A stretch of DNA of 64,000 nt from Singulisphaera sp. GP187. GTDB taxonomy: Bacteria; Planctomycetota; Phycisphaerae; Phycisphaerales; SM1A02. Shown here piece by piece: positions 1 to 64,000 of the stretch. The notes below the pieces were generated by a model, which had not been told where the DNA came from, did not search any database, and saw only the letters and a program-made list of their open reading frames with translations. The stretch is from positions 1-64,000 of the forward strand of contig CAMBOV010000014.1 in assembly GCA_945869475.1 (NCBI GenBank), read 5' to 3'. A program made the translations under genes and the position numbers. Within the stretch, counting starts at the first letter, position 1, and every line of letters starts with the position of its first letter.

Positions 1-1223
1 GCGAAGTTTCCAGTGACCATCAACCTCTGAATGTGGTGGCCGTATCCAGTATCGAGCACTTGACCAACGCACGCTTTCATACATGCCATGTCAGTCTCGG
101 CGGTCCAGTAAAAGTCGGGCAATTTGCCTTGTTGTTCAAGCCCGTTTCGATCGGCGTACTCGGGTCCTTCAAGCCAATAGACGCCGCGCACGAATTCGCG
201 CCAACCGATGATCTGCCGCACAAACGCCTCGACAGATTGCAGCGGAGCATTGCCGGATTCGTACGACTCAATAGCGCGTTCGCAACACTCGCGTGGATTG
301 AGCAACTTCATGTTGAGCGAACTGGAAATCACGGAGTGGTAGAGCGTCGGCTCGCCGGTCCACATCGCATCTTCGTATGCGCCGAAATTGGCGAGGCGAT
401 GTTTGATGAAGTCGTTGAGTGATGCGAGTGCTTGCTTGCGAGTGACTGGCCATGCGAAGGACTCGATAGATCCAGGAAGATCAGGGAGAACGCGTTTGAT
501 TACCGCCAGAACATCGCGCGTGATTTCGTCAAGTTTGAAGCGAGTGGGGATGCGCGGTTTTGGATTTGGGCCTTGCTTTCCAAATGGAAGTCGATTCTCT
601 TTATCAAAGTTCCATGTGCCACCAGTGGGCTGAGCACTTTTGCTTGAACCCTCCATGAGATAGCCGGTCCTGCGACGCTGCTCGCGATAAAAGAACTCCA
701 TGGTGAGCGCGGTGCGACCCTTCGCCCATGCTGCAAACTCTTCTGCAGTCGTGAGGAAATGTTCGTCGGGCATAATGCGAAGCGGGATGCCGGTGGAATC
801 GCGGACGCGCTCGAGCATCGCCATCACGCGCCACTCGCCTGGGTGCGTGCAAACAATCTCCGATGGATTGAGGGCGGCGCAAGCGCGAGCGATCTCTGTC
901 TCGAACGCGCCAGTGTTCTCGGGATCGTCGAGTGTGGTGTACTTGACACGGATCTTCTGTCGAATCAACTCGGCGGCGAAGTGGCGCATCGCCGAGAGAA
1001 ACAGAGTAGTCCGCTGGATATGGCTGGGGACATATTGAGATTCGTTCGCCACTTCCATCATCAAGACAGTGTCGTCAGGTGCGAGCGAACCAATGATCGC
1101 AGCGTCGAGATCGAGTTGGTCGCCGAAGACGACAGCAAGTCGGGCTCTGTTTGGCTGGGGTGGAACATGTTTCAAAGGCAGAGAAGAAGAACGCGGGATT
1201 TTGCGAACTGTAGGTTTCATCAT
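1..1223 (-). CDS. Cryptochrome/photolyase-related protein (FeS-BCP/PhrB type), 3' end cut by window edge
   Basis: Reading the minus strand from ATG 1223 (a second ATG follows at 1220) gives an open frame of 407 codons that runs off the window. The N-terminal region has the Rossmann start AVVFGDQLD, followed by a middle region with GWREFVRGVYWLEGPEY and, at the visible end, GYGHHIQRLMVTGNF. These are hallmarks of the photolyase-related (DPRP, FeS-BCP) family, whose characterised member PhrB repairs (6-4) pyrimidine photoproducts using FAD and a 4Fe-4S cluster. The HHIQRLM stretch lies near the lesion pocket in that family. About 100 residues, including most cluster cysteines, should lie beyond the left edge, so activity cannot be judged. 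It would act in the cytoplasm on UV-damaged DNA. No operon partner is visible. Confidence 0.9.
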   Translation of the reverse strand, partial: MMKPTVRKIPRSSSLPLKHVPPQPNRARLAVVFGDQLDLDAAIIGSLAPDDTVLMMEVANESQYVPSHIQRTTLFLSAMRHFAAELIRQKIRVKYTTLDDPENTGAFETEIARACAALNPSEIVCTHPGEWRVMAMLERVRDSTGIPLRIMPDEHFLTTAEEFAAWAKGRTALTMEFFYREQRRRTGYLMEGSSKSAQPTGGTWNFDKENRLPFGKQGPNPKPRIPTRFKLDEITRDVLAVIKRVLPDLPGSIESFAWPVTRKQALASLNDFIKHRLANFGAYEDAMWTGEPTLYHSVISSSLNMKLLNPRECCERAIESYESGNAPLQSVEAFVRQIIGWREFVRGVYWLEGPEYADRNGLEQQGKLPDFYWTAETDMACMKACVGQVLDTGYGHHIQRLMVTGNF

Positions 1224-1315
1224 GTTGCAAGTTGTCAATAATTTTGTTTTGGAGGTTTGACCTTCCCGATTTCGTGGATACCTAGATGAGTGAGAATGCT
1301 CGCAAGGAGAGTGTT

Positions 1316-1949
1316 ATGAACAAAGCATCGAAATCGGCCAAGCGACTGCGCCGTTCATTCACGCCCGAGTTCAAAGCAGAGGCTGCGGGGCTCTGCCAGA
1401 TCGGGGATCGCACGATCCCTCCGCATCGCGAGTGATCTCAACATCGGCGAGAACGCACTGCGCGATTGGGTGCGCCTTGCCAAGATCGACGCCGGAAACG
1501 GTGGCACCGGCGCGCTTACATCAGACGAGCGCGAGGAGTTCATGCGCTTGCGGCGTGAGCACAAGCGCGTGCTCATGGATTTGGAAGTCCTAACGACTGC
1601 TTCCCAATCACGGCGCTCGGCCGTGTGCCATGTGCACGAGAAGCGCGAAACCAACCTCTCAGCGTCCAGATCGCCGCTGTATTTAAGCGAAGTCGCGAGA
1701 CCTACGGCAGTCCTCGAATGTACGTTGACCTTGCGTCGGGTGGCATCCGAGTTGGTCGAAACCGAATCGTACGATCGTTCACTGCCGCTGCGCCACATCG
1801 CTAGTGGGTCACCGATGTGAAAGCGATTCGCACCGGCGAAGGCTGCTCGTGGTCGCATCGATGGACTCTTGCATCATTCGGATCGAGGATCGCCCGATGG
1901 CAGTGATCTCGACACCGACTTTGCCATTTTGGCCGATGCGCAAACCTAG
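1316..1949 (+). pseudogene. IS3-family insertion sequence remnant (OrfA and OrfB fragments)
   Basis: ATG 1316 begins an OrfA-like helix-turn-helix protein (RRSFTPEFKAEAAGLCQIGDR) with a ribosome site AAGGAG upstream. Near position 1410 the reading shifts frame and continues as IASDLNIGENALRDWVRLAKIDAG then GALTSDEREEFMRLRREHKR, the conserved OrfA second half. Beyond it are pieces of the OrfB DDE transposase: FKRSRETYGSPRMYVDLASG, then an in-frame TAG followed by WVTDVKAIRTGEG (first catalytic Asp region), and in a third frame LLHHSDRGS (second catalytic Asp region). Frameshifts, a stop and a large deletion between the two Asp motifs show it is dead. No terminal inverted repeats were recognised. 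It lies directly before another broken gene, which it may originally have interrupted. Confidence 0.85.
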
Positions 1950-1981
1950 TGCGCTTGCGCCGCGCTCTTGTTGATTTGTAA

Positions 1982-2512
1982 GCCAATCCAATCGAAGTTC
2001 CATCTTCTCAGTCGCAATTTCTGCGACGTGGGCACGCGGTTCATTTTCGCTGCCAACACCCTGAAGCGCCACGCATGTGCATAGATGTACTGTCGAAAAT
2101 GCGTGGCGTGGATGCTTTTTCATTGCTCTGGAATCGCCGCACCACGATCGCTCTTCCCGACGATACTCGCTGCGATTTAATGTCGTTGCCAGATTTGGTG
2201 CAAGCTAAAAAACACAGCGCGACAAAGATTGGCCAATGATTCGCAGACTTAATTGAATCCAATTATTTTGAGAATCATAAAAGACCAAACAAGTCCCAGC
2301 TTAAATTTTGGTTGCGTGAAATGCGCCTCGCACAATTGCTGATTGAGGGAGCAAAGAACTATCCCGCGGCTTGCAAACGCGCGGTTGTGCGGCGGCCACT
2401 CTTGGCGTTTGCCATGACTGGCTCCGCAAATGAATTGCAGCGCTCTTGGTCGCCTCTTCGCAAAGAGCTCGAAAAACTTCGTCACGCGCGCTCGCCGATC
2501 CGTACCCAGTGA
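1982..2512 (+). pseudogene. Broken nucleotidyltransferase-like protein (MNT/AbiEii-like fold)
   Basis: Three blocks in two frames join into one protein. The first block (1982-2212) reads RRGHAVHFRCQHPEAPRM, IDVLSKMRGVDAFSLLWNRR and CDLMSLPDLVQAKK. The second (from about 2212 to 2250, frame shifted by one) reads TQRDKDWPMIRRL. The third (2252-2512, back in the first frame) reads IESNYFENHKRPNKSQLKFW, LREMRLAQLLIEGAKNYP and LRKELEKLRHARSPI, then TGA. The order and the SLPDLVQAKK / DKDW pattern match nucleotidyltransferase-fold proteins of the toxin-antitoxin/abortive-infection kind (family assignment from memory). The two one-base lesions cancel each other, the first lying in a run of six A. 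The N-terminal nucleotidyl-transfer motif is missing and the IS3 remnant lies where it should be. A sequencing slip could explain one lesion but not the missing start. Confidence 0.6.
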
Positions 2513-2706
2513 CCGGGACCACGAGAGTGCGGCGCATCGCGGTCGACGGAGGCGAGTCGGGTTGGGAGAGCGAGGGCGCATTTCGGCGAAGGGCTGCGTT
2601 CGAGGTCACGCCCCACGAGTACGACCAAGGCCAGCGGGGCGCGTCGATCTTCGAGCCGGCGCACGAAGCGCTGAAGGTTTTCGCTGCGCGCCGCTATCTT
2701 GTCGGC

Positions 2707-3666
2707 ATGATTCCGGCGACCCACACAGTGAAACTCCTTTGGGCGCTCTCACTCGTTGCGGCAACTCTCGCCGTGACCTCGGCAACCGCGGCGACCTCGG
2801 CAACCGCGGCGCAGGAAGCACTTCCAGCGCCGCCAGCTCAAGCGACTGTCGATGGTCAGCAGTTTGCAGTGAGGGCGATGCCACTCGTCGCAACGCCGAT
2901 GGATGCTTCTGCGGTTGAGTCACTCTTGACAGACGTTGGATTGCTTCCCGTCGCAGCGGCACAGCGTGAAGCGTTCGAGAAGGCGCTCGTCGCCGCGGTT
3001 GCCGGAGCCGACCTTGCGCGTGAGGCGTTCGACGCGGGTGAGTACACGCGCGTCGTCGATGCGATTGCGGCGGTACTTGCCAAGGGTGAATATCCAACGA
3101 CTGCTCACGTCGCGATGACGCGGTCGTTGCGTGGCAACGCGCTCGCGATTGACTTGACGCTCATCGATGCAGCGGCACGAGCGACGGCGTTCGAGATCGC
3201 ATCGTCGCTCGAGAGAGCAGCGCCGAGTGCGAGGTTCATCAGTGGACGGATGATGCGCGTTCCACAATTCGCGCGCGACGCGCTGGTGCTGCCAACGATC
3301 ACCACCGAGCAGGCGAAGGCCGTGAGTGCAGCCCTTGCAGAGTGGCAGTCGGCCGACCTAACGAGTTACGTCGCGATTTTGCAAGGTGATGCTGATCCGA
3401 TGTCGGCGGCGGCAGCGTTTGCGAAGTCGATCAATCCACAGGACTCCCAAACCTGGCAGATTGGTGGCGCGTCTCCCACATCGCACCGCTTCGCTCAGCA
3501 GGACGCCAAGCGTCTCGAGCTGGTGAACGCGAGGCGTGGTATTGCCAAGGCCACGCGAGAAAAGTTCGAGGCAATTCTTGGACCAGAACTTTGGAAGTCG
3601 ATCGCGCCGGGAGTGCCAGCGCGCGTGTCGGCTCGGGTTAGTACGGCGGCGAAAGATCTCACGTGA
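2707..3666 (+). CDS. Secreted protein of unknown function
   Basis: I start this 319-residue protein at ATG 2707 because the next residues form a signal peptide (TVKLLWALSLVAATLAV, then Ala/Thr-rich up to about residue 37). The frame stays open upstream to 2446, but that stretch is Arg-rich and coding-poor. The mature part is alanine-rich and predicted helical, with no motif I recognise. A small DNA repeat in the signal region (GCGACCTCGGCAACCGCG, twice, near 2774-2811) duplicates ATSAT. The stop overlaps the GTG start of the next gene by four bases (GTGA), so the two are probably translated together. The 194 bases between the preceding pseudogene and this start hold nothing I recognise. Confidence 0.7.
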   Translation: MIPATHTVKLLWALSLVAATLAVTSATAATSATAAQEALPAPPAQATVDGQQFAVRAMPLVATPMDASAVESLLTDVGLLPVAAAQREAFEKALVAAVAGADLAREAFDAGEYTRVVDAIAAVLAKGEYPTTAHVAMTRSLRGNALAIDLTLIDAAARATAFEIASSLERAAPSARFISGRMMRVPQFARDALVLPTITTEQAKAVSAALAEWQSADLTSYVAILQGDADPMSAAAAFAKSINPQDSQTWQIGGASPTSHRFAQQDAKRLELVNARRGIAKATREKFEAILGPELWKSIAPGVPARVSARVSTAAKDLT

Positions 3667-4286
3667 AACGATCAGTCGAACGGTCGAGGTACGTATGGGG
3701 GCGGCAAGTCGCGTCTGTCATTACGTTTCTCGCGTGGGCGGTCCTGATCATCACCGTGCTGTTCGTCGTACTCGGCGCACTCGGCGCACTGTCGAGGAGC
3801 GGCAGTGTGTCTGGACCCATTGTTGACGCGAGCACCCTGTCACCTCTCGCGGTGATTCAGTTGATCGGGTCGGCGCTGATTTTCACTGTGATGATGGGAT
3901 TGTCAGAACTGCTCAAAGCACTCTTCGACATTGCAGACAATTCTTTCGAAGCTGCGCACAATGCTGCGCAGCGTGATGCCGATGCGAGTCAAGTTGTGAG
4001 CGCCGCGGGTTCACCGCGCGAAAGGGTGAATCATGCTGAATCCACCCCAACTGATCTCTATTCACGAGCCAAGCAACTAAGCAAGTCTGGTCAACGAGTT
4101 GAAGCGATTGAGACTCTTCGCGAGCTGATCCGCGCGCACCCCGCCAGCCCTGAGGCGCAAAGCGCACGAAAGGCGCTGCGCGGGGCGGTCCCGCCCTCTC
4201 CGACAACCTCTTCCGATCACCGCGCGGAAGGCGCTGTCAGGCAACCTCCGTCGTCTGACCAAGACGAGTGGCACTATCCCGATTGA
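3663..4286 (+). CDS. Membrane protein with two transmembrane segments and a TPR-like tail
   Basis: A GTG start at 3663 overlaps the upstream stop by four bases. The 207-residue product has two hydrophobic segments, about residues 17-43 (VITFLAWAVLIITVLFVVLG) and 66-85 (VIQLIGSALIFTVMMGLSEL). A hydrophilic tail follows that includes a single TPR-like helix pair (residues 132-165, DLYSRAKQLSKSGQRVEAIE). The arrangement resembles small planctomycete membrane proteins that pair a DUF4282-like two-helix domain with a tail. No catalytic motif is visible. Coupling to the secreted protein upstream suggests a shared envelope role, but nothing more can be said. Confidence 0.7.
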   Translation: MKRSVERSRYVWGRQVASVITFLAWAVLIITVLFVVLGALGALSRSGSVSGPIVDASTLSPLAVIQLIGSALIFTVMMGLSELLKALFDIADNSFEAAHNAAQRDADASQVVSAAGSPRERVNHAESTPTDLYSRAKQLSKSGQRVEAIETLRELIRAHPASPEAQSARKALRGAVPPSPTTSSDHRAEGAVRQPPSSDQDEWHYPD

Positions 4287-4479
4287 ACTCATTCCAGCCC
4301 CCCGATCTGGCAGACTCATGCTCCCAAAGGCCAAACTCAGCAAAAGATTGCCAAGAAACTTGCTTTTTTTTGGATTTTTCAGTTCTCGGGGTAGGCTGAG
4401 GCAGTCGACGAATGTATCGCCTTCGCTACGTGAGTCACTTTCGAATTGAAGTGAGTAACAACCTCTCAGGAGACTTCAA

Positions 4480-5700
4480 ATGCGACCCTTCCAAACTGTG
4501 AGTATGGCAACGATTCTGATCGCCGCATCCTCGTCGACCTTCGCTGGTCCCGAGTTTGACGAGGGAGGCATGGACGCTGGCTCGGCGCCAGCGAATGCTC
4601 GTCGCGTCAGCGGCGCAGCGGGTCCGACCGCCGTTGCCAAGGTCATCTGCCAGACGAGTGAAGCACTCGTCACCGCCGACGAAGTCGACCTCATCATGGT
4701 TGACATCGCCGATCCGTCCGCGTTCCTCTTCACCTACTCGACTGACACTGGAAACTTTGACTCGAGGCTCTATCTGTTTCGCGCGGTCTCCAACGCAGAC
4801 TCGCCGGGTGGATATGACGCAATCCCTCTTGTCGCCTTTGACAATTGGTTTTCTGATTTGCACGCGCGGTTCAACAACAGTAGTGAAATTCAAAAAATCA
4901 TCGGGGGCTATGGAGAGTCGTTCGGCCCAGGGCGCTACTTCATCGCCTGCACCGGATCGCCGATTCAGCCAATGGGCATGAACGTCAACGAAGCGACCGT
5001 GCCTCTCTTCAATATGGCGGGGCCGACTATAGGGCTCCAAACGCGGCTGAACTCTTACAGGCTCGCGAGTTGGACGAGCGGCGGAGCGACCGGCAACTTC
5101 ACCTACACGACCGCCGGAATCAAGTTGATCTATTCAGACTCGTGCGCTGATGCGGCGTTCATTGAGGCATCGAGTCCGACCGCTTCGTTCAACACCACGA
5201 GCGCGAGCTCTGACGGCGAGCCTGTGCCATCGCCGTGCTCTGCGCTCACGAAGGACGTTTGGTTTCGTCTTCGGAGCAGCGGCGGATTGGTCAGCGTGAA
5301 CACCTGCGAATCGAGTTTCGATACGGTCGTGGCGGTGTACAGGGGCTCGTGTGACGCTCTCACGGGGCTCGGCTGCAATGATGACTCGCCGAAATGCTCG
5401 ACGCAGGGTGGCAGTGCACTCTCGTTGGTCTTGGATGGCGATGGGTGCACGCCCGCTGACTACTTCATCCGCATTGGCGCAAGCAGCAACTCGCAAGGTG
5501 GATCGGGCAACGTGAGCGTGAGTCGCTCGGGTGGGGTGCTGGGCGATCTCGACGGAAACGGGCGCGTCGACGGAGTCGATCTCATGACCCTCCTAAATGA
5601 ATGGGGCACCACCAACGCGGTTGCCGATCTCAACGACGACGGAGTTGTTGATGGATTCGATCTTGGCATCCTGCTGCTTGCGTGGAGCAGTTGCAGCTGA
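4480..5700 (+). CDS. Secreted protein with C-terminal dockerin-like repeats
   Basis: ATG 4480 follows a ribosome site (CAGGAG, 4470-4475). A signal peptide covers about residues 1-23 (cleavage near TFAGPE). Residues 55-220 and 230-350 resemble bacterial pre-peptidase/jelly-roll beta domains. The second has the pattern KDVWFRLRSSGGLVSVNTC, SFDTVVAVYRGSC and GCNDDSP, common in planctomycete surface proteins. The last 55 residues carry two calcium-loop repeats, DLDGNGRVDGVDLMTLLNEW and DLNDDGVVDGFDLGILLLAW, ending SSCS. The loops match type I dockerin Ca-binding loops (D-x-N-x-D-G). No enzymatic motif is seen, so it may be a structural or binding protein. It stands alone, with 193 bases upstream and a palindromic element just downstream. 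Confidence 0.85.
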   Translation: MRPFQTVSMATILIAASSSTFAGPEFDEGGMDAGSAPANARRVSGAAGPTAVAKVICQTSEALVTADEVDLIMVDIADPSAFLFTYSTDTGNFDSRLYLFRAVSNADSPGGYDAIPLVAFDNWFSDLHARFNNSSEIQKIIGGYGESFGPGRYFIACTGSPIQPMGMNVNEATVPLFNMAGPTIGLQTRLNSYRLASWTSGGATGNFTYTTAGIKLIYSDSCADAAFIEASSPTASFNTTSASSDGEPVPSPCSALTKDVWFRLRSSGGLVSVNTCESSFDTVVAVYRGSCDALTGLGCNDDSPKCSTQGGSALSLVLDGDGCTPADYFIRIGASSNSQGGSGNVSVSRSGGVLGDLDGNGRVDGVDLMTLLNEWGTTNAVADLNDDGVVDGFDLGILLLAWSSCS

Positions 5701-5703
5701 CGC

Positions 5704-5771
5704 GTGCCCCCCGGTTACGGGCAAAGCCCAGTGCTGCAGCATCAGGATCTGCCCGTAGATGGGGGTGCACG
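5704..5771. repeat. Palindromic element, copy A (convergent-gene boundary)
   Basis: Directly after the dockerin-tailed gene and before the tail of the pseudopilin gene on the other strand. Perfect arms TACGGGCA (5716-5723) and TGCCCGTA (5750-5757) enclose nine bases, the palindrome GCTGCAGC (5733-5740), and nine more bases. Outside lies a C-rich/G-rich pair, GTGCCCCCC (5704-5712) with GGGGGTGCAC (5761-5770). The same architecture recurs at 52162-52226. It could be a bidirectional terminator or a dispersed REP/MITE-like repeat. Confidence 0.75.
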
Positions 5772-5792
5772 TTGGACGGGGCGATTTTCGAA

Positions 5793-5830
5793 GCGGTCAT
5801 GGGCGGTCATGGGCGGTCATGGGCGGTCAT
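5793..5830. repeat. 10-base tandem repeat
   Basis: The unit GGGCGGTCAT occurs three full times (5801-5830) preceded by an 8/10 partial copy (5793-5800). It is noncoding, lying between convergent genes, and is probably a slippage-prone microsatellite. Confidence 0.85.
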
Positions 5831-5921
5831 GAATGACCCAAATGAGCGAGCCACACCCAGCCGACGCTGCGCGACTCATCGTGATGGAGTGGATCGATGG
5901 ACTGCCCCTCGACGCGCCGCG

Positions 5922-6971
5922 CTATTGACCTTGAAATCGCGGCATCATCGGTGGAATGATTCCAGGCAGCAGGCGATCGCGAAAGTGAATCCAATCTCGG
6001 CGCCACGGACCCGTCGCGAAGTTGTCGGCAGGTTGCGGGTAGTAGGGACCATATCCAGCACCTGGAGGACCCTGAATCGCAGTAATGAGATTCGGATTTG
6101 ACATGCGGTACGACTCAGTCGATCCATCGACGTAGCTGTAGGTGATCGCGGTCGGTTGCCAGAACGCGGGGGAGTCGATCCATCCAAGCCACCCAGCTGT
6201 GTTTCCCCAGAGCCCAGAATTCGGCGCGCCCGTTGGCGGCGGCGTTCCAGCGGGCGGACGAGGATCGATCATAAAACTCTGCGCGTTGTAACTCAATCCA
6301 TTTGTTGGATCATCTTCGACGATCGACAGAAGCGTCTGCGATGGAAACTTGATTCGACTCGTATGCGTTGTGATCATTTCGCTCGCGCGCACACCTTGCG
6401 TGCAGAACCACGGCTGCCACGACGATCCGAAATTCGAGTTGTCGCCAGGCGTCGTTGTGCCGATGAATCCGCTGTACGAGTAACTGCGAATGCGCGCCGA
6501 CGGATCAAAGGGCGAGCGGTAAAGCGTCGGCGCGCCGATGTATGAGTAGAGGCGTCCGCCAGAGAGCGCCTTTGCCTGCGGATTCGTGGTGTTGACGCCG
6601 ACTTCGAACTCAACGCCGCCCACGAGACCCGCGCCGTACGAGGCGGTCCACGTGTGATACGAGGCGTTCGAAGCGTTTCCGTTGTTGATCACGAGCTTCT
6701 CGCTGCACGCGCCGGTGAAAGTGAGAAAGAGCGACATTGTTGGGATCGACGTGCGCGGGCTCGCAAATGCACCCCCGTTGTCGCCAGAGTATCCGGCCTG
6801 CGCGAATGCCAACTGCCGCTGATTCGAGAGACACGCTGAAGTGCGCGCCATGAGCTGCGCCTTTTGAAATCCCGCGAGCATGAGCGCCAAGAGCACGGCG
6901 ATGACCGCGACAACGACGAGCAATTCGACCACCGTGAAAGCGCGCGCGGGCACAAGAGATTGGCGACGCAT
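5922..6971 (-). CDS. Prepilin-type N-terminal cleavage/methylation protein (pseudopilin-like)
   Basis: Residues 11-35 read AFTVVELLVVVAVIAVLLAL, the class III prepilin signal: a short basic leader, cleavage before Phe, Glu at +5 and a hydrophobic helix. After the helix comes QLMARTSACLSNQRQLAFAQ, the conserved follow-on segment of planctomycete type II secretion/DUF1559-like pseudopilins, and YVDGSTESYRM near the end, which resembles the H-x9-DG-type region. The rest is Gly/Ser/Pro-rich beta structure. I start at ATG 6971 (leader MRRQSLVPARA); ATG 6992 in the same frame is equally possible and neither has a clear ribosome site. It would be processed by PilD and inserted in the inner membrane. 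No other pilus gene is nearby. Confidence 0.85.
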   Translation of the reverse strand: MRRQSLVPARAFTVVELLVVVAVIAVLLALMLAGFQKAQLMARTSACLSNQRQLAFAQAGYSGDNGGAFASPRTSIPTMSLFLTFTGACSEKLVINNGNASNASYHTWTASYGAGLVGGVEFEVGVNTTNPQAKALSGGRLYSYIGAPTLYRSPFDPSARIRSYSYSGFIGTTTPGDNSNFGSSWQPWFCTQGVRASEMITTHTSRIKFPSQTLLSIVEDDPTNGLSYNAQSFMIDPRPPAGTPPPTGAPNSGLWGNTAGWLGWIDSPAFWQPTAITYSYVDGSTESYRMSNPNLITAIQGPPGAGYGPYYPQPADNFATGPWRRDWIHFRDRLLPGIIPPMMPRFQGQ

Positions 6972-7039
6972 GGCGAAATGACACGATCCCATTGGGGGAA
7001 GTGTAGCCGTTGAGGGGGTCGGCGCGATAGGATTCGTCG

Positions 7040-7648
7040 ATGCGAAATGTCAAAACACTTTTGAAGACGGTCGTCGCTTCTCTCGCGCTCGCGGGTCCTT
7101 CTGCCGTGGCTCGCGAGCCGAGTCACACGCAAGCGGCTCCGCCTGTCGCGCCGCCGACTGCTCCCGAAGTGACGCCACCAGCGGCGCCGCCCGCGAAAGA
7201 CGCGGCGAAGGCGCCCGCGAAAGACGCGGCGAAGGCGCCCGCGAAAAAGGCACCGCCCGCCAAGAAGAAAGCAGATGCCGCGAAGGCACCAGCGGCTGCA
7301 GCCGAACCAGCGGCTGACTCAAAGAAGGCCGCGCCCGTTGTCGACGAGCGCGGACCTGAGATTCAGAAGTTACTGAAGCTCGCGGCGAATCCGAAGTTCA
7401 AAGATTTCACGCGGCTCGCAGCTGAGCGTCAGACTCTCTACAAGCAGTCGTCGGCGCTTCGTGTGACGATGCGTACAACCGCGCCAACCGATGCGACTCT
7501 TGCAGAACTCGCGGCGATTCAGGCGGACATCGCGAAGGTGGCCGAGCGAATGGATGTTCTCGGTGCAGGCACGAGCTGGACCCAAGAGGACTACATCACG
7601 ATGGACTTCATCGTCAGCGAACAGATGCGAATCAACCCGCTCGACTGA
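7040..7648 (+). CDS. Secreted Ala/Pro/Lys-rich protein
   Basis: A signal peptide (residues 1-24, TLLKTVVASLALAGPSAVA) precedes about 80 residues of low-complexity Ala/Pro/Lys sequence with two exact DNA copies of a unit encoding PAKDAAKA (7190-7240). This resembles a flexible periplasmic or peptidoglycan-spanning spacer. The last 100 residues are a compact helical region (PEIQKLLKLAANPKFKDFTR and so on) of unknown family. It is divergent from the pseudopilin gene, with about 70 bases between the two starts. Confidence 0.7.
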   Translation: MRNVKTLLKTVVASLALAGPSAVAREPSHTQAAPPVAPPTAPEVTPPAAPPAKDAAKAPAKDAAKAPAKKAPPAKKKADAAKAPAAAAEPAADSKKAAPVVDERGPEIQKLLKLAANPKFKDFTRLAAERQTLYKQSSALRVTMRTTAPTDATLAELAAIQADIAKVAERMDVLGAGTSWTQEDYITMDFIVSEQMRINPLD

Positions 7649-7677
7649 CGCGTGAGTGCGAGGCGAGCCACTTCGCC

Positions 7678-8898
7678 CTAGAACCCCAAGACGATTTGCA
7701 GGTCGAAGACGTGCTCGCCCTGCTTGAGATCGCCCATTTCGTCGGTGTAACTGTATTGGGCTTTGAGCGTGAGTGATCGATCGAGATGCCATCCAAGGCA
7801 CCCATCGATCCGCCAGACATCGTTATCCCACTGATCGGTTGAGTTGGGTTTGTCACCATACAACTGCTGGTTCCAGCGCCCTGCCAACCACCACGCCGTC
7901 TCGAACTTCCACTTCGATTCAATGAAGTAGCTGACGACACTCACCGTTCCCGCCTTCGAGTTCGTTCCAGCGAGCACGTCGTAACTTGACCAGTTCACCT
8001 CGCTCCACAGTTCGAGTGGGCCGTGCGCCCACGCAAGATCTGCGCCGAAATTTGTCTGTTTGTAGTTCTCCCACCCATCGAATGCGTTGGGGGTGATGTA
8101 CGACCCGCTGCTCGCGCTTGCCCCGATCGTCCACTCCGTTTGCGGGCGCCATCCAAGTCGCCCTGAGTATGTGAGCGCGTTTCCGTAGAACTCGTGCTCC
8201 CACAGTGCCCACTCGTCGGGGTTCGAACTGAGCGCGTCGTTCTTGATTTCGAACGCATAGTCGAAGAGGTCGATCGTGCCATTGATCTGTCCACCGCTGG
8301 TGTAACTCGGTCCCCAGATCATCGGCAACCACGTCGCGCGCACATCGGCGACGGTCTTCTTCGCGACGCGCCCGTTGTCGCCGCGCACTGCACTGATCCA
8401 CTCGTAGGTCAAAGGCGCATTCACCAAGGGATTCTGCCAACTGAGATGACGATTGGCCCACTGACCGTACCCCGTCTGCATCGCGCCGATGCGCGCCTGC
8501 GCGACGCCCTCGAATGGATCGATTCGAAGAAAGTACACATCAGGCCGAATCTGAATCGATTGATCGGTGGGATCGAATCCGCGGTCAACATCACCCATCG
8601 CGAAGAGCGAGAGTTTCTCGCCCATGTTGAGCGTGCCAAGCATGCTGAGTCGAGGCGACGCGAGGTACTCCTGGTTCGTCACAATGATTCCAGGCGGCGG
8701 TTGTGAGACAACCCAGTTGTCCTGCGTGATGAAAAAATCGAAATCGAGTGAGACCTTGCCGTCGGTTGATTCGAACTGCGTCGCAGCGCGAATCTCATCG
8801 AAGAGATCATCGAGAGGATCGCCCGCGCGGGCGAGATGCGTCGATGCGATCGTGAGCGTGAGCGCGAGCGGACTGAGCGCGAGCGAAACGAGTTTCAT
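7678..8898 (-). CDS. Outer-membrane beta-barrel protein (porin-like)
   Basis: The 406-residue product begins with a signal peptide (to about residue 25, THLARAGD). The remainder is alternating amphipathic beta strands rich in Trp and Tyr, ending in the outer-membrane signature VFDLQIVLGF with a terminal Phe. ATG 8898 overlaps the stop of the adenylate cyclase gene by four bases (ATGA), making it the third gene of a cupredoxin - cyclase - barrel operon. The family is not one I can name. By context it may pass or bind a small ligand for the copper protein or the sensor cyclase. Confidence 0.75.
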   Translation of the reverse strand: MKLVSLALSPLALTLTIASTHLARAGDPLDDLFDEIRAATQFESTDGKVSLDFDFFITQDNWVVSQPPPGIIVTNQEYLASPRLSMLGTLNMGEKLSLFAMGDVDRGFDPTDQSIQIRPDVYFLRIDPFEGVAQARIGAMQTGYGQWANRHLSWQNPLVNAPLTYEWISAVRGDNGRVAKKTVADVRATWLPMIWGPSYTSGGQINGTIDLFDYAFEIKNDALSSNPDEWALWEHEFYGNALTYSGRLGWRPQTEWTIGASASSGSYITPNAFDGWENYKQTNFGADLAWAHGPLELWSEVNWSSYDVLAGTNSKAGTVSVVSYFIESKWKFETAWWLAGRWNQQLYGDKPNSTDQWDNDVWRIDGCLGWHLDRSLTLKAQYSYTDEMGDLKQGEHVFDLQIVLGF

Positions 8899-10565
8899 GT
8901 TGGACTCCCTGTCCGTTGAAGTTCATGTGCGTGAATTGGCACAGAGAATCCCCTGAGTTCGAACGGCTCGAGTGCCACGCTCGCTGCGCCTTGGCTGCGC
9001 AGGCGTGTTTCGTCGTCGACATATACGCGCATTGCTGGCGCTTTCGAGCACAAGCGCGCCGCGAGATTCACGCGCGCACCGAGCACGGTGTAGTCGAGTC
9101 GCTGTGTGCTTCCCATGCATCCCGCGACGACCATGCCGAAAGCGCATCCGATACCGACTTCAATCGGTGGCATCATCACACGATTCGCTTCTTCGCGCGC
9201 CGCGATCATCGCCAGTGCGCATCGCGCCATTCGCGCCGCGTCATCTGGCGCAGACTTCGGCGTGCCAAACGTGACCATGATGAGGTCCCCCACGAACTTG
9301 TCGACGACTCCGCCATGTTCGTAGGCCACTTTCGTCAGCAGCGACATGTGGTGATTCAACAACTCAATGACTTGTGGCGGTTCCATGCGCTCGGTGAGCG
9401 GAGTGAATCCTCGAATGTCGCAGAACAGGATGCCGACTTCCTGAGAGCGCCCTCCAAGGTCAATCTTTCCAGCGAGGAGTTCTTTCGCCACCTCAGGATC
9501 GGCAACCACATCAAGGACGCGCCGGTAGTGATCGCGCAGTGCGAGCCCTTCGCCCATCTCATTGAAGCTGCGAGCGAGCATGCCAAGTTCGCCAGAGTCG
9601 CGCACAGCGACTCGCACGGTGTAATCGCCGCCTTGGATTGCTTGCGCGGCGACCGTCATGTCTGCCACTGGTCGAGAGAGGGTTCGCGCGAGGTACATCG
9701 TGATGACGAGTCCGATTCCAAGCGAAATCGCGGCCGCGACACCCATCCGAGAGACAAGCGCGCTTTCGGCTACGGCGAGCGGTGCGAGACTCGTGATCGC
9801 AACAAACTGCGTCGCAGGTGACTGCACAATCGTTCGGACGTAGGCGATCTGACTCTCGCCGGCAGATTCGAATTCGACCTCGCTTCCATCGCTCATTCCA
9901 GAGAGCGCACTTTCGACAGAGGTTCGAGCAGCAGTGTCGAGCAGCGTCCCGTAGAGTCGCGAGCCGATTCGCAGTCCAACTTGAAGCAGTGTTCCGTCTT
10001 CAAGAACTACCGGCGCGGGCGCGGTGTACGAAAGTGCGAGCGCGAGGATGCACAGTTGTTCGTCGTCGACGGGATCGACCACAGGTGAGACGATCACTTC
10101 GAAGAGACTCTCGCCGAGTGCGAGATACAGGCTGGAGCTCTGCGTCACGTTGGCGAGGTGCGGCGCGAGACCGCGCGCGACTTCATCGTTGATCACAGCA
10201 GATTCCGCACGAGCGCCGACGACACCGCCGTCGCGCTGAACGAAGACGAAGGTCGAATCTTCGCCACCTCGCGCGAGCGCGAATCGCAGTTCATCTTCTG
10301 CAGTCTTCGAGAGCGCTGTCGCATCGCTCGACTCGATCGCTGCGACGAGTCGCGATGATCGCGCGAGTCGCTGGACATCGTCGCGCGTAACGCTCAGCCT
10401 CAGCGATTGTGTGGCAACGATTCCATCGACCTGCGCGACAAGGGTGTTGCGAAGCGCAGCGAGATAGGAGCGACGAACCGTTGGTACGCCGACAAGCGCG
10501 CCGATGGCGAGTGCGATCAGAACGACGAGAGTCATCGCGATCGCCAACTTAAGGGAGAACTTCAC
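8895..10565 (-). CDS. Membrane class III adenylate cyclase with periplasmic sensor and HAMP domain
   Basis: The product would make cAMP from ATP in response to a periplasmic signal. Domains in order: transmembrane helix about residues 5-27, a periplasmic Cache-like sensor to about residue 255, a second helix (AAAISLGIGLVITMYLARTL), HAMP (LSRPVADMTVAAQAIQGGDY), then a cyclase domain of about 190 residues. The metal aspartates are in FCDIRGFT and GDLIMVTF, the adenine-specifying Lys and Asp in VDKFVGD and LDYTVLG, and the transition-state Asn and Arg in VNLAARL, so the site looks intact and adenylyl-specific. I choose GTG 10565 because it overlaps the upstream stop (GTGA). The frame extends to TTG 10595, inside the upstream gene. 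Confidence 0.9.
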   Translation of the reverse strand: MKFSLKLAIAMTLVVLIALAIGALVGVPTVRRSYLAALRNTLVAQVDGIVATQSLRLSVTRDDVQRLARSSRLVAAIESSDATALSKTAEDELRFALARGGEDSTFVFVQRDGGVVGARAESAVINDEVARGLAPHLANVTQSSSLYLALGESLFEVIVSPVVDPVDDEQLCILALALSYTAPAPVVLEDGTLLQVGLRIGSRLYGTLLDTAARTSVESALSGMSDGSEVEFESAGESQIAYVRTIVQSPATQFVAITSLAPLAVAESALVSRMGVAAAISLGIGLVITMYLARTLSRPVADMTVAAQAIQGGDYTVRVAVRDSGELGMLARSFNEMGEGLALRDHYRRVLDVVADPEVAKELLAGKIDLGGRSQEVGILFCDIRGFTPLTERMEPPQVIELLNHHMSLLTKVAYEHGGVVDKFVGDLIMVTFGTPKSAPDDAARMARCALAMIAAREEANRVMMPPIEVGIGCAFGMVVAGCMGSTQRLDYTVLGARVNLAARLCSKAPAMRVYVDDETRLRSQGAASVALEPFELRGFSVPIHAHELQRTGSPT

Positions 10566-11326
10566 TTGGACGGATTCTCCACGAGCGTCGCCCAATCAAC
10601 TTCGAGCGTCTGTCCTGCTGCGAGGTCGATGGACCTCTCGACTTGCTTCTTCGGCGAGAGCCAGATCGTGACCGTGTGCGTGCCGGGGGCGATCCCAGAG
10701 ATTTCGAATGAGCCGTCGGGTTGCGTGCGTGCGAACCACGGAGTGTCGACCACGATGACGGTCGCGCGCATGTGTTCGTGCACTTCGCAGAAGAGTTGCA
10801 CCAAGCCTGGCTTGTCGAAGACGATCGCGTCTCGTTCTTCGCCCTTGAGATACCGACCGAGATCGAAGCGCTTGGTGTCGGAGTAACTGAAGACGCTGTG
10901 ATACATCGTGTCTTCGTTTGGGAAGACGATTGGCGTTCCCGTTTGCACGATGGTGAGTGCGGGACGAAATTGAAATCCCTGTTGCTCGATGCGCGCGACA
11001 GGTGCGGTTGCAGGATCGAGCGGCGCCGATGCGGATGCCGATGCCGATGAAATCCACACGCAGCTCGTCGCGGATTCTGCGGGCTCGACTTTGATCGCGG
11101 GCTTCGCGCCATAGTCCTTTGTTGGCGGAGCGGGCTTGCGTGGCAAGACCGCGACTCGCCCCCTGAGCGTGCCGGTCGTGAGCGCCAGTGTCGTCGCGGT
11201 TGGAGTCGTCGCGGCCGCCGCAGCCTGCGCGGTCAATTGCGGCGTCGGCGCTGGCAGATCATCTGCGCCGAAGCCCACGATCATCGAGAGTGCGAGCGGA
11301 CCGCCAACGACTTTCGCAACTCTCAT
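10562..11326 (-). CDS. Cupredoxin-like secreted copper protein with carboxypeptidase-regulatory-like domain
   Basis: The start at ATG 11326 is followed by a signal peptide (VVGGPLALSMIVGFG). Longer upstream frames are rejected because they run through gene debris. The cupredoxin fold has all type I copper ligands: His in NEDTMYHSVFS, then Cys, His and Met in FCEVHEHM (C-x2-H-x2-M). After it comes a beta-sandwich typical of carboxypeptidase-regulatory domains (TQPDGSFEISGIAPGTHTVT). Similar proteins are annotated as methylamine-utilization or plastocyanin-like, but no methylamine dehydrogenase is present here. It would be an exported electron carrier or copper-dependent sensor. It is the first gene of an operon with the cyclase (4-base overlap) and the beta-barrel, which suggests a signalling role. 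Confidence 0.85.
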   Translation of the reverse strand: MRVAKVVGGPLALSMIVGFGADDLPAPTPQLTAQAAAAATTPTATTLALTTGTLRGRVAVLPRKPAPPTKDYGAKPAIKVEPAESATSCVWISSASASASAPLDPATAPVARIEQQGFQFRPALTIVQTGTPIVFPNEDTMYHSVFSYSDTKRFDLGRYLKGEERDAIVFDKPGLVQLFCEVHEHMRATVIVVDTPWFARTQPDGSFEISGIAPGTHTVTIWLSPKKQVERSIDLAAGQTLEVDWATLVENPSK

Positions 11327-11427
11327 GCGTCGATTGTAGCAAAATGAAGACGCCGCCTCGTCTGGCGCACGATTTGTTGGCACACCGATTTTGGAAATTC
11401 GAAGGCGATGTCTGAGATGAAGAATCC

Positions 11428-11725
11428 TTGTTCTCTTTGAATAACGCACCAGCAGCGCAGGGAGGGCGAAGCCCATTCGCACGAGTCGCCACGTGGATGA
11501 CGAAGACTTCGCTCGGCATCGGTGGCGACCATCAGTTGAGTCCGCTCTCGTGGTTGGGAGTGCTCTACGTTCTTGAGGGAAACTCCAATGGCGGACAGGT
11601 GATCGCTCGGGTGTTTCGCAAGGCGCGGAGCAGCTGGCAATCGTCGCTGGCGCCGCCGCGACCTTTCGAGGCATCACCGAGCTGATGGACTCGTTCGATT
11701 CATCAACCTCTGTTCATTCACCCTC
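11428..11725 (+). pseudogene. Heme-oxygenase-like (HO/TenA fold) fragment
   Basis: One frame reads LSPLSWLGVLYVLEGNSNGG and QVIARVFRKA (about 11536-11626), resembling the conserved central helix of bacterial biliverdin-producing heme oxygenases (LYVLEGS-GG). Right after it the reading shifts by one base to EQLAIVAGAAATFRGITELM, resembling the C-terminal helix of the same fold. No N-terminal half with the proximal heme His was found. It overlaps no real gene and sits upstream of the cupredoxin operon. Confidence 0.45.
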
Positions 11726-12068
11726 ACTCTCCATCGAAACTCTCCCAAGGTCCAGCATCAACATCAGCGTCGTTCCAACCCTCGTCGCTTCAACTGTCAC
11801 CTGCGTCACCACTCAAGCGGCGGTCGTTGGATTTCATGAGTCCTTCGCACAAAACGCGGCGAACTGGCAGGGTGCATCAAGTGCGATCACACTCGGCTGG
11901 CGAAGCCGCGCAGTTCACTCTGAACGCATTCTGAACTATTCGTTCGCGAAAGGTGAACGCATCCTGCACACACCCTGCGCGGGAGCCAATTACTGTTTCG
12001 AACCAAGACTTGTCGAGCCGCGACGGATTCGCTCCCGTCGTTGCGTCTGTTGTTCCCACGAGCGTTGA
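11685..12068 (+). pseudogene. Debris of a secreted protein gene (signal peptide plus start of a surface domain)
   Basis: An open frame of 127 codons whose middle resembles a signal peptide (ISVVPTLVASTVTC, then a short Ala region) followed by VGFHESFAQNAANWQG. That last pattern resembles the first strand of planctomycete dockerin-tailed surface proteins (G-F-x-E-x-F-x-x-N-x-x-x-W). The sequence afterwards becomes Arg/Cys-rich and non-protein-like, so the gene looks truncated or shifted. Whether any part is expressed is unknown. Confidence 0.3.
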
Positions 12069-12077
12069 GTCTCAACC

Positions 12078-13091
12078 ATGAATCACGCTGGTCCCCGAGT
12101 TCGAATCTTCGCCATTGCATGCATGATCGCCAGCGCGACTCTCTGCGATGGCGTCGCGAGTGCGTACGCGCAGCAGACACCTGTCACCGCGCCCGCGAAG
12201 AAGGCGATGTTGATTCCGCCAGCCACTCGCAAGGTCACGCCACCGAAGGCGATCGCGCCGACTGTGACGGTTGCACCACCTGAAACTGCTGCGCCGACTG
12301 AAACTGTTGCACCGACTGTGACGGTTGCACCATCTGAAACTGCTGCGCCGACTGAAACTGCTGCGCCGACTGAAACTGCTGCGCCATCTGAAACTGCGAA
12401 GCCAACACTTGACGAGACGCGCCTCACTCTCAACAAGTGGATTGAGACTCAGCAGATCATCTCGAAAGAGCGCAACGACTGGCAGCAGGGAAAAGAGATC
12501 GTGCAGGGACGCATCGAACTCGTCTCGAAAGAAGTTGGATTGATCAAAGAAAAAGTCGCGGTCGCCGAAGGCGCGGTCGTCGAATCGAACAAAACGCGCG
12601 ATGAACTCATCGCAGAGAACGACGTTCTGAAAGACGCGACGGCGCGCCTCGCAACGGCCGTCACACAAATGGAAGTGCAGATTCGCACCCTCGCAAAGTT
12701 GATGCCTGAGCCGATCCACGCCCGCGTGCGACCGCTACTGCAGCGAGTGCCGGTCGATCCATCAAAGACGCTCGTCTCGACCGCCGAACGCTTTCAAAAT
12801 GTGCTCGGGATTCTCAATGAACTCAACAAAGCGAACAGCGAGATTGCAGTGCACTACGAGATTCGCACTCTTGCCGACGGCACATCGAGCGAAGTACAGG
12901 TGCTCTACGTCGGACTCTCGCAGGCGTACTACCTGAGTCCGCGCGGAGAAGCGGGCATCGGTCGTCCCAGCGACGATGGCTGGAAGTGGCAGCCGGCACC
13001 ACTCGCAGCACCTGGAGTTCTCACGGCACTTGAAATTCTTCAAGGCAAGCACACGCCATCCTTTGTTCCTCTTCCGATGCAAATCAAATGA
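12078..13091 (+). CDS. DUF3450 periplasmic coiled-coil protein of a TonB system
   Basis: A signal peptide (residues 1-32, ending SAYAQQ) is followed by a Pro/Thr/Glu-rich repeat segment (residues 60-110) encoded by 18-base tandem repeats. A long coiled coil comes next (about 110-205: LNKWIETQQIISKERNDWQQ and on), then the globular DUF3450 end (QVLYVGLSQAYYLSP, GRPSDDGWKWQ). DUF3450 proteins regularly lie first in operons with an N-terminally extended ExbB, ExbD, TonB and a TPR protein, as here. The stop overlaps the start of the ExbB-like gene by four bases. It probably acts in the periplasm to assist energy transfer to outer-membrane receptors; its exact role is not established. Confidence 0.85.
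   Translation: MNHAGPRVRIFAIACMIASATLCDGVASAYAQQTPVTAPAKKAMLIPPATRKVTPPKAIAPTVTVAPPETAAPTETVAPTVTVAPSETAAPTETAAPTETAAPSETAKPTLDETRLTLNKWIETQQIISKERNDWQQGKEIVQGRIELVSKEVGLIKEKVAVAEGAVVESNKTRDELIAENDVLKDATARLATAVTQMEVQIRTLAKLMPEPIHARVRPLLQRVPVDPSKTLVSTAERFQNVLGILNELNKANSEIAVHYEIRTLADGTSSEVQVLYVGLSQAYYLSPRGEAGIGRPSDDGWKWQPAPLAAPGVLTALEILQGKHTPSFVPLPMQIK
12264..12405 (+). repeat. 18-base coding tandem repeats (APTETA units)
   Basis: Within the DUF3450 gene, imperfect 18-base units such as GCTGCGCCGACTGAAACT repeat about seven times, encoding APTETA/APSETA/APTVTV. The units nearest the 3' end are almost identical, which points to recent copy-number change. The region is a flexible spacer after the signal peptide. 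Confidence 0.8.
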
Positions 13092-14521
13092 ACCTCGCAC
13101 CACGATCGATTCATACTTTTATCTTCGCACTGCTCGCGAGCAGCGCGGCATTCGCGCAGTCGCCAGAACCAACGGTCGATGGCAGTGCGACCATCAGCCA
13201 AGCAGCGCGCAGTGCCGAGAATGAACTCAGCAAGAGCATCGCCGAACTCAACGCTGCTCGTGCGCACGTCGCGATTGAAAAACTTCCTCTCTCGCAGCAG
13301 TTGACCGCGCTTGAAGGCGAGGTCATCCAATTGCGCCGCGAAGGCGACGCAGTGCAACGGCTCGTCGACGCGGGAGCGCTCGAGATCGCAACGATGAAGT
13401 CACAGGCGAAGGCACGACAGGATGAACTGACCTACATCGAGAGTCTGCTCGACGAGTATGCGCGAACATTCGAATCGAAAGTCGGCGTCGGAGAGATGCA
13501 GATCTACGGCGAAGCGGCCGAGACAGCCAAGCAAGCCATCGAGAACAAGACGCTCACACCGTCGGAGCGCTTCGAACGGCAAACTTCATTTGCAGAGACA
13601 TCGATCAAGCGTCTTTTCGATGTGATCGGCGGATCGCGTTTCAAGGGCGTCGGCGTCGACACACTCGGAACGGTTCTCAACGGACAGTTCGCGATGATCG
13701 GTCCAATCACGCTCTTTCGCGCCGACTCTGGAACCGCCGGAGTCGCAGTCGCGCAACCGGGTTCGCCCAATCCACTCATTCGTCCTCTTGATGAGGAACT
13801 CTCAGCTGCCATCGGCACACTCGTCGCAACAGGAGAGGGCACGCTGCCGCTTGATCCATCACGCGGCGGTGCGTTGAAGGCGCTGGTGCAGAAGACAAAT
13901 CTCTTACACATCTTCGAGAAGGGGGGTCCGATCATGTGGCCACTGCTCGCCGCATCGGTGCTCGCGCTGGCGGTGGTGCTTGAGCGCGTGCTCTTCTTGC
14001 TGAACGAAGGTCGCAAGCGAAGTCCGAAGTCTCTGAGCAAGTTCTTCGTCGAGGTTGGTAAGGGCAATCTCGTCGAGGCGATCGCGATCTCGAATGGCTG
14101 CAAGGATGGCATCGTCAACACACTCGGCTACGCACTGTCCCACCGCGATCAATCACTTGGGCACGCGCTCGCACTCGCTGAAACGCGAACGTTGAAGCGC
14201 TACCGCCGAGGACTCGCGATTCTCGACACGGTCATCACACTTGCGCCGCTTCTTGGACTTCTCGGCACGGTCACTGGAATGATGGCGTCGTTCTCGGTGA
14301 TCGGCGGCGACCTCAGTTCGCCTGGTGCGATTACGGGTGGAATCTCTGAGGCGCTCATCGCAACCGCGTTTGGACTCGTCATCGCGATCATCGCGCTCTT
14401 GCCCTTCAACTATCTCAACACGCAGATCGAGCAGATCGAAAATGAGATGGTCGGATGCGGCGCGCAACTCAAGTTGCTCGTTGAGCCAGGGCTCGAAGCA
14501 CACGCCGCGGGAGGCGGCTGA
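13088..14521 (+). CDS. TtpC-like ExbB proton channel with N-terminal periplasmic extension
   Basis: This 477-residue protein has a signal peptide (to about residue 23, SSAAFAQ), a periplasmic coiled-coil region (about 40-130), a small domain to about 270, and then a complete MotA/TolQ/ExbB module. The module has three transmembrane segments: IMWPLLAASVLALAVVLERV, DTVITLAPLLGLLGTVTGMM and ALIATAFGLVIAIIALLPFN. N-terminally extended ExbB proteins are called TtpC in the Vibrio TonB2 system, where a separate ordinary ExbB is also present. No second exbB exists here; exbD follows directly. The protein would form the proton channel that drives TonB. Confidence 0.9.
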   Translation: MNLAPRSIHTFIFALLASSAAFAQSPEPTVDGSATISQAARSAENELSKSIAELNAARAHVAIEKLPLSQQLTALEGEVIQLRREGDAVQRLVDAGALEIATMKSQAKARQDELTYIESLLDEYARTFESKVGVGEMQIYGEAAETAKQAIENKTLTPSERFERQTSFAETSIKRLFDVIGGSRFKGVGVDTLGTVLNGQFAMIGPITLFRADSGTAGVAVAQPGSPNPLIRPLDEELSAAIGTLVATGEGTLPLDPSRGGALKALVQKTNLLHIFEKGGPIMWPLLAASVLALAVVLERVLFLLNEGRKRSPKSLSKFFVEVGKGNLVEAIAISNGCKDGIVNTLGYALSHRDQSLGHALALAETRTLKRYRRGLAILDTVITLAPLLGLLGTVTGMMASFSVIGGDLSSPGAITGGISEALIATAFGLVIAIIALLPFNYLNTQIEQIENEMVGCGAQLKLLVEPGLEAHAAGGG

Positions 14522-14523
14522 CC

Positions 14524-14955
14524 GTGGCCGGCGGTGGAGGCGGGCGCACCCGCAGCAAGAAGAAGAAGGCACGACTCGAGATCATCCCGCTCATCGACAT
14601 CATTTTCTTTCTGCTCGCGACCTTCATCATGGTCTCGCTGAGCATGTCGAAGAATCAAGGGGTCAACGTTGCGCTTCCGGGCGCATCGACTGCGCAGAAT
14701 TTGGGTGATCAGAAGGAACTCGACAAGGCCGTCACGCTCAGCGTGAACGAGAAGGGCGAAGTCTTCTTCAATAAAGACAAGATCACTGTTGCACAGTTGC
14801 CGATGAAATTGCAGACGTACAAGACGATGACCAAAGATCCCAAGGTCATCATCAACAGTGATAGCGGCGCCGACTTCAAACACGTCGTGACCGTGCTTGA
14901 CGAAGTGCGAAAGATCGGAATCGCCAAGGTCGGCATCAACACGGATAAGAAGTAA
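14524..14955 (+). CDS. exbD: ExbD biopolymer transport protein
   Basis: The GTG start at 14524 is two bases after the exbB-like stop. The 143-residue product has a basic Gly/Arg/Lys N-terminus, then LEIIPLIDIIFFLLATFIMV, the single ExbD transmembrane helix with the essential Asp (PLID) that carries protons. A periplasmic domain follows (VTLSVNEKGEVFFNKD, KVIINSDSGADFKHVVTVLD). Length and motifs are typical. It works with the ExbB-like protein to energise TonB. Confidence 0.95.
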   Translation: MAGGGGGRTRSKKKKARLEIIPLIDIIFFLLATFIMVSLSMSKNQGVNVALPGASTAQNLGDQKELDKAVTLSVNEKGEVFFNKDKITVAQLPMKLQTYKTMTKDPKVIINSDSGADFKHVVTVLDEVRKIGIAKVGINTDKK

Positions 14956-14957
14956 CG

Positions 14958-15671
14958 ATGATCCGAATCGTGCTAGGTGCATTCGGTGCGGTGATCGTGC
15001 ATGTTGCGATCCTTCTCTTTGGAGGGATTCTCTTCATGCACGACGATGAAGGTGCGTCGAGCAAGCGCGATGTCGAACTGCTCAGCACCGAGCCTGAGAA
15101 GGATAAGCCTGAAGAGAAACCAGAGGAGACTCCAGAGCAGGAGCCGCTGAAGTCTGAGAATGAGCCGCCGCCCGATCCAAACGACGTCATCAAGAGCGTC
15201 GATGTCGCCGCCGTGAGTGATGATGCTCCGGCGCTCGACGCGGCAAGTCTCAGTGCGCTCGAACAGGCGCTCAACGGAAACTCGGGTGGAGGTGGCGACT
15301 TCGGCGGCGGCGCGTCGCTCGCTGGTGGAGGGCGCATCGGCGGCACGGGTCGCGGCGGCGGTGAGTCTGAGCAACTCGACGGCGCGTTCAGCATGTCGGA
15401 GATCGACCAGAAACCCCGGGCCGTGCATCAGGTCGCAGGCACCTATCCCGCAGAGTTGCGTTCGAAGAAAATCGAGGGTGTCGTCGCAGTGATTTTTATC
15501 GTCGATGAGTCAGGCCGAGTTGTGAATCCGCGCGTCGAGAAGTCATCCCATACAGAGTTCGAGAAGCCAGCGCTTGACGCGCTGCGGCAGTGGAAGTTCG
15601 AGCCGGCACTGAAAAGTGGCAAGCCTGTGAGCTGTCGGATGCGCGTTCCATTTCGATTTCAAACGAGATAA
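14958..15671 (+). CDS. tonB: TonB energy transducer
   Basis: An N-terminal signal anchor (residues 1-24, LGAFGAVIVHVAILLFGGIL) carries a His in the membrane helix, as in TonB. It leads into an acidic Pro/Glu/Lys spacer (EPEKDKPEEKPEETPEQEP) and a Gly-rich linker, and then a C-terminal TonB domain of about 90 residues (YPAELRSKKIEGVVAVIFIV, ALDALRQWKFEPALKSGKPV, ending RVPFRFQTR). It spans the periplasm and contacts the TonB box of receptors, the obvious client being the receptor encoded at 20351. The gene begins two bases after exbD. Confidence 0.93.
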   Translation: MIRIVLGAFGAVIVHVAILLFGGILFMHDDEGASSKRDVELLSTEPEKDKPEEKPEETPEQEPLKSENEPPPDPNDVIKSVDVAAVSDDAPALDAASLSALEQALNGNSGGGGDFGGGASLAGGGRIGGTGRGGGESEQLDGAFSMSEIDQKPRAVHQVAGTYPAELRSKKIEGVVAVIFIVDESGRVVNPRVEKSSHTEFEKPALDALRQWKFEPALKSGKPVSCRMRVPFRFQTR

Positions 15672-15674
15672 CTA

Positions 15675-17078
15675 ATGAACATGAATCAATCCATCAGCAC
15701 AATCACCATCATCTGCCTCGCGCTCGCATCGGCAGTTGCACGAGCGGATGACTCGGCTCCGCTTCCGTCGATGACGATTGCGCAGCCAGACCTCGCACTC
15801 ATCTGGAATGATCCAGGCTTTCAGAAATCATTCGTCGGCGGCTACGGCATCAACGCTGAAGTTGAGCCACGCATCTCACAAGATGACCTGGCGCTGCTCG
15901 AGCTCGTGCGGCAGCTGATGGGCGACAACCTTGCTGCAGCCGAAGCATTGCTGCGCGATTCAGTACAGCCCGAGTCGTCAGCGACGCTCGATCTCACGCT
16001 CGGCGGCACGCGCTTTCAACAGGACAAACTCGATGAAGCACTCGCGAACTACCGCAGCGCGGTCGCGAAGTTTCCGACCTTTCGCCGCGCCTATCGCTGC
16101 ATCGGGTTGATCTGCACGCGCACGAGTGACTTCGACGGCGCGATCGCAGCTTTCAACAGGATGATCGAACTCGGCGCCGCCGATGCGTACACCTATGGAT
16201 TGCTCGGCTACTGCCATAGTGCAAAGCAGGACTATCAGCCCGCAGAAGCGGCGTACCGAAACGCGCTGCTCCTTCAGCCCCAGAGTGTTGAGTGGCGACT
16301 CGGGCTGACGCGATCGGTGTTCAAGCAGGCGAAGTATGAGGATGCTGCGAGTTTGCTCGATGTACTGCTCAACACATTTCCAGACAAGGCAGACTTCTGG
16401 TTACTGCAAGCTCACACGTATCTGGGATTGAAGCAGCCGGTGAACGCCGCGGTCAATCTTGAGATTCTCGACTCGATCGGCAAGTCAACCGCCGACAGTC
16501 TCTACACGCTTGGCGACATCTATATCTCGCAGACCCTTCCAGATCTCGCGGTGCGCGCGTACGAGCGGGCGTTTCTGAACAGTCCAAGGCAGGATGTCAC
16601 ACGCGCGATGCGGTCGTCTGAGTTGCTCGCCTCGCGCGGCGGAGTTGCTGCGGCGAATGCGCTCATCGAGGTGATCAAGGCGAATGCCGCCGAGACCCTC
16701 AGCGATGCACAGCGCACGAAACTTCTCAAGCTTCAAGCGCGTCTGGCGATGAGCGCCGGCAAAGGTGATGACGCAACGGCGGCTGCCCTCGAAGAGATTG
16801 TGCAGATGGATCCACTCGATGGTGAGGCGCTCATGCTGCTCGGCCAGCACTACAACCGCGCCGCGAAGCCCGACCATGCGATTATGTACTACGAACGCGC
16901 TGCGGGCATCGACGCATTCACTGCAAATGCAAAGGTGAAGATCGCGCAGATTCTCGTCTCGCAAGCTCGTTTCGCCGAGGCGCTTCCGCTCTTGCGCGAT
17001 GCACAGTCATTGAAACCACGGGATGACGTCGCTCGGTACATCGAACAGGTTGAGCGCGCGTCCAAGAGTAAGAATTGA
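15675..17078 (+). CDS. TPR-repeat periplasmic protein of the TonB operon
   Basis: A signal peptide (residues 1-24, ALASAVARADD) precedes a run of tetratricopeptide-like helix pairs to the C-terminus, for example DEALANYRSAVAKFPTFRRA, DFDGAIAAFNRMIELGAADA and DYQPAEAAYRNALLLQPQSV. TPR proteins close the DUF3450 - ExbB - ExbD - TonB operons and are known accessory factors in Vibrio TonB2-type systems (TtpC/TtpB context). It starts four bases after tonB. It probably organises the periplasmic complex. Confidence 0.88.
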   Translation: MNMNQSISTITIICLALASAVARADDSAPLPSMTIAQPDLALIWNDPGFQKSFVGGYGINAEVEPRISQDDLALLELVRQLMGDNLAAAEALLRDSVQPESSATLDLTLGGTRFQQDKLDEALANYRSAVAKFPTFRRAYRCIGLICTRTSDFDGAIAAFNRMIELGAADAYTYGLLGYCHSAKQDYQPAEAAYRNALLLQPQSVEWRLGLTRSVFKQAKYEDAASLLDVLLNTFPDKADFWLLQAHTYLGLKQPVNAAVNLEILDSIGKSTADSLYTLGDIYISQTLPDLAVRAYERAFLNSPRQDVTRAMRSSELLASRGGVAAANALIEVIKANAAETLSDAQRTKLLKLQARLAMSAGKGDDATAAALEEIVQMDPLDGEALMLLGQHYNRAAKPDHAIMYYERAAGIDAFTANAKVKIAQILVSQARFAEALPLLRDAQSLKPRDDVARYIEQVERASKSKN

Positions 17079-17311
17079 TTCACGAGGCGGGCGCGTTAAC
17101 GCAACACTCGCAATTCGTTCACGCATTCTTCGCACGATCTGCACACGAGCGCGCGCAGTGTTTATGACAATCTCGCGCATGACTCTTCATCGACTCCTAA
17201 CCAAGCGCACATCTGAGCAGGTGCACCTGAGGCTTAGATTTTGACTCGTGAATGGATCGACGTTCGATTCATCACTGCGCGTCTCATCTCAAACTCGAAA
17301 GGTTCTCACAC
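17079..17311 (+). other. Intergenic region before the beta-helix gene
   Basis: These 233 bases between the TPR gene and ATG 17312 hold no ORF I trust. The last part has an A-rich AAAGG ribosome-site candidate at about 17298. No terminator hairpin was found after the TPR gene, so read-through from the TonB operon is possible, as is an internal promoter here. Confidence 0.4.
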
Positions 17312-19042
17312 ATGAATCCTGATTCCATTCGCAACCTCCTGACGGCCTCACTCGGCGCGTCGATGATCATCTGCAGCGCAAGCGCTGTTGAAGTCATGGT
17401 CACTGCAGACATCGCTGTCTCCACCACTTGGACAAAGAACAACGTCTACAACCTGCAAGGCCAGCGTTACATCTTGCCAGGCGCAACGCTCACGATTCAA
17501 GCTGGAACTGTGATCGCCAGCGACATCGGTGGATCGCTCGCGATCACCCGTGACGCGCGCATTGAATGCGTCGGCACCAAACTCGAGCCCGTCATTTTCA
17601 CATCCAAAGCCGATAGGGCAACGTGGACCGCTGGCGATCCGTCCACTGGAACTTGGCGCGCAACGGCGAACGAATGGGGCAACCTCACGATCATGGGACG
17701 GGCCTACATCGGGAAGTACGGCGCTGGTGCGATCGCCACGAACACGGCCGCACCGAACGCTGGCAACTACGCCAACATGGAAGGTCTGACTGCGTCAGGC
17801 GTCGATGACACCCGCACTTTTTACGGCGGCGGAAATGACATGGACGACAGCGGAAGCTTTCAGTTCGTCTCGCTGCGCTACGGTGGCAAGGTCGTGGGAC
17901 TCGGCAACGAGCTCAACGGTCTCTCACTCGGTGGCGTCGGCAAGGCCACGGTCATCGATCACATCGAAATCATGAACAACGTCGATGACGGAATCGAAAT
18001 CTGGGGCGGCACCGTCGACCTCAAGTACTTCAGCATCTGGAACGTCGGCGACGATTCACTCGACATCGATCAAGGATGGCGCGGTCGCGCTCAGTTCGGT
18101 CTCATCGTTCAGGGATATTCAATCCCAGGAACGGTTTCAGGATCGGGCTTCTGTGATTCGATGGTTGAGATGGACGGCGCCGAGAAGTCGGATGCCCAGC
18201 CCGTCACAACGGCATCGATGTACAACCTGACGCTCATCGGTCAGCCTCTGGGCGGTCGTGCAGCGACCAAGTGGCGCGACAATGCGCGGGCGCAGTTCAA
18301 CAACTCGATCATCATGGATTCGGGTAAGGAAGTCATCAAGAATGACAACACCGACGGCGAAGCGTCGGGTGGACAGACTGGCTACGGTTACAACGGAACG
18401 CTCACTTGGGCGAACACGTGGACCACGGCTTACAACGTCTACTCAACGGTGAATCCATTTGCTTCTCCAGCGAGTGCGTACACCGCGCAATCCAATGGCA
18501 AGTTGATTCAGTACAAAGACACCGTCTTCTTCAACAACCTGAACAGTGCGGCATACACCGAGGCGACGGCACGCGGAGTCTTCGACGCAGCCAACAACAA
18601 CGTGCAATCCGCAGCTGGCGCATCACCAATCGTGAGCCTCACGCGCGGCGCAACTGTGACGGGTGGTACCGCTGGTCAGTTCGTGCAGCCAGTGATCAGC
18701 ATCGATCCACGTGCGGCGAACGCTGCGGCATCCAGTGTTGGCAGCGCTCCGAGTGATGGCTTCTTTGAACAAGCCAACTATCGCGGCGCCTTCTCGACGA
18801 GTGCGAACTGGCTCTGTGGATGGACTGCCGCCGACGCGTTTGGACTCAGCATCGCTCCACCAAGTGGATGCAGCTCGGGTTGCCCAGCCGATCTGAATGG
18901 TGACGGCATCATCAATGGTGCCGACCTTTCAACCATGCTCAGCAATTGGGGTGGCAGCGGCGCCACCGATCTCAACGGTGACGGCGTGACAGGCGGTGCA
19001 GATCTCGCCGTGATCCTGAGCGGTTGGGGGAACTGCATCTAA
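17312..19042 (+). CDS. Secreted parallel beta-helix protein with dockerin-like tail
   Basis: I start at ATG 17312, where the signal peptide begins (LLTASLGASMIICSASAVEV); an open frame upstream to 17252 is basic and unconvincing. Residues 30-470 have the ladder pattern of right-handed beta-helices: YILPGATLTIQAGTVIASDI, PVIFTSKADRATW, NGLSLGGVGKATVIDHIEIM and DDGIEIWGGTVDLKYFSIWN. Proteins with this pattern are common in Bacteroidota and Verrucomicrobia and often occur beside TonB-dependent receptors (from memory). The last 60 residues have two Ca-loop repeats (DLNGDGIINGADLSTMLSNW and DLNGDGVTGGADLAVILSGW) ending GNCI. It lies between the TonB genes and the receptor gene, so it may be a surface partner or ligand-gathering protein for that receptor. 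Confidence 0.85.
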   Translation: MNPDSIRNLLTASLGASMIICSASAVEVMVTADIAVSTTWTKNNVYNLQGQRYILPGATLTIQAGTVIASDIGGSLAITRDARIECVGTKLEPVIFTSKADRATWTAGDPSTGTWRATANEWGNLTIMGRAYIGKYGAGAIATNTAAPNAGNYANMEGLTASGVDDTRTFYGGGNDMDDSGSFQFVSLRYGGKVVGLGNELNGLSLGGVGKATVIDHIEIMNNVDDGIEIWGGTVDLKYFSIWNVGDDSLDIDQGWRGRAQFGLIVQGYSIPGTVSGSGFCDSMVEMDGAEKSDAQPVTTASMYNLTLIGQPLGGRAATKWRDNARAQFNNSIIMDSGKEVIKNDNTDGEASGGQTGYGYNGTLTWANTWTTAYNVYSTVNPFASPASAYTAQSNGKLIQYKDTVFFNNLNSAAYTEATARGVFDAANNNVQSAAGASPIVSLTRGATVTGGTAGQFVQPVISIDPRAANAAASSVGSAPSDGFFEQANYRGAFSTSANWLCGWTAADAFGLSIAPPSGCSSGCPADLNGDGIINGADLSTMLSNWGGSGATDLNGDGVTGGADLAVILSGWGNCI

Positions 19043-19088
19043 GTGACGATCGCGTCACTTCGTGTTTCTTGACGGTGCTTTTTTAAGA

Positions 19089-19127
19089 GCGTCTGGTGGT
19101 GGAGATGTTTCACCACCAGACGCTCCT
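19089..19127 (+). terminator. Hairpin after the beta-helix gene
   Basis: A perfect 15-base stem, GAGCGTCTGGTGGTG (19089-19103) pairing with CACCACCAGACGCTC (19113-19127), with a 9-base loop, 46 bases past the stop. Six T precede it (19081-19086) and a weak T-containing tail (CTTCTATCT) follows. It should stop or strongly reduce transcription before the next gene, or stabilise the upstream mRNA. Confidence 0.8.
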
Positions 19128-19145
19128 TCTATCTGAATCGAACCC

Positions 19146-20354
19146 ATGACGACCCCACGCAACAACATCACGATCGCAGCAACGACGCTTCTCGCCATCG
19201 CGCTTGGACTCGGTCACACGCGGTGCGCAGCGCAGCCGGCGCAGCTGGCGTCGACGAAAGAGTGCACAGAGTTGCTTACGTTGGCGTTTTCAATCGCGTC
19301 GACGATTCCGCCCAATCCACACGAGCGCGACCGCGCACGCATGCAAGAACTCGTCGTGCAAGCGTGCATTGAACTGGGAGAGTTGGATCTCGCGACAACC
19401 AATGCCAATGCAATATCTGGATGGCGCCGCGGCGAGGCGATCGCGCTCATCGGTCAGCAGTACGCGAAGAACCACGATGTTGCGCGCGCGCACGCCTTCG
19501 CTGAGAAGGCACTGCTTGTCGCCGCTGGAGAGAGCGAGTGGCGGCGCGAGCGCATCACGATTGAGGCATCGAAGATTGCAGTGCAGTTGGGTGAAGAGTC
19601 TGAGGCGCTCACGCTCGCTGCGGCGGCCTCGCCGGCACAGCGTGGTCAGGTTCAAGTCGCCCACGCTGCGCGGGCGCTTCCCGAGACCTTCGATGCGCAC
19701 GCCGACGAATTCGACCGAGCGATTGCGACGAAGAACTTCGATCTCGCGCGCGGCGCGATTGACGGATATCTCGCCTTGCTCACTCGCGTTGCAGCCGATG
19801 ATGCTCGCAGCGCACGCGCCTGCACGAGCATCGAAGGGGCGATCCCTGGTCTTCCGCTTGATCTGCAAGTGACCTACACCGTCGACTTCGCGAGAGTCTT
19901 GTCTGCGAATGGCCAGAAGGATCGTGCGATCGCGCAAATGAAGCGCAGTGCTGAACTGTTCGCCGCGACGAAGTTTCTCGCAGAGGATGTCGCGCCGTTG
20001 GGCTGTTCGATCGCGCGGGCACGCATCGAGATGGGCGACGTCGAAACTGCACGAGCAGAACTGCATGCGCTTCGGGCACAATTCGACGCGCGTCGAAGTG
20101 AGATCGTCGATCTGCGCCGAGCGCGATCGCTGCGAAGCCTCGCGGAGGCATTCGAAGAGGTGGGTGATCGCGAGAGTGCGATGGCGTGCTATGCAGCGGC
20201 AGTCGAAGAGGGATCCATGAATCCCAATGCGCGCCCGCGTGCTGAAGATCTCTGTGCAACCTGCATTTCACTCGCGCTTGCTCGAGTGATTCCCACGCCG
20301 GGCGTGCGTACTCGAATCGATCTCGCGAGAGTTGCGCTGGTGGATCCCTGGTGA
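19146..20354 (+). CDS. Secreted helical-repeat (TPR-like) protein coupled to a TonB receptor
   Basis: A signal peptide (residues 6-30, TLLAIALGLGHTRCAAQ) precedes about 370 residues of helix-turn-helix repeats of TPR/Sel1-like character: LDLATTNANAISGWRRGEAI, NHDVARAHAFAEKALLVA, GDVETARAELHALRAQFD and GDRESAMACYAAAVEEG. No catalytic residues stand out. Its stop overlaps the receptor start by four bases (GTGA), so the two are translated together. A periplasmic helper of the TonB-dependent receptor is the simplest reading. Confidence 0.75.
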   Translation: MTTPRNNITIAATTLLAIALGLGHTRCAAQPAQLASTKECTELLTLAFSIASTIPPNPHERDRARMQELVVQACIELGELDLATTNANAISGWRRGEAIALIGQQYAKNHDVARAHAFAEKALLVAAGESEWRRERITIEASKIAVQLGEESEALTLAAAASPAQRGQVQVAHAARALPETFDAHADEFDRAIATKNFDLARGAIDGYLALLTRVAADDARSARACTSIEGAIPGLPLDLQVTYTVDFARVLSANGQKDRAIAQMKRSAELFAATKFLAEDVAPLGCSIARARIEMGDVETARAELHALRAQFDARRSEIVDLRRARSLRSLAEAFEEVGDRESAMACYAAAVEEGSMNPNARPRAEDLCATCISLALARVIPTPGVRTRIDLARVALVDPW

Positions 20355-23300
20355 AAATGCTCTGGTTGATCCCGTTTCTCGCAGGGATCATGTGCGTTAC
20401 TGCGAGTGCTCCTGCCATGCAGGCGCCTGCGGTGGGAACGATTCGCGGCGTGATCTACGACAAGGAGTTCGACACGCCTGTTGAGAAGGTCACGATCGAG
20501 GCGCTCGGCATCAAGCCGCGCGTCTCGTCGCTCACGAACGGTTCGTACGTCATCGCGAATCTCCCAGCAGGCACCTACACGCTCGTCTTTACGAAAGAGG
20601 GATACATACGTGAAGTGAAGGCGAAGGTGCTCGTCACCGCGGGACAGCTGACCGATGTCGACATCAAACTTGCGGGTGAGTTTGAAGAGCTGGATGAATA
20701 CGTCGTGCAGGACATGGAGGTCGAGGTCGAAGTCGCGCCTGAAATCGCGCCGATGGAACTCGCACCGCTGCCCGATCTCAACATCGAAATGCAGATGCGA
20801 CTTGAGAGTCCGCAACTCTTGAACTCGGTTGGAGTCGAGATGATCACTCGGTCTGGGGCATCTGACGCAGCGGCCGCACTCCTTCTCGTGCCAGGCGCAA
20901 CACTTCAAAACGGCAAGTACGCCGTGATTCGCGGACTTCCGGATCGATACGTCAGCACACTGCTCGATGGCGTGCGATTGCCCAGCGCCGATCCTGATAA
21001 GCGTGCCGTGAAGCTCGATCAGTTTCCTGCTGCGGTCATCGAGAGCATCGATGTCAGCAAGACATTCACCCCAGACCAACAGGGCGACTCATCAGGTGGC
21101 GCGGTGAACATCATTCTGAAAGACCTCCCTGAAGAGGGATTCCTGCAATTCAAGTCGCAGATTGGTTACAACTCGCAAGTGAAAGACGGCAGTTTTCTCA
21201 CGTATCCGGGCGGCGGACTCGACATGTGGGGAGGCAACAGCACGCTCTCGACCCATCCAGAACTTGCTGGAGAGTCGTGGCCGAATCCAACTGGCACGCA
21301 GAATGGTTCAGCGCCGATGATCTACAAGTGGTCGGTCTCGGGTGGCGACTCGTGGGAGATGGACGAGGGAGTCAAGGTCGGCGCGTTTGGAAATTTCTTC
21401 TACGACCAAGATGCGTCGTTCTTCGACAACGGCGTACAGAACTCGATGATTCAACCCGGCCAGGGCATGGCGCTTGTGCCCGAGCAGTTTCAAGGAAACG
21501 GTGGAGTTGGCGATCCGTTCAAGACGCAGTTGCTCGATGTGACGCAGGGCACTGAGTCGGTGCAGTGGGGGGGAATGGGAATCCTCGGACTCGAGACCGA
21601 CAATCACAAACTCGGCGCGAAATTTCTCTATACGTTGCTCTCAGAAAATCAAGCGGTGCTTGCGATCGATACGCGCGGCAAAGAGTTCTACTTTCCTGGA
21701 TACGACCCGAGCGATCCAACCTCGCCTGGAAATGACGTCGGCAACCTCGGGACCGCGCCGTACAACCGACTCGAGACGCTCGACTACAGCCAGATGATGA
21801 CCGAGTCGTACATCTTGAACGGCGAGCACCGAGTTGATGTGATGGGAAACGGCGACTCATGGGATTCCGGCGCGGGTCTCGTAGGAGTGCCCGTGCTCGA
21901 CTGGCGACTCTCGTACAGCAAAGCATCCGAAAATCAGCCTGATCAGACGCAATTCGGCGCAATCTGGACCGCCCCCAGCGAGATCGTGATTCCGTTTATT
22001 CCGCCGCTTGTGATTCCGATCCCCAATCAGTGGGCTCCCTACCCGCCGAGCGAGAATGTCAATCTCGGATGGGTGCAGCACATCAATTACTACAACGAAG
22101 AGACGAGCACGCAGGGAGCGATCAACGGCAAGCTGCCATTCGCACAGTGGAATGATCGCGAGGGATATCTCAAGGCTGGCGTCTTTATCGACAGCGTCTC
22201 GCGTTCGTATACCCAAGCGACCTTTAGTAATTCTGGTGGACCGTTCGGGCAGACCACGACGTACGAAGCGCCATTCGATCAGCCGTGGAGCGCGGTCTTT
22301 CCCGAGCAAGTGCATCCGATTCTGCCGTCGACCTACGACATCTCATACAACGGCACGCAAGACATCAACGCCTACTACTTAATGACGGACCTTCCGGTGA
22401 GTGACGAACTCAATCTCATTACTGGATTGCGTTTCGAAAACACAAAGATGACGACGACGGTGCTGCCCGACATCGATGCGACGTGGATCGACATCGCCAA
22501 CAACAGTCAGACGCCCATCCTTTTCAATCCGGATGATGCGAGTCTTTACAACGCCAACATCGTGGATGACCGCATCCTGCCGATGATTGGGCTTGACTGG
22601 CACATTCAAGAAGACCTTGTGCTGCGCGCAGCCTTCGCGCAGACTCTCGCGCGCGCGAACTTTTACGAACTCGTGCCGGTGCTGCAATACGACTATCTCG
22701 GCGGGCCGATTTTCATCGGCAATCCCGGGCTTCAGTTCAGTTCGCTCAACAACTACGACCTTCGGCTGGACTGGACTCCCTTCGAGAAGTGGATGATCTC
22801 GGGATCACTCTTCTATAAGCAGATTACGGATCCCATTCAGTATGTGCAGCGATTCGCGGCCTTTGAGTACACGACTGCGGTGAACTATCCCGACGCTTGG
22901 TTGGCAGGACTTGAGTTTGAAACGCGCGTCACGCTCGATCCAATTTTTGGTGAGGAGTACAAAGGGCTCGCGCTCGGAGCGAACGCGACGTTCATGAATT
23001 CGTCGGTGACACTCTCGGACTATGACCAAGCGCAGTTTCTGATCTACGGTGTCGAGCAGTCAACGCAGCCGATGACGGCGACTCCAAACTATCTCGTGAA
23101 TCTCAACGCGACCTACGAGTATGAGGAGTGGGGCACGCAGTGCGGAATCTTCTACAACTTGCAAGGCGAGTCGATGATCAGTGGATCGAGCGCGTACACG
23201 GTCGAGTTGACTCCCGCCATCTATCAGCTGGCGTACGGCACACTCAACGTCACGATTTCGCAAGAGCTCATCGAAGGGCTGCGCCTCTCACTCGCGGCGA

Positions 23301-23425
23301 AGAACCTGCTCAACCCTGAGATTCAAACGCAGTATCGCGCCCCCGATTCGAGCTCGGCCCTTCAATCGTCCTACACCGCGGGCATCAGCCTCTCGGTTGG
23401 ACTGACCTACCAGATCGTTTTCTAA
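20351..23425 (+). CDS. TonB-dependent receptor with N-terminal carboxypeptidase-regulatory-like domain
   Basis: The GTG start at 20351 overlaps the upstream stop (an ATG lies two codons on). Signal peptide about 1-24; CarbopepD_reg-like beta-sandwich about 28-115 (TIRGVIYDKEFDTPVEKVTI, NGSYVIANLPAGTYTLVF). A possible TonB-box region DEYVVQDMEVE follows, then the plug (LLNSVGVEMITRSGASDAAA, RGLPDRYVSTLLDGVRLPSA, GDSSGGAVNIILK). The rest is a 22-strand-type barrel of about 750 residues ending SLSVGLTYQIVF with the terminal Phe. It would import a large or scarce substrate across the outer membrane using the TonB system encoded upstream. The substrate is not readable from sequence. The CarbopepD domain groups it with OAR/SusC-like receptors. 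Confidence 0.93.
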   Translation: MKMLWLIPFLAGIMCVTASAPAMQAPAVGTIRGVIYDKEFDTPVEKVTIEALGIKPRVSSLTNGSYVIANLPAGTYTLVFTKEGYIREVKAKVLVTAGQLTDVDIKLAGEFEELDEYVVQDMEVEVEVAPEIAPMELAPLPDLNIEMQMRLESPQLLNSVGVEMITRSGASDAAAALLLVPGATLQNGKYAVIRGLPDRYVSTLLDGVRLPSADPDKRAVKLDQFPAAVIESIDVSKTFTPDQQGDSSGGAVNIILKDLPEEGFLQFKSQIGYNSQVKDGSFLTYPGGGLDMWGGNSTLSTHPELAGESWPNPTGTQNGSAPMIYKWSVSGGDSWEMDEGVKVGAFGNFFYDQDASFFDNGVQNSMIQPGQGMALVPEQFQGNGGVGDPFKTQLLDVTQGTESVQWGGMGILGLETDNHKLGAKFLYTLLSENQAVLAIDTRGKEFYFPGYDPSDPTSPGNDVGNLGTAPYNRLETLDYSQMMTESYILNGEHRVDVMGNGDSWDSGAGLVGVPVLDWRLSYSKASENQPDQTQFGAIWTAPSEIVIPFIPPLVIPIPNQWAPYPPSENVNLGWVQHINYYNEETSTQGAINGKLPFAQWNDREGYLKAGVFIDSVSRSYTQATFSNSGGPFGQTTTYEAPFDQPWSAVFPEQVHPILPSTYDISYNGTQDINAYYLMTDLPVSDELNLITGLRFENTKMTTTVLPDIDATWIDIANNSQTPILFNPDDASLYNANIVDDRILPMIGLDWHIQEDLVLRAAFAQTLARANFYELVPVLQYDYLGGPIFIGNPGLQFSSLNNYDLRLDWTPFEKWMISGSLFYKQITDPIQYVQRFAAFEYTTAVNYPDAWLAGLEFETRVTLDPIFGEEYKGLALGANATFMNSSVTLSDYDQAQFLIYGVEQSTQPMTATPNYLVNLNATYEYEEWGTQCGIFYNLQGESMISGSSAYTVELTPAIYQLAYGTLNVTISQELIEGLRLSLAAKNLLNPEIQTQYRAPDSSSALQSSYTAGISLSVGLTYQIVF

Positions 23426-23438
23426 TGAGGAGTTTCAC

Positions 23439-24230
23439 ATGAAGCACTTTTCACTCGTCGCACGGATCGTCTCACTGCTCGTCTCGTTGAGCTGCGCAGT
23501 CGCGGGCTGCAGCACTGCTGCGCCTGTCGTTGAAGCCGTCGCTGCTCCCACACCAGTCGCGCCAGTTGCGCCGCCGCCAGCGCCCGATCCATCGCTGCCG
23601 CCCGACGCATTCGCGCACGAGGTTGTTTGCGCCGACCTCTTCGAACTGAAACTCGGCGGGATCGCACAGTCGCGCTGCCACGCGCCAGAAGTCAAGGAGT
23701 ATGCGCGGCGAATGGTGGTGAATCACACGGCGATTGAAGAGATCATGACGCGCATCGCGATCGACGAGTCGCTCGCTCTGCCTTCGACGATCGCTGCTGC
23801 AGACGGCGCAGTGATCGCACAACTCGCCGCACTCAAGGGGATCGAGTTCGATAAGGCCTACATGACGATCATGGTCGCCCGTCATGCCAAGACCCTCGAG
23901 ATGTTTCGTTGGCAGTACGACAACTGTTCGAACGCGTCGCTCAAGACCTTTGCGGTGCAGACGATGCCAATCATCGGAGTGCATGCGCGCGCCGCCGACG
24001 CGTTGAACGCAGAAGTCAACAAAGAAGAGATCGCTGCGGCCGAGGCTGCGCGTGTGGCGGCGATCGCGGCAGCTGAGGCGGCAAGACTTGAGGCTGCAAT
24101 GGCGCAGGCGCAAGCGCAGGCTGATGCGCAAGCGAAGTCGCAACGAGGTTCGCGTCGATCCCGCGCGCCAAAGCCAATCGCCGTTGCAGTGCCAGCTTCC
24201 GCCCCCGCCCCCACACCCCCGACTCCGTGA
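23439..24230 (+). CDS. DUF4142 lipoprotein
   Basis: A ribosome site GAGGAG (23427-23432) precedes ATG 23439. The signal peptide ends in a lipobox (SCAVAGCS, Cys about residue 24), so this is a predicted lipoprotein. A Pro/Ala linker leads to a ferritin-like helical DUF4142 domain (about 53-188: FELKLGGIAQSRCHAPEVKE, YARRMVVNHTAIEEIMTRIA). A charged Ala/Glu helix and a Pro-rich end follow. DUF4142 proteins are small secreted helical bundles of uncertain function. It follows the TonB-dependent receptor by 13 bases and so is probably the last gene of that operon. It runs convergent with the next gene, leaving one base between stops. Confidence 0.85.
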   Translation: MKHFSLVARIVSLLVSLSCAVAGCSTAAPVVEAVAAPTPVAPVAPPPAPDPSLPPDAFAHEVVCADLFELKLGGIAQSRCHAPEVKEYARRMVVNHTAIEEIMTRIAIDESLALPSTIAAADGAVIAQLAALKGIEFDKAYMTIMVARHAKTLEMFRWQYDNCSNASLKTFAVQTMPIIGVHARAADALNAEVNKEEIAAAEAARVAAIAAAEAARLEAAMAQAQAQADAQAKSQRGSRRSRAPKPIAVAVPASAPAPTPPTP

Positions 24231-24231
24231 T

Positions 24232-24459
24232 TCAGCTGTGGCCGTGGCGCAGGTCGTAGAGGTACCACGCTTCAAGTTTCGCGCGCGCCCAGGGAGTCTT
24301 GCGCAGAAACGCCAGGCTCGAGGTGATGGTCGGGTTGGTGGTGAAGCACTTAATGTTGATGCGCGTTGCGAGTTGTTCGAAGCCATGACGCTCGACGAGC
24401 GTCGTGAGAATCGCTTGGAGAGTGAGTCCATGCAGAGGATTGTGCGGCTGATCAGTCAC
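24232..24459 (-). CDS. VF530 family protein (DUF2132)
   Basis: A 75-residue protein starting with GTG 24459: MTDQPHNPLHGLTLQAILTT, VERHGFEQLATRINIKCF, SSLAFLRKTPWARAKLEAWY. This matches VF530, a small DNA-binding-like family with the conserved FLR(K/R)TPWAR box. I prefer GTG 24459 to the upstream GTG 24498 because it gives the usual family length and N-terminus (NPLHG) and avoids overlapping the divergent protease start at 24486. Function in the cell is unknown. Confidence 0.9.
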   Translation of the reverse strand: MTDQPHNPLHGLTLQAILTTLVERHGFEQLATRINIKCFTTNPTITSSLAFLRKTPWARAKLEAWYLYDLRHGHS

Positions 24460-24485
24460 GTTGGTGGTCGAGTTACACTTCGGGG

Positions 24486-25985
24486 ATGAATTCAACACTG
24501 TGCATCATCGGGGTTTGTACGTTCATCGCAACAATCTCGCAGGCTCAAGCGCCCGCTCAAGCGCCGCCATCCGACGCTGACCTTCGCAAGTCAGTCGTGC
24601 AGGTCTCGATGAAGCAGGAATTGCGTTCGCCGGTCACTCCGTGGAAACGCGAGACGCTGCAGGAGTTCGGCGGATCAGGGGTCGTGATCGCACCTGGACG
24701 CATCCTCACCAATGCACACGTTGCATTTCAAGCGAGCGAGATTCTCATTGAGTCGTCGCAGACGTCGCTTCCGCTGCAGGTCGAACTGATCGCCATCGAC
24801 ACCTCGCGCGATCTCGCGCTGCTCGAAACCACCGATGCGCAGTTCATCAAGAATCATCCACCCATCGCGCTGCTTGAGGGGCTTCCAAAGGAAGGCTCGC
24901 GCGTGACGGTGATGGGCTATCCCATTGGAGGAGACGCACTCTCGACGACAGGTGGAGTGATCTCGCGCACCGAGTGGGCTGGCATCGGCGACAGCGACGA
25001 GGCTGGGATGCGCGTGCAGGTCGACGCAGCTGTCAATCAGGGAAACAGTGGGGGTCCAGCCTTTGTCGATGGAGTGATCGCTGGACTCGCGTTCAGCGGA
25101 CTCGCTAGTTCTCAAGCAGACAACATTTCGTACCTCATCGCCACCGAAGAAATCTCACGATTTCTCGATGAAGTGAAGTGCGGCACGATCGACGGCAACT
25201 CGGTCTGGAACGCTTCAACTCAGACTCTTGAGAATCCAGCACTTCGTGCAAAGCTCGGCGTTGCACCTGAAGTCTCTGGACTCGTAGTGGTCAGTCAACT
25301 TGGTGGTCCGCTCGAAGCATGGGACATCATCACCTCGGTCAATGGATCAGCCGTCGACAACAAGGGGCAGATCACTATTGAAGGGGATCGGAAGGTTGAT
25401 GTCGATTGTGCGATCGGTCGCTTCGTCGCCACGAGTGCTACGCCGACCTACCGCGTCGAAATCATCCGCGGCGGAAAGCCGATGGGGTTCGACCTCGTAC
25501 CACTCGTCCGTCGCGATCGTGTGATCAGCGATTGGTCCGATGGCAACTATCCCTACCTCATGTATGGACCGCTCGTCTTCAGTCCGCTGAGTGAGTCGCT
25601 GCTGCGCGACGTGGGTGGATGGATGATCTTCGCGCAGAGTCCCATTATTCCGTACATCACCGATGATCGGCCCAGTGGCGGCAAGCAGTTTGTCGCCATT
25701 GCGAGTCCACTCTTGTCGAGCCCCATCGCACGCGGCTATGAAGTTGCGGCCGGCCAGACCGTCAAGTGTGTGAACGGAAAGACGTTTACAAACTTTCGTG
25801 AGTTCGTGCAGGTGCTGCGAGACCTAACGGATGAGTTCGTTGTGTTCGAATTCAACGAGACGGGTTTTGAGCGCATCGTCTTGCGGCGCAGCGACATAGA
25901 GTCGGCGACTGAGAAGTTGATGGACTCCAACGGCATTCGCCGGCAGTGTTCGAAAGATGTCGCGGATGTCTGGGAGAAGGAGTAG
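24486..25985 (+). CDS. Secreted Deg/trypsin-like serine protease with PDZ-like domain
   Basis: Signal peptide about residues 1-20. The protease domain has an intact triad: His in ILTNAHVAF, Asp in SRDLALLE and Ser in NQGNSGGPAF. It is followed by a PDZ-like domain (SGLVVVSQLGGPLEAWDIIT, SVNGSAVDNKG) and a C-terminal region of about 190 residues resembling the extra PDZ-like part of plant-type Deg proteases (VRRDRVISDWSDGNYPYLMY). The lack of GGAP-type PDZ loops and the large tail set it apart from DegP. It probably degrades or processes misfolded exported proteins. It ends 50 bases before the porin gene and runs in the same direction. Confidence 0.9.
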   Translation: MNSTLCIIGVCTFIATISQAQAPAQAPPSDADLRKSVVQVSMKQELRSPVTPWKRETLQEFGGSGVVIAPGRILTNAHVAFQASEILIESSQTSLPLQVELIAIDTSRDLALLETTDAQFIKNHPPIALLEGLPKEGSRVTVMGYPIGGDALSTTGGVISRTEWAGIGDSDEAGMRVQVDAAVNQGNSGGPAFVDGVIAGLAFSGLASSQADNISYLIATEEISRFLDEVKCGTIDGNSVWNASTQTLENPALRAKLGVAPEVSGLVVVSQLGGPLEAWDIITSVNGSAVDNKGQITIEGDRKVDVDCAIGRFVATSATPTYRVEIIRGGKPMGFDLVPLVRRDRVISDWSDGNYPYLMYGPLVFSPLSESLLRDVGGWMIFAQSPIIPYITDDRPSGGKQFVAIASPLLSSPIARGYEVAAGQTVKCVNGKTFTNFREFVQVLRDLTDEFVVFEFNETGFERIVLRRSDIESATEKLMDSNGIRRQCSKDVADVWEKE

Positions 25986-26035
25986 CGCAACGATCATCGT
26001 CGCAGGTTGCGCAGGTCGCAAGGTCGAACTACCGT

Positions 26036-27577
26036 GTGTTCTCTTTGCAGAACACAACGACTACCACGCTCGCCTCATTCATCACAATTTCGGCACTCGC
26101 AGCAGGCGCTCTTGCGCAGAGCCCGACGCAGGCGATGGACGAGATCGAGAAACTGAAGCAGCAGATGTCGGCGATGGAGAAGCGCCACGATGCTGAAATC
26201 GCATCGCTCAAGAATGAAAACGGAGACAAGTGGCTCACCCAACAGCGCGCAGAAGAGATTCGCGGGGTTGTCGTTGACGTGCTCGCCGATGCTGAGTCAC
26301 GCTCGAGTCTGCAAGCAGATGGTGTGACCGCAGGATGGAACAAGGGTTTCTTTCTCTCGAGCGCAGATGGCAATTTTAAGCTGAAACTCTCAGGATTGCT
26401 GCAGACGCGATTTGTCTACAACCAGCAGCCAACCACGAGCCGTGCTGGGGCGAGCGCAGTCGAAGCTGAGTCGAGCGAGTATGGAACCGAAGTTCGCCGC
26501 GCTGAACTCGTCTTCTCTGGAAACATCATCGACCCGAGTTGGACCTATGGGCTCAAGTTGGCGTTCAATCAGAACGGTCTGACGCTGCAAACCGATGCGG
26601 GCACCCAAGCCACGACGAATGCGCCCACCCTCGACGACGCCTTTATCCGCAAGGATTTCGGCAATGGATTCTCGCTCAAGGGTGGTCAGTACAAGGCCAA
26701 TTACAACCTCGAAGAGTGGAGCGCATCGCAGGCGATCCAACTCGTCGAGCGATCGGTTGTGAATTCGTACTTCAGGACCGACTACATCCAAGGCATCGAG
26801 TTGCAGTATGAGTCCAGCGACTGGCGGGTGCTTGTGAATTACAACGACGGCGGTGGAAACCGAAACATCGGTGCCATCGGACAGAACACATCGGCGACCA
26901 GCAGTCCAACGAGTTCTGGCAACACCACAGAGTGGGCGACCTCAGGCCGTGTTGACTGGAAGATCGCCGGCAACTGGAGCCAGTTCAAAGAGATGATGGC
27001 ATTTCGTGGAACTGACAACGCGCTGCAGATTGGTGCTGCCTACAACTGGCAGCGAGGCGGAGCGCAGAATCTGCAGAACGACGCCTTCATCGGCAACAGC
27101 GACGGCATGAACGTCTCGTACACCACCGACATCGCGTGGCGCAACAACGGAGCGAGTCTCTTCGCTGCCGCGCTTGGAAACACCTTCTACGCCCGTCCAG
27201 GTGGCGCGGCAGCAGTGAATTCATATGGCGCCTTGATTCAGGGTGGTTACTTTGTTTCGGACGCACTCGAATTGGTCGCTCGCTGGGAGTACCTCAATGT
27301 CAGCGGAGGCGCGATTAATGTCGGAACCGTCGGCACCGCAGGCAACGCCTCATCGATCAACGCACAGCACTTTCAGATCTACACGGTCGGTAGCAACTAT
27401 TATCTGGTGAAGAACCAACTCAAGATCTCAGCGGATATTGGGTATGTCGTCGGCGCGCTGCTCTTTCAGAACGGCATTTACAACGGATCGATCACTGGTG
27501 CCGATTACCGCTCCGATGAGAACACGGGCGCAACAGGGCAAGCCGTCGCGCGGGTTCAAATGCAGCTTGCTTTTTGA
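26036..27577 (+). CDS. Phosphate-selective porin O/P-type outer-membrane porin
   Basis: The start is placed at GTG 26036, giving a signal peptide FSLQNTTTTTLASFITISAL ending AGALAQ; the frame is open back into the protease gene. After the signal comes a short coiled coil (MDEIEKLKQQMSAMEKRHDA), typical of planctomycete and OprP-type porins for periplasmic trimer contact. Then about 400 residues of porin strands (LKLSGLLQTRFVYNQQP, VRRAELVFSGNIIDPSWTYG, DDAFIRKDFGNGFSLKGGQY), ending RVQMQLAF with terminal Phe. Substrate is unknown; the family name comes from characterised anion porins. Confidence 0.85.
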   Translation: MFSLQNTTTTTLASFITISALAAGALAQSPTQAMDEIEKLKQQMSAMEKRHDAEIASLKNENGDKWLTQQRAEEIRGVVVDVLADAESRSSLQADGVTAGWNKGFFLSSADGNFKLKLSGLLQTRFVYNQQPTTSRAGASAVEAESSEYGTEVRRAELVFSGNIIDPSWTYGLKLAFNQNGLTLQTDAGTQATTNAPTLDDAFIRKDFGNGFSLKGGQYKANYNLEEWSASQAIQLVERSVVNSYFRTDYIQGIELQYESSDWRVLVNYNDGGGNRNIGAIGQNTSATSSPTSSGNTTEWATSGRVDWKIAGNWSQFKEMMAFRGTDNALQIGAAYNWQRGGAQNLQNDAFIGNSDGMNVSYTTDIAWRNNGASLFAAALGNTFYARPGGAAAVNSYGALIQGGYFVSDALELVARWEYLNVSGGAINVGTVGTAGNASSINAQHFQIYTVGSNYYLVKNQLKISADIGYVVGALLFQNGIYNGSITGADYRSDENTGATGQAVARVQMQLAF

Positions 27578-27606
27578 TTCGCCGCGGGTGATTTCGAAGT
27601 GTTCGA

Positions 27607-28617
27607 TCAACCGCGGTTTCGAGTGACCGACAAGTGCGGCTCTCTGACAACATCAAGCAGCACAGCGACAATCGATGGATCAAAGAGCGTTCCAGCATTC
27701 GCCCTCAGGTAGGCCGCGGCGGCTTCGGCGCTGCCCTTCACGCCGGATTGCGTCCGTTGGTCCCATGCATCGGCCGCCGAATAGATGCGGGCTGCCATTG
27801 GAATCTCGATGCCCTTCAGTTTGCGCGGGTAGCCGGTCCCATCCCAATGTTCGTGGTGGCAGTAGGGAATATCAAGCGCAATGCGAAGTTCTTCGATTGA
27901 CGAGAGTAAATCATGCGCATACTGGGGATGGCGCTGCATCACAGCCCGCTCGCTCGCCGTGAGCTCTCCCGCTTTGCTCAAGATCGCTTCAGGCACACTG
28001 AGCGTTCCGATGTCGTGCAAGAGCGCGCCTCGGCGGATGTGCACGAGTTCGTCTTCGCTCAATTCGATTCGCCGCGCGATGGCAACGGTGAGCCGTGTCA
28101 CGCGCTGGGTGTGACCCTCGACTTCATTGCTTCGCGTGTCGAGGCCAGAGACGATGGCGTTCAACACGGCATCGAAGTTTGTCGTGAGCGCGCCGAGCTC
28201 ACTCTCGAGCTCGGCCTGCCGCTTCACGAGTTGTCGGTTGCGGTTGAGCCTCAGAATCGTTTGCGCCCGCGCAAGGAGTTCGATTCGATCGATCGGCTTC
28301 GTGACAAAGTCATCGGCGCCTGCCTCGAGGGCTTTGAGCTTTGAGTCGAGGTCATCAAGCGCTGTGGCCATCACGACTGGCACATCGACGAGTTTCACGT
28401 TCGCGCGGACGCGGCGGCAGACCTCGAGGCCATCCATCCCAGGCATCATGATGTCGAGCAGCATGAGATCGGGGATGCACTCGTCAGCCTTGGCGAGCGC
28501 TTCGAGACCACTCTCGGCAAAGATGAGATTCGCATCGACGCCGCGCATCACACCGCGAAGCACTTCGCGCGCGGCTTCGTCGTCGTCCACAATCAGAATG
28601 TTCGGTCGGTAAAACAT
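27607..28617 (-). CDS. Response regulator with HD-GYP output domain (predicted c-di-GMP phosphodiesterase)
   Basis: Residues 1-120 form a receiver domain (acidic pocket NILIVDDDEA, phospho-Asp in LLDIMMPGMDG, Lys in FVTKPID). An HD-GYP domain follows: HTQRVTRLTVAIARRIEL, LLHDIGTLSVPEAILSKAGE and CHHEHWDGTGYPRKLKG. The catalytic HD and the GYP motif are intact. The usual segment after the later Asp (DALTSDRPYR) is replaced by DAWDQRTQSGVKGS, so the Arg-Pro-Tyr part is absent, which could affect the active-site shape. It is the last gene of the H-NOX operon and is the likely phosphorylation target of the hybrid kinase, lowering c-di-GMP. Confidence 0.9.
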   Translation of the reverse strand: MFYRPNILIVDDDEAAREVLRGVMRGVDANLIFAESGLEALAKADECIPDLMLLDIMMPGMDGLEVCRRVRANVKLVDVPVVMATALDDLDSKLKALEAGADDFVTKPIDRIELLARAQTILRLNRNRQLVKRQAELESELGALTTNFDAVLNAIVSGLDTRSNEVEGHTQRVTRLTVAIARRIELSEDELVHIRRGALLHDIGTLSVPEAILSKAGELTASERAVMQRHPQYAHDLLSSIEELRIALDIPYCHHEHWDGTGYPRKLKGIEIPMAARIYSAADAWDQRTQSGVKGSAEAAAAYLRANAGTLFDPSIVAVLLDVVREPHLSVTRNRG

Positions 28618-28623
28618 GAGCGT

Positions 28624-29024
28624 CCTGCAGGGTTGGCGCCATAGTAAACACTGAGGGAGCGATTGGGCGTGAGAGCGTCCCAGGAATCAATCAACGCGAA
28701 CATTCGTGCGTAAACCGGAATCTCGATGCCCATCATTCGACTGAACGCCACCGCCAGCAGCGTGACCCGCTGCGAGTGCCCTTCGGTCTCGTTGTCACGC
28801 AGATCGAGCACGCGAGCCCGAAGGGCTTCGAGACAAAGTCGTCGACACCAGCTTCAAGACCCATGATGCGATCGGTTCGATTATTGAAAGAGGTGATGAG
28901 CGCCATGGGCACATCGCAGAGTTTTGGATCGTCGCGAAGCTTTCGGCAGACCTCAAATCCGCTCGAGCACTTCGCACTTCGCAGGGCCGTCGTCAACAAT
29001 CAAGATGATCGATCGATTGCTCAT
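28624..29024 (-). pseudogene. Decayed second HD-GYP response regulator
   Basis: ATG 29024 overlaps the kinase stop (ATGA) and begins SIILIVDDGPA, a receiver start. A deletion and frameshift lead to GFEVCRKLRDDPKLCDVPMA and GLEAGVDDFVSKPFG, the second half of the receiver without its phospho-Asp region. Another shift gives LDLRDNETEGHSQRVTLLAV, the first HD-GYP helix. A jump then omits the HD and GYP motifs, and IPVYARMFALIDSWDALTPN, the last HD-GYP segment, follows. So the frame has at least three internal deletions and retains no catalytic motif. The remaining pieces keep the order of an intact gene that once was translationally coupled to the kinase. Confidence 0.85.
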
Positions 29025-31084
29025 TGCTTCCCCCGCTGCGGAAGGAGGCGGTGAAGTATCGCGAGCAATGAGGTGAAGTTGACAGGCTTGCTGAGGTAGT
29101 CGCTGGCGCCAGCTTCGATGCACTGTTCGCGGTCGCCGGCGAGAGCTCGTGAAGTGAGTGCGACAATCGGCATCTGAGCGAACGATGCGTTGGAGCGCAG
29201 GAGCCTGATGGCTTGCAACCCATCCATGACCGGCATCTGCAGGTCCATCAAGATGAGCGCGGGATGGTGCTCGAACGCGGCGGCGACTGCTTCGGATCCA
29301 TTGCGAACGTCGATGACTCGAAATCCCGCTGTGCGTAGGAAATCACCGAGCATTGTAAGGCTCGCCTCGCTGTCATCGGCGTTGAGGATGAGTGGTGCAT
29401 CGCGGGGTGGCGCTCGACTGTGACTGTCGATCGCCGATGAAGACTGTCGGACGCTCGCACCTTGAGCGACGACGCTCTCTTTCGTTGGTGCAACTTGGTC
29501 TTCGTGCCACGGAAGTGTGGTGCTGAAGACGCTTCCAATGCCGACTGCAGATTCGACCGCGACGTGCCCACCATGGTGTTCGGTGAGAAGCATCACGAGG
29601 GTCAATCCAAGTCCGGTGCCCGCAAACTGCCGTGAGAGCCTCGAGTCGAGTTGCGTAAACGGAGTGAAGAGCCGCGGGATGTCCTGGGGCGCAATTCCGA
29701 TGCCGGTGTCTCGCACCGAAAACGTCATCGTCTTCGCATCACGATCGCCCTTGGTTTCGAGAGTGATCGTGCCACCATCGGGGGTAAATTTGACCGCATT
29801 CGAGAGCAGATTGACCAGGATCTGCTTCACGCGTCGCTCATCAACACGAATGTGAAGTGCCGCTGGGTCAAAGTTGGTGGCCATGGTCTGCTGTTTCTTT
29901 TTCGCCATTTGCGCCACAAGCCTCATGCTCGCTTCGCACATGCCACGAACTTCAGCGACGGACCAAGTGAGTTCGACTTTCCCAGCACCGATCTTCGCGA
30001 CATCGAGCAGGTCATTGATCAGTGACAAGAGGTGCTGTCCGCTCTCGCTGATCGTTGTGACTGGTTTGAACTGCTCATTGGTGAGCGATCCGTAGGCGCC
30101 TTCGCAGAGCAACTCAGAAAGCCCGAGCACTGCGGTGAGCGGAGTGCGCAATTCATGACTCATCGCAGAAAGAAAGTCATCTTTCGAGCGCATCGCACGC
30201 GAGAGCTCTGCGTTGGCGAGCGAGAGTTGCTGAGTTCGCTCTTCGACGCGTTGCTCGAGCGTCGCTCGGTAGGCACCAAGTTCGGTGATGTCTTGTCCGA
30301 CCAGAATGGCTCCAACGACTTTGCCAGACGCATCATGTCGGGGGGAGGCACTACAGATGACGAGGCGAAGTGCGCCATCGGTCGACAGCAACTCGAACTC
30401 AACAATCGGCGTCGCTTCGCCTTCGAGTGTGGTGGCGATCAGCGCCTCGACCTCGCGCCCGCTCTGTGCTCGTACATAGTTGGTCACGAACGGAGTGCGC
30501 AACGCAGTCGCCTTCGAGAAGCCCGTCAATTGCTCCATCGCCCGATTCCATTCGAGCACCTCTCCTGCCGAGTTAATGCCGACAATTGGAGCGTTGGCCG
30601 TATCGATGAGTCTCGTGAGATCATTGCGCTGCGTTTCGAGCTTCGCCGTGAGCTGCTTGGCATCTTCGAGCGACCGCGCAGTCGATTGGAAGAGTTGCAA
30701 GAGATCAACAGTCGAATCGTGCAGCGCGAAGTCTCGCAGCACAAGGTTCATCTCGCGCATTTCTGTGGGCGACCGAAGCCAGGGCGATCCCGCGAAGCAG
30801 TAGCGAATCGGATCGTCGAGCGCGACCACTTGCATCCGAAGCACAAGTTTAGAATCGGTCGCCTTGAAGATAAAGAGTGTTGATTTTTGTTCGAGGATGA
30901 ATTCGCCGTCGATCGCGTCGCCGGTTCCGAAACGTGAGAGCGAGAAACACTCACGAAACAGGGCGCCGGGAATCAGCTTTGGGCAGATGCGAGCTAAGAC
31001 AGGACCCGTCGAGAGAACGCGCAATTCGGCGTCGAGCACGAAGTGAAATGGAAAGAGCGTTGCAAACTGTTCGACTGTGAGCAT
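29021..31084 (-). CDS. Hybrid histidine kinase with N-terminal HNOBA domain (H-NOX partner)
   Basis: Residues 1-135 are a heme-NO-binding-associated (HNOBA) domain (FPFHFVLDAELRVLSTGPVL, AGSPWLRSPTEMREMNLVLR, DFALHDSTVDLL). A short coil and a PAS domain (about 157-275) follow, then HisKA with phospho-acceptor His310 (FLSAMSHELRTPL). The ATPase domain has NLLSNAVKFTPDGG, DTGIGIAP and GTGLGLTLV. A C-terminal receiver has phospho-Asp614 (LILMDLQMPVMDG) and Lys in LSKPVN. All catalytic motifs are intact. HNOBA domains bind H-NOX proteins; the H-NOX gene lies 17 bases upstream in the same operon. NO bound to H-NOX is expected to change kinase activity and so phosphotransfer to the HD-GYP regulator downstream. 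Confidence 0.95.
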   Translation of the reverse strand: MLTVEQFATLFPFHFVLDAELRVLSTGPVLARICPKLIPGALFRECFSLSRFGTGDAIDGEFILEQKSTLFIFKATDSKLVLRMQVVALDDPIRYCFAGSPWLRSPTEMREMNLVLRDFALHDSTVDLLQLFQSTARSLEDAKQLTAKLETQRNDLTRLIDTANAPIVGINSAGEVLEWNRAMEQLTGFSKATALRTPFVTNYVRAQSGREVEALIATTLEGEATPIVEFELLSTDGALRLVICSASPRHDASGKVVGAILVGQDITELGAYRATLEQRVEERTQQLSLANAELSRAMRSKDDFLSAMSHELRTPLTAVLGLSELLCEGAYGSLTNEQFKPVTTISESGQHLLSLINDLLDVAKIGAGKVELTWSVAEVRGMCEASMRLVAQMAKKKQQTMATNFDPAALHIRVDERRVKQILVNLLSNAVKFTPDGGTITLETKGDRDAKTMTFSVRDTGIGIAPQDIPRLFTPFTQLDSRLSRQFAGTGLGLTLVMLLTEHHGGHVAVESAVGIGSVFSTTLPWHEDQVAPTKESVVAQGASVRQSSSAIDSHSRAPPRDAPLILNADDSEASLTMLGDFLRTAGFRVIDVRNGSEAVAAAFEHHPALILMDLQMPVMDGLQAIRLLRSNASFAQMPIVALTSRALAGDREQCIEAGASDYLSKPVNFTSLLAILHRLLPQRGKQ

Positions 31085-31101
31085 CGATCGAGAGTCCAGG
31101 A

Positions 31102-31659
31102 TTACGTGATCGCGTCGCCCCAGCGGACAAGAAACTCGTCGTGGTCGTCACCCTTGTCTTTGAAGCGGGTCTGCTCGACGATCGCCGCTGTTTTGTAGAG
31201 CTTGGCAACACCGTTGAGCAATCCCTCGACGAAGACTGAGAGGCCAGGGCGATCGCTGTAGTAATGCATCGTGATTCGGTTGCTCTCACGATCACTGCAC
31301 TCAAAGCGCGGGGGCTTCAAGTGCGGAAACATGAGCGCGACGCGTATGTGAAACGAGGGCAGATAATCGAGAAATTCAGGCATATCTCTGCCAGCGGCGC
31401 TGAGCAGATCGCCGTAGCCGCCCTGCGCCGTGTGCAGCACCCAGAATTCGCCGAACGCAAAGAGGATCTTGTTGACCGGCAGTTCGAGCACCTCAGACGC
31501 AGCCGTCACGAGTCCGTAGGTGATGCAATCTGGATAGGCGTCATTGGTGATGAAGGCATCAATCTCGATGCCAGCTTTTCGCTTGACGGCATCCCACTTG
31601 TCTGCGCCGAAATTGATGGTGACCAAGTCTTCGATCGCTTTATTGACCATTCCGTACAT
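31102..31659 (-). CDS. H-NOX heme-nitric oxide binding protein
   Basis: A 185-residue H-NOX protein with ribosome site AGGAG (31666-31670, minus strand) six bases before the ATG. The family signature is complete: proximal heme ligand His104 in FHIRVALMFP, and the propionate-binding YxSxR motif Y133-S135-R137 in HYYSDRPGL. Aligning SDRPGLSVFVEG with the same segment of the O2-binding Thermoanaerobacter protein puts Val142 where that protein has its distal Tyr140. Lacking the tyrosine, this protein is predicted to bind NO and CO but not O2. It is first in the operon with the HNOBA kinase, fitting an NO sensor. Confidence 0.95.
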   Translation of the reverse strand: MYGMVNKAIEDLVTINFGADKWDAVKRKAGIEIDAFITNDAYPDCITYGLVTAASEVLELPVNKILFAFGEFWVLHTAQGGYGDLLSAAGRDMPEFLDYLPSFHIRVALMFPHLKPPRFECSDRESNRITMHYYSDRPGLSVFVEGLLNGVAKLYKTAAIVEQTRFKDKGDDHDEFLVRWGDAIT

Positions 31660-31784
31660 GGGAGACTCCTTGAGAGGGGGGTGAGTTCGAGGGTTCTGAC
31701 TGCAAGATGGGTTCTGCGGAGAGAAGTCTAGTGGCTTGTGAGAATCTCTTTGCGTTCACGCGAGTGCGTTGCCTACTCTAGGCG
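31660..31784. promoter_or_regulatory. Divergent promoter region, H-NOX operon / sulfatase
   Basis: These 125 bases separate the divergent starts of the H-NOX and sulfatase genes and must carry both promoters. Apart from the H-NOX ribosome site I see no clear operator or inverted repeat. Confidence 0.4.
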
Positions 31785-33890
31785 ATGCTCATTTGTCGCA
31801 CTAGCACAATTTCGTTCGCACTTTCGCTTTCGTGCTCGCTAATCGCCAGCGCTGACTCGAACATTCTGTTCATCATCTTGGATGATGTGGGAGCAGATCA
31901 ACTCGCGGTTTCGAACCCGCACGCACTTGGACTTGCGCGGACGCCGACGATGGATGCGATCGCCGCCCAAGGTGTCAACTTCACAAACTGCTGGTCGATG
32001 CCAGAGTGCTCGCCGAGTCGCGTCTGTTTTTTCACCGGTCGCTTTCCGAGCAGAACGACGGTTGGTTCGCCGATGACCACTCCAACGCTGCCTCAGTCGC
32101 AGTGTTCACCGTTTGAAGCAACAACGCCGAGACTGCTCGCCGCCGTTGGATACGAGAGTGCGCTCTTTGGAAAGTTTCACATGGCGCAGCAGGCCAACAA
32201 TCCCTATGGATTACTCGCTCCATCATCGATCGGCTTCACGCGTTTCAACGGCACGCTGCTGGGAGCTCCGCCGTTCATCGATCCAACAATTGCGGGGCAA
32301 GTGACGAGTGAAGAGGTGCTCTACTCATGCGGAGTACCCGTGGCTGGCAACGCGCCTGCGATCTGCGCGTGTGCATTCGAGAATGGCGAGTGCATCGCTG
32401 GCGTCGACGCGCTTGATTGTTTGACAGTGGGTGGCATGCCACTGGTTGCAGCGGATGGCACACCGATCGTCGACTGCGACGCGGATGCAGCGGCTCGAAT
32501 CGATTGGACGGCGTACAACGGCTCATACGCGTGGCCGCGCACGATCAATGAGGGTGGCACAGCGATGCAAGTTGCGCCAGCGCGCGTGCATGCAGATGTC
32601 GATCAAGCCGAACTGGCCATCGCTTTTATCAACGAGCAACGGGCACTACCCGACTCGCGTTGGATGTGCACGCTCTCGTTCACAGGAGATCACGACCCGT
32701 GGCAGCAACCGCCGTACTCGAGTCTTCCTGCGGGAACGCAATGGCCAGCACGTTTGCCGTACGCATGTTCTGAGCAGGTCGGAGTGACGAACTCAACCCT
32801 GCAGGAGCGATTGCTCTCGGGTTGGACGATTGAATCGCTCGACACGCAGATTCGCCGTGTGTTGTTGTCGACGGGACTGGCGTCGGAGAAGTCTGGGGCG
32901 CTGACTCTGACCGCACCTGACACGGTGATCGTTGTCATCGGTGACAACGGGTCGTTTCTCTCATCGGTTCGTGCACCGTTCAATCCAGTGCGCGCGAAGG
33001 CGACGGTCTATCAAACGGGCGTTTGTGTTCCGCTCATTGCTGCAGGTGGGCCGACCGTTTCGCCAGGTCGCAGCGTCGATCACATGGTGAACGTGATTGA
33101 TCTCTTCGAGTTGTTCGGCGAGATTGCGGACATCAACGTTCGCGCGGCGGTTCCGCAGGGACGCAAGCTCGATTGCCGACCGATGCTGCGTTTCCTGACC
33201 GATCCCTCAGCACTCACGGCGCGCGAATGGAACTACACCGAATACTTCGCGCCGCACTTGAGTGAGGTGTGCTATCCATGCCTGATCGAGGCTGGATCAT
33301 CGAACACGTGCACCGACACAATTCTCACGAGCCAGTCGCTCTGCGAGTCGCAGGGCGGTGTGTGGTGGGGACCGACCGACACGAATCCAACCGCGAAAGC
33401 CACGGATTGCTGCGACCTCTGGGAGCAGATGAATGAGCCGACGAATTTCACGGTGATCTACGCGCAGCAAGAGGCCCTGACGGACGGGCGTTGGAAGCTC
33501 GTCTACAGCGAGCAACCCGAGTGCTTGCTCGCGGCAGGGGCGCTCGAATATGAATTCTTCGATTTGACCCAGTGCTTCGCGGCCAACCTGCTCTTCGGTC
33601 GTGGGATTGATAATCCTGCGTCAAATTTGATTGCAAGTGGGGCGCCGCCCTTGACCCCAGTGCAAGCAGAGGCGTATGCACGTCTGCGAACGAAACTTGA
33701 ACAGACGAGAGTGGCGCTTGAGGGATGCGTCGGCGACATCTCGATGAACGGGCAAGTGAATGCCGCCGATTTGGCGATCATGCTTTCGTACTGGGGCGGA
33801 GTGAGCGTCGCAGATCTCAACAACGACGGCACCACCAGTGGACCCGATCTTGGGATGCTCTTGACCAACTGGGGAGCGTGCGGGGACTGA
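31785..33890 (+). CDS. Secreted sulfatase with C-terminal dockerin-like repeats
   Basis: Signal peptide to about residue 24. The sulfatase domain has the metal-binding ILFIILDDVGADQ (Asp33, Asp34) and the maturation motif CSPSR with Cys75, the formylglycine precursor (C-x-P-x-R). Later come AVGYESALFGKFHMAQ, TVIVVIGDNGSFLSS and the end segment EYEFFDLTQCFAANL. Family enzymes hydrolyse sulfate esters of polysaccharides or lipids after conversion of that Cys by a formylglycine-generating enzyme. The insert at about 185-235 and residues 500-545 is unusually Cys-rich, probably disulfide-bonded. The last 55 residues carry two Ca-loop repeats (DISMNGQVNAADLAIMLSYW and DLNNDGTTSGPDLGMLLTNW) ending GACGD. 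Substrate is unknown. Confidence 0.92.
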   Translation: MLICRTSTISFALSLSCSLIASADSNILFIILDDVGADQLAVSNPHALGLARTPTMDAIAAQGVNFTNCWSMPECSPSRVCFFTGRFPSRTTVGSPMTTPTLPQSQCSPFEATTPRLLAAVGYESALFGKFHMAQQANNPYGLLAPSSIGFTRFNGTLLGAPPFIDPTIAGQVTSEEVLYSCGVPVAGNAPAICACAFENGECIAGVDALDCLTVGGMPLVAADGTPIVDCDADAAARIDWTAYNGSYAWPRTINEGGTAMQVAPARVHADVDQAELAIAFINEQRALPDSRWMCTLSFTGDHDPWQQPPYSSLPAGTQWPARLPYACSEQVGVTNSTLQERLLSGWTIESLDTQIRRVLLSTGLASEKSGALTLTAPDTVIVVIGDNGSFLSSVRAPFNPVRAKATVYQTGVCVPLIAAGGPTVSPGRSVDHMVNVIDLFELFGEIADINVRAAVPQGRKLDCRPMLRFLTDPSALTAREWNYTEYFAPHLSEVCYPCLIEAGSSNTCTDTILTSQSLCESQGGVWWGPTDTNPTAKATDCCDLWEQMNEPTNFTVIYAQQEALTDGRWKLVYSEQPECLLAAGALEYEFFDLTQCFAANLLFGRGIDNPASNLIASGAPPLTPVQAEAYARLRTKLEQTRVALEGCVGDISMNGQVNAADLAIMLSYWGGVSVADLNNDGTTSGPDLGMLLTNWGACGD

Positions 33891-33924
33891 GCAAAGCCCT
33901 TGGTGCAGCGAGAGAACGCGCTAT

Positions 33925-33950
33925 GGGCCACGTTGCCGGGCCACGTTGCC
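33925..33950. repeat. 13-base perfect tandem duplication between convergent genes
   Basis: GGGCCACGTTGCC occurs at 33925-33937 and again at 33938-33950. It lies in the 76-base gap between the sulfatase gene and the tail of the large minus-strand gene. GGCGTGGC (33954-33961) can pair with part of it, so a weak hairpin is possible. Confidence 0.8.
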
Positions 33951-33966
33951 AGCGGCGTGGCGGCGG

Positions 33967-36900
33967 TTACGAAGTGCGAGTGGTGGTTCGCGCGCCCCAA
34001 CGATCGAGAGCTTCTCGCAAGTGTGCATGCGCTTCGCCGTTGCGAGGCGCGGTGTCTGCGCCGGCGCCATGAAGACCGAAGTACTGCTCTTCGAGTCCGG
34101 TGATCTCAGCGATCAACGAGGCGTGGTCATTCGCGCTGAGCGATGAGGCACGTTCTGATTCGATGCGGCGAAGTGCGGTGATGACACTCATTGGGGTCAC
34201 GCGAGTGAGAGTTGTTTCAGTGTCGCTCGAAGCGACGCTCTTGCGGCGGCGAATGGCGATAAACACGAACCCTGCGAGAATGGCAACGCCGCTCGCGCTG
34301 AAGATGAGCGTGCGCGAGAAAACGTGTGGTCGAATCGGCACGGATGCGGTGGTCACCGTTTCGATGTCCATGTCTGAAAACTGCCGTGAAACAAGTGTTC
34401 CCTGCAGTTTCGCGTTGAGCGTTGGGAAGGTGAAGGCGTGTCCAGTCGCGGCCGAAGTCGGCGTGTAGGTGATGAGCCACGATCGCTCACTCGGCAGTCG
34501 ATAAGTGCCCGAGGCGTCGGCTTCGATGTACTGCGAAGGTGGGGCTGGCACCCATGAGTACATCGAGCGTCCCGAAGTGCCAGTGTCGTTCTCAAGGATC
34601 GACGCGGCACGCACCTCGATTCCATTCTTGGCGACTTCATATCCCGCGAGCGCCGTGCGAAAGTCGGGAAGAAGCGCCTCGAGTTCTGGAACGATGCCCG
34701 AGGCGTCGGCGTGCACCTCGAGCACAACGGCGTGATCTTTCTGGGATGAGTCGAGATCGCGCAGGTCGACTGTTTGCACAACTTTCAGGTTTTCGACGGG
34801 GCGCGGTCCACTTGATTGTGCCGCATCAATCTGCGGAGCATTCGAGAGCACGGGCAAGACCACGGCGCCTGCGGTGTCATTGAAGTGCATGTCCATCGAA
34901 ACTTCAGGAATGCGATCGACACTTGGATCGGTTGCCTTCAACACGATGTATGCCACCGGCTTCTCGAGCCAGCCATCCGCGCCAGCCTCTCGGACTGGCA
35001 TCGGCGGCGCGAGCGCCTCGAAGAATCCGACCGACTCGACTTCGAAATGCTCGCCGAACGATGACTCCAAACTCTTCTTCAAGAGGTCGCGGTAATTCAT
35101 CGGTCGATAGGAGTTGCCGACGCGTGCCCAGACATCGTTCTGCAAGTAGCGGCTGAATCCGCCTGTTTCGCGGTCGACTTCATCGGTGAATCGCAGTGTC
35201 ACCGTCGCACCAAATCGTTCGCGCGTGCCGACACGATCATCTCCATCGATGGTCAGCCGCAACTTGATCTCATCGCGCATGAGATCTTGATAGAGATCAG
35301 TGAGTCGTCGCAGGGCCGCTCCCGCAGGGTGATCGCCAATGATGCGCATCGCGTGTTTCACGATGCGTGGCTTCACGCTCGGCTCGAGTCTGTTGAGTGT
35401 GCCGTTGATCTCATGCGTGAATGCCGCGATGTGTCGCGCGGCCAGATCGCCGGGCAATTTCTGGATCGCCTTGCGAATGAGATCGATTTGATCATCTTGA
35501 GGGGATCCCTCGATGAGCAGATCATCGCGAGTGAGGTAGTTCAGTTCGGTCGCACCCACCGCGGCACTGAACCACGCGAGGTAGACGCTTGCGTCATCGC
35601 GCTGGTCGCCCGCGCTGACGATCTCGCCATAGCGCTCAGCGGTCTGCGCGAAGGCTTCGAACGCCTCTTTGCGAAATTGGTTGTATGCGGCGAAATCTTG
35701 CTTCTTCTGATCTTGGATGTACTGCACGCGGTCGTAGGTGAGTCCGGCCTTCGTGACGGCGTAGCGCCAAGACTTTGGATCTTGTGCGATCGCCTGTTCA
35801 ATCAACTCGATCGCGAGTGCGTAACCAGTTGTGACCAGCTGCGTGATCGCCTCGGGCGAACGCTTCATTCCCGCGGCTTGCTGCGCCTTGCGATCACTCC
35901 ACTGTCCACTGAGTCCTGAGCGCATCTGATCGGCAAGACCAGCGGCCGTGACCGCAGCGAGTGTGTTGAGTGGGCCAAAGACACTGGTGATTCCAGCGCG
36001 AGTGAAAACTTCGGTCATTCCATGGCATGAATGAAAGACGTGGGCAACGGCCGGAAGCCGACGGGGATCGACGCCAACATCCTCGAGCACAAACATCAGT
36101 CGCGCGAGGCGATCGAGATTGCGCCGTTGTCGACCGCGCGTCAGCGGAGCGGATGTCATCCCGTCGCGAGCGAATCCGATGAACATCATCTGGTCTTCAT
36201 CGGGATACAGACTCTGGGGTGCGAGGCGTTTTTCCCATCCAGTGAGTAGATCGTTGGCGAGCGGTTGCGCTTGTTCAGGAAAACGCTTCACTGCATGAGC
36301 GAGCGAGTCGATCGCGACGTCAATCTCATCGGCTCCGACCGCAAGTCGAATCGCCGCGCGATAGGCACGACTTGCAAGACTTGGCTCGAGTGCCGCCATC
36401 CACTGTTCGCTCGGCATTGCGCGCAGCAGCAATTCCATCTCGTGCGGCATTGCTTGACCTCGACCGCGGCGATTGCCATCCGCTGAGCCATCGAGTGCGG
36501 TTTCGACTTCACCGATGAGCGCCGTGGTCAACATGCGAAGAGGAACACGCACGAGTCGAATGTCGATGCCAGTCTCAGCGAGAAGCGTGTCGACAGACTC
36601 TTTCATCGTGAGGATTGCTTGCGCGCGCGCTTCGCTCGCCATCGATCCACCTCGAATAGAGACGGCTTTGAGCGCGATGATTTCGAGTGCAGCGGGGGCA
36701 AGTGTTGGATTCGCAAAGATTTGCTTCAGCCACGCGCTCGCAAGAGCAGGTGGCATCGATGGAAGCAGATCGATTGCGCGGCGCATCGCCGCTTGACGCA
36801 GCGATGCTTCGGCACCGCCGATGAGTGCGGCTTCGCAGTAGAGACTCCATGCGGTTCGCAGGTGTGACGATCCATCATCACCCGCGCGAGTGCTCGCGGC

Positions 36901-37893
36901 GAAATCTTCGTGGTAACGCCCATAGTTGACGAGTGCTGCGGCGTCCGAGAGTTCACGCGCCTCGGCGAGATCTGGGAAATATTCTGCGGCATCGAGCGCC
37001 ATCCCGGCCGCAACCAAGAACTTCACAGTGCGCTCTCGATGGGCGGCATCTTGCTTGCCAAACATGCGCGTGTCGGCACTGAGAGTCTGCAACATCGCAG
37101 CACTGCTGTACTTGGTCGCTGCTTCTTTGAGCAGTTGCGCGAGAATCGTCACCTGCCAATCACTGAGTTCTTCGGGAGCCGCATCGGCGATGGCGAGCAC
37201 CTCTTCGGGCAAGAGCGCAGGATCAGCTGGTCGATTTGGATCGCCCCGTTGCGATCTGTTGATCGTTTGCAAGATCTGCGTGTAGGCGGCGATCGCATCA
37301 GCCGATGGCAGCGCGCGCAGTGCATCGCCCAGTGCGGTCCACTCGCCTGCAAAGACCTGCAGTTGAAGCCACGTTGCTGTCGCGGCGAAGTCGGTCGCTG
37401 CGGGCTTTGGTGGAGGAGCGAATCCAATGGTGGATCGCGCCGCGAGAACAGATTGTGGCGTGCGTGTGAATTCGATCGCGCGGATCGCTTGCGCAAGCGA
37501 CTGCGAGTCTGGCGCGGCCGCTTCGCCCGGACGCGCGAGCAATTTCTTGATGTCGACACCCATGTCCGTGAAGTAGGCGCGAAGATTTTGGCGTTGCGCT
37601 TCGCTCGCTCCGTTGTATTCACGGCGCAGATCGTCGAGTTGCTCTGCGGCGAGCGGCGGAGTGTTGCTCGCCGGCTGCGCGCTTGCCCCGGCGAGGGCCG
37701 CGAGCGCGGCTTCGTCATCGACCGATCCTGCGACCCCCGCGCCGGTGACCAGCGTCGCGGTTGAGCCTGTCACCTGCACTGTGGTCATCGCACGCTTCGC
37801 CGGCACGAGTGGCACGCCCACCACACTCGGCTGCGCCTGCGCGTGTGATGAGATCGCCGCGACGATGGCGAGCGCGATGCACTCACCAACCAT
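33967..37893 (-). CDS. Large envelope protein at the end of a MoxR/Bat operon
   Basis: A 1308-residue protein with a signal peptide (residues 1-21, ALAIVAAISSHAQAQ). A helical region of about 900 residues without recognised motifs follows, then a beta-rich region of about 300 residues (KLRLTIDGDDRVGTRERFGA, VTLRFTDEVDRETGGFSRYL). Near the end is a single transmembrane helix (LIFSASGVAILAGFVFIAIR) and a short cytoplasmic tail of about 80 residues. The topology (large periplasmic part, beta domains, one C-terminal helix) and last place in a MoxR - DUF58 - VWA - VWA - TPR operon recall BatD, though it is much larger and I see no clear sequence match. Its start overlaps the previous gene by 11 bases. 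Confidence 0.75.
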   Translation of the reverse strand: MVGECIALAIVAAISSHAQAQPSVVGVPLVPAKRAMTTVQVTGSTATLVTGAGVAGSVDDEAALAALAGASAQPASNTPPLAAEQLDDLRREYNGASEAQRQNLRAYFTDMGVDIKKLLARPGEAAAPDSQSLAQAIRAIEFTRTPQSVLAARSTIGFAPPPKPAATDFAATATWLQLQVFAGEWTALGDALRALPSADAIAAYTQILQTINRSQRGDPNRPADPALLPEEVLAIADAAPEELSDWQVTILAQLLKEAATKYSSAAMLQTLSADTRMFGKQDAAHRERTVKFLVAAGMALDAAEYFPDLAEARELSDAAALVNYGRYHEDFAASTRAGDDGSSHLRTAWSLYCEAALIGGAEASLRQAAMRRAIDLLPSMPPALASAWLKQIFANPTLAPAALEIIALKAVSIRGGSMASEARAQAILTMKESVDTLLAETGIDIRLVRVPLRMLTTALIGEVETALDGSADGNRRGRGQAMPHEMELLLRAMPSEQWMAALEPSLASRAYRAAIRLAVGADEIDVAIDSLAHAVKRFPEQAQPLANDLLTGWEKRLAPQSLYPDEDQMMFIGFARDGMTSAPLTRGRQRRNLDRLARLMFVLEDVGVDPRRLPAVAHVFHSCHGMTEVFTRAGITSVFGPLNTLAAVTAAGLADQMRSGLSGQWSDRKAQQAAGMKRSPEAITQLVTTGYALAIELIEQAIAQDPKSWRYAVTKAGLTYDRVQYIQDQKKQDFAAYNQFRKEAFEAFAQTAERYGEIVSAGDQRDDASVYLAWFSAAVGATELNYLTRDDLLIEGSPQDDQIDLIRKAIQKLPGDLAARHIAAFTHEINGTLNRLEPSVKPRIVKHAMRIIGDHPAGAALRRLTDLYQDLMRDEIKLRLTIDGDDRVGTRERFGATVTLRFTDEVDRETGGFSRYLQNDVWARVGNSYRPMNYRDLLKKSLESSFGEHFEVESVGFFEALAPPMPVREAGADGWLEKPVAYIVLKATDPSVDRIPEVSMDMHFNDTAGAVVLPVLSNAPQIDAAQSSGPRPVENLKVVQTVDLRDLDSSQKDHAVVLEVHADASGIVPELEALLPDFRTALAGYEVAKNGIEVRAASILENDTGTSGRSMYSWVPAPPSQYIEADASGTYRLPSERSWLITYTPTSAATGHAFTFPTLNAKLQGTLVSRQFSDMDIETVTTASVPIRPHVFSRTLIFSASGVAILAGFVFIAIRRRKSVASSDTETTLTRVTPMSVITALRRIESERASSLSANDHASLIAEITGLEEQYFGLHGAGADTAPRNGEAHAHLREALDRWGARTTTRTS

Positions 37894-38749
37894 CAGGAAT
37901 CTCCGCGGCTACTCCTGCGCCGCGCGCGTCGCCGCTGGGCTTTTTCTTGCCTGGCTTCTTCGCAGGACGGTTGCACGATCCACTGCATGGCGAATCTTTC
38001 GGCATCGCTTTGCCCTGAAGGTCGACGAGCGTTGATTGCTCGAGATTCAGCACGAGTTCGAGGTTTCGTTGATCGTTGATCGCGTCGGCCGCAGACTCGG
38101 CTGAGTCGCCACGCTTCGCTTGCTCAGCGAGATATCGAAAATGTTGCCGAGCCTTGCCCGATTCGACGCGCCACTCTTGCGCAGGCATTCCTGAGAGACG
38201 AAGCAGTCGAGCACCGTAGTAGTAGGCCGTCGCAAGTTCTTCGCGGGCGGCTCGCGCGAGTGGCTGGTCGACTGCAGGCTCAGCCTCGAGTTCATCGACA
38301 AGAAGTTCGAGATCATCGATGCCCGTCCAAATGTCACCTGCACGCACGCTCGCTCGCGCCTTCGACCAGCGAACTGCACTCGCGTCTTGCGGTGATGCAT
38401 CTCCGAGTGTCGTGAGCACCTCTTGATAGCGCTCGGCGGTGACCTTCCACTCGCTCGCCGCGGTTGCGTACATCGTCTGCTCAGCGGTCGTTGCAGCGGT
38501 TGCGGCCGCAGTGTGCTCAGCCGTTGGATCGAGAAACGCGCTGCGCCTCGCTTCGATCGCCGCGAGATGTTTCTCGTACGCACCATCTTGTGCGGTCTGC
38601 GCACTCGCCTGAGAATGCACCGCTGCGTTCTGAAGTTGCGCGGCGCGGTCCTGCACATAGGCGGTCTGCCCAGGTCCATAGTGGTAGGTGACGAGCGCGA
38701 CGGGCACGACTGCCCAACATCCCCAAGCCATTCGAGAGAGCGTGATCAT
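37883..38749 (-). CDS. Periplasmic helical (TPR/BatC-like) protein of the Bat operon
   Basis: ATG 38749 overlaps the upstream VWA gene stop (ATGA); the longer frame to 38851 is rejected. A membrane-anchor or signal segment (residues 5-25, MAWGCWAVVPVALVTYHYG) is followed by about 200 residues of coiled and helical sequence (EWKVTAERYQEVLTTLGD, ARASVRAGDIWTGIDDLELL) with weak TPR character, and a Lys/Pro-rich, Cys-containing tail (SPCSGSCNRPAKKPGKKK). In Bat operons this position is normally held by a TPR protein (BatC/BatE). Confidence 0.7.
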   Translation of the reverse strand: MITLSRMAWGCWAVVPVALVTYHYGPGQTAYVQDRAAQLQNAAVHSQASAQTAQDGAYEKHLAAIEARRSAFLDPTAEHTAAATAATTAEQTMYATAASEWKVTAERYQEVLTTLGDASPQDASAVRWSKARASVRAGDIWTGIDDLELLVDELEAEPAVDQPLARAAREELATAYYYGARLLRLSGMPAQEWRVESGKARQHFRYLAEQAKRGDSAESAADAINDQRNLELVLNLEQSTLVDLQGKAMPKDSPCSGSCNRPAKKPGKKKPSGDARGAGVAAEIPDGW

Positions 38750-39750
38750 GAGAGAATCTCCAGTGAGTTTTCGCCGACAACAGAACCCGTTGCAGCAGAC
38801 GGTCGACCAAACAACGACAGCATAGGACCAGCGAGCGCAAGAACAGCGCATCCCACGGCCGTTGCGAGCAGCGCGAGATCGCGTTCACTCCAGATGCCGC
38901 CGACGCGTGGAGCGATCATCGTGAGCGCTCGCACGACCTCGCTGGGCAAATGTTTGCGATTTCCATCGTGAAAATGCCCCTTCAGCCGCGTCGCGAGTTG
39001 GCGAAGCCCCATCGAATCTTGTCGACTGCTGTGTCCATTCACCGACATGCTCTTCGCTGGATCGCCCAGCCCAATGACGATTGTGTCGGCGATCGAACTA
39101 GGCATTCCGGGTGGGATCGCCGGCGCGACATCGCCGTCGGTGACGATGAGCAGCGTTGCAGAGTCAGCGGGCCACACCCGCGCGACTTCGAATGCGGCGG
39201 TGAGACCCTTCTGCAAGTTGGTCGGTCCACCTTCGAAACCGCTGTACATCGGAAGTCCATCGAGCGCGTTGCGGATGACTTCTTTGTCGAAGGTGTCTTG
39301 CACGATCGGCAGCGCATCGGTGTAGAAGGCAACGATCGAAATGCGCGTCGTGTGCATATCGAGTCGGTCGAGCACTCCTTGCACGACTTCGCCGGCGCGT
39401 TGCGCACGCGAGATCTTGACGCTCTCTACTCCCGAGTCTTTCAAGTGCATGCTCGGTGAGACATCGAGAAGCACCAAGAGATGACTCGACGCAATCTTCG
39501 CAGGAGCCCCGTCGATCTCAACAGGATCGAACGACGCGAGAAAGAGCAACCCCCACGTTGCGACTGCCGCGGCGAGTGGGCGCGCAACGGGCACGCACAC
39601 AGTCCAGCGGGCGGCGCGATTCTGTGCGCCGAACGCGAGACGACTCACGCGCGCGATGCGGCGAGAGTGCATCCACTCGCCCAGAGCGACGCAGACAAGA
39701 ACGGCGAGCGCGATGAGTAGGTTGAGGTCTGACATCGGTCTCGCACTCAC
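38746..39750 (-). CDS. VWA-domain membrane protein (BatB-like)
   Basis: I choose GTG 39750, which overlaps the upstream stop by four bases. Transmembrane segments lie at about residues 7-23 and 56-72. A von Willebrand factor A domain follows with an intact metal-ion-dependent adhesion site: D-x-S-x-S in LLVLLDVSPSMHL, Thr in GGPTNLQKG and Asp in LLIVTDGDVAP. A helix near the end (LALLATAVGCAVLALAGPML) completes the usual BatA/BatB topology. Such proteins work with MoxR ATPases in assembly or stress tolerance of envelope complexes. Confidence 0.88.
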   Translation of the reverse strand: MSARPMSDLNLLIALAVLVCVALGEWMHSRRIARVSRLAFGAQNRAARWTVCVPVARPLAAAVATWGLLFLASFDPVEIDGAPAKIASSHLLVLLDVSPSMHLKDSGVESVKISRAQRAGEVVQGVLDRLDMHTTRISIVAFYTDALPIVQDTFDKEVIRNALDGLPMYSGFEGGPTNLQKGLTAAFEVARVWPADSATLLIVTDGDVAPAIPPGMPSSIADTIVIGLGDPAKSMSVNGHSSRQDSMGLRQLATRLKGHFHDGNRKHLPSEVVRALTMIAPRVGGIWSERDLALLATAVGCAVLALAGPMLSLFGRPSAATGSVVGENSLEILS

Positions 39751-40649
39751 CACGGGGTGTAACGCACTCCCAGAAGTCCAACGACGTGCAGTGCGAGGAA
39801 CGCAAGTGCGGCGAGTGCGAACGGTCGAAAAAAGTCGAGCGGCACGGTTCCTTGCGAGCGAAACTCAGCGGGACGCATTCGGTCGATGTGTGTGAAAACA
39901 TCGCGCAAGCTCGCTGCGTCAGTTGCTTGAAAGGCCTCGCCGCCCGTTGCGCGCGCGATGTCAACGACCGCATCGGGAATCGGATCGCTCGCGATGTGAA
40001 TGTGATAGACGCGAATGTTTGCTTCTTTGAGTTCATCGGCGATCACCGTTGGTTCGTTGTCGCCGAGATCTGAACTCGCGCCGTCTGACACCAGAATGAT
40101 CATCCGGTCGCCCGCCGTTGCCTCGGTGATCATGTTGTCGCGACAAAAGCGAAGCGCGGCGCCGATCATTGTTCCGCTCATGTGTGGCGGTTGTCGCGCG
40201 GGATTCGCAAACGGAAGGGCATTGCGCACCGCGTCGAGATCTTTGGTGAGAGGAACCCAGCGAATCTGGCGCGATCCGAAGAGAGTGAGACCGAATGCGT
40301 CGCCCTCGCGAAGCGCGAGAAAATCTTCGATCGCCGTGCGCGCCTTTGGATAGCGATCTTCCATCGTCATGCTGCCTGAGACGTCGAGGCAGAACTGAAT
40401 GTTGGTGAGTTGGCGCGCATTCTTGGGCTGCTGCATGGTGTGCGGTCCAGCAAGAATGATGAGGGCGGTTGCGAGCAACAGTGCAGGCGCGCACTCACAC
40501 GCGCTGAGAACGAAAAAGAGCGCGCGACGAGTGGGGTGCGCGTGATGATCGAATGGAAGCACGAGTCCAGCAGTGCGAGAGGGAATCGCCCAGAGCAGCA
40601 GCGCTGGAATCGCGAGCAGCAGCAACGCCATTGGATGGCTAAACGTCAC
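39747..40649 (-). CDS. VWA-domain membrane protein (BatA-like)
   Basis: Two N-terminal transmembrane segments (ALLLLAIPALLLWAIP and CAPALLLATALIILAG), a VWA domain with D-x-S-x-S (FCLDVSGSMTM), Thr (GTMIGAAL) and Asp (ILVSDGASSD), and a terminal transmembrane helix (PFALAALAFLALHVVGLLG). The layout is that of BatA. It overlaps its neighbours by four bases on both sides, so the subunits are likely made in fixed proportion. Confidence 0.9.
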   Translation of the reverse strand: MTFSHPMALLLLAIPALLLWAIPSRTAGLVLPFDHHAHPTRRALFFVLSACECAPALLLATALIILAGPHTMQQPKNARQLTNIQFCLDVSGSMTMEDRYPKARTAIEDFLALREGDAFGLTLFGSRQIRWVPLTKDLDAVRNALPFANPARQPPHMSGTMIGAALRFCRDNMITEATAGDRMIILVSDGASSDLGDNEPTVIADELKEANIRVYHIHIASDPIPDAVVDIARATGGEAFQATDAASLRDVFTHIDRMRPAEFRSQGTVPLDFFRPFALAALAFLALHVVGLLGVRYTPW

Positions 40650-41551
40650 CGCGCCACCTGCGCGGGCGGTGCTGCCTGCGCGAGCCGCGCCACCTGCGCA
40701 ACTGCGATCGGCGCGTGTGCTGCGTAGGGTTCGAGCAACTTCATGAGGTCACGCGCGGGGCGTGGCTCGCTGTGACCGCGCGCGTGCAACCACTCTTCGA
40801 CCGCAAGAAGCAGTGGACTCGCCTCAGAATCCGTGCGCAGTTGTGCGATGGCGAGCGCAGGCGCGAGATGTGCAAGCGCGCGCCGCTCACTCCAGAATGC
40901 GAGCAGCAGGAGTTCGAGGCGCGCTTGATCCTCGATCGAGAGATCGCGTTGCATTGCGGCTTGAATGAGCGGGCGCAATTGATCGGCGAGAGTCAGCGAG
41001 GGTTTCGCTGGCGGCGGCTCGGGGGCGGGCGGCTTGCGCAGGTGTCGGCGCACGAAGAGAACGATTGGGATGGCGATCCACAGCAGTGCAATCAGCGCGA
41101 GCACGAGCCGGTAGTAGCTCATGACGAGATTCGGTGCGGGTGGCGTACCAAAGAGATCAGTGCCGAAATTCGCGGGTAGTTCAGAGGCGATCTGCACTTC
41201 GAGCGGCGCAAGTTCGAGTGCACTCGTGCCATCGTGGTGAACGATGAGCGTGCGCAGATCGAATGTGCCAGCAACCGCGCCGATGTAATCGATGCGGTAG
41301 CGATGCTCGCTTGTGTCGGGCGCGCTCGGTGTGAGATCAGTGACGCGCACGAGTAGCGGCGCTGTCAGCGACTGATCGAGGCTCGCTCGCAGTGTTTGAC
41401 CGGTGTGGTTGAGCGTCAGCGTGCCCGTGATGCCGCGCGCGGTTGTGTGCGTGGGCGGCGACTGCGCGACGGCGAGTGCGGTGAACGTGCAGAGGCACGC
41501 TGTGACGCACGTCGCGAGCAACACCGAGCGCTGTGTGTGCCGCACTCTCAT
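40646..41551 (-). CDS. Single-span membrane protein of the Bat operon (DUF4381-like)
   Basis: ATG 41551 overlaps the DUF58 gene stop (ATGA). The 301-residue product has a signal peptide (residues 8-30, LLATCVTACLCTFTALAVAQ) and a periplasmic beta-sandwich of about 120 residues. One transmembrane helix follows (YRLVLALIALLWIAIPIVLF), then a cytoplasmic helical domain (LADQLRPLIQAAMQRDLSIE). Proteins of this layout, annotated DUF4381, regularly separate the DUF58 and VWA genes in such operons. The final 15 residues are an Ala/Gln/Pro repeat. Confidence 0.75.
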   Translation of the reverse strand: MRVRHTQRSVLLATCVTACLCTFTALAVAQSPPTHTTARGITGTLTLNHTGQTLRASLDQSLTAPLLVRVTDLTPSAPDTSEHRYRIDYIGAVAGTFDLRTLIVHHDGTSALELAPLEVQIASELPANFGTDLFGTPPAPNLVMSYYRLVLALIALLWIAIPIVLFVRRHLRKPPAPEPPPAKPSLTLADQLRPLIQAAMQRDLSIEDQARLELLLLAFWSERRALAHLAPALAIAQLRTDSEASPLLLAVEEWLHARGHSEPRPARDLMKLLEPYAAHAPIAVAQVARLAQAAPPAQVAR

Positions 41552-42444
41552 CCGCGGCCTCCACCCATCGCAGGACGATTGCTGAGAAAATGCCGAAGCG
41601 GCGCCATGAAGGCGAGATCGGTTTGCAGTCGCAGGTAACTCACCCCGCAACCCGCGAGGTCGCTCGCCACGACGCTCGGGCGGTCCCAGACTGAGCGCCC
41701 GTGTGCGAGAAAGGTGCGTCCACTCTCTGCCTCGCGTCCGCGAAAAAATCCAGCGCGCAGTCGACCGCGCTCGGCTGGGTCAAGCAAGTGAATTGCCATG
41801 CAATCGTGTTTCTGCGCCGCATGGCGAAGAGCCGCGAGTGCATCAGGATCGTGCAAGTCGCTGATGATGACAAAGATGCTCGAGCGCCGCGCGTGCACAT
41901 CGAGATCACTGAGGCGCGCTGCGAGTCGCGTGCCTTCCTTCAAGCTCACCGCTCGAAGCGGGTCAAGCGCTTGCCACAAATCGCCACGATTCAGGCTCGG
42001 ATTGAGCAATATTTCGCGTTCTCCGCCGCCGATGACTCCCACGGGACTCATTCGGCGCTGCGCGAGAAGTCCGATGGCAGCTGCGATCCACACAGCGAGG
42101 TCATGCTTGGTGAGCGCAGTCGACGAGACCCCCATGGATGCGGAGGTGTCGACAACGATGAACACCGACGTGCGCTTTGGTGAGTCGTACTCCTTCACGA
42201 AGGGTTTTCCAAGTCGCGCGGTGATTCGCCAATCCATCATCTTGACTGGATCGCCCGGCGCATACGGGCGCGACTGCGCGTATTCGAGCCCTGATCCGAC
42301 GAAGCGCGAGGCATCCATCCCAAATGCGAGATCATCGGCGAGTCGACGCACGACGAGTTCGAAGTCGCCGCGCGCGAGTTCGTCAGGTGGTCGCAAGAGT
42401 GTCGTGGCACTGGGCATTGTCGTGGCGCTTGACAGCATGGGCAT
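41548..42444 (-). CDS. DUF58 protein with VWA-like fold
   Basis: The DUF58 signature SGLEYAQSRPYAPGDPVKMM, DWRITARLGKPFVKEYD is complete, followed by a VWA-like site (VFIVVDTSASMGV) and FVIISDLHDPDALAAL. DUF58 proteins are encoded next to MoxR ATPases in most bacteria and are thought to be their partners. Length (298) is typical. The gene lies ten bases after the MoxR gene and overlaps the next by four. Confidence 0.92.
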   Translation of the reverse strand: MPMLSSATTMPSATTLLRPPDELARGDFELVVRRLADDLAFGMDASRFVGSGLEYAQSRPYAPGDPVKMMDWRITARLGKPFVKEYDSPKRTSVFIVVDTSASMGVSSTALTKHDLAVWIAAAIGLLAQRRMSPVGVIGGGEREILLNPSLNRGDLWQALDPLRAVSLKEGTRLAARLSDLDVHARRSSIFVIISDLHDPDALAALRHAAQKHDCMAIHLLDPAERGRLRAGFFRGREAESGRTFLAHGRSVWDRPSVVASDLAGCGVSYLRLQTDLAFMAPLRHFLSNRPAMGGGRG

Positions 42445-42454
42445 CGCGCGCCAC

Positions 42455-43450
42455 TCAGGCGAGAGAGCGCAGAATCTCGGCGAGCACGTCGGCAGGTTTG
42501 CGCGACATCGCGAGCGCCTCGTAGGTCAGTCGAATGCGGTGCAAGACGACATCCTCGGCGAGCGCGAAGAAGTCTTCTGGAATCGTGTACGCGCGACCAT
42601 GTAAGAACGCGCGCGCACGCGAGGCGTGGGTGAGCGCAAGCCCCGCGCGCGGACTGCACCCAAGCTCGATGTCGGGGTGCGAGCGTGTGAGGTGCACAAG
42701 TTCGACGCAGTCCCGCAGAAAGACATCACTGACATGCACGTTCTGCACCGCCTCCATCGCCAATGAGAGATCGCGCACGTGCAGTTTCGATCCATCGACG
42801 ATGTCATCGAAGGCCGTCATCGGCACGGCGCCCTCGCCCTGACGCTTGAGCTTCAGCGCGAGACTGCGTCGCACGATTTCGCTCTCTTCTTGCGCAGTGG
42901 GATAGGAGAAACGGTGGCGCAGCATGAATCGATCGAGTTGCGCCTCAGGCAATTCGAAGGTGCCAGACTGTTCGATTGGATTCTGCGTGGCGATGACAAG
43001 AAAAGGAGCGGGAAGTTCGTGCGTCGTGGCGCCGATCGAGACCTTGCGCTCTTGCATTGCCTCGAGCAGTGCCGACTGCACCTTGGGCGAGGCGCGATTG
43101 ACTTCATCGGCGAGCAAGAGATTGGTGAAGATCGGTCCACGGTGGATTCGAAACTCGCTCGTGCGCTGGTCGAGAATCTCCGAGCCCAGAATGTCCGATG
43201 GCAAGAGATCGATCGTGAACTGCACGCGCGAGAACTTCAGGTCGATCGCCTTCGACACCGATTGCACGATCAAGGTCTTCGCGATTCCTGGAACTCCTTC
43301 GAGCAGCAGATGACCGCCCGTGAGCAGCGCGATCATCACTCGCTCGACGACGACCTGCTGCCCGACGACGGTGCGTGCAACATGGGCGCGAACGGTGTCA
43401 GCGAAGGGGCAGGCGCCCGTTGTGGGTGGGGCGGAATTCAGTGTTGTCAT
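42455..43450 (-). CDS. MoxR-family AAA+ ATPase
   Basis: ATG 43450 overlaps the thioredoxin-like gene stop (ATGA); the longer frame to 43879 lies inside that gene. Walker A is LLEGVPGIAKT, Walker B LLLADEVNRASPK, sensor ATQNPIEQSGTFELPEAQLD, and the C-terminal lid has LGCSPRAGLALTHASRARAF. Length 331 and all motifs are typical of MoxR, a chaperone-like AAA+ ATPase that acts with VWA proteins. Confidence 0.95.
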   Translation of the reverse strand: MTTLNSAPPTTGACPFADTVRAHVARTVVGQQVVVERVMIALLTGGHLLLEGVPGIAKTLIVQSVSKAIDLKFSRVQFTIDLLPSDILGSEILDQRTSEFRIHRGPIFTNLLLADEVNRASPKVQSALLEAMQERKVSIGATTHELPAPFLVIATQNPIEQSGTFELPEAQLDRFMLRHRFSYPTAQEESEIVRRSLALKLKRQGEGAVPMTAFDDIVDGSKLHVRDLSLAMEAVQNVHVSDVFLRDCVELVHLTRSHPDIELGCSPRAGLALTHASRARAFLHGRAYTIPEDFFALAEDVVLHRIRLTYEALAMSRKPADVLAEILRSLA

Positions 43451-44580
43451 GGTTGTCCTGCGTGTGCTGGTTGTGCTGGCTTCGATCCGCCTTCTGCGAG
43501 CAGTGTGTTGATGATCTCCTTCACCTTGTCGCTGCGGGCACCAGCGACGCGAACTTTTCCTGTGCGATCGATGACGAGCGTGGTCGGCGCGAGCCGCACG
43601 CCCATCGCGGTTGCAGTCGCGCCGAGTGTGTTCTCGGAGGCGCCATCCTGCATGATTGGCAGTGAAATCTTCTGCGCGGTGAAATCTGCCTGCGCCGCGG
43701 TGAAGTCGACTCGCGCATCGCAGACACCCATGAGCACGACTCCCTGCGGAGAAAACTCCTTCGCGAGCTGTGCGATCTCTTCGAGTTGCTTCATCGACGC
43801 GCCACCCTTTGGCGAGAGAAACTGCATGACCACAATCTGGTTCTTGCACGCCGCTGCAGAGACCGCAGTTCCAAACCACTTCGCATCGCTTGGAAACTCG
43901 GGTCGTGCAGTTCCCTCACACTTCGTGAGCCACTGCGGACGATCGCTGCCGCCACGTCGCCACTGCGACGATGGGTCGCCAGTGCTCGCCGAAGCTGATC
44001 CAGTCGATGGAGTTGTCGCGAGCAACATTTCGACGACCGCGGCGACATGGTTGGGCATCAATCCCGCTGCGCGAACGATTCCCTCATGATCGATCACGAC
44101 ATAGGTTGGCCAAAAAGAAACGTGATAGTCCTTCGCCGACGCGCCTGTGTCTTGCGCAACGGGATAGTTGATCGACTTCGACTTCACCGCTTGCGGAGCC
44201 TTGTCCCATCCCGCATTCGAATCATGCACGCCGATGAATGCGAGTGGCTTGTCGCTGTACTTCTTCATGAGCTGCACGTTTTCAGGAATTGCAGCCATAC
44301 ATGGACCGCACCACGTCGCCCAGAAATCGACGACGACGACCTTTCCTCGTTGCGCTTGCAGCGTTGTCTGTTCGCCGATCCACGCCTTCGTGACGAGTTC
44401 AGGGGCAGGCTTGCCTTCGAGGTCGCGCAGCGCTTTGGGGCGATTCGCTCCATCAAAGAACCAGGCGTCTGGGATTGCGCCATCCGCCGCCGCGCCAGTT
44501 GCCGCGCCAGTTGCCGCGTACGACATTGCCGCGAGCATGACGAGCTTCCCGAAGGTGCGAGCACACGTGTGAGTCATCAT
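43447..44580 (-). CDS. Secreted protein with two thioredoxin-like domains (TlpA-type), first gene of the Bat operon
   Basis: Signal peptide to about residue 30 (ending ATGAAA). Domain 1 (about 55-190) is TlpA/ResA-like with a redox-active WATWCGPCMAAIPENV. Domain 2 (about 240-370) is thioredoxin-fold but the CxxC is replaced (FLSPKGGASMKQLEEI), so it is probably non-catalytic or binding only. A linker rich in Ser/Gly/Thr joins them. Its four-base overlap with moxR ties disulfide chemistry to the Bat complex; the Cys-rich tail of the BatC-like protein might be a client (inference). Confidence 0.88.
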   Translation of the reverse strand: MMTHTCARTFGKLVMLAAMSYAATGAATGAAADGAIPDAWFFDGANRPKALRDLEGKPAPELVTKAWIGEQTTLQAQRGKVVVVDFWATWCGPCMAAIPENVQLMKKYSDKPLAFIGVHDSNAGWDKAPQAVKSKSINYPVAQDTGASAKDYHVSFWPTYVVIDHEGIVRAAGLMPNHVAAVVEMLLATTPSTGSASASTGDPSSQWRRGGSDRPQWLTKCEGTARPEFPSDAKWFGTAVSAAACKNQIVVMQFLSPKGGASMKQLEEIAQLAKEFSPQGVVLMGVCDARVDFTAAQADFTAQKISLPIMQDGASENTLGATATAMGVRLAPTTLVIDRTGKVRVAGARSDKVKEIINTLLAEGGSKPAQPAHAGQP

Positions 44581-44682
44581 GTTGCGCGAGGATAACCCCT
44601 CAACATGTGACGGCGATGCCCGATTCGGGCGCTCCCATCACCTGTTGGGCGTGTGGCGCGGCGCCAACGGTAACCTCCGACG
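44581..44682. promoter_or_regulatory. Divergent promoter region, Bat operon / RNA helicase
   Basis: The 102 bases between the divergent starts of the TlpA-like and helicase genes must hold the promoters for both. I see no strong repeat or ribosome site within it. Confidence 0.35.
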
Positions 44683-46614
44683 ATGAAGGAAAAGCACGCC
44701 GCGGTTGAATCTGCACCAAAGAAGTCAGAAGAGAAGAAGTCACAAGACAAGAGCGCGGGATCATTCGCGGACCTCGGCCTCGGCAAGGAACTGCTCGCCG
44801 AACTTGCCGCACTCGGATACGAAGAGCCGACGCCGATTCAACGCGCGGCCATCCCACCATTGATGGAAGGGCGCGACCTGCTGGGGCAGGCGGCGACGGG
44901 AACGGGCAAGACTGCTGCGTTTGCGCTGCCACTCTTGCAGCGCATCGGTCGGGCGAAAGCCGTTGCGTATAAGCCGAACGTGCTCGTATTGGTGCCGACG
45001 CGCGAGCTCGCCGTGCAAGTTTCAGAGGCCTTTCATAAGTACAGCAAGGGACTGGGAACCTCGGTGGTTCCGATCTACGGCGGTCAAGAGTTTCGTCGGC
45101 AGATCGTCGCGTTGCACCGCGGCGCGCATGTCGTGGTTGCAACACCAGGTCGCGCGCTCGATCACTTGCGCAGAGAGACGCTTGATTTGAGCGCGTTGCA
45201 AACGGTTGTGCTCGACGAGGGCGACGAGATGCTCGACATGGGATTCGCCGAGGATCTCGAACTGATTCTCGAAGCGACTCCAGAGGGGCGTCAGACGTGT
45301 CTCTTCTCGGCGACGCTTCCGCCGCGCATCGCATCGATTGCCGAGCGGCACTTGAAGAATCCAGCGCGCATCTTGATTCCCCGCGACAAGAGCAACAAGG
45401 GATCGATGCCCAAGGTGCGGCAGACTGCGTACATCGTTCCGCGCGCTCACAAGACTGCTGCGCTGGGTCGTGTGCTCGATCTCGAATCACCCACGCTCGC
45501 GCTGATTTTCTGTCGCACGCGCATCGACGTCGACGAACTCGCAGATCGCCTCGTTGGACGGGGATATCGCGTCGAATCGCTGCATGGAGGCATGTCACAG
45601 ATTGAGCGCGATCGCGTGATGAAGAAGGCGCGCGGTGAGATGCTCGACCTGCTCGTCGCGACAGACGTCGCAGCGCGCGGCATCGACATTGATCATCTCT
45701 CGCACGTCGTGAACTTCGATGTTCCAGCCTCGCCCGAGTCGTATGTACATCGCATCGGACGCACCGGTCGCGCAGGTCGCGAAGGAGTTGCCATCACGCT
45801 GGTCGATCCACGTGAACACCGTCTGCTGCGCAACATTGAGTTTCTCACGAAGCAGAAGATTGCGATCTCGACGGTGCCGACTCCCATCGATGTGAAGGCG
45901 CGTCGACTTGATCTGACCAAGGGCGCGATTCGCGAACTCATTCAGGCAGGTGGGCAGGATGGATTTCGCGTGGTCGTTGAGACGCTCGCCGCAGAGTTTG
46001 ACCTCATGGATATCGCGGCGGCAGCAGTGCGGATGGCACATGAGGCGAGCGCAGGAGAGAACCCCAGCGAGGATGACACGCACATTCCAACGATCGAGAG
46101 TTTCTCGCGTTCGAAGTATGGAAGTTCGGATGCCCGCGAAGAGTCGGCCGCTCGTGGTGGTGGGTCGCGCCACTATGAAAGCAAGGGAAAGTTCGAGAAA
46201 AGGGGCACGTTCGCTGCCAAGGGCAACAAACCAGGCGCCACGCCAGGTGCATGGACGCCAGGGCAAGGGGCCGGTGTGAAAAGTGGCAGCAGTGGCGGCA
46301 GTGCTAGCGGTGGCGGCGGTGGTGGGGGAAGTGGTGGTGGTGGCGAGGGTCACGGCAGAAACGCGCAAGACATGGTGCGTGTCTACATCGCCGCGGGAAC
46401 ACGCATGGGAATTCGTCCAGCCGATCTCGTGGGTGCGATCGCAAACGAGGCCGATGTCAATCCGCGCGGTATCGGCGATATCGAGATTGGCGAGGCGTTC
46501 TCGATCGTCGAATTGCCTGAGTGCGACGTTGAGCGGGTGATCACTGCTCTGCGGCGCACGACACTTCGCGGGCGCAAAGTAAAAGTGCACCGCGATACTG
46601 GAGTGCGACAGTAG
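44683..46614 (+). CDS. DEAD-box RNA helicase with DbpA-type RNA-binding domain (motif II is DEGD)
   Basis: The core carries all DEAD-box motifs: Q motif PTPIQRAAIP, I ATGTGKT, Ia VPTRELA, Ib TPGR, III SAT, IV LIFCRTR, V TDVAARGID and VI HRIGRTGRAG. Motif II reads DEGD (residues 178-181, bases 45214-45225) instead of DEAD. The Asp-Glu pair that holds magnesium is kept; Gly replaces Ala. After a Gly/Ser linker (about 535-560) comes a C-terminal DbpA/CsdA RNA-binding domain (YIAAGTRMGIRPADLVGAIA, GEAFSIVELPECDVERVITA). It probably remodels ribosomal RNA or cold-stress RNA structures. Confidence 0.93.
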   Translation: MKEKHAAVESAPKKSEEKKSQDKSAGSFADLGLGKELLAELAALGYEEPTPIQRAAIPPLMEGRDLLGQAATGTGKTAAFALPLLQRIGRAKAVAYKPNVLVLVPTRELAVQVSEAFHKYSKGLGTSVVPIYGGQEFRRQIVALHRGAHVVVATPGRALDHLRRETLDLSALQTVVLDEGDEMLDMGFAEDLELILEATPEGRQTCLFSATLPPRIASIAERHLKNPARILIPRDKSNKGSMPKVRQTAYIVPRAHKTAALGRVLDLESPTLALIFCRTRIDVDELADRLVGRGYRVESLHGGMSQIERDRVMKKARGEMLDLLVATDVAARGIDIDHLSHVVNFDVPASPESYVHRIGRTGRAGREGVAITLVDPREHRLLRNIEFLTKQKIAISTVPTPIDVKARRLDLTKGAIRELIQAGGQDGFRVVVETLAAEFDLMDIAAAAVRMAHEASAGENPSEDDTHIPTIESFSRSKYGSSDAREESAARGGGSRHYESKGKFEKRGTFAAKGNKPGATPGAWTPGQGAGVKSGSSGGSASGGGGGGGSGGGGEGHGRNAQDMVRVYIAAGTRMGIRPADLVGAIANEADVNPRGIGDIEIGEAFSIVELPECDVERVITALRRTTLRGRKVKVHRDTGVRQ

Positions 46615-46656
46615 TCATCGCAGTCTCTCTTTCAAGGGCTTGGTACAACTTAACTC

Positions 46657-46661
46657 GGAGG
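46657..46661 (+). promoter_or_regulatory. Ribosome binding site deciding the start at 46667
   Basis: GGAGG lies five bases before ATG 46667. It decides against the longer open frame beginning at 46640 and fits the signal peptide that follows. Confidence 0.75.
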
Positions 46662-46666
46662 TTTTC

Positions 46667-47551
46667 ATGACATTTTTCTCACTTGCTTCGATCGTGCCAT
46701 TCGTTTTCGCCGCGCAACTCTTCGCACAGGCGCCAGCCGCTGCACCAGCTGTCGCACCAACTGCCGCATGGCCAGCGAACGCCGCGGGGCTGAAGGCGCT
46801 CGCGACGTCACTCATCAACGAGCTCTTCGCGAAGTTTGTTGCGGGCGATACCGCTGCAATCGAAGCGGGAATGCAGCCCAATGTGCAGTTGCTCGCATTC
46901 GATGGAGTCAGCGATTTCGCCACCACGGCAGCGCGAATCAACGCGTCCTTGTCGAAGGCGCAGACGATCAGTGACGTGATCGCCACGCGCGTCGGTGATG
47001 CGCTCATTACGACCTGCCTCGCCTCGATCACGCAAACCCTCGGTGGAAAGAGTGTCACGAGTGATGCCGTCCCACGGATCGGTGTCTGGCAGATTGTCGA
47101 TGGTTCATGGAAGCTCGCGGCGTGGGCGTCGCTGAGTATGCCTGAGCCTCGGCCTGCTCCGAGTGCGCCGACTTTCGCAGGCGACGCTGCGCTCAACGCA
47201 GAAGGGTCCGCGATGGTGATGAAGTTTCTGACGGCACAGCACACTAAAGACATGTCAGCGTTCGAAGCGATGCTCGCCGATGGAATGCAGACCGTGAATT
47301 TCAAGGGGCAAAAATTGCGCGAGGACATGATCAAGGGAGCGAAGGCTGCCACGACAAGTGCGCCAGTCATCGCAGATGCGCGCACGACGAGGTGCGGCGA
47401 TCTCACCGTGGTCACCTGCACGCTCACGATGAGTCAAAAGGTTGCGTTCAGTAGCCTCCCGGCTGATCCTGCGCCATTCATGACTGTCTTCACGGGAGCC
47501 GGCGCATCGGCAAAGGTGATCGCGCTCGCGAATACCAACAAGCCCAAGTAA
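46667..47551 (+). CDS. Secreted protein with two NTF2-like (SnoaL/DUF4440-type) domains
   Basis: Signal peptide about residues 1-19 (SLASIVPFVFAAQLFAQ). Two domains of about 125 residues share the NTF2 pattern: LINELFAKFVAGDTAAIEAG ... GVWQIVDGSWKLAAWASLSM, and MVMKFLTAQHTKDMSAFEAM ... GDLTVVTCTLTMSQKVAF. No catalytic residues are evident. The next gene also encodes an NTF2-like secreted protein, so this is a local family cluster, probably from duplication. Confidence 0.75.
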   Translation: MTFFSLASIVPFVFAAQLFAQAPAAAPAVAPTAAWPANAAGLKALATSLINELFAKFVAGDTAAIEAGMQPNVQLLAFDGVSDFATTAARINASLSKAQTISDVIATRVGDALITTCLASITQTLGGKSVTSDAVPRIGVWQIVDGSWKLAAWASLSMPEPRPAPSAPTFAGDAALNAEGSAMVMKFLTAQHTKDMSAFEAMLADGMQTVNFKGQKLREDMIKGAKAATTSAPVIADARTTRCGDLTVVTCTLTMSQKVAFSSLPADPAPFMTVFTGAGASAKVIALANTNKPK

Positions 47552-47595
47552 TCAATCGCGTCGCAGTTCAATTTCAACAAAAAGGAGCACGACGT

Positions 47596-48111
47596 ATGAA
47601 CAAGACCATGATCGCAGCAGCACTCGCGGGAGTCGTCGCAGTCGGCGCACTCGTCGCGGCGACGAATTCTCAAGCAGTTTCGAAGCCAGCACCCGCGGCG
47701 GCACGGAGTGGCGAGCAACAGGTTCGCGCGGCGAACGCAGTTTTTTACACTGCGCTCAATGCATTCTTCACAGGCGAGATGAGCGGCATCGAGAACATCT
47801 GGTCGCACGCCGATGATGTCACCTACATGGGTCCAGCGGGCGGAATGCAAGTTGGATGGACCGCAGTGCACGCCAATTGGAAGATGCAAGCTGTGATGAA
47901 ACTCGGTGGCACGGTTGAGCCCAAAGACATGCACGTCACGGTCGGCACCGACATCGCGGTGACCCAGCAAGTCGAGCAGGGGACGAACACCAATATGGAA
48001 GGGAAGCCGATGACGGTCAGCATTCGCGCGACGAACACCTTTCGCCTCGAGGGTGGCGCCTGGAAGATGATCGGCCATCACACCGACCTGATTCCAGTCA
48101 TGGCGAAGTAA
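47596..48111 (+). CDS. Secreted SnoaL/NTF2-like protein
   Basis: A good ribosome site (AAGGAG, 47582-47587) precedes ATG 47596. The signal peptide (about 1-26) is followed by one NTF2-fold domain of about 125 residues (VFYTALNAFFTGEMSGIENI, WSHADDVTYMGPAGGMQVGW, TFRLEGGAWKMIGHHTDLIP). The TxxxxLEGGAWKMIGHHTD end is the classic SnoaL_3/DUF4440 signature found in many small secreted proteins of unknown function. It follows the two-domain homologue by 44 bases. Confidence 0.85.
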   Translation: MNKTMIAAALAGVVAVGALVAATNSQAVSKPAPAAARSGEQQVRAANAVFYTALNAFFTGEMSGIENIWSHADDVTYMGPAGGMQVGWTAVHANWKMQAVMKLGGTVEPKDMHVTVGTDIAVTQQVEQGTNTNMEGKPMTVSIRATNTFRLEGGAWKMIGHHTDLIPVMAK

Positions 48112-48182
48112 GCGCCTCGTTTCAAGCAGATTCGACCGAATCGAATTGGTCAGGTGAGAATCCTGTGGCATACTGCTGCTGT

Positions 48183-49775
48183 ATGAAGCAGGTCACTTTT
48201 TCAATGACTTTGCGTCTTGCGAGTCTGCTCGCCGCGTCAGCCGTTCTCATAACCTCGCAGTTCGCAACCTCGCAGGTCGCGCTCGCGCAGGAACCGCGCG
48301 TCGATGGACTCTTCGCAGAGTGGTCTCCCTCGCACATCATCGCAACCGATCCCGCAGGCGATGCGACGGGCGCATTCGATGTGCAAAAAGTCTTCGCAGT
48401 GAATCGCGGCACGAAACTCTTTCTGCGCTTCGAGATCACCTCCATTCGAAATCTGCAATCGGGAGCGACAGCAGACGGCACGCTGCTCGTGCAGATTTCA
48501 ATGCCCGGCAATCGCGCGCTCACGATTGACGTGCGCAACCGATCGCTCTGGCGCGACAATGACCAGGGGCTCACCGTCACGTGGTCGAGCGTCGGCTACA
48601 CAACGGCGCCGACGTATGCAGCATCCGAATTTGAACTCGTCGTCGACCTCGCAACGTTTGGCGTTGTCGTGGGCAATCCGATCACGATCAATTTCAGTTC
48701 GAGCGACTCGCTCACAACCAGCGCCCCCTTCACGATGACGCAACCGGCAGTTGCGGCGATGCGTCGTTCTGCAGTGCGCGCAACTGGCAGTGCCTTTCGA
48801 GTCGCAAGCGTGAACACCGAGCAGACTGGATTTCTCAACTCGACGCGCCGCGCGAAGATCTTGCGACTCGTCGACGGAATGAACGCAGATATCTACTGTT
48901 TTCAAGAGGAGTACACCTCGACGGCGACGCAGATCGACACCTATCTCACAGGGGCCGATCCAATGGACGATGGCGCCGACTGGAACGTGCACAAGAACAA
49001 CGACTGCGTGATTGCGAGCCGTTCTGTGCTTCTCGCGCTGCCATCCCCAAACACTGCGACCGCTGGTGCAATTGTCGACCTTCCGCTCGCTGGGCCGAGC
49101 GATGCGGTCGTTGTCTTTAGCATCCATCCCAAGTGCTGTGGCTACATCGGTAGTTCTGAAGATGCGACGCGCCTCACACAGATGACGGGTCTCATCACAA
49201 CGCTCAACAACTTGAGAGCGGGAACGCTCGGTGCCGCGTTCGAACCCTACCGCCAAGCGCCAGCACTCATCATCGGCGATTGGAACCTCGTTGGATCGAT
49301 CACTCCACTCACCATAGTGCTCGATCCAGCGGGACCCAACATGCGCGATGCCTTCGCGCCGCAACTCATCGGCGAAGATGTTGCGACGTGGAGAGGGTCT
49401 GCAACCACGCCAGGATCGTTCACTCCAGGTCGCCTCGACCTCATCACCTCTTCAGCGAGTGGGATGCATCTGCGCGGATCGTTCGTGCTCGACAGTGCGA
49501 CGCTTGATGTCTCCGAACTCGCGGCACTCGCATTGCAATCTGGCGACTCTGCAGCAACCGACCACAACATGCTCGTGGCAGATTTCGCGTTTGGCGCGAT
49601 GCCCAACTGCGCCGGCGACACCAATGGCGACAACCAAGTCAATGGCGCCGACATCGCGCTGGTGCTCTCAAGTTGGGGTGGCGGCGGACCCGCAGGCGAC
49701 GTGAACGGTGATGGCACAGTAAACGCTGCAGATCTTACCGTTATCTTGTCAAATTTCGGACAGTTTTGTCAGTAG
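48183..49775 (+). CDS. Secreted endonuclease/exonuclease/phosphatase-fold protein with dockerin-like tail
   Basis: I start at ATG 48183 (signal peptide LRLASLLAASAVLITSQFAT). Residues 40-190 resemble a CBM9-like beta-sandwich (VDGLFAEWSPSHIIATDPAG). Residues 200-470 resemble the EEP nuclease/phosphatase fold: RVASVNTEQTGFLN, ADIYCFQEEY (metal Glu), VVFSIHPKCCG, ALIIGDWNLVGS (GDxN) and DHNMLVADF (terminal Asp-His). The main EEP catalytic positions thus appear kept. Two Ca-loop repeats end the protein (DTNGDNQVNGADIALVLSSW and DVNGDGTVNAADLTVILSNF), finishing GQFCQ. Substrate (nucleic acid, phospholipid or phosphoester) is not readable. Confidence 0.8.
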   Translation: MKQVTFSMTLRLASLLAASAVLITSQFATSQVALAQEPRVDGLFAEWSPSHIIATDPAGDATGAFDVQKVFAVNRGTKLFLRFEITSIRNLQSGATADGTLLVQISMPGNRALTIDVRNRSLWRDNDQGLTVTWSSVGYTTAPTYAASEFELVVDLATFGVVVGNPITINFSSSDSLTTSAPFTMTQPAVAAMRRSAVRATGSAFRVASVNTEQTGFLNSTRRAKILRLVDGMNADIYCFQEEYTSTATQIDTYLTGADPMDDGADWNVHKNNDCVIASRSVLLALPSPNTATAGAIVDLPLAGPSDAVVVFSIHPKCCGYIGSSEDATRLTQMTGLITTLNNLRAGTLGAAFEPYRQAPALIIGDWNLVGSITPLTIVLDPAGPNMRDAFAPQLIGEDVATWRGSATTPGSFTPGRLDLITSSASGMHLRGSFVLDSATLDVSELAALALQSGDSAATDHNMLVADFAFGAMPNCAGDTNGDNQVNGADIALVLSSWGGGGPAGDVNGDGTVNAADLTVILSNFGQFCQ

Positions 49776-49819
49776 GCGTGTGAATGTCGACGAGATCGCG
49801 GGCGTTCTTCTGACGGTTC

Positions 49820-49963
49820 CCCGATATGCTCGACGTGATGATGCCGCGGATGGATAGCTCCGAGGACTTGAAGCGCCTCAAGGCGGAGGCGCGCACGCAG
49901 TCGATTCCAGTCGTCATCCTGACCTCGCTCGCGCAGGTTGCGGAGCTGCTCAAGAGCAGGTGA
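49820..49963 (+). pseudogene. Response-regulator receiver domain fragment
   Basis: The frame reads PDMLDVMMPRMDSSEDLKRL and SIPVVILTSLAQVAELLKSR, then TGA. This is the middle of a CheY-like receiver (phospho-Asp neighbourhood L-D-V-M-M-P-x-M-D, then the I-P-V-V-I-L-T switch Thr). The N-terminal acidic pocket and the C-terminal Lys segment are missing. It stands alone between the dockerin protein and a small gene. The rest of the interval to 50129 holds nothing recognised. Confidence 0.75.
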
Positions 49964-50129
49964 GGAGGTGTCGACTCCGAGGGGCACTCGATGACCATGG
50001 CCCCCGAGCGTGTCGCAGGTGACCGCACAGAAAAAGCGATCGTTTTGGTTGTGAGCGCGATGAACGCGTTAGGATCGGTGTGACTCGTTCACGCACCACA
50101 TCACTCACGACCGCGCACAGGAGCCCGAT

Positions 50130-50372
50130 ATGTCAGAAGAAGCAATGAGACTCGAACTTGAATCACTCCGCAGAGAAAACAGTGCGCTGAAAGCGACGTC
50201 AGCCAAGGGGCTCTCGATGAAAGTCAGCGAAAAGGGAGCGCTCTCGGTCTACGGACTCGGGCGATTTCCTGTGACGCTCTACAAGGAGCAGTGGGTGAAA
50301 CTCTTGGGAATGTCCGCGGACATTGGGACATTCCTTCAAGCCAACGACGCGCAACTCAAAGCGAAGGACTGA
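50130..50372 (+). CDS. Small conserved protein of unknown function
   Basis: An 80-residue protein with a ribosome-site-like AGGAG (50119-50123) before ATG 50130. A short coiled coil (MRLELESLRRENSALKA) leads to KGLSMKVSEKGALSVYGLGR and FPVTLYKEQWVKLLGM, a block that I recall being conserved in many bacteria as a stand-alone hypothetical protein. No known function. A cytoplasmic location is likely, as there is no signal peptide. Confidence 0.8.
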   Translation: MSEEAMRLELESLRRENSALKATSAKGLSMKVSEKGALSVYGLGRFPVTLYKEQWVKLLGMSADIGTFLQANDAQLKAKD

Positions 50373-50474
50373 CGAGGCCGACGAACGCGATCGCGGCGAG
50401 GTCTCGTGCAACTGAGGCGAGGCGAGGCGAGGTGCGACCACTGCGGCGCGTTCGCCCTAGTCTTTCATATCGTG

Positions 50475-52139
50475 ATGAGAGTGTGCCATCAATTCGTTGA
50501 CCTACACGCACGGCGCATCTACCCGGCGCAGGTGATCGTCGAGGGCGAGCGGGTTGTCTCAGTTGAAGAGCTCGCACCTGATGCTGCGATCGACGCAGGA
50601 TTCATCATGCCAGGATTCATCGACGCGCATGTGCACGTCGAGAGCAGCATGTTGCCGCCGCGCGAATTTGCGCGAGTCGCGGTGCGCCACGGCACGGTCG
50701 CGACGGTGAGCGATCCACATGAAATTGCGAATGTTCTCGGTGAGGCTGGCATCGCATACATGCTCGACGAGGCGAGTCGCGCGTGTATGCCGATCGCATT
50801 TGGTGTACCGAGTTGTGTGCCAGCGACGGCGTTTGAGACTTCGGGTGGACGGCTTGATGCGTCTGCGGTTGCGCGGTTGCTGGCAGACGAGCGATTGGGA
50901 TACCTCGCTGAAATGATGAATTGGCCCGGAGTGCTCGCGGGCGACGCAGAGGTCGCTGCGAAGATCGCGGCGGCCCGAGCTGCGGGAAAGCCAGTCGATG
51001 GTCACGCTCCAGGACTTCGCGGCGATGACGCGGCGCGGTACGCCGCCGCTGGGATCACAACGGATCACGAGTGTTTCACGCTCGACGAAGCGCGCGAGAA
51101 GGCGCGAGTTGGAATGAAGATCTTGTTGCGTGAGGGAAGTGCTGCTCGAAATCTTGAAGCACTCTGGCCGATCGTGCGCGAGTATCCGCAGCTCGCGATG
51201 TTCTCGACAGACGATGCGCATCCAGATGATTTGCTTTGCGGACACATCGACCGGATCGTCGCGCGTTGCATCGCGCATGGCCTCGACCTCTTCGATGTGC
51301 TTCGTGCTGCGTGCGTACACCCCGTTGCGCACTATCGGTTGCCCACTGGGCTTCTGCGCACGGGCGACCGCGCAGATTTCATCGTCGTCGACGACTTGAT
51401 CGAGTTTCGTGTGCGGCAGACGGTGATCGCCGGCACACTCGTGGCGCGCGATGGATGCTCGCTCGTCGCACATGTCGCAGCGTCGACTCCAAATCGATTT
51501 CGAGAGGCGACGCTTACGGCGCGCGATTTCATCATTGCAGTGGGAGCGAAGAGCGCGGCGGGCAATGCAAGCGCGGCGGTCACCGTTCGCGCGATCGAAG
51601 CGCATGATGGTCAACTCGTCACAGGTGAAGTGCATCTCGCGGTAACGCCCAGCGCAGGGGTGCTCGAGCCTGATGCGTCGAGCGACCTCTTGCTGCTTGC
51701 CGTTTGTAATCGCTACGTCGAGGCTCAGCCGGCACTCGCGTTTGTGAAGGGCTTTGGATTGCGCACAGGTGCGATCGCGACAAGCGTCGCCCACGACTCA
51801 CATCAAGTCATCGCGGTCGGAGCGAGCCGCGAGGCGATCGCGCGCGCAGTGAACGCAGTCTTCGCGGCGAAGGGGGGGTTGGTCATCGCGAGCGACGCGG
51901 GCATCGACCGACTCCCACTTCCAATTGCAGGATTGATGAGCGACCGCAGCGCAGAAGAGGTCGCAGCCGACTATCAACGGCTCACAGCGCAAGCGCGACA
52001 GATCGGCTCGCAGCTGCGCGCGCCTTTCATGACGCTTTCGTTCATGGCACTCTTGGTGATCCCGGCATTGAAACTGAGCGACCGCGGACTCTTCGATGCG
52101 CGCGGATTCAGATTTGTGTCGAACGTCGTTCGTGGGTGA
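50475..52139 (+). CDS. ade: Adenine deaminase
   Basis: The enzyme converts adenine to hypoxanthine and ammonia in purine salvage. The amidohydrolase metal sites are visible: FIDAHVHVESSM (His-x-His), later AEMMNWPGVLAGD, VDGHAPGLRGDDAARY, GITTDHE and AMFSTDDAHPDDLL. The C-terminal domain carries SVAHDSHQVIAVGAS. These are the standard bacterial adenine deaminase motifs, and 554 residues is close to the usual 550-600. I start at ATG 50475 (GTG at 50472 is also possible); the longer frame to 50406 is Arg/Cys-rich noncoding. Cytoplasmic, manganese- or iron-dependent in characterised homologues. Confidence 0.95.
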   Translation: MRVCHQFVDLHARRIYPAQVIVEGERVVSVEELAPDAAIDAGFIMPGFIDAHVHVESSMLPPREFARVAVRHGTVATVSDPHEIANVLGEAGIAYMLDEASRACMPIAFGVPSCVPATAFETSGGRLDASAVARLLADERLGYLAEMMNWPGVLAGDAEVAAKIAAARAAGKPVDGHAPGLRGDDAARYAAAGITTDHECFTLDEAREKARVGMKILLREGSAARNLEALWPIVREYPQLAMFSTDDAHPDDLLCGHIDRIVARCIAHGLDLFDVLRAACVHPVAHYRLPTGLLRTGDRADFIVVDDLIEFRVRQTVIAGTLVARDGCSLVAHVAASTPNRFREATLTARDFIIAVGAKSAAGNASAAVTVRAIEAHDGQLVTGEVHLAVTPSAGVLEPDASSDLLLLAVCNRYVEAQPALAFVKGFGLRTGAIATSVAHDSHQVIAVGASREAIARAVNAVFAAKGGLVIASDAGIDRLPLPIAGLMSDRSAEEVAADYQRLTAQARQIGSQLRAPFMTLSFMALLVIPALKLSDRGLFDARGFRFVSNVVRG

Positions 52140-52161
52140 TTGGCGCGCCACGCGCCGGGCG

Positions 52162-52226
52162 CACCCCCTTGTTACGGGCAGATCCGAGTGCTGCAGCGTT
52201 ACGATTTGCCCGTGGAAGGGGGGGTC
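52162..52226. repeat. Palindromic element, copy B (convergent-gene boundary)
   Basis: Second copy of the element at 5704-5771. Arms ACGGGCA (52174-52180) and TGCCCGT (52207-52213), core GCTGCAGC (52190-52197), nine bases on each side of the core as in copy A. The outer pair is ACCCCCTT (52163-52170) with AAGGGGGGGT (52216-52225). It lies between adenine deaminase and the FAD oxidoreductase, whose stop codon (TTA on the plus strand, 52199-52201) is inside the element. Confidence 0.75.
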
Positions 52227-53653
52227 GCGTAAATCGTCTCGCGCAACCACCGGTGCCAATCGCTCGAGAAGAGATGAGCGGGGTCGTAGAAATCTTTGCG
52301 CGCGAGAAACGCGGGTAGCTGCGGATATCCGCGCACGAGTTGATCGCGCCGCGCCCAGCGGTGATAGGTCAAGAAGAAGCGTCCTCCACGATCGAGAGCG
52401 AGATCGAAGAGTGCGCGAAAACTCTCGCGCGCGTGGTCGAGCCCCTCGTCGGTGTGCAGCACATGCAGATTGAAGATCACGCACGATTGGTCCTGCGCAG
52501 CCCACGGCAGAAAGGTCTCGGCGTCCTTGCGGATCAAGCGAATTGTGCCGTAGATCACCTCTGCGCCACGGCCCGCGAGCATGCGCGCTGCCTCATGCAG
52601 AAAGTCGACGAGACGATCATGAGGCACATACAACTCAGAGATCATTTCGCTGCACTTACAGGGCGAGCCCAGAGCCACATCGATGCGCTTGTGATATCCA
52701 TCGAGGTAGAGGCCGAGTTGGTGAGTGTCAGACCAATAGAGTTGGCCATCGGTCGCGACGTAATGCTGTGCGTAGAGCCCAAACGCTTTCGTCTTGTTGG
52801 TGTGCGCGAGCAGTAAAAGGTTGTACCAATCTTCAGCAGAGAGTTCGCGGTCGGCGGCGGCGGGTGGCACCGCATCACGCGCCGGCTCGTAACACGAGAA
52901 GACTCCCTTGGTTAAGAATTCACGCGACGTTGAATCGATGTCGAACTGAAAGTCGCCGTAGATGAATCCCTCGTTGATGCGTCTGCGAGCGGCATTCACT
53001 GCGTCATCGATGTCGATGAGTCGCACAACGCGGCGAACTGGCACCCGCTCGCAGAGTCGCAGTGTCACGGTGACGATCACGCCGAAGAGTCCGTATCCAC
53101 CGATTGCGAGCGAAAAGAGTTCGCTGTTCTGCGTGCGACTGCACGTGACGATTTCGCCCGTTGCGTTCACGAGCGTGAACGACTCGACATCGTTCACTAT
53201 GGGAGGCATCGTCAGTCCACGTCCGTGCGCGTTGGCAGAGAGGGCTCCGCCGAGTGTGAGTGAGTCTGCGCCCGTTTGCTTCTGCGCGATTCCCCAGCGC
53301 GGTTCGCGCGAACTGTCGCGTTGGCGCTGCATCTCGAGGTAGCCGGCGACGAGCGCGGGCCACTCGATGCCAGCCTCTGCGGTGACCAGTCCTCGGTCGC
53401 TGTCGAGTGCGATGATGCGATTGAGCAGTCGCATATCGACGAGCGTTTCGCCCGTGAGAAATTGCTGTCCGCCCATGGCGTGGCGCGATCCACAGATTGA
53501 AATGGATCGCCCATCGCGTGCCGCGCTGCGCACGATTTCGCAGAGTTCAGCGTGTGTCGTGGGCTGGACGATCGGCCCCACGGTGGTTGCGTTGAGTTCG
53601 GAGTGGACGTCGTTGACGATCGACTGCGCTGCAGGCATGGTGGAACCGTACAC
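52199..53653 (-). CDS. FAD-linked oxidoreductase (FAD-binding PCMH/GLO-like)
   Basis: ATG 53653; ATG 53638 is an alternative. The PCMH-type FAD domain is shown by VQPTTHAELCEIVRSAARDG, SICGSRHAMGGQQF (the position where relatives attach FAD through His), LTLGGALSANAHGRGL and FSLAIGGYGLFGVIVTVTLR. The C-terminal substrate domain ends FYDPAHLFSSDWHRWLRET, typical of the aldonolactone/alditol oxidase group. Substrate cannot be told; polyols or sugars are likely. The gene ends inside palindromic element copy B, which replaces its natural 3' region. No signal peptide is visible. Confidence 0.88.
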   Translation of the reverse strand: MYGSTMPAAQSIVNDVHSELNATTVGPIVQPTTHAELCEIVRSAARDGRSISICGSRHAMGGQQFLTGETLVDMRLLNRIIALDSDRGLVTAEAGIEWPALVAGYLEMQRQRDSSREPRWGIAQKQTGADSLTLGGALSANAHGRGLTMPPIVNDVESFTLVNATGEIVTCSRTQNSELFSLAIGGYGLFGVIVTVTLRLCERVPVRRVVRLIDIDDAVNAARRRINEGFIYGDFQFDIDSTSREFLTKGVFSCYEPARDAVPPAAADRELSAEDWYNLLLLAHTNKTKAFGLYAQHYVATDGQLYWSDTHQLGLYLDGYHKRIDVALGSPCKCSEMISELYVPHDRLVDFLHEAARMLAGRGAEVIYGTIRLIRKDAETFLPWAAQDQSCVIFNLHVLHTDEGLDHARESFRALFDLALDRGGRFFLTYHRWARRDQLVRGYPQLPAFLARKDFYDPAHLFSSDWHRWLRETIYATPPSTGKS

Positions 53654-53703
53654 GACCCCGCGAGGCGCGCGCGAGGTTGTCTAGTGTGCGAGGCACGATG
53701 CAT

Positions 53704-53726
53704 CGCCTCGCGTCGGCTGCGAGGCG
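53704..53726 (-). terminator. Small hairpin after the ABC-F gene
   Basis: CGCCTCGC (53704-53711) pairs with GCGAGGCG (53719-53726) around a 7-base loop, 16 bases past the stop of the ABC-F gene. No T-run follows, so termination would be weak or Rho-assisted. Confidence 0.35.
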
Positions 53727-53741
53727 CGAGACGTCACTCAC

Positions 53742-55688
53742 TCACGCGCGCTTGCTCTCGAGCTCTTGCCAGCGTGCGTACAGCGTGGCGACCAAGGCGT
53801 GGGCCGCATCGAGCACCTTGCACGCGGCAGCCATCTTGAGGTGATCCGACGCAATTGCAGGATCGTTCACCCGAGCTTCAGCGATGTGGGACGCATGCTC
53901 TGCTGCGTGCACCGCCGCCTCGATTGCGTCAAACTCACGCTGCTCCTTGAAGTTGAGTCGCTTGCGGGTTGGTGGCACCGTGGTCGCTGATGGCGCGCTC
54001 GCAGCAGGTGCAGCCGAAGCCGCGCCGCGCTCCGCACCGCCACGTCCGCCACGTCCGCCACCACGCGCTGCTCGCTCACTCGCGCGATCACGCACTTGCG
54101 TCGCCCGCTCGGCACGCTCGAGTGCCGCGAGAGCTTGATCGAGACTCGCCACAACAGAGACCGACGCATCGGGAGCGCCAATCACGACAACACTCTTGGC
54201 GAGTCGCTCGAGCATCGTGCGATCGTGTGTCACGAGCAGCACCGCGCCTGGAAACGACTCGACCGATTCTTCGAGCACCTCAAGCGTTGGAATATCAAGA
54301 TCGTTGGTCGGCTCGTCGAGCACAAGAATGTCGGCGGGCTCCAGCATCATGCGTGCGAGGTGCGCGCGCGCGCGTTCGCCCCCCGAAAGATTGCCGACGG
54401 TTTGCAAGAGCTGCGCATCCTTGAAGAGAAACCGGCGCGCCCACGCCGTGATGTGCATCGGTCGACCTTGAAAGTCGACAACATCACCAAGCGGACAAAT
54501 TGCGTCGCGCAGCAGCGTGCTCTCAGGAATGTCAGCGCGCTGTTGGCGCAGGATCACAATGCGCGGCATCGGATCTGCGAATCGCACCGTACCCGTGTCT
54601 GTTGCAAGGTCTCCACAGAGAATGCGCAAGAGCGTCGTCTTGCCACTTCCATTTGGACCCATCAACCCAATGCGGTCGCCCGGCGCGAGTTCGAGATCGA
54701 GCGCACGAAAAAGTGTGCGTGACTCTCCGCGGAGGTCGGTGAACGACTTCGAGATTCCTTCGGCTTGCACGAGTCGACGGGTGCGGCGTCCACTTGCTGT
54801 GAAGTCAACGCGCGCGCCGCCTGCGGTTGCCGCCGCATTGCGTTCACTGATCGCGTCGAGTTCTTCGCGCCGATCGGCGCTGTCTTCGATTCGCCCCTTC
54901 GCTTTCGTGCGACGCGCTTGCGCACCGCGTCCGAGCCAGACGTTGTCAATGCGCACTTCGTTGGCGAGCGCGCTCTCGGCGCGCGCTTGCGACTCGAGAA
55001 AATCAGCGCGTCGACGCAGAAATTCGGTGTAGTTGCCTTCGGCGGTTAGCGTGCCCTGCGCGTAGGCGCGGCTGAGTTCGACCACGCGCGTCGCAACCCG
55101 TTCGAGAAATGCGCGGTCGTGGGTGATGAAGACGCACGCGCCTGCACGAATGTCATTGGATGGCCGCGCGAGAAACTGTTCGAGCCAGCGGATGCCTTCC
55201 ACATCGAGATGGTTCGTCGGTTCGTCGAGAAGCAAGAGGTCTGGAGTTCCTCCCGCTTCGCAGAGTCCACGGGCAATCGAGAGGCGTTTCTTCCATCCAC
55301 CTGAGAGGAGTTCGACTGCGTCGTCCATGCGCGACTCCGGAAATCCGAGCTTTCCAAGGATCATCCCGCCGAGCACTTCGGCTTCGTGCGCGTCGCCGTG
55401 CACCGACGCTGCACACAGCGATGCCGCAGTCGCGACCGATCGAGGAGTTGATCCATCGGCGAAGTCGTCGCGTTGTGGCACATAGACAATCACCGCGCCG
55501 CGCTGAGTGCGCACGAGACCGGCGTCAGGCTCTTCGGCGCCGGCGAGCATGCGAAGCATCGTGCTCTTGCCGGATCCATTTGGACCGATGAACCCAACGC
55601 GGTCGCCATCGGCAACGCTGATCGATACCCCGCGAAAGAGTTCGCGAAGTCCGTGGGATTTCGAAAGGTCAGTCGCGCTCAGCAGCAT
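53742..55688 (-). CDS. uup: ABC-F family ATPase (Uup-like)
   Basis: I start at ATG 55688, which shares one base with the stop of the upstream gene (TGATG); the longer frame to 55787 lies inside that gene. Two ATP-binding domains have Walker A FIGPNGSGKST and LMGPNGSGKTT, Walker B LLLLDEPTNHLDVEG and LVLDEPTNDLDI, and signature LSGGERARAHLARM; the first signature is variant (LLSGGWKKRLSIARG). The linker lies between. The C-terminus has an Arg/Gly/Ala-rich stretch and the coiled-coil ABC_tran_CTD (KRLNFKEQREFDAIEAAVHA), characteristic of Uup. Such proteins act at the ribosome or on branched DNA and have no membrane domain. Confidence 0.93.
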   Translation of the reverse strand: MLLSATDLSKSHGLRELFRGVSISVADGDRVGFIGPNGSGKSTMLRMLAGAEEPDAGLVRTQRGAVIVYVPQRDDFADGSTPRSVATAASLCAASVHGDAHEAEVLGGMILGKLGFPESRMDDAVELLSGGWKKRLSIARGLCEAGGTPDLLLLDEPTNHLDVEGIRWLEQFLARPSNDIRAGACVFITHDRAFLERVATRVVELSRAYAQGTLTAEGNYTEFLRRRADFLESQARAESALANEVRIDNVWLGRGAQARRTKAKGRIEDSADRREELDAISERNAAATAGGARVDFTASGRRTRRLVQAEGISKSFTDLRGESRTLFRALDLELAPGDRIGLMGPNGSGKTTLLRILCGDLATDTGTVRFADPMPRIVILRQQRADIPESTLLRDAICPLGDVVDFQGRPMHITAWARRFLFKDAQLLQTVGNLSGGERARAHLARMMLEPADILVLDEPTNDLDIPTLEVLEESVESFPGAVLLVTHDRTMLERLAKSVVVIGAPDASVSVVASLDQALAALERAERATQVRDRASERAARGGGRGGRGGAERGAASAAPAASAPSATTVPPTRKRLNFKEQREFDAIEAAVHAAEHASHIAEARVNDPAIASDHLKMAAACKVLDAAHALVATLYARWQELESKRA

Positions 55689-56197
55689 CAGGTCGTGGCG
55701 CGCGTGGCCAAGTGCGCTTCGAGAGCCTTGCGCGCAGGAGCCTGCCACGTGTCGATGCCCGCATCTGCGATCACCGCGATCATGCACTGCACGATGTGCG
55801 GCGAGATGCCATCCAAACCCTTCGTGAGCACCGATGCGAACTGCGCTTGCGTCGGTGGTGCCGTGACCGCGGACGACTCTTCGACAGCGAGATCTTTGTG
55901 CGCGGCACCCAGTGCGTCGTAGAGCGCAACAACTTCATCTTTTCGCATGGCCATAAAGGTCAACGCGAAGTACGGCGATGCCCGCTGCGGATCACGCGCG
56001 AGCGCGAGCTTCGTGCCGTAGATATTCGCGAGGCGCCACTGCGACTTCACCGTCTGCGCGCGCGACTTCGTGATGTCGGCAACGAGTTGGGCGAAGGCGT
56101 CGCACTCTTCCGGCGCACTCTTGAGATGCTTCACGCACTGGGTGATGAGTTCGTCGCGCAGTTGCGGTGGAATGGATGGCCAAACGTTTTCAAGCAT
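55688..56197 (-). CDS. Conserved helical protein of unknown function, coupled to uup
   Basis: A 169-residue cytoplasmic protein (no signal peptide) of predicted all-helical structure (LRDELITQCVKHLKSAPEEC, RAQTVKSQWRLANIYGTKLA, SPYFALTFMAMRKDEVVALY). No catalytic motif seen. Its stop codon shares one base with the ABC-F start, so the two are co-translated and may function together. Confidence 0.65.
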   Translation of the reverse strand: MLENVWPSIPPQLRDELITQCVKHLKSAPEECDAFAQLVADITKSRAQTVKSQWRLANIYGTKLALARDPQRASPYFALTFMAMRKDEVVALYDALGAAHKDLAVEESSAVTAPPTQAQFASVLTKGLDGISPHIVQCMIAVIADAGIDTWQAPARKALEAHLATRATT

Positions 56198-56272
56198 GGT
56201 GAGAGAACTCCGAGTGCGGGAACTGCGATGCGATGCCGTCGCAGTGGACGGTTCGCAAGAGTACTGCCACGC

Positions 56273-57859
56273 TCACTCCTTCGGCTTCGCGCGCCAGACT
56301 TTCAGAACGGCGGGCGCGTCGGGTGTTGCTCCGGCGAACTCGAGTGCGCAGAGTCCACTGCGTGGGCTGAATGCTCCCGCCTCGCGTGTGAGTGGAAACG
56401 GGCGCATCCCGCCGGCCGTCTGCGGTCGCAGATCGAGCAGCGCGATCGTTTTCGGTGCCGCCTCTGTTTCGTCGTGTGGAGAGGTGACTGCTGGCGGCAC
56501 CCAGAACAGATGTTCACGCAACGCGGCAACGTGAGGATCATCGGTCACGAAGACCTCGAACCGTGCGAGTGGAATCACACGGTGCTGTCCAGTTCGAACA
56601 TCGACGATCACGCGCTCATTGACGACGACCGTGAACTCGTCAGCAATGCGCACGCTGCACCGTGTTCCAGTGAGGCTGAGCGTTCGTGGAAACTCAAACC
56701 GTCGCTCGCCATCTGCGGTCTGCACGATCAGGAGTGACTTTCCTAGCGGATCCTCGGATGACGCGCGACCAGCGAACTGAATGCTGTGCGCGACGAGCGC
56801 CCACGCGAGTGTGGCAGACGACCCAATGCACGCTGACACCTCAGGAGCGGAGTAGGTGGGTGAGAGTCCAGTGGTGCCATCGGCAGATGGAACGCTCGTC
56901 GAGGCGAGGTCATCGATCACCCCCGTCGTGAAATCAAGTCGGCGAACTCTCGTCTCGCGGCCGCCAACAATCGCGGTGTCCACGATCTGAATGAGCAGCG
57001 CAGAGTTCGCATCAGCTGGACCGAGCGAGAGTTGAGAGCTGCCATCCGCGTCCGCACCGATGTCGATCGTGCGACTCGTTCGCGTTGCGCAATCATGCAC
57101 CGTCACCTGATAGGTACTGGCGGCGGATGCGAAATCCATCGTGACAATTCGGGATCCACTGCCTGTGATCGAGCCGAGCATGCCCAGTGGGATGATCCAC
57201 GGCTCTCCTTGCGGTTGCCCATCGTCGGTGAACGAATGGATCGCGGCGCGGTACGCCCAGGATCGCTCGAAATTGTGTCGCCAGAGTGGCCACGATGGAA
57301 TCGTCTTCTCGATCGATGCGAGCGGCCAGGTGTGTGGCGAGTCGCCGCTCTTGGCAAACTCGAGCCCGAAAAAAACAGGCGCTGCGCACAGAAGTGTGCA
57401 CAGAGCGAAAAGCAGCGCAAACGCGAAGTGCCAGGGTCGAAGTGGTCGCCCGACAACTGGTCGCCTCGTCGTTCTTGCGCCACACTCTTGGCAGAGTGCA
57501 CTCATCGCCGACCCGGCGGCAGGAGTGATGTCGTGCAAGCAGCGCCGGCAGTGCGACCGTCTGGCGGCACGTGGCCGGCGCACGATTCGACGAGTCGTCA
57601 ACACGCAGGCGATGAGCGCGATCATCGTGGCAGAGAGGGCGCATTCTGCGAGGTGCTCAGAGATCCAAGGAAAGGTTCGCGAGTCGACCACGTACACGCA
57701 CGTCAAACGCGCACCAGCCTCGTCGAATTCATAGCTGCGCAGACTGGTGGGCAACGTGTTCGTTGGCAACTCGATCGTCCCAGTCGCAGCAAGTGGTCGA
57801 AGGTCGTCGAGCAATTCGATGGTTACGTTACTTCGTGCGCCACTTCGTACGCTTGCCAT
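56273..57859 (-). CDS. Membrane protein with zinc-ribbon-like motif, unknown function
   Basis: Two transmembrane helices (CALSATMIALIACVLTTRRI, and WHFAFALLFALCTLLCAAPV) flank a cytoplasmic segment with a four-cysteine ribbon: HCRRCLHD ... LCQECGAR (C-x2-C ... C-x2-C). A large C-terminal domain of about 330 residues, probably periplasmic and beta-propeller-like, follows. The family is common in planctomycetes (from memory) but without a known function. ATG 57859 lies three bases from the divergent start at 57863, so the true start of one of the two is probably further inside. Confidence 0.7.
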   Translation of the reverse strand: MASVRSGARSNVTIELLDDLRPLAATGTIELPTNTLPTSLRSYEFDEAGARLTCVYVVDSRTFPWISEHLAECALSATMIALIACVLTTRRIVRRPRAARRSHCRRCLHDITPAAGSAMSALCQECGARTTRRPVVGRPLRPWHFAFALLFALCTLLCAAPVFFGLEFAKSGDSPHTWPLASIEKTIPSWPLWRHNFERSWAYRAAIHSFTDDGQPQGEPWIIPLGMLGSITGSGSRIVTMDFASAASTYQVTVHDCATRTSRTIDIGADADGSSQLSLGPADANSALLIQIVDTAIVGGRETRVRRLDFTTGVIDDLASTSVPSADGTTGLSPTYSAPEVSACIGSSATLAWALVAHSIQFAGRASSEDPLGKSLLIVQTADGERRFEFPRTLSLTGTRCSVRIADEFTVVVNERVIVDVRTGQHRVIPLARFEVFVTDDPHVAALREHLFWVPPAVTSPHDETEAAPKTIALLDLRPQTAGGMRPFPLTREAGAFSPRSGLCALEFAGATPDAPAVLKVWRAKPKE

Positions 57860-57862
57860 CGC

Positions 57863-60589
57863 ATGTCACACTTGCGCACTCTCATCGTCGCCCTTCACAT
57901 GGCTGTCTGTTCTCTCAACGCAGTCGCTCTCGCGCAGTCAACAGCAGAACCGGTCGGACGCGTCGGCGAAAATCGTTACTACACGCCGGCGAATCAACTG
58001 CTCACACCAGTGGGATTGCAAGTCGAACTTCCTGGCATGCGTCCACAAGCACTCGCGCTGAGTCCTGATGGCACACGACTCATCACCGCAGGCAAGACGC
58101 ACGAACTCGTGGTGATCTCGCCGACGAGTGGCGCGATCCTTCAACGTGTTGCACTGCCATCAGACAAGGCGACGACCGAGCCGGTTGAAGCAAGTTCGCC
58201 GCGATTTCTTGCGCCCGACAAAGAGGGCCAACTCAGTTACACGGGGCTCATTTTCTCGCGCGACGGCACGCGCATCTATCTCTCGAATGTCAATGGCAGC
58301 ATCAAAGTCTTTTCAGTCGATGCGAAGGATGGCGTCGCTCCACTCTTCTCGATCGCACTGCCACCCGCCAACGCGCCGCGCCGCGAAGAAGAAATTCCCT
58401 CTGGTCTCGCGCTCTCGTCCGACGGATCGAAGCTCTATGTCTGCGGCAATCTCTCGAATCGATTGCTCGAACTCAACGCTCACGATGGTCGCGTCCTGCG
58501 CACGTGGGATGTTGGCGTCGCGCCCTTTGATGTTGCACTCGTTGGAGCGAAGGCGTATGTCACGAACTGGGGAGGACGCCGTCCCGACGCAACATCACTC
58601 ACAGGTCCTGCTGGACGCGGCACGCTCGTGCGCGTGGACTCGGTGCGACACATCGCGAGCGAAGGATCTGTCAGCGTGATCGATCTTGGTGGAGCGGCGC
58701 CGACAGCCGAGATCATTGTTGGACTGCACGCGAGCGCACTCGCGCTCTCGCCGGATCAGAAATCACTCGTCGTCGCCAACAGTGCAAGCGACACACTGAG
58801 CGTGATCGACACGAGCACCGACCGAGTTGTCGAAACGGTGTGGATGCGACAGAGTCCTGCAGATGTCTTTGGCGCGCAACCGACGGCGCTCGCGTTCGAT
58901 GGTGCTGGCAAGACGCTTTTTGTCTGCAACGGCAGTCAGAACGCACTCGCCGTCATCAACTTTGACGCGGGCAAATCGAAGCCGCTCGGACTCATCCCAG
59001 TTGGATGGTTTCCTGGTGCAGTGCTCGTCGCTGCAACGACACCGCCGACACTGTGCGTCGCGAACATCAAAGGCATCGGCTCGACGAAAAAGTTTCAGCC
59101 AGGCGAGAAGGTCGAACTGCGATCGCGTCAATACTTCGGCACACTCTCGCTGGTGCCGCTGCCGAGCGCGGCTGAGTTGTCGACGATGACAGCCATCGCG
59201 CTTGAAAACATGCGCTACGGATTACTGCAAGAGGCGAAGTTGCCAGCGCGCGCCGATCAACCCGCGCGTGCGGTTCCCGAGCGCGTTGGTGAACCGAGTC
59301 ACTTCAAACATGTCGTCTACATCATCAAAGAGAATCGCACCTACGACCAAGTCTTCGGCGACATCGAAGCGGGCAACGGCGACCCGTCGCTCTGTGTGTT
59401 CGGCGAAGAGGTCACTCCAAATCTGCACAAGCTCGTGCGCGACTTTGTGCTGCTCGACAACACGTATTGCTCAGGCATTCTCAGCGCCGATGGTCACCAG
59501 TGGACCGGCACGGGCATCGCGACCGAGTACGTCGAGCGATCGTTCGCAGGATTTCCGCGCAGCTATCCCGATGGGATGGAACTCGACGGAGCCGACGCAC
59601 TTGCCTATTCCCCCGCAGGATTCATCTGGGATAACGCGCTCGCGAGTGGAAAGACGCTGCGAGTCTTTGGTGAGTTTGCGATCACGTCGAAGCGATGGGC
59701 CGATCCAAAGCGCACTGCGAAAATCACCGCGCGTGATTGCTGGGATGACTACAAGAGTGGGGCAGGTGCGATCGTCATCGAGAGCGCGCCGACCATCGAG
59801 TCGCTGCGTCCCTATCTGAGTACGACGGCTCCTGGATGGGACATGGACATTCCCGATCTCGTGCGCGCGCGCGAATTCATCAAAGAACTCGCCGCATTCG
59901 AGAAGGCGGGCGCGATGCCGAACCTCATGATTCTCTGTTTGCCCAACGATCACACGAGTGCAACGAGTGCCGGGATGCCGACGCCTGCCGCTGCCGTCGC
60001 GGACAACGACTTGGCGTTCGGACAGATTGTCGAGGCGATCAGTCGCAGCGCATTCTGGAAGGACACGTGCATCTTCGCGATCGAAGATGATCCTCAAAAT
60101 GGTTGGGATCACGTCAGCGGATATCGCACGACGGCGTTTGTCATCAGTCCCTATACGAAGCGCGGGGTGGTTGTGAGCACGCAGTACAACCAGACGAGTC
60201 TGCTGCGCACGATGGAACTCATGCTCGGGATGCCGCCGATGAATCAGTTTGATGCGACTGCGACTCCGATGCGCGAGTGCTTCACCGAGGTTGCAGATTT
60301 GACGCCGTACACCGCGGTTGTGAATCGCGTGCCGCTCGATCAGATGAATCCGGATCCAAAAGCGATTGCGGATGACTTGCTGCGTGCCAACGCACTCGCG
60401 TCGGCGAAGTTGCCGCTCGACAAACTCGATCAATGTCCTGAGGATCAGTTGAATCGCATCATCTGGCATGCGATGAAGGGATCGGCCGCGCCCTATCCAG
60501 CGTGGGCAGTGAGCCACCAAGGCGATGACGACGATGAAGATAAGGCCGACGACGAGATCGCACCCGCATCCGCACCTACCGCAGAGTGA
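57863..60589 (+). CDS. Bifunctional YncE-like beta-propeller / alkaline-phosphatase-superfamily phosphoesterase
   Basis: I start at ATG 57863 (signal peptide LIVALHMAVCSLNAVALAQ); an open frame upstream to 57032 is the shadow of the opposite gene. Residues 40-440 form a YncE/cytochrome-d1-like propeller: LALSPDGTRLITAGKTHELV, VISPTSGAIL, GLALSSDGSKLYVCGNLSNR and LALSPDQKSLVVANSASDTL. From residue about 480 comes a phosphoesterase domain (VVYIIKENRTYDQVFGD, DGHQWTGTGIATEYVE, CLPNDHTSATSAG, IFAIEDDPQNGWDHVSGYRT), with the metal and nucleophile region N-R-T-Y. The family cleaves phosphodiesters or phosphomonoesters in the periplasm, and the propeller may bind protein or surface partners. Length 908 is typical for the fusion. 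Confidence 0.9.
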   Translation: MSHLRTLIVALHMAVCSLNAVALAQSTAEPVGRVGENRYYTPANQLLTPVGLQVELPGMRPQALALSPDGTRLITAGKTHELVVISPTSGAILQRVALPSDKATTEPVEASSPRFLAPDKEGQLSYTGLIFSRDGTRIYLSNVNGSIKVFSVDAKDGVAPLFSIALPPANAPRREEEIPSGLALSSDGSKLYVCGNLSNRLLELNAHDGRVLRTWDVGVAPFDVALVGAKAYVTNWGGRRPDATSLTGPAGRGTLVRVDSVRHIASEGSVSVIDLGGAAPTAEIIVGLHASALALSPDQKSLVVANSASDTLSVIDTSTDRVVETVWMRQSPADVFGAQPTALAFDGAGKTLFVCNGSQNALAVINFDAGKSKPLGLIPVGWFPGAVLVAATTPPTLCVANIKGIGSTKKFQPGEKVELRSRQYFGTLSLVPLPSAAELSTMTAIALENMRYGLLQEAKLPARADQPARAVPERVGEPSHFKHVVYIIKENRTYDQVFGDIEAGNGDPSLCVFGEEVTPNLHKLVRDFVLLDNTYCSGILSADGHQWTGTGIATEYVERSFAGFPRSYPDGMELDGADALAYSPAGFIWDNALASGKTLRVFGEFAITSKRWADPKRTAKITARDCWDDYKSGAGAIVIESAPTIESLRPYLSTTAPGWDMDIPDLVRAREFIKELAAFEKAGAMPNLMILCLPNDHTSATSAGMPTPAAAVADNDLAFGQIVEAISRSAFWKDTCIFAIEDDPQNGWDHVSGYRTTAFVISPYTKRGVVVSTQYNQTSLLRTMELMLGMPPMNQFDATATPMRECFTEVADLTPYTAVVNRVPLDQMNPDPKAIADDLLRANALASAKLPLDKLDQCPEDQLNRIIWHAMKGSAAPYPAWAVSHQGDDDDEDKADDEIAPASAPTAE

Positions 60590-60590
60590 C

Positions 60591-61103
60591 TCACCCTTTC
60601 TTGCTGGCCCGACCGAGCGCCAGTGCCTTCTCATAGATGGTGATCCACTGCTTTGGGGTCATCTTCTTGGCGAGTTTTCCGATCAGCGCAACGGGCACAT
60701 CTTCGGCCTTCTTCCACCGCGTGCACGACTTGCCCATGTCGACCTTCTTTGTGGTGGTCTTGTGCAATTCACTCGAAACCCACTTGAGTAGTGCCGGCTC
60801 GAGATAGATGCCCATGTGATAGAGCGCGATGTGACTCTTCTGCGACGCAAGGCACATGAACGGCAGCGGCAGTTTCGGATTGCAGTGGTATCCGGCTGGA
60901 AAAAGTGAATGCGGCACGACATAGCCGATCATCCCGTAACTGATGCATTCTTCGAAGCCCTTGGGCAGATTTTTCACAATCGCCGCGCGCATTTGTTCGA
61001 TGATCGCCCGACGCTCGATTGGCAACGACGCGATGTATGCAGCGGGTGTTGCTGCCTTGCTGGGCTTCGCTGCCTTGGTCGTCTTGGCAGTCTTGGCTGT
61101 CAT
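60591..61103 (-). CDS. DUF1801 family protein (YdhG-like)
   Basis: A Lys/Ala-rich N-terminus (about 20 residues) is followed by the DUF1801 domain: ASLPIERRAIIEQMRAAIVK, FEECISYGMIGYVVPHSLFP, SQKSHIALYHMGIY, and later SCTRWKKAEDVPVALIGKLA. Proteins of this family are small, cytoplasmic and of unknown function with an SRPBCC/YdhG-like fold. ATG 61103 overlaps the CvfB-like gene stop (ATGA), so it is the second gene of that operon. It is convergent with the phosphoesterase, whose stop is one base away. Confidence 0.9.
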   Translation of the reverse strand: MTAKTAKTTKAAKPSKAATPAAYIASLPIERRAIIEQMRAAIVKNLPKGFEECISYGMIGYVVPHSLFPAGYHCNPKLPLPFMCLASQKSHIALYHMGIYLEPALLKWVSSELHKTTTKKVDMGKSCTRWKKAEDVPVALIGKLAKKMTPKQWITIYEKALALGRASKKG

Positions 61104-61966
61104 GTCGTGCTCTGCTCTGGTTTCGCGTCGGTCGACTCAATTCCGGGATGCATGAACACGATGCGTCGCGCTCGAAAGAGACTGCCGAGCGCCTGCTTGA
61201 ATGCTTTCTTGCTCACGCCGAATCGTTGTCGCACTTCATCGGGAGAACTGTCGTCGTCGAAGTTCAGCCGTCCTCCCGCCTCGTCAAGTTCTCGCATGAT
61301 CTCATCGGTGAGTGGCGCCACGCGCGCATATCCCTGGGCGTCGAGGCGCAAGTCGACCTTGCCGTCGGCGCGCACTTCGCGCACGAATCCGTTGAGTTGC
61401 TGTCCAATGGCAAGGGGCGATGACAATTCGGTTCGGTAGAGCAATCCCAAGTGCGCATGTTCAATGATCGCGCTGTAGCCAAGTGGACTCTCGCCCACCA
61501 CGAGCAGATTCACCGTTTGTCCTGGCGAATATGTTGGATGGATCTTGCTCAAATGATTGACGAGTCGTCCACTCGCCATGATGCGACTCGTCTTTGGATC
61601 GATGCACACAGCGACAACCACACGCGCGCCGATCTCAACGGGCCCAGCTTGTTCGCCGAAAGGCAAAAGCAGATCTTTGGCGAGTCCCCAGTCGAGAAAT
61701 GCGCCGCTCTGTGGATGGACGTCTTTCACTTTGAGCCACGCGAATTCTCCGACGGTTGCGAAGGGAGTCTCAGTCGTCGCGACGAGACGATCCTCAGAGT
61801 CTTTATAGATGAACACATCGAGCGTCTGCTTCACACGCAGATCGCTCTTGACGTAGCGGCCGGGCAGCAAGATTTCGCCGAGTTCTGCGCCATCGAGGTA
61901 GACCCCAGAAGCTGTCTCGCGAAGAACTGAAAGCAGGTTGCGTTTTCCAAGATGGGTCATGCGCAT
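61100..61966 (-). CDS. CvfB-like S1-domain RNA-binding protein (YitL family)
   Basis: Several S1-like OB-fold segments in series: LDGAELGEILLPGRYVKSD (start), TVGEFAWLKVKDVHPQSGAF, LDWGLAKDLLLPFGEQ, and VREVRADGKVDLRLDAQGYA. They end in a winged-helix segment (DEVRQRFGVSKKAFKQALGS, LFRARRIVF). This order is that of CvfB/YitL, a regulator of virulence factors and probably mRNA structure in Gram-positive bacteria, widely conserved. I start at ATG 61966 (ATG 61960 also fits). It is coupled to the DUF1801 gene and divergent from doxX-like. Confidence 0.9.
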   Translation of the reverse strand: MRMTHLGKRNLLSVLRETASGVYLDGAELGEILLPGRYVKSDLRVKQTLDVFIYKDSEDRLVATTETPFATVGEFAWLKVKDVHPQSGAFLDWGLAKDLLLPFGEQAGPVEIGARVVVAVCIDPKTSRIMASGRLVNHLSKIHPTYSPGQTVNLLVVGESPLGYSAIIEHAHLGLLYRTELSSPLAIGQQLNGFVREVRADGKVDLRLDAQGYARVAPLTDEIMRELDEAGGRLNFDDDSSPDEVRQRFGVSKKAFKQALGSLFRARRIVFMHPGIESTDAKPEQSTT

Positions 61967-62019
61967 CACAGCGTAGGTGCAGACAACGCGCGGCGTCACT
62001 CGTTACGATCGCCCAACAC

Positions 62020-62445
62020 ATGCTTGAAAACCTGCTTCAACCACTTCCATTCGCGCAGCTCATCACCGCACTTTTCTTGTCGGTTCTGTTTCTGCAATCC
62101 GGACTCGACAAGATTTTCGATTTCGCCGGCAACGTCTCGTGGCTGACGGGACACTTTTCGAAGTCGCCGCTGCGCACTCAAGTCAAGCAGATGGTGATCG
62201 TGATCACGATCACCGAAATGCTCGCAGGAGCTCTCTCACTCTTGGGCGCGGCGCGAATCGCTTTCTACGGCGACACGCACTTCGCCCTCTATGGCGCACA
62301 AGTCGCCGCGATCAATGTGCTGCTTCTGTTCTTTGGACAGCGCATCGCCAAGGAATATGTCGGAGCGGCTGTGCTCGTTCCATACTTCATCCTCTGTATC
62401 GGCGCGGTGTTATTGATGTCGTGCAGCGGTACTCTCTGCGTGTGA
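62020..62445 (+). CDS. DoxX-family membrane protein
   Basis: A 141-residue protein with four hydrophobic helices (LITALFLSVLFLQSGLDKIF, VIVITITEMLAGALSLLGAA, AAINVLLLFFGQRIAKEY and VPYFILCIGAVLLMS). The FLQSGLDKI motif in helix 1 is the DoxX signature. The family contains quinol-oxidase-associated proteins and factors that modify envelope redox. The stop overlaps the next start by four bases (GTGA). Confidence 0.85.
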   Translation: MLENLLQPLPFAQLITALFLSVLFLQSGLDKIFDFAGNVSWLTGHFSKSPLRTQVKQMVIVITITEMLAGALSLLGAARIAFYGDTHFALYGAQVAAINVLLLFFGQRIAKEYVGAAVLVPYFILCIGAVLLMSCSGTLCV

Positions 62446-64000
62446 GGCCGGGCATTTCATCTCTCGCACTCGCTGCATCGTTGACCTCGTGTCTCGTTGG
62501 CGGACTGATGGGCGGACTGATGGGATGCACCCATCCAGTGCTGGGACGGCCCGTGATGCTCGGTGCGAGCGTGACATGCGGTGCGGGAGCAGGCGGTGCA
62601 CTCACAGTGGATGCGGGCGTCGCGTACAGCGCGGTTGTAAAAGCTCGCCACGCGGTCGCGGTGAACTGCGCCGACGAAGGTGTTTTTATGGATCCTCTCG
62701 CCTCTCTTCACGAGCAGGCTGAGATGGCGGCGGCGCACGATCCAACGATTGTGATCGCGGTCGATTGGCTCTTCTGGCCGGTGCACCAGTCGATGTCGAG
62801 CACGCTCGCGCCTGAAGAACGAAGCGCGACGCGCTTGAAGAGTGTCGACGCGGCGTTGGTAGAGCTCGATCGCTTCGAGTGCGCAGTTGTTGTTGGCGAC
62901 GTGCCGCACATGAAGGGCGCGGCTGGTGGAGTGCTTCGCGAAGCGCACGATCCAGGCGAGGGTGTGCGCGCAGAGGCGAATGCTCGGTTAGCCGCTTGGT
63001 CCGCGGCGCGACCGAATCGATTCGTGCTGCCCATTGCGATGATCGTTGACGCAGTGAACACTGGCGCGCCGCTCGACATCGCTGGATTTCACTACGGTGC
63101 AGGTGAATGCGCGCGGTTCGTCCAGCGCGATGGACTGCACGTGACCTCTGAAGCGCTTGCACTGATCGTGTGCGCATCGATCGATCTGCTCGAGCACGCG
63201 GGGGTTGTCGAGCCAGGCCTGCGCGAAACTGACCTCGCACACATCGCGGTGCTCATTCAACGTGAAGCGCTCGCAGCGAAGGATCGCGCGCGCCCTGGAT
63301 TGCTCGAGGCGTTTTCGCTCTCGTCGATGTACGACCGATGTCGCAGCGAGCTTGAAGCGAACGATGAGGCCGGTGCGGCGCGCACGCTCGAACGACTGCT
63401 GAACCGCCTTGAATCGTTCGATCGCAATCCGAGGGGCGATGGTGATCACGCCGTCGGGATCGGATTGTCGCTGCTTGGTCTTGCGACGATTGGGGATGAG
63501 TTTTCGATGATTCGCGAGGTGTTCACCAAGCATTGGAAGCGCCTCGAGCCAGGCGCGTTGGCCGATCATCCAAATCCGTGGCGCTTCGAGTTGTGGCTCG
63601 AGTACTCGGACCAGGCGAAGCGAGGCGTTGAAGAGCAGACCGTCGATGCGCTCGCGGCACTGCGAGCCGATCGAGGTGCGTGGCAGGATCCATTTGGTGC
63701 AATGATCTGGGGCGCAGCGCGATTTCTCGCCGACGAGCGATCGCTCGCGCGATGCTTTCCAGATGCTCATGAGGCGTACGGGTACGCGCACACACTTGCC
63801 ACGCGCGACGCAGAGTGGGCGCAGAAGGATGTGGCGCGCGGCGTGTACGCGCAACTCGTCAGAGCGAGGGCCGGATGGGAGTTTCTGAGATATGTGCAGT
63901 CGCGCACGCAGGCTGGATTGCCCGACGTCACGTGCGCATTTCTCGAGCGAGCTCGCGCGGATGGATTTGGCGATGCGATCGATGCGGCAGAGCGCGAGAA
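62442..64000 (+). CDS. Lipoprotein-like protein of unknown function, 3' end cut by window edge
   Basis: GTG 62442 overlaps the DoxX-family stop (GTGA) and starts a frame of 519 codons open to the window end. The first 35 residues form a signal sequence (LALAASLTSCLVGGLMGGLM) ending in GC, a plausible lipobox; the GGLM repeat in it comes from a 14-base direct repeat (GGCGGACTGATGGG). The mature part has VDWLFWPVHQSMSSTL, FECAVVVGDVPHMKGAAGGV and IVDAVNTGAPLDIAGFHY near the front, then a helical region with alternating repeats (LEANDEAGAARTLERLLNRL). The family was not recognised. The DPTIVIAVDWLFW / VVGDVPH pair resembles SGNH-like or phosphoesterase proteins, but this is weak. Confidence 0.75.
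   Translation, partial: MRPGISSLALAASLTSCLVGGLMGGLMGCTHPVLGRPVMLGASVTCGAGAGGALTVDAGVAYSAVVKARHAVAVNCADEGVFMDPLASLHEQAEMAAAHDPTIVIAVDWLFWPVHQSMSSTLAPEERSATRLKSVDAALVELDRFECAVVVGDVPHMKGAAGGVLREAHDPGEGVRAEANARLAAWSAARPNRFVLPIAMIVDAVNTGAPLDIAGFHYGAGECARFVQRDGLHVTSEALALIVCASIDLLEHAGVVEPGLRETDLAHIAVLIQREALAAKDRARPGLLEAFSLSSMYDRCRSELEANDEAGAARTLERLLNRLESFDRNPRGDGDHAVGIGLSLLGLATIGDEFSMIREVFTKHWKRLEPGALADHPNPWRFELWLEYSDQAKRGVEEQTVDALAALRADRGAWQDPFGAMIWGAARFLADERSLARCFPDAHEAYGYAHTLATRDAEWAQKDVARGVYAQLVRARAGWEFLRYVQSRTQAGLPDVTCAFLERARADGFGDAIDAAERE

Follow-up and report, generated by a model that had tools for sequence, protein, structure and literature searches.

An H-NOX two-component locus of a planctomycete with a predicted degenerate HD-GYP regulator and the remains of a second HD-GYP gene

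Signalling by H-NOX proteins has been studied mainly in proteobacteria, and a search of open-licence full texts for H-NOX together with "planctomyc-" returned a single paper that mentions each term once, and together with "Planctomycetes" none. In Shewanella oneidensis, the Hno network consists of an H-NOX and a histidine kinase with HnoD and HnoB as response regulators (PMC6335343, PMC8846402). HnoD has a degenerate HD-GYP domain without phosphodiesterase activity and suppresses HnoB, an EAL enzyme (PMC6335343); another review names the inactive domain of HnoD a DGC domain (PMC8738867). NosR, a receiver with a predicted degenerate HD-GYP domain, is found beside an NO-sensor/kinase pair (PMC12570481). 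DvhD is presented as an HD-GYP protein without hydrolysis that can serve as a c-di-GMP receptor (PMC13090378).

Here, we describe an H-NOX locus of a planctomycete genome. It lies on the minus strand of the window, by which we mean the whole stretch of 64,000 nucleotides that was analysed, and comprises the following features:

31102..31659, minus strand: H-NOX sensor, 185 aa (Pfam HNOB, match to Alr2278, residues)
29021..31084, minus strand: hybrid histidine kinase, 687 aa, HNOBA-PAS-HisKA-HATPase_c-REC (Pfam over cut-off, residues)
30632..30859, minus strand: best-matching HNOBA stretch of the kinase, residues 76-151 (PF07701, 69.1 bits)
29054..29389, minus strand: receiver domain of the kinase, residues 566-677 (PF00072, 84.6 bits)
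28659..29024, minus strand: decayed second REC-HD-GYP gene, four collinear pieces in two frames, 163 bits
27607..28617, minus strand: intact REC-HD-GYP regulator, 336 aa, with a degenerate active site (Pfam, alignments, AlphaFold2, Foldseek)
28264..28599, minus strand: receiver domain of the regulator, residues 7-118, with D11, D12, D55, T85 and K107 (Pfam; 12 of 12 copies)
27670..28140, minus strand: HD-GYP domain of the regulator, residues 160-316 (PF13487, 115.2 bits)

The three intact open reading frames follow each other in the order H-NOX, hybrid kinase and REC-HD-GYP. A first-pass annotation had placed them in this order with short gaps, which is correct for the order and for the 17 bp between the H-NOX and kinase genes, but not for the 403 bp that separate the kinase from the intact HD-GYP gene. 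Judged by gene order and gaps alone, the operon may be transcribed as a single unit; the counts of promoter and terminator predictions at the locus were not above those in shuffled sequence. Divergent from the H-NOX gene lies a sulfatase gene (31785-33890, plus strand) with a dockerin-like C-terminal match slightly below the cut-off, followed by a 1308-aa open reading frame (33967-37893, minus strand) that has no Pfam match at 1e-4; a relative of the latter is found upstream of the H-NOX in locus L045 (56% over 445 aa).

The H-NOX scores 159.7 bits against the HNOB domain of Pfam (cut-off 25.5; E = 7.5e-47), and a search of NCBIfam with the protein at 1e-4 matched no family. It contains the proximal His104, Pro117, the YxSxR motif as Tyr133-x-Ser135-x-Arg137 (YYSDR, 133-137) and Val142, so that His104, YxSxR and Val142 are all at the positions previously named. 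The best solved relative is Nostoc Alr2278 (residues 1-183, 4e-58) and the second-best the beta1 subunit of soluble guanylate cyclase, both matching over nearly the whole length; unlike these, the H-NOX of the window belongs to a two-component operon that also encodes a REC-HD-GYP regulator. The match to the chemotaxis-type H-NOX of a thermophile (1u4h), which we take to be O2-binding, is weak (0.0005). Val142, five residues after the Arg of YxSxR, presumably occupies the place of Tyr140 in Tt H-NOX, and as a rule NO-selective H-NOX proteins lack a distal-pocket tyrosine at that place. Among 83 aligned rows, none of the 82 with a letter at position 142 has a tyrosine there. Because of this and the matches to the Nostoc and soluble guanylate cyclase proteins, the H-NOX is likely to be NO-selective; it appears to be of the Nostoc/soluble guanylate cyclase type without the distal Tyr, and the NO-sensing half of the earlier reading stands at the level of sequence.

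The kinase also agrees with its earlier description, since the HNOBA (69.1 bits), PAS (55.8 bits), HisKA (69.9 bits), HATPase_c (97.2 bits) and Response_reg (84.6 bits) domains all exceed the Pfam cut-offs and His310 of HisKA and Asp614 of its own receiver are present. With HNOBA, the HisKA histidine, the ATPase and an adjoining H-NOX gene, it has the features of the HNOBA hybrid type of H-NOX-associated kinases. Its closest relative in the tree is the kinase of L034 (support 96/95). For the kinase as well as for the regulator, the best NCBIfam models remain below their own cut-offs; the top model of the regulator is that of NosR (174 bits, cut-off 400). The NosP-NosK-NosR system differs in that its sensor is NosP and that the degeneration of NosR affects the HD and GYP motifs, whereas here the Asp/Lys pair is affected. 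The locus also departs from Shewanella HnoX-HnoK-HnoB-HnoD, since its kinase is of the hybrid type, carrying HNOBA and a receiver of its own, while HnoK presumably lacks HNOBA, and since none of the three genes encodes an HnoC-like transcription factor. NO bound by the H-NOX would be signalled to the adjoining HNOBA-PAS hybrid kinase, probably via HNOBA, and the altered phosphorylation of the kinase would then reach the receiver of the REC-HD-GYP regulator; both the control of the kinase by the H-NOX and this phosphotransfer are predictions from the sequence.

The regulator matches Response_reg (95 bits) and HD_5 (115.2 bits) of Pfam, and its residues were mapped by a HMMER alignment to PmGH (4MCW) and by a 12-row alignment. 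It resembles PmGH, PA4781 and V-cGAP3 in fold and sequence and keeps all eight metal ligands of PmGH (E165, H169, H201, D202, H230, H254, H255 and D283), as well as the GYP motif and D308 (PmGH numbering). Unlike PmGH, it has Ser163, Thr205 and Gly292 in place of Asp183, Lys225 and Arg314, and the loop that follows the Arg314 place is shorter. Thus, of the features expected of an HD-GYP c-di-GMP phosphodiesterase, the eight metal ligands are found and the catalytic D183 and K225 are lacking. The PmGH study, which names the eight metal ligands, reports that D183A or K225A abolishes activity, that some activity is left in the E185A and D305A mutants, and that R314A and K317A are still active (PMC4159591). 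The loss of Arg314 therefore counts for little. The first-pass annotation had treated the HD-GYP domain as a working hydrolase before its catalytic residues had been inspected, and its statement that all parts of an NO-to-c-di-GMP pathway are encoded is only partly supported: the three genes are there, and the intact HD-GYP output lacks the catalytic Asp and Lys.

Since the eight metal ligands are present, some hydrolysis is possible, and the locus could still encode an ordinary NO-to-c-di-GMP pathway in which the phosphorylated HD-GYP protein hydrolyses c-di-GMP, as in the first-pass reading, the loss of Asp and Lys being compensated. The retained ligands, GYP and D308 would fit such a pathway, as would the tolerance of the site to some change suggested by the PmGH E185A and D305A mutants and the predicted intact fold (AlphaFold2 model with a mean pLDDT of 84.9 and a pTM of 0.57; Foldseek matches to the HD-GYP domains of PA4781, DvhD (9rbz) and PmGH). 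We nevertheless consider it unlikely, as the two residues whose mutation abolishes PmGH activity are lost both here and in L034. The L034 regulator has Thr at both the D183 and K225 places and in addition E185A, D222N, H277N, D305Q and Y285F, and is thus without four metal ligands and the GYP tyrosine. The Lys is kept by all five HD-GYP genes found elsewhere in this genome (HDxGK) and by the other operon copies (Lys225 in 10/10; Asp183 in 9/10, with Cys in L047); L037 has Ala at the metal ligand E185. The regulator is therefore most likely a pseudo-phosphodiesterase controlled by phosphorylation, which would not hydrolyse c-di-GMP.

The 403-bp stretch between the kinase and the regulator holds the remains of a second REC-HD-GYP gene, which the first-pass annotation had missed. 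Its ATG overlaps the kinase stop (ATGA) and a stop codon follows after 23 codons. The pieces match residues 2-23, 63-108, 157-186 and 267-292 of the HD-GYP protein of L046 in order, the three intervening stretches and the C-terminus being absent, and their chained score of 163 bits compares with maxima of 33 bits among 200 dinucleotide shuffles and 38 bits among 200 other stretches of the window. The Asp183 place (RDNETEGH) and the Arg314 place (DALTPNR) are retained, while the Lys225 place falls inside a missing stretch. In summed tblastn bits, for which pieces of 18 bits or less were dropped, the best match is L046 with 164, against 138 for the window's own intact HD-GYP; eight of the 11 other full-length copies outscore the latter, and L045, L040, L037 and L034 are lower. 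Such a stretch is absent from the 11 relatives with measurements for all three genes. In ten of these, the kinase and HD-GYP genes are 1-50 bp apart, and in L035, where the automatically chosen start produced a 103-bp overlap, there is no gap. An assembly artefact is rather improbable: sequencing errors would hardly delete more than one stretch of a gene and also introduce a stop and a shift of frame, and one flank is common to the window and L034 (a porin, 81% over 331 aa). The decayed copy groups weakly with L035 (support 57/86 in the first tree and 59/87 in the second; the remnant L048 was left out of the second as a long branch, and L018, whose protein is identical to that of L048, out of both). 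In AU tests, a clade of L034 and the two window copies was not rejected (p 0.177), and the same holds when L035 is added to it (p 0.092); the decayed copy may therefore stem from old paralogues or from a local duplication.

Selection on the retained regulator was assessed by comparing the window with L034, these two genomes making up the degenerate branch. The regulator gene has a pN of 0.211 at a pS of 0.72, which is near saturation, so that no dN/dS value is claimed and only a pN far below pS is relied upon; the pN of the kinase is 0.232 and that of the H-NOX 0.093. Within the regulator, pN is 0.143 for the receiver and 0.246 for the HD-GYP domain, a ratio of 1.73. Among 45 canonical pairs this ratio is 0.75-1.11 in 38, 1.5-2.4 in five, and lower in two, the five pairs above 1.5 being close ones with a receiver pN of 0.07 or less. 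The ratio of HD-GYP to kinase pN (1.06) is above that of 44/45 canonical pairs. The receiver residues are conserved in all 12 aligned regulator copies. These values indicate that the regulator gene is under purifying selection between the two genomes, and that its HD-GYP domain appears looser than usual and still far from neutral, although the fast change of this domain would also be compatible with slow decay.

Because the catalytic residues are lost and the usual copy is ruined, the signal probably runs via a dead enzyme and not via c-di-GMP breakdown. The regulator of most relatives looks like an active c-di-GMP phosphodiesterase, whereas the one retained in the lineage of the window genome and L034 has lost both the Asp and the Lys of the catalytic pair; in L034 it lacks metal ligands as well. 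In this genome, a further copy, of the usual type, lies between kinase and regulator as a pseudogene. We hold it somewhat more probable than not that this is an NO two-component locus with a rewired output, in which a pseudo-enzyme switched by phosphorylation binds a further c-di-GMP enzyme and controls it, in the manner of Shewanella HnoD. The domains, residues, decayed copy, receiver conservation and purifying selection seen in the sequence are its basis, and from these we infer NO binding, kinase control, phosphotransfer, the loss of hydrolysis and the partner.

In this genome (96.7% complete), the searches found one GGDEF, one EAL and one PilZ gene and six HD-GYP genes (seven matches) including the operon regulator; at this completeness further c-di-GMP genes may exist, and the one GGDEF gene found makes a source of c-di-GMP possible. 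The sole EAL protein found is a REC-EAL protein, in which the usual motifs were recognised on visual inspection, and it is the obvious candidate for a partner of the regulator. Its gene is unlinked to the operon and lies between a mechanosensitive channel gene and a contig end. The closest relatives are in G006 (the genome of L034), G004 and G017 (cut by a contig end), at 53-63% identity, compared with 33-35% for the EAL proteins of five other EAL-bearing genomes; no EAL match was obtained in 10/19 genomes searched. The REC-EAL protein is not specific to the degenerate copies, because it is also present in G017, whose HD-GYP (L045) is canonical; in G004, the contig breaks off within the kinase gene.

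A receiver with a degenerate HD-GYP domain in an H-NOX kinase operon, together with a REC-EAL protein in the same genome, resembles the Shewanella layout as far as HnoD has been described, while the EAL gene is unlinked here and a decayed second HD-GYP gene is present. That this planctomycete lineage independently arrived at the Hno layout, with a dead paralogue replacing the active HD-GYP and controlling the REC-EAL protein, and the displaced active gene surviving as the operon pseudogene, is a further reading that we consider unlikely. The weak points of an HnoD-like role are the intact metal ligands, the basis of two genomes and the unlinked partner. The regulator might instead have no enzyme partner and drain phosphate from the kinase or read c-di-GMP in the manner of DvhD, a non-hydrolysing binder (PMC13090378) that is among the closest folds (9rbz) and sequences. 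The intact receiver would suit such a role, but the equivalent of the guanine-binding Arg314 is lost and the following loop is shorter, which argues against tight binding as in PmGH, and we regard it as very improbable.

The occurrence of this operon in a planctomycete had been called less usual, which does not hold within its own family, where HNOB is found in 97/181 genomes (own genome counted) and H-NOX proteins are no rarity. Of genomes sampled evenly across the phylum, 32/294 have HNOB (own genome counted), and in the genus it was detected in 11/18 other genomes, the other seven being without a match (drafts, 70-97% completeness). HD-GYP frames, called with an HMM built from the operon copies and the other HD-GYPs of this genome, accompany 12/80 H-NOX loci, ten of them with a canonical or nearly canonical domain, one (L034) with a degenerate domain and one (L048) with a remnant; half of the 12 (L034, L037, L039, L040, L045 and L048) are assigned to the genus of the window. 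A missing HD-GYP is no proof of absence, because several loci (e.g., L038 and L110) end shortly past the H-NOX. In G001 (L048 6001-6874; same protein in L018), the H-NOX has an internal segment missing and lacks the YxSxR region; an HD-GYP remnant adjoins it, and there is no kinase match. These are the leftovers of the operon. The H-NOX of G013 (L123 5294-5563) ends at about residue 56 and is followed by unrelated sequence. That of G008 is distant, and kinase and HD-GYP partners were not found within the 10.9 kb searched. The locus is thus also being lost within the genus.

These losses, the ruined second HD-GYP gene and the fast HD-GYP domain relative to receiver and kinase could mean that the window's locus is itself on its way out, with a regulator in early decay and a pathway without output. 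With all three frames intact, pN far below pS, a receiver slower than the HD-GYP part and receiver residues conserved throughout, this seems quite unlikely. Among the relatives, a single type of NO-kinase operon is seen with HD-GYP outputs that look active and with degenerate ones, and also with a decaying copy. They offer a natural series for the question of how a signalling enzyme turns into a pseudo-enzyme even as selection maintains its phosphorylation switch. Among the H-NOX loci, tandem H-NOX pairs occur upstream of the same kinase type in L036 (6001-7174), L039 (5378-6552) and L046 (6001-7182); G020, G109 and G110 also have tandem pairs, known as neighbouring matches only.
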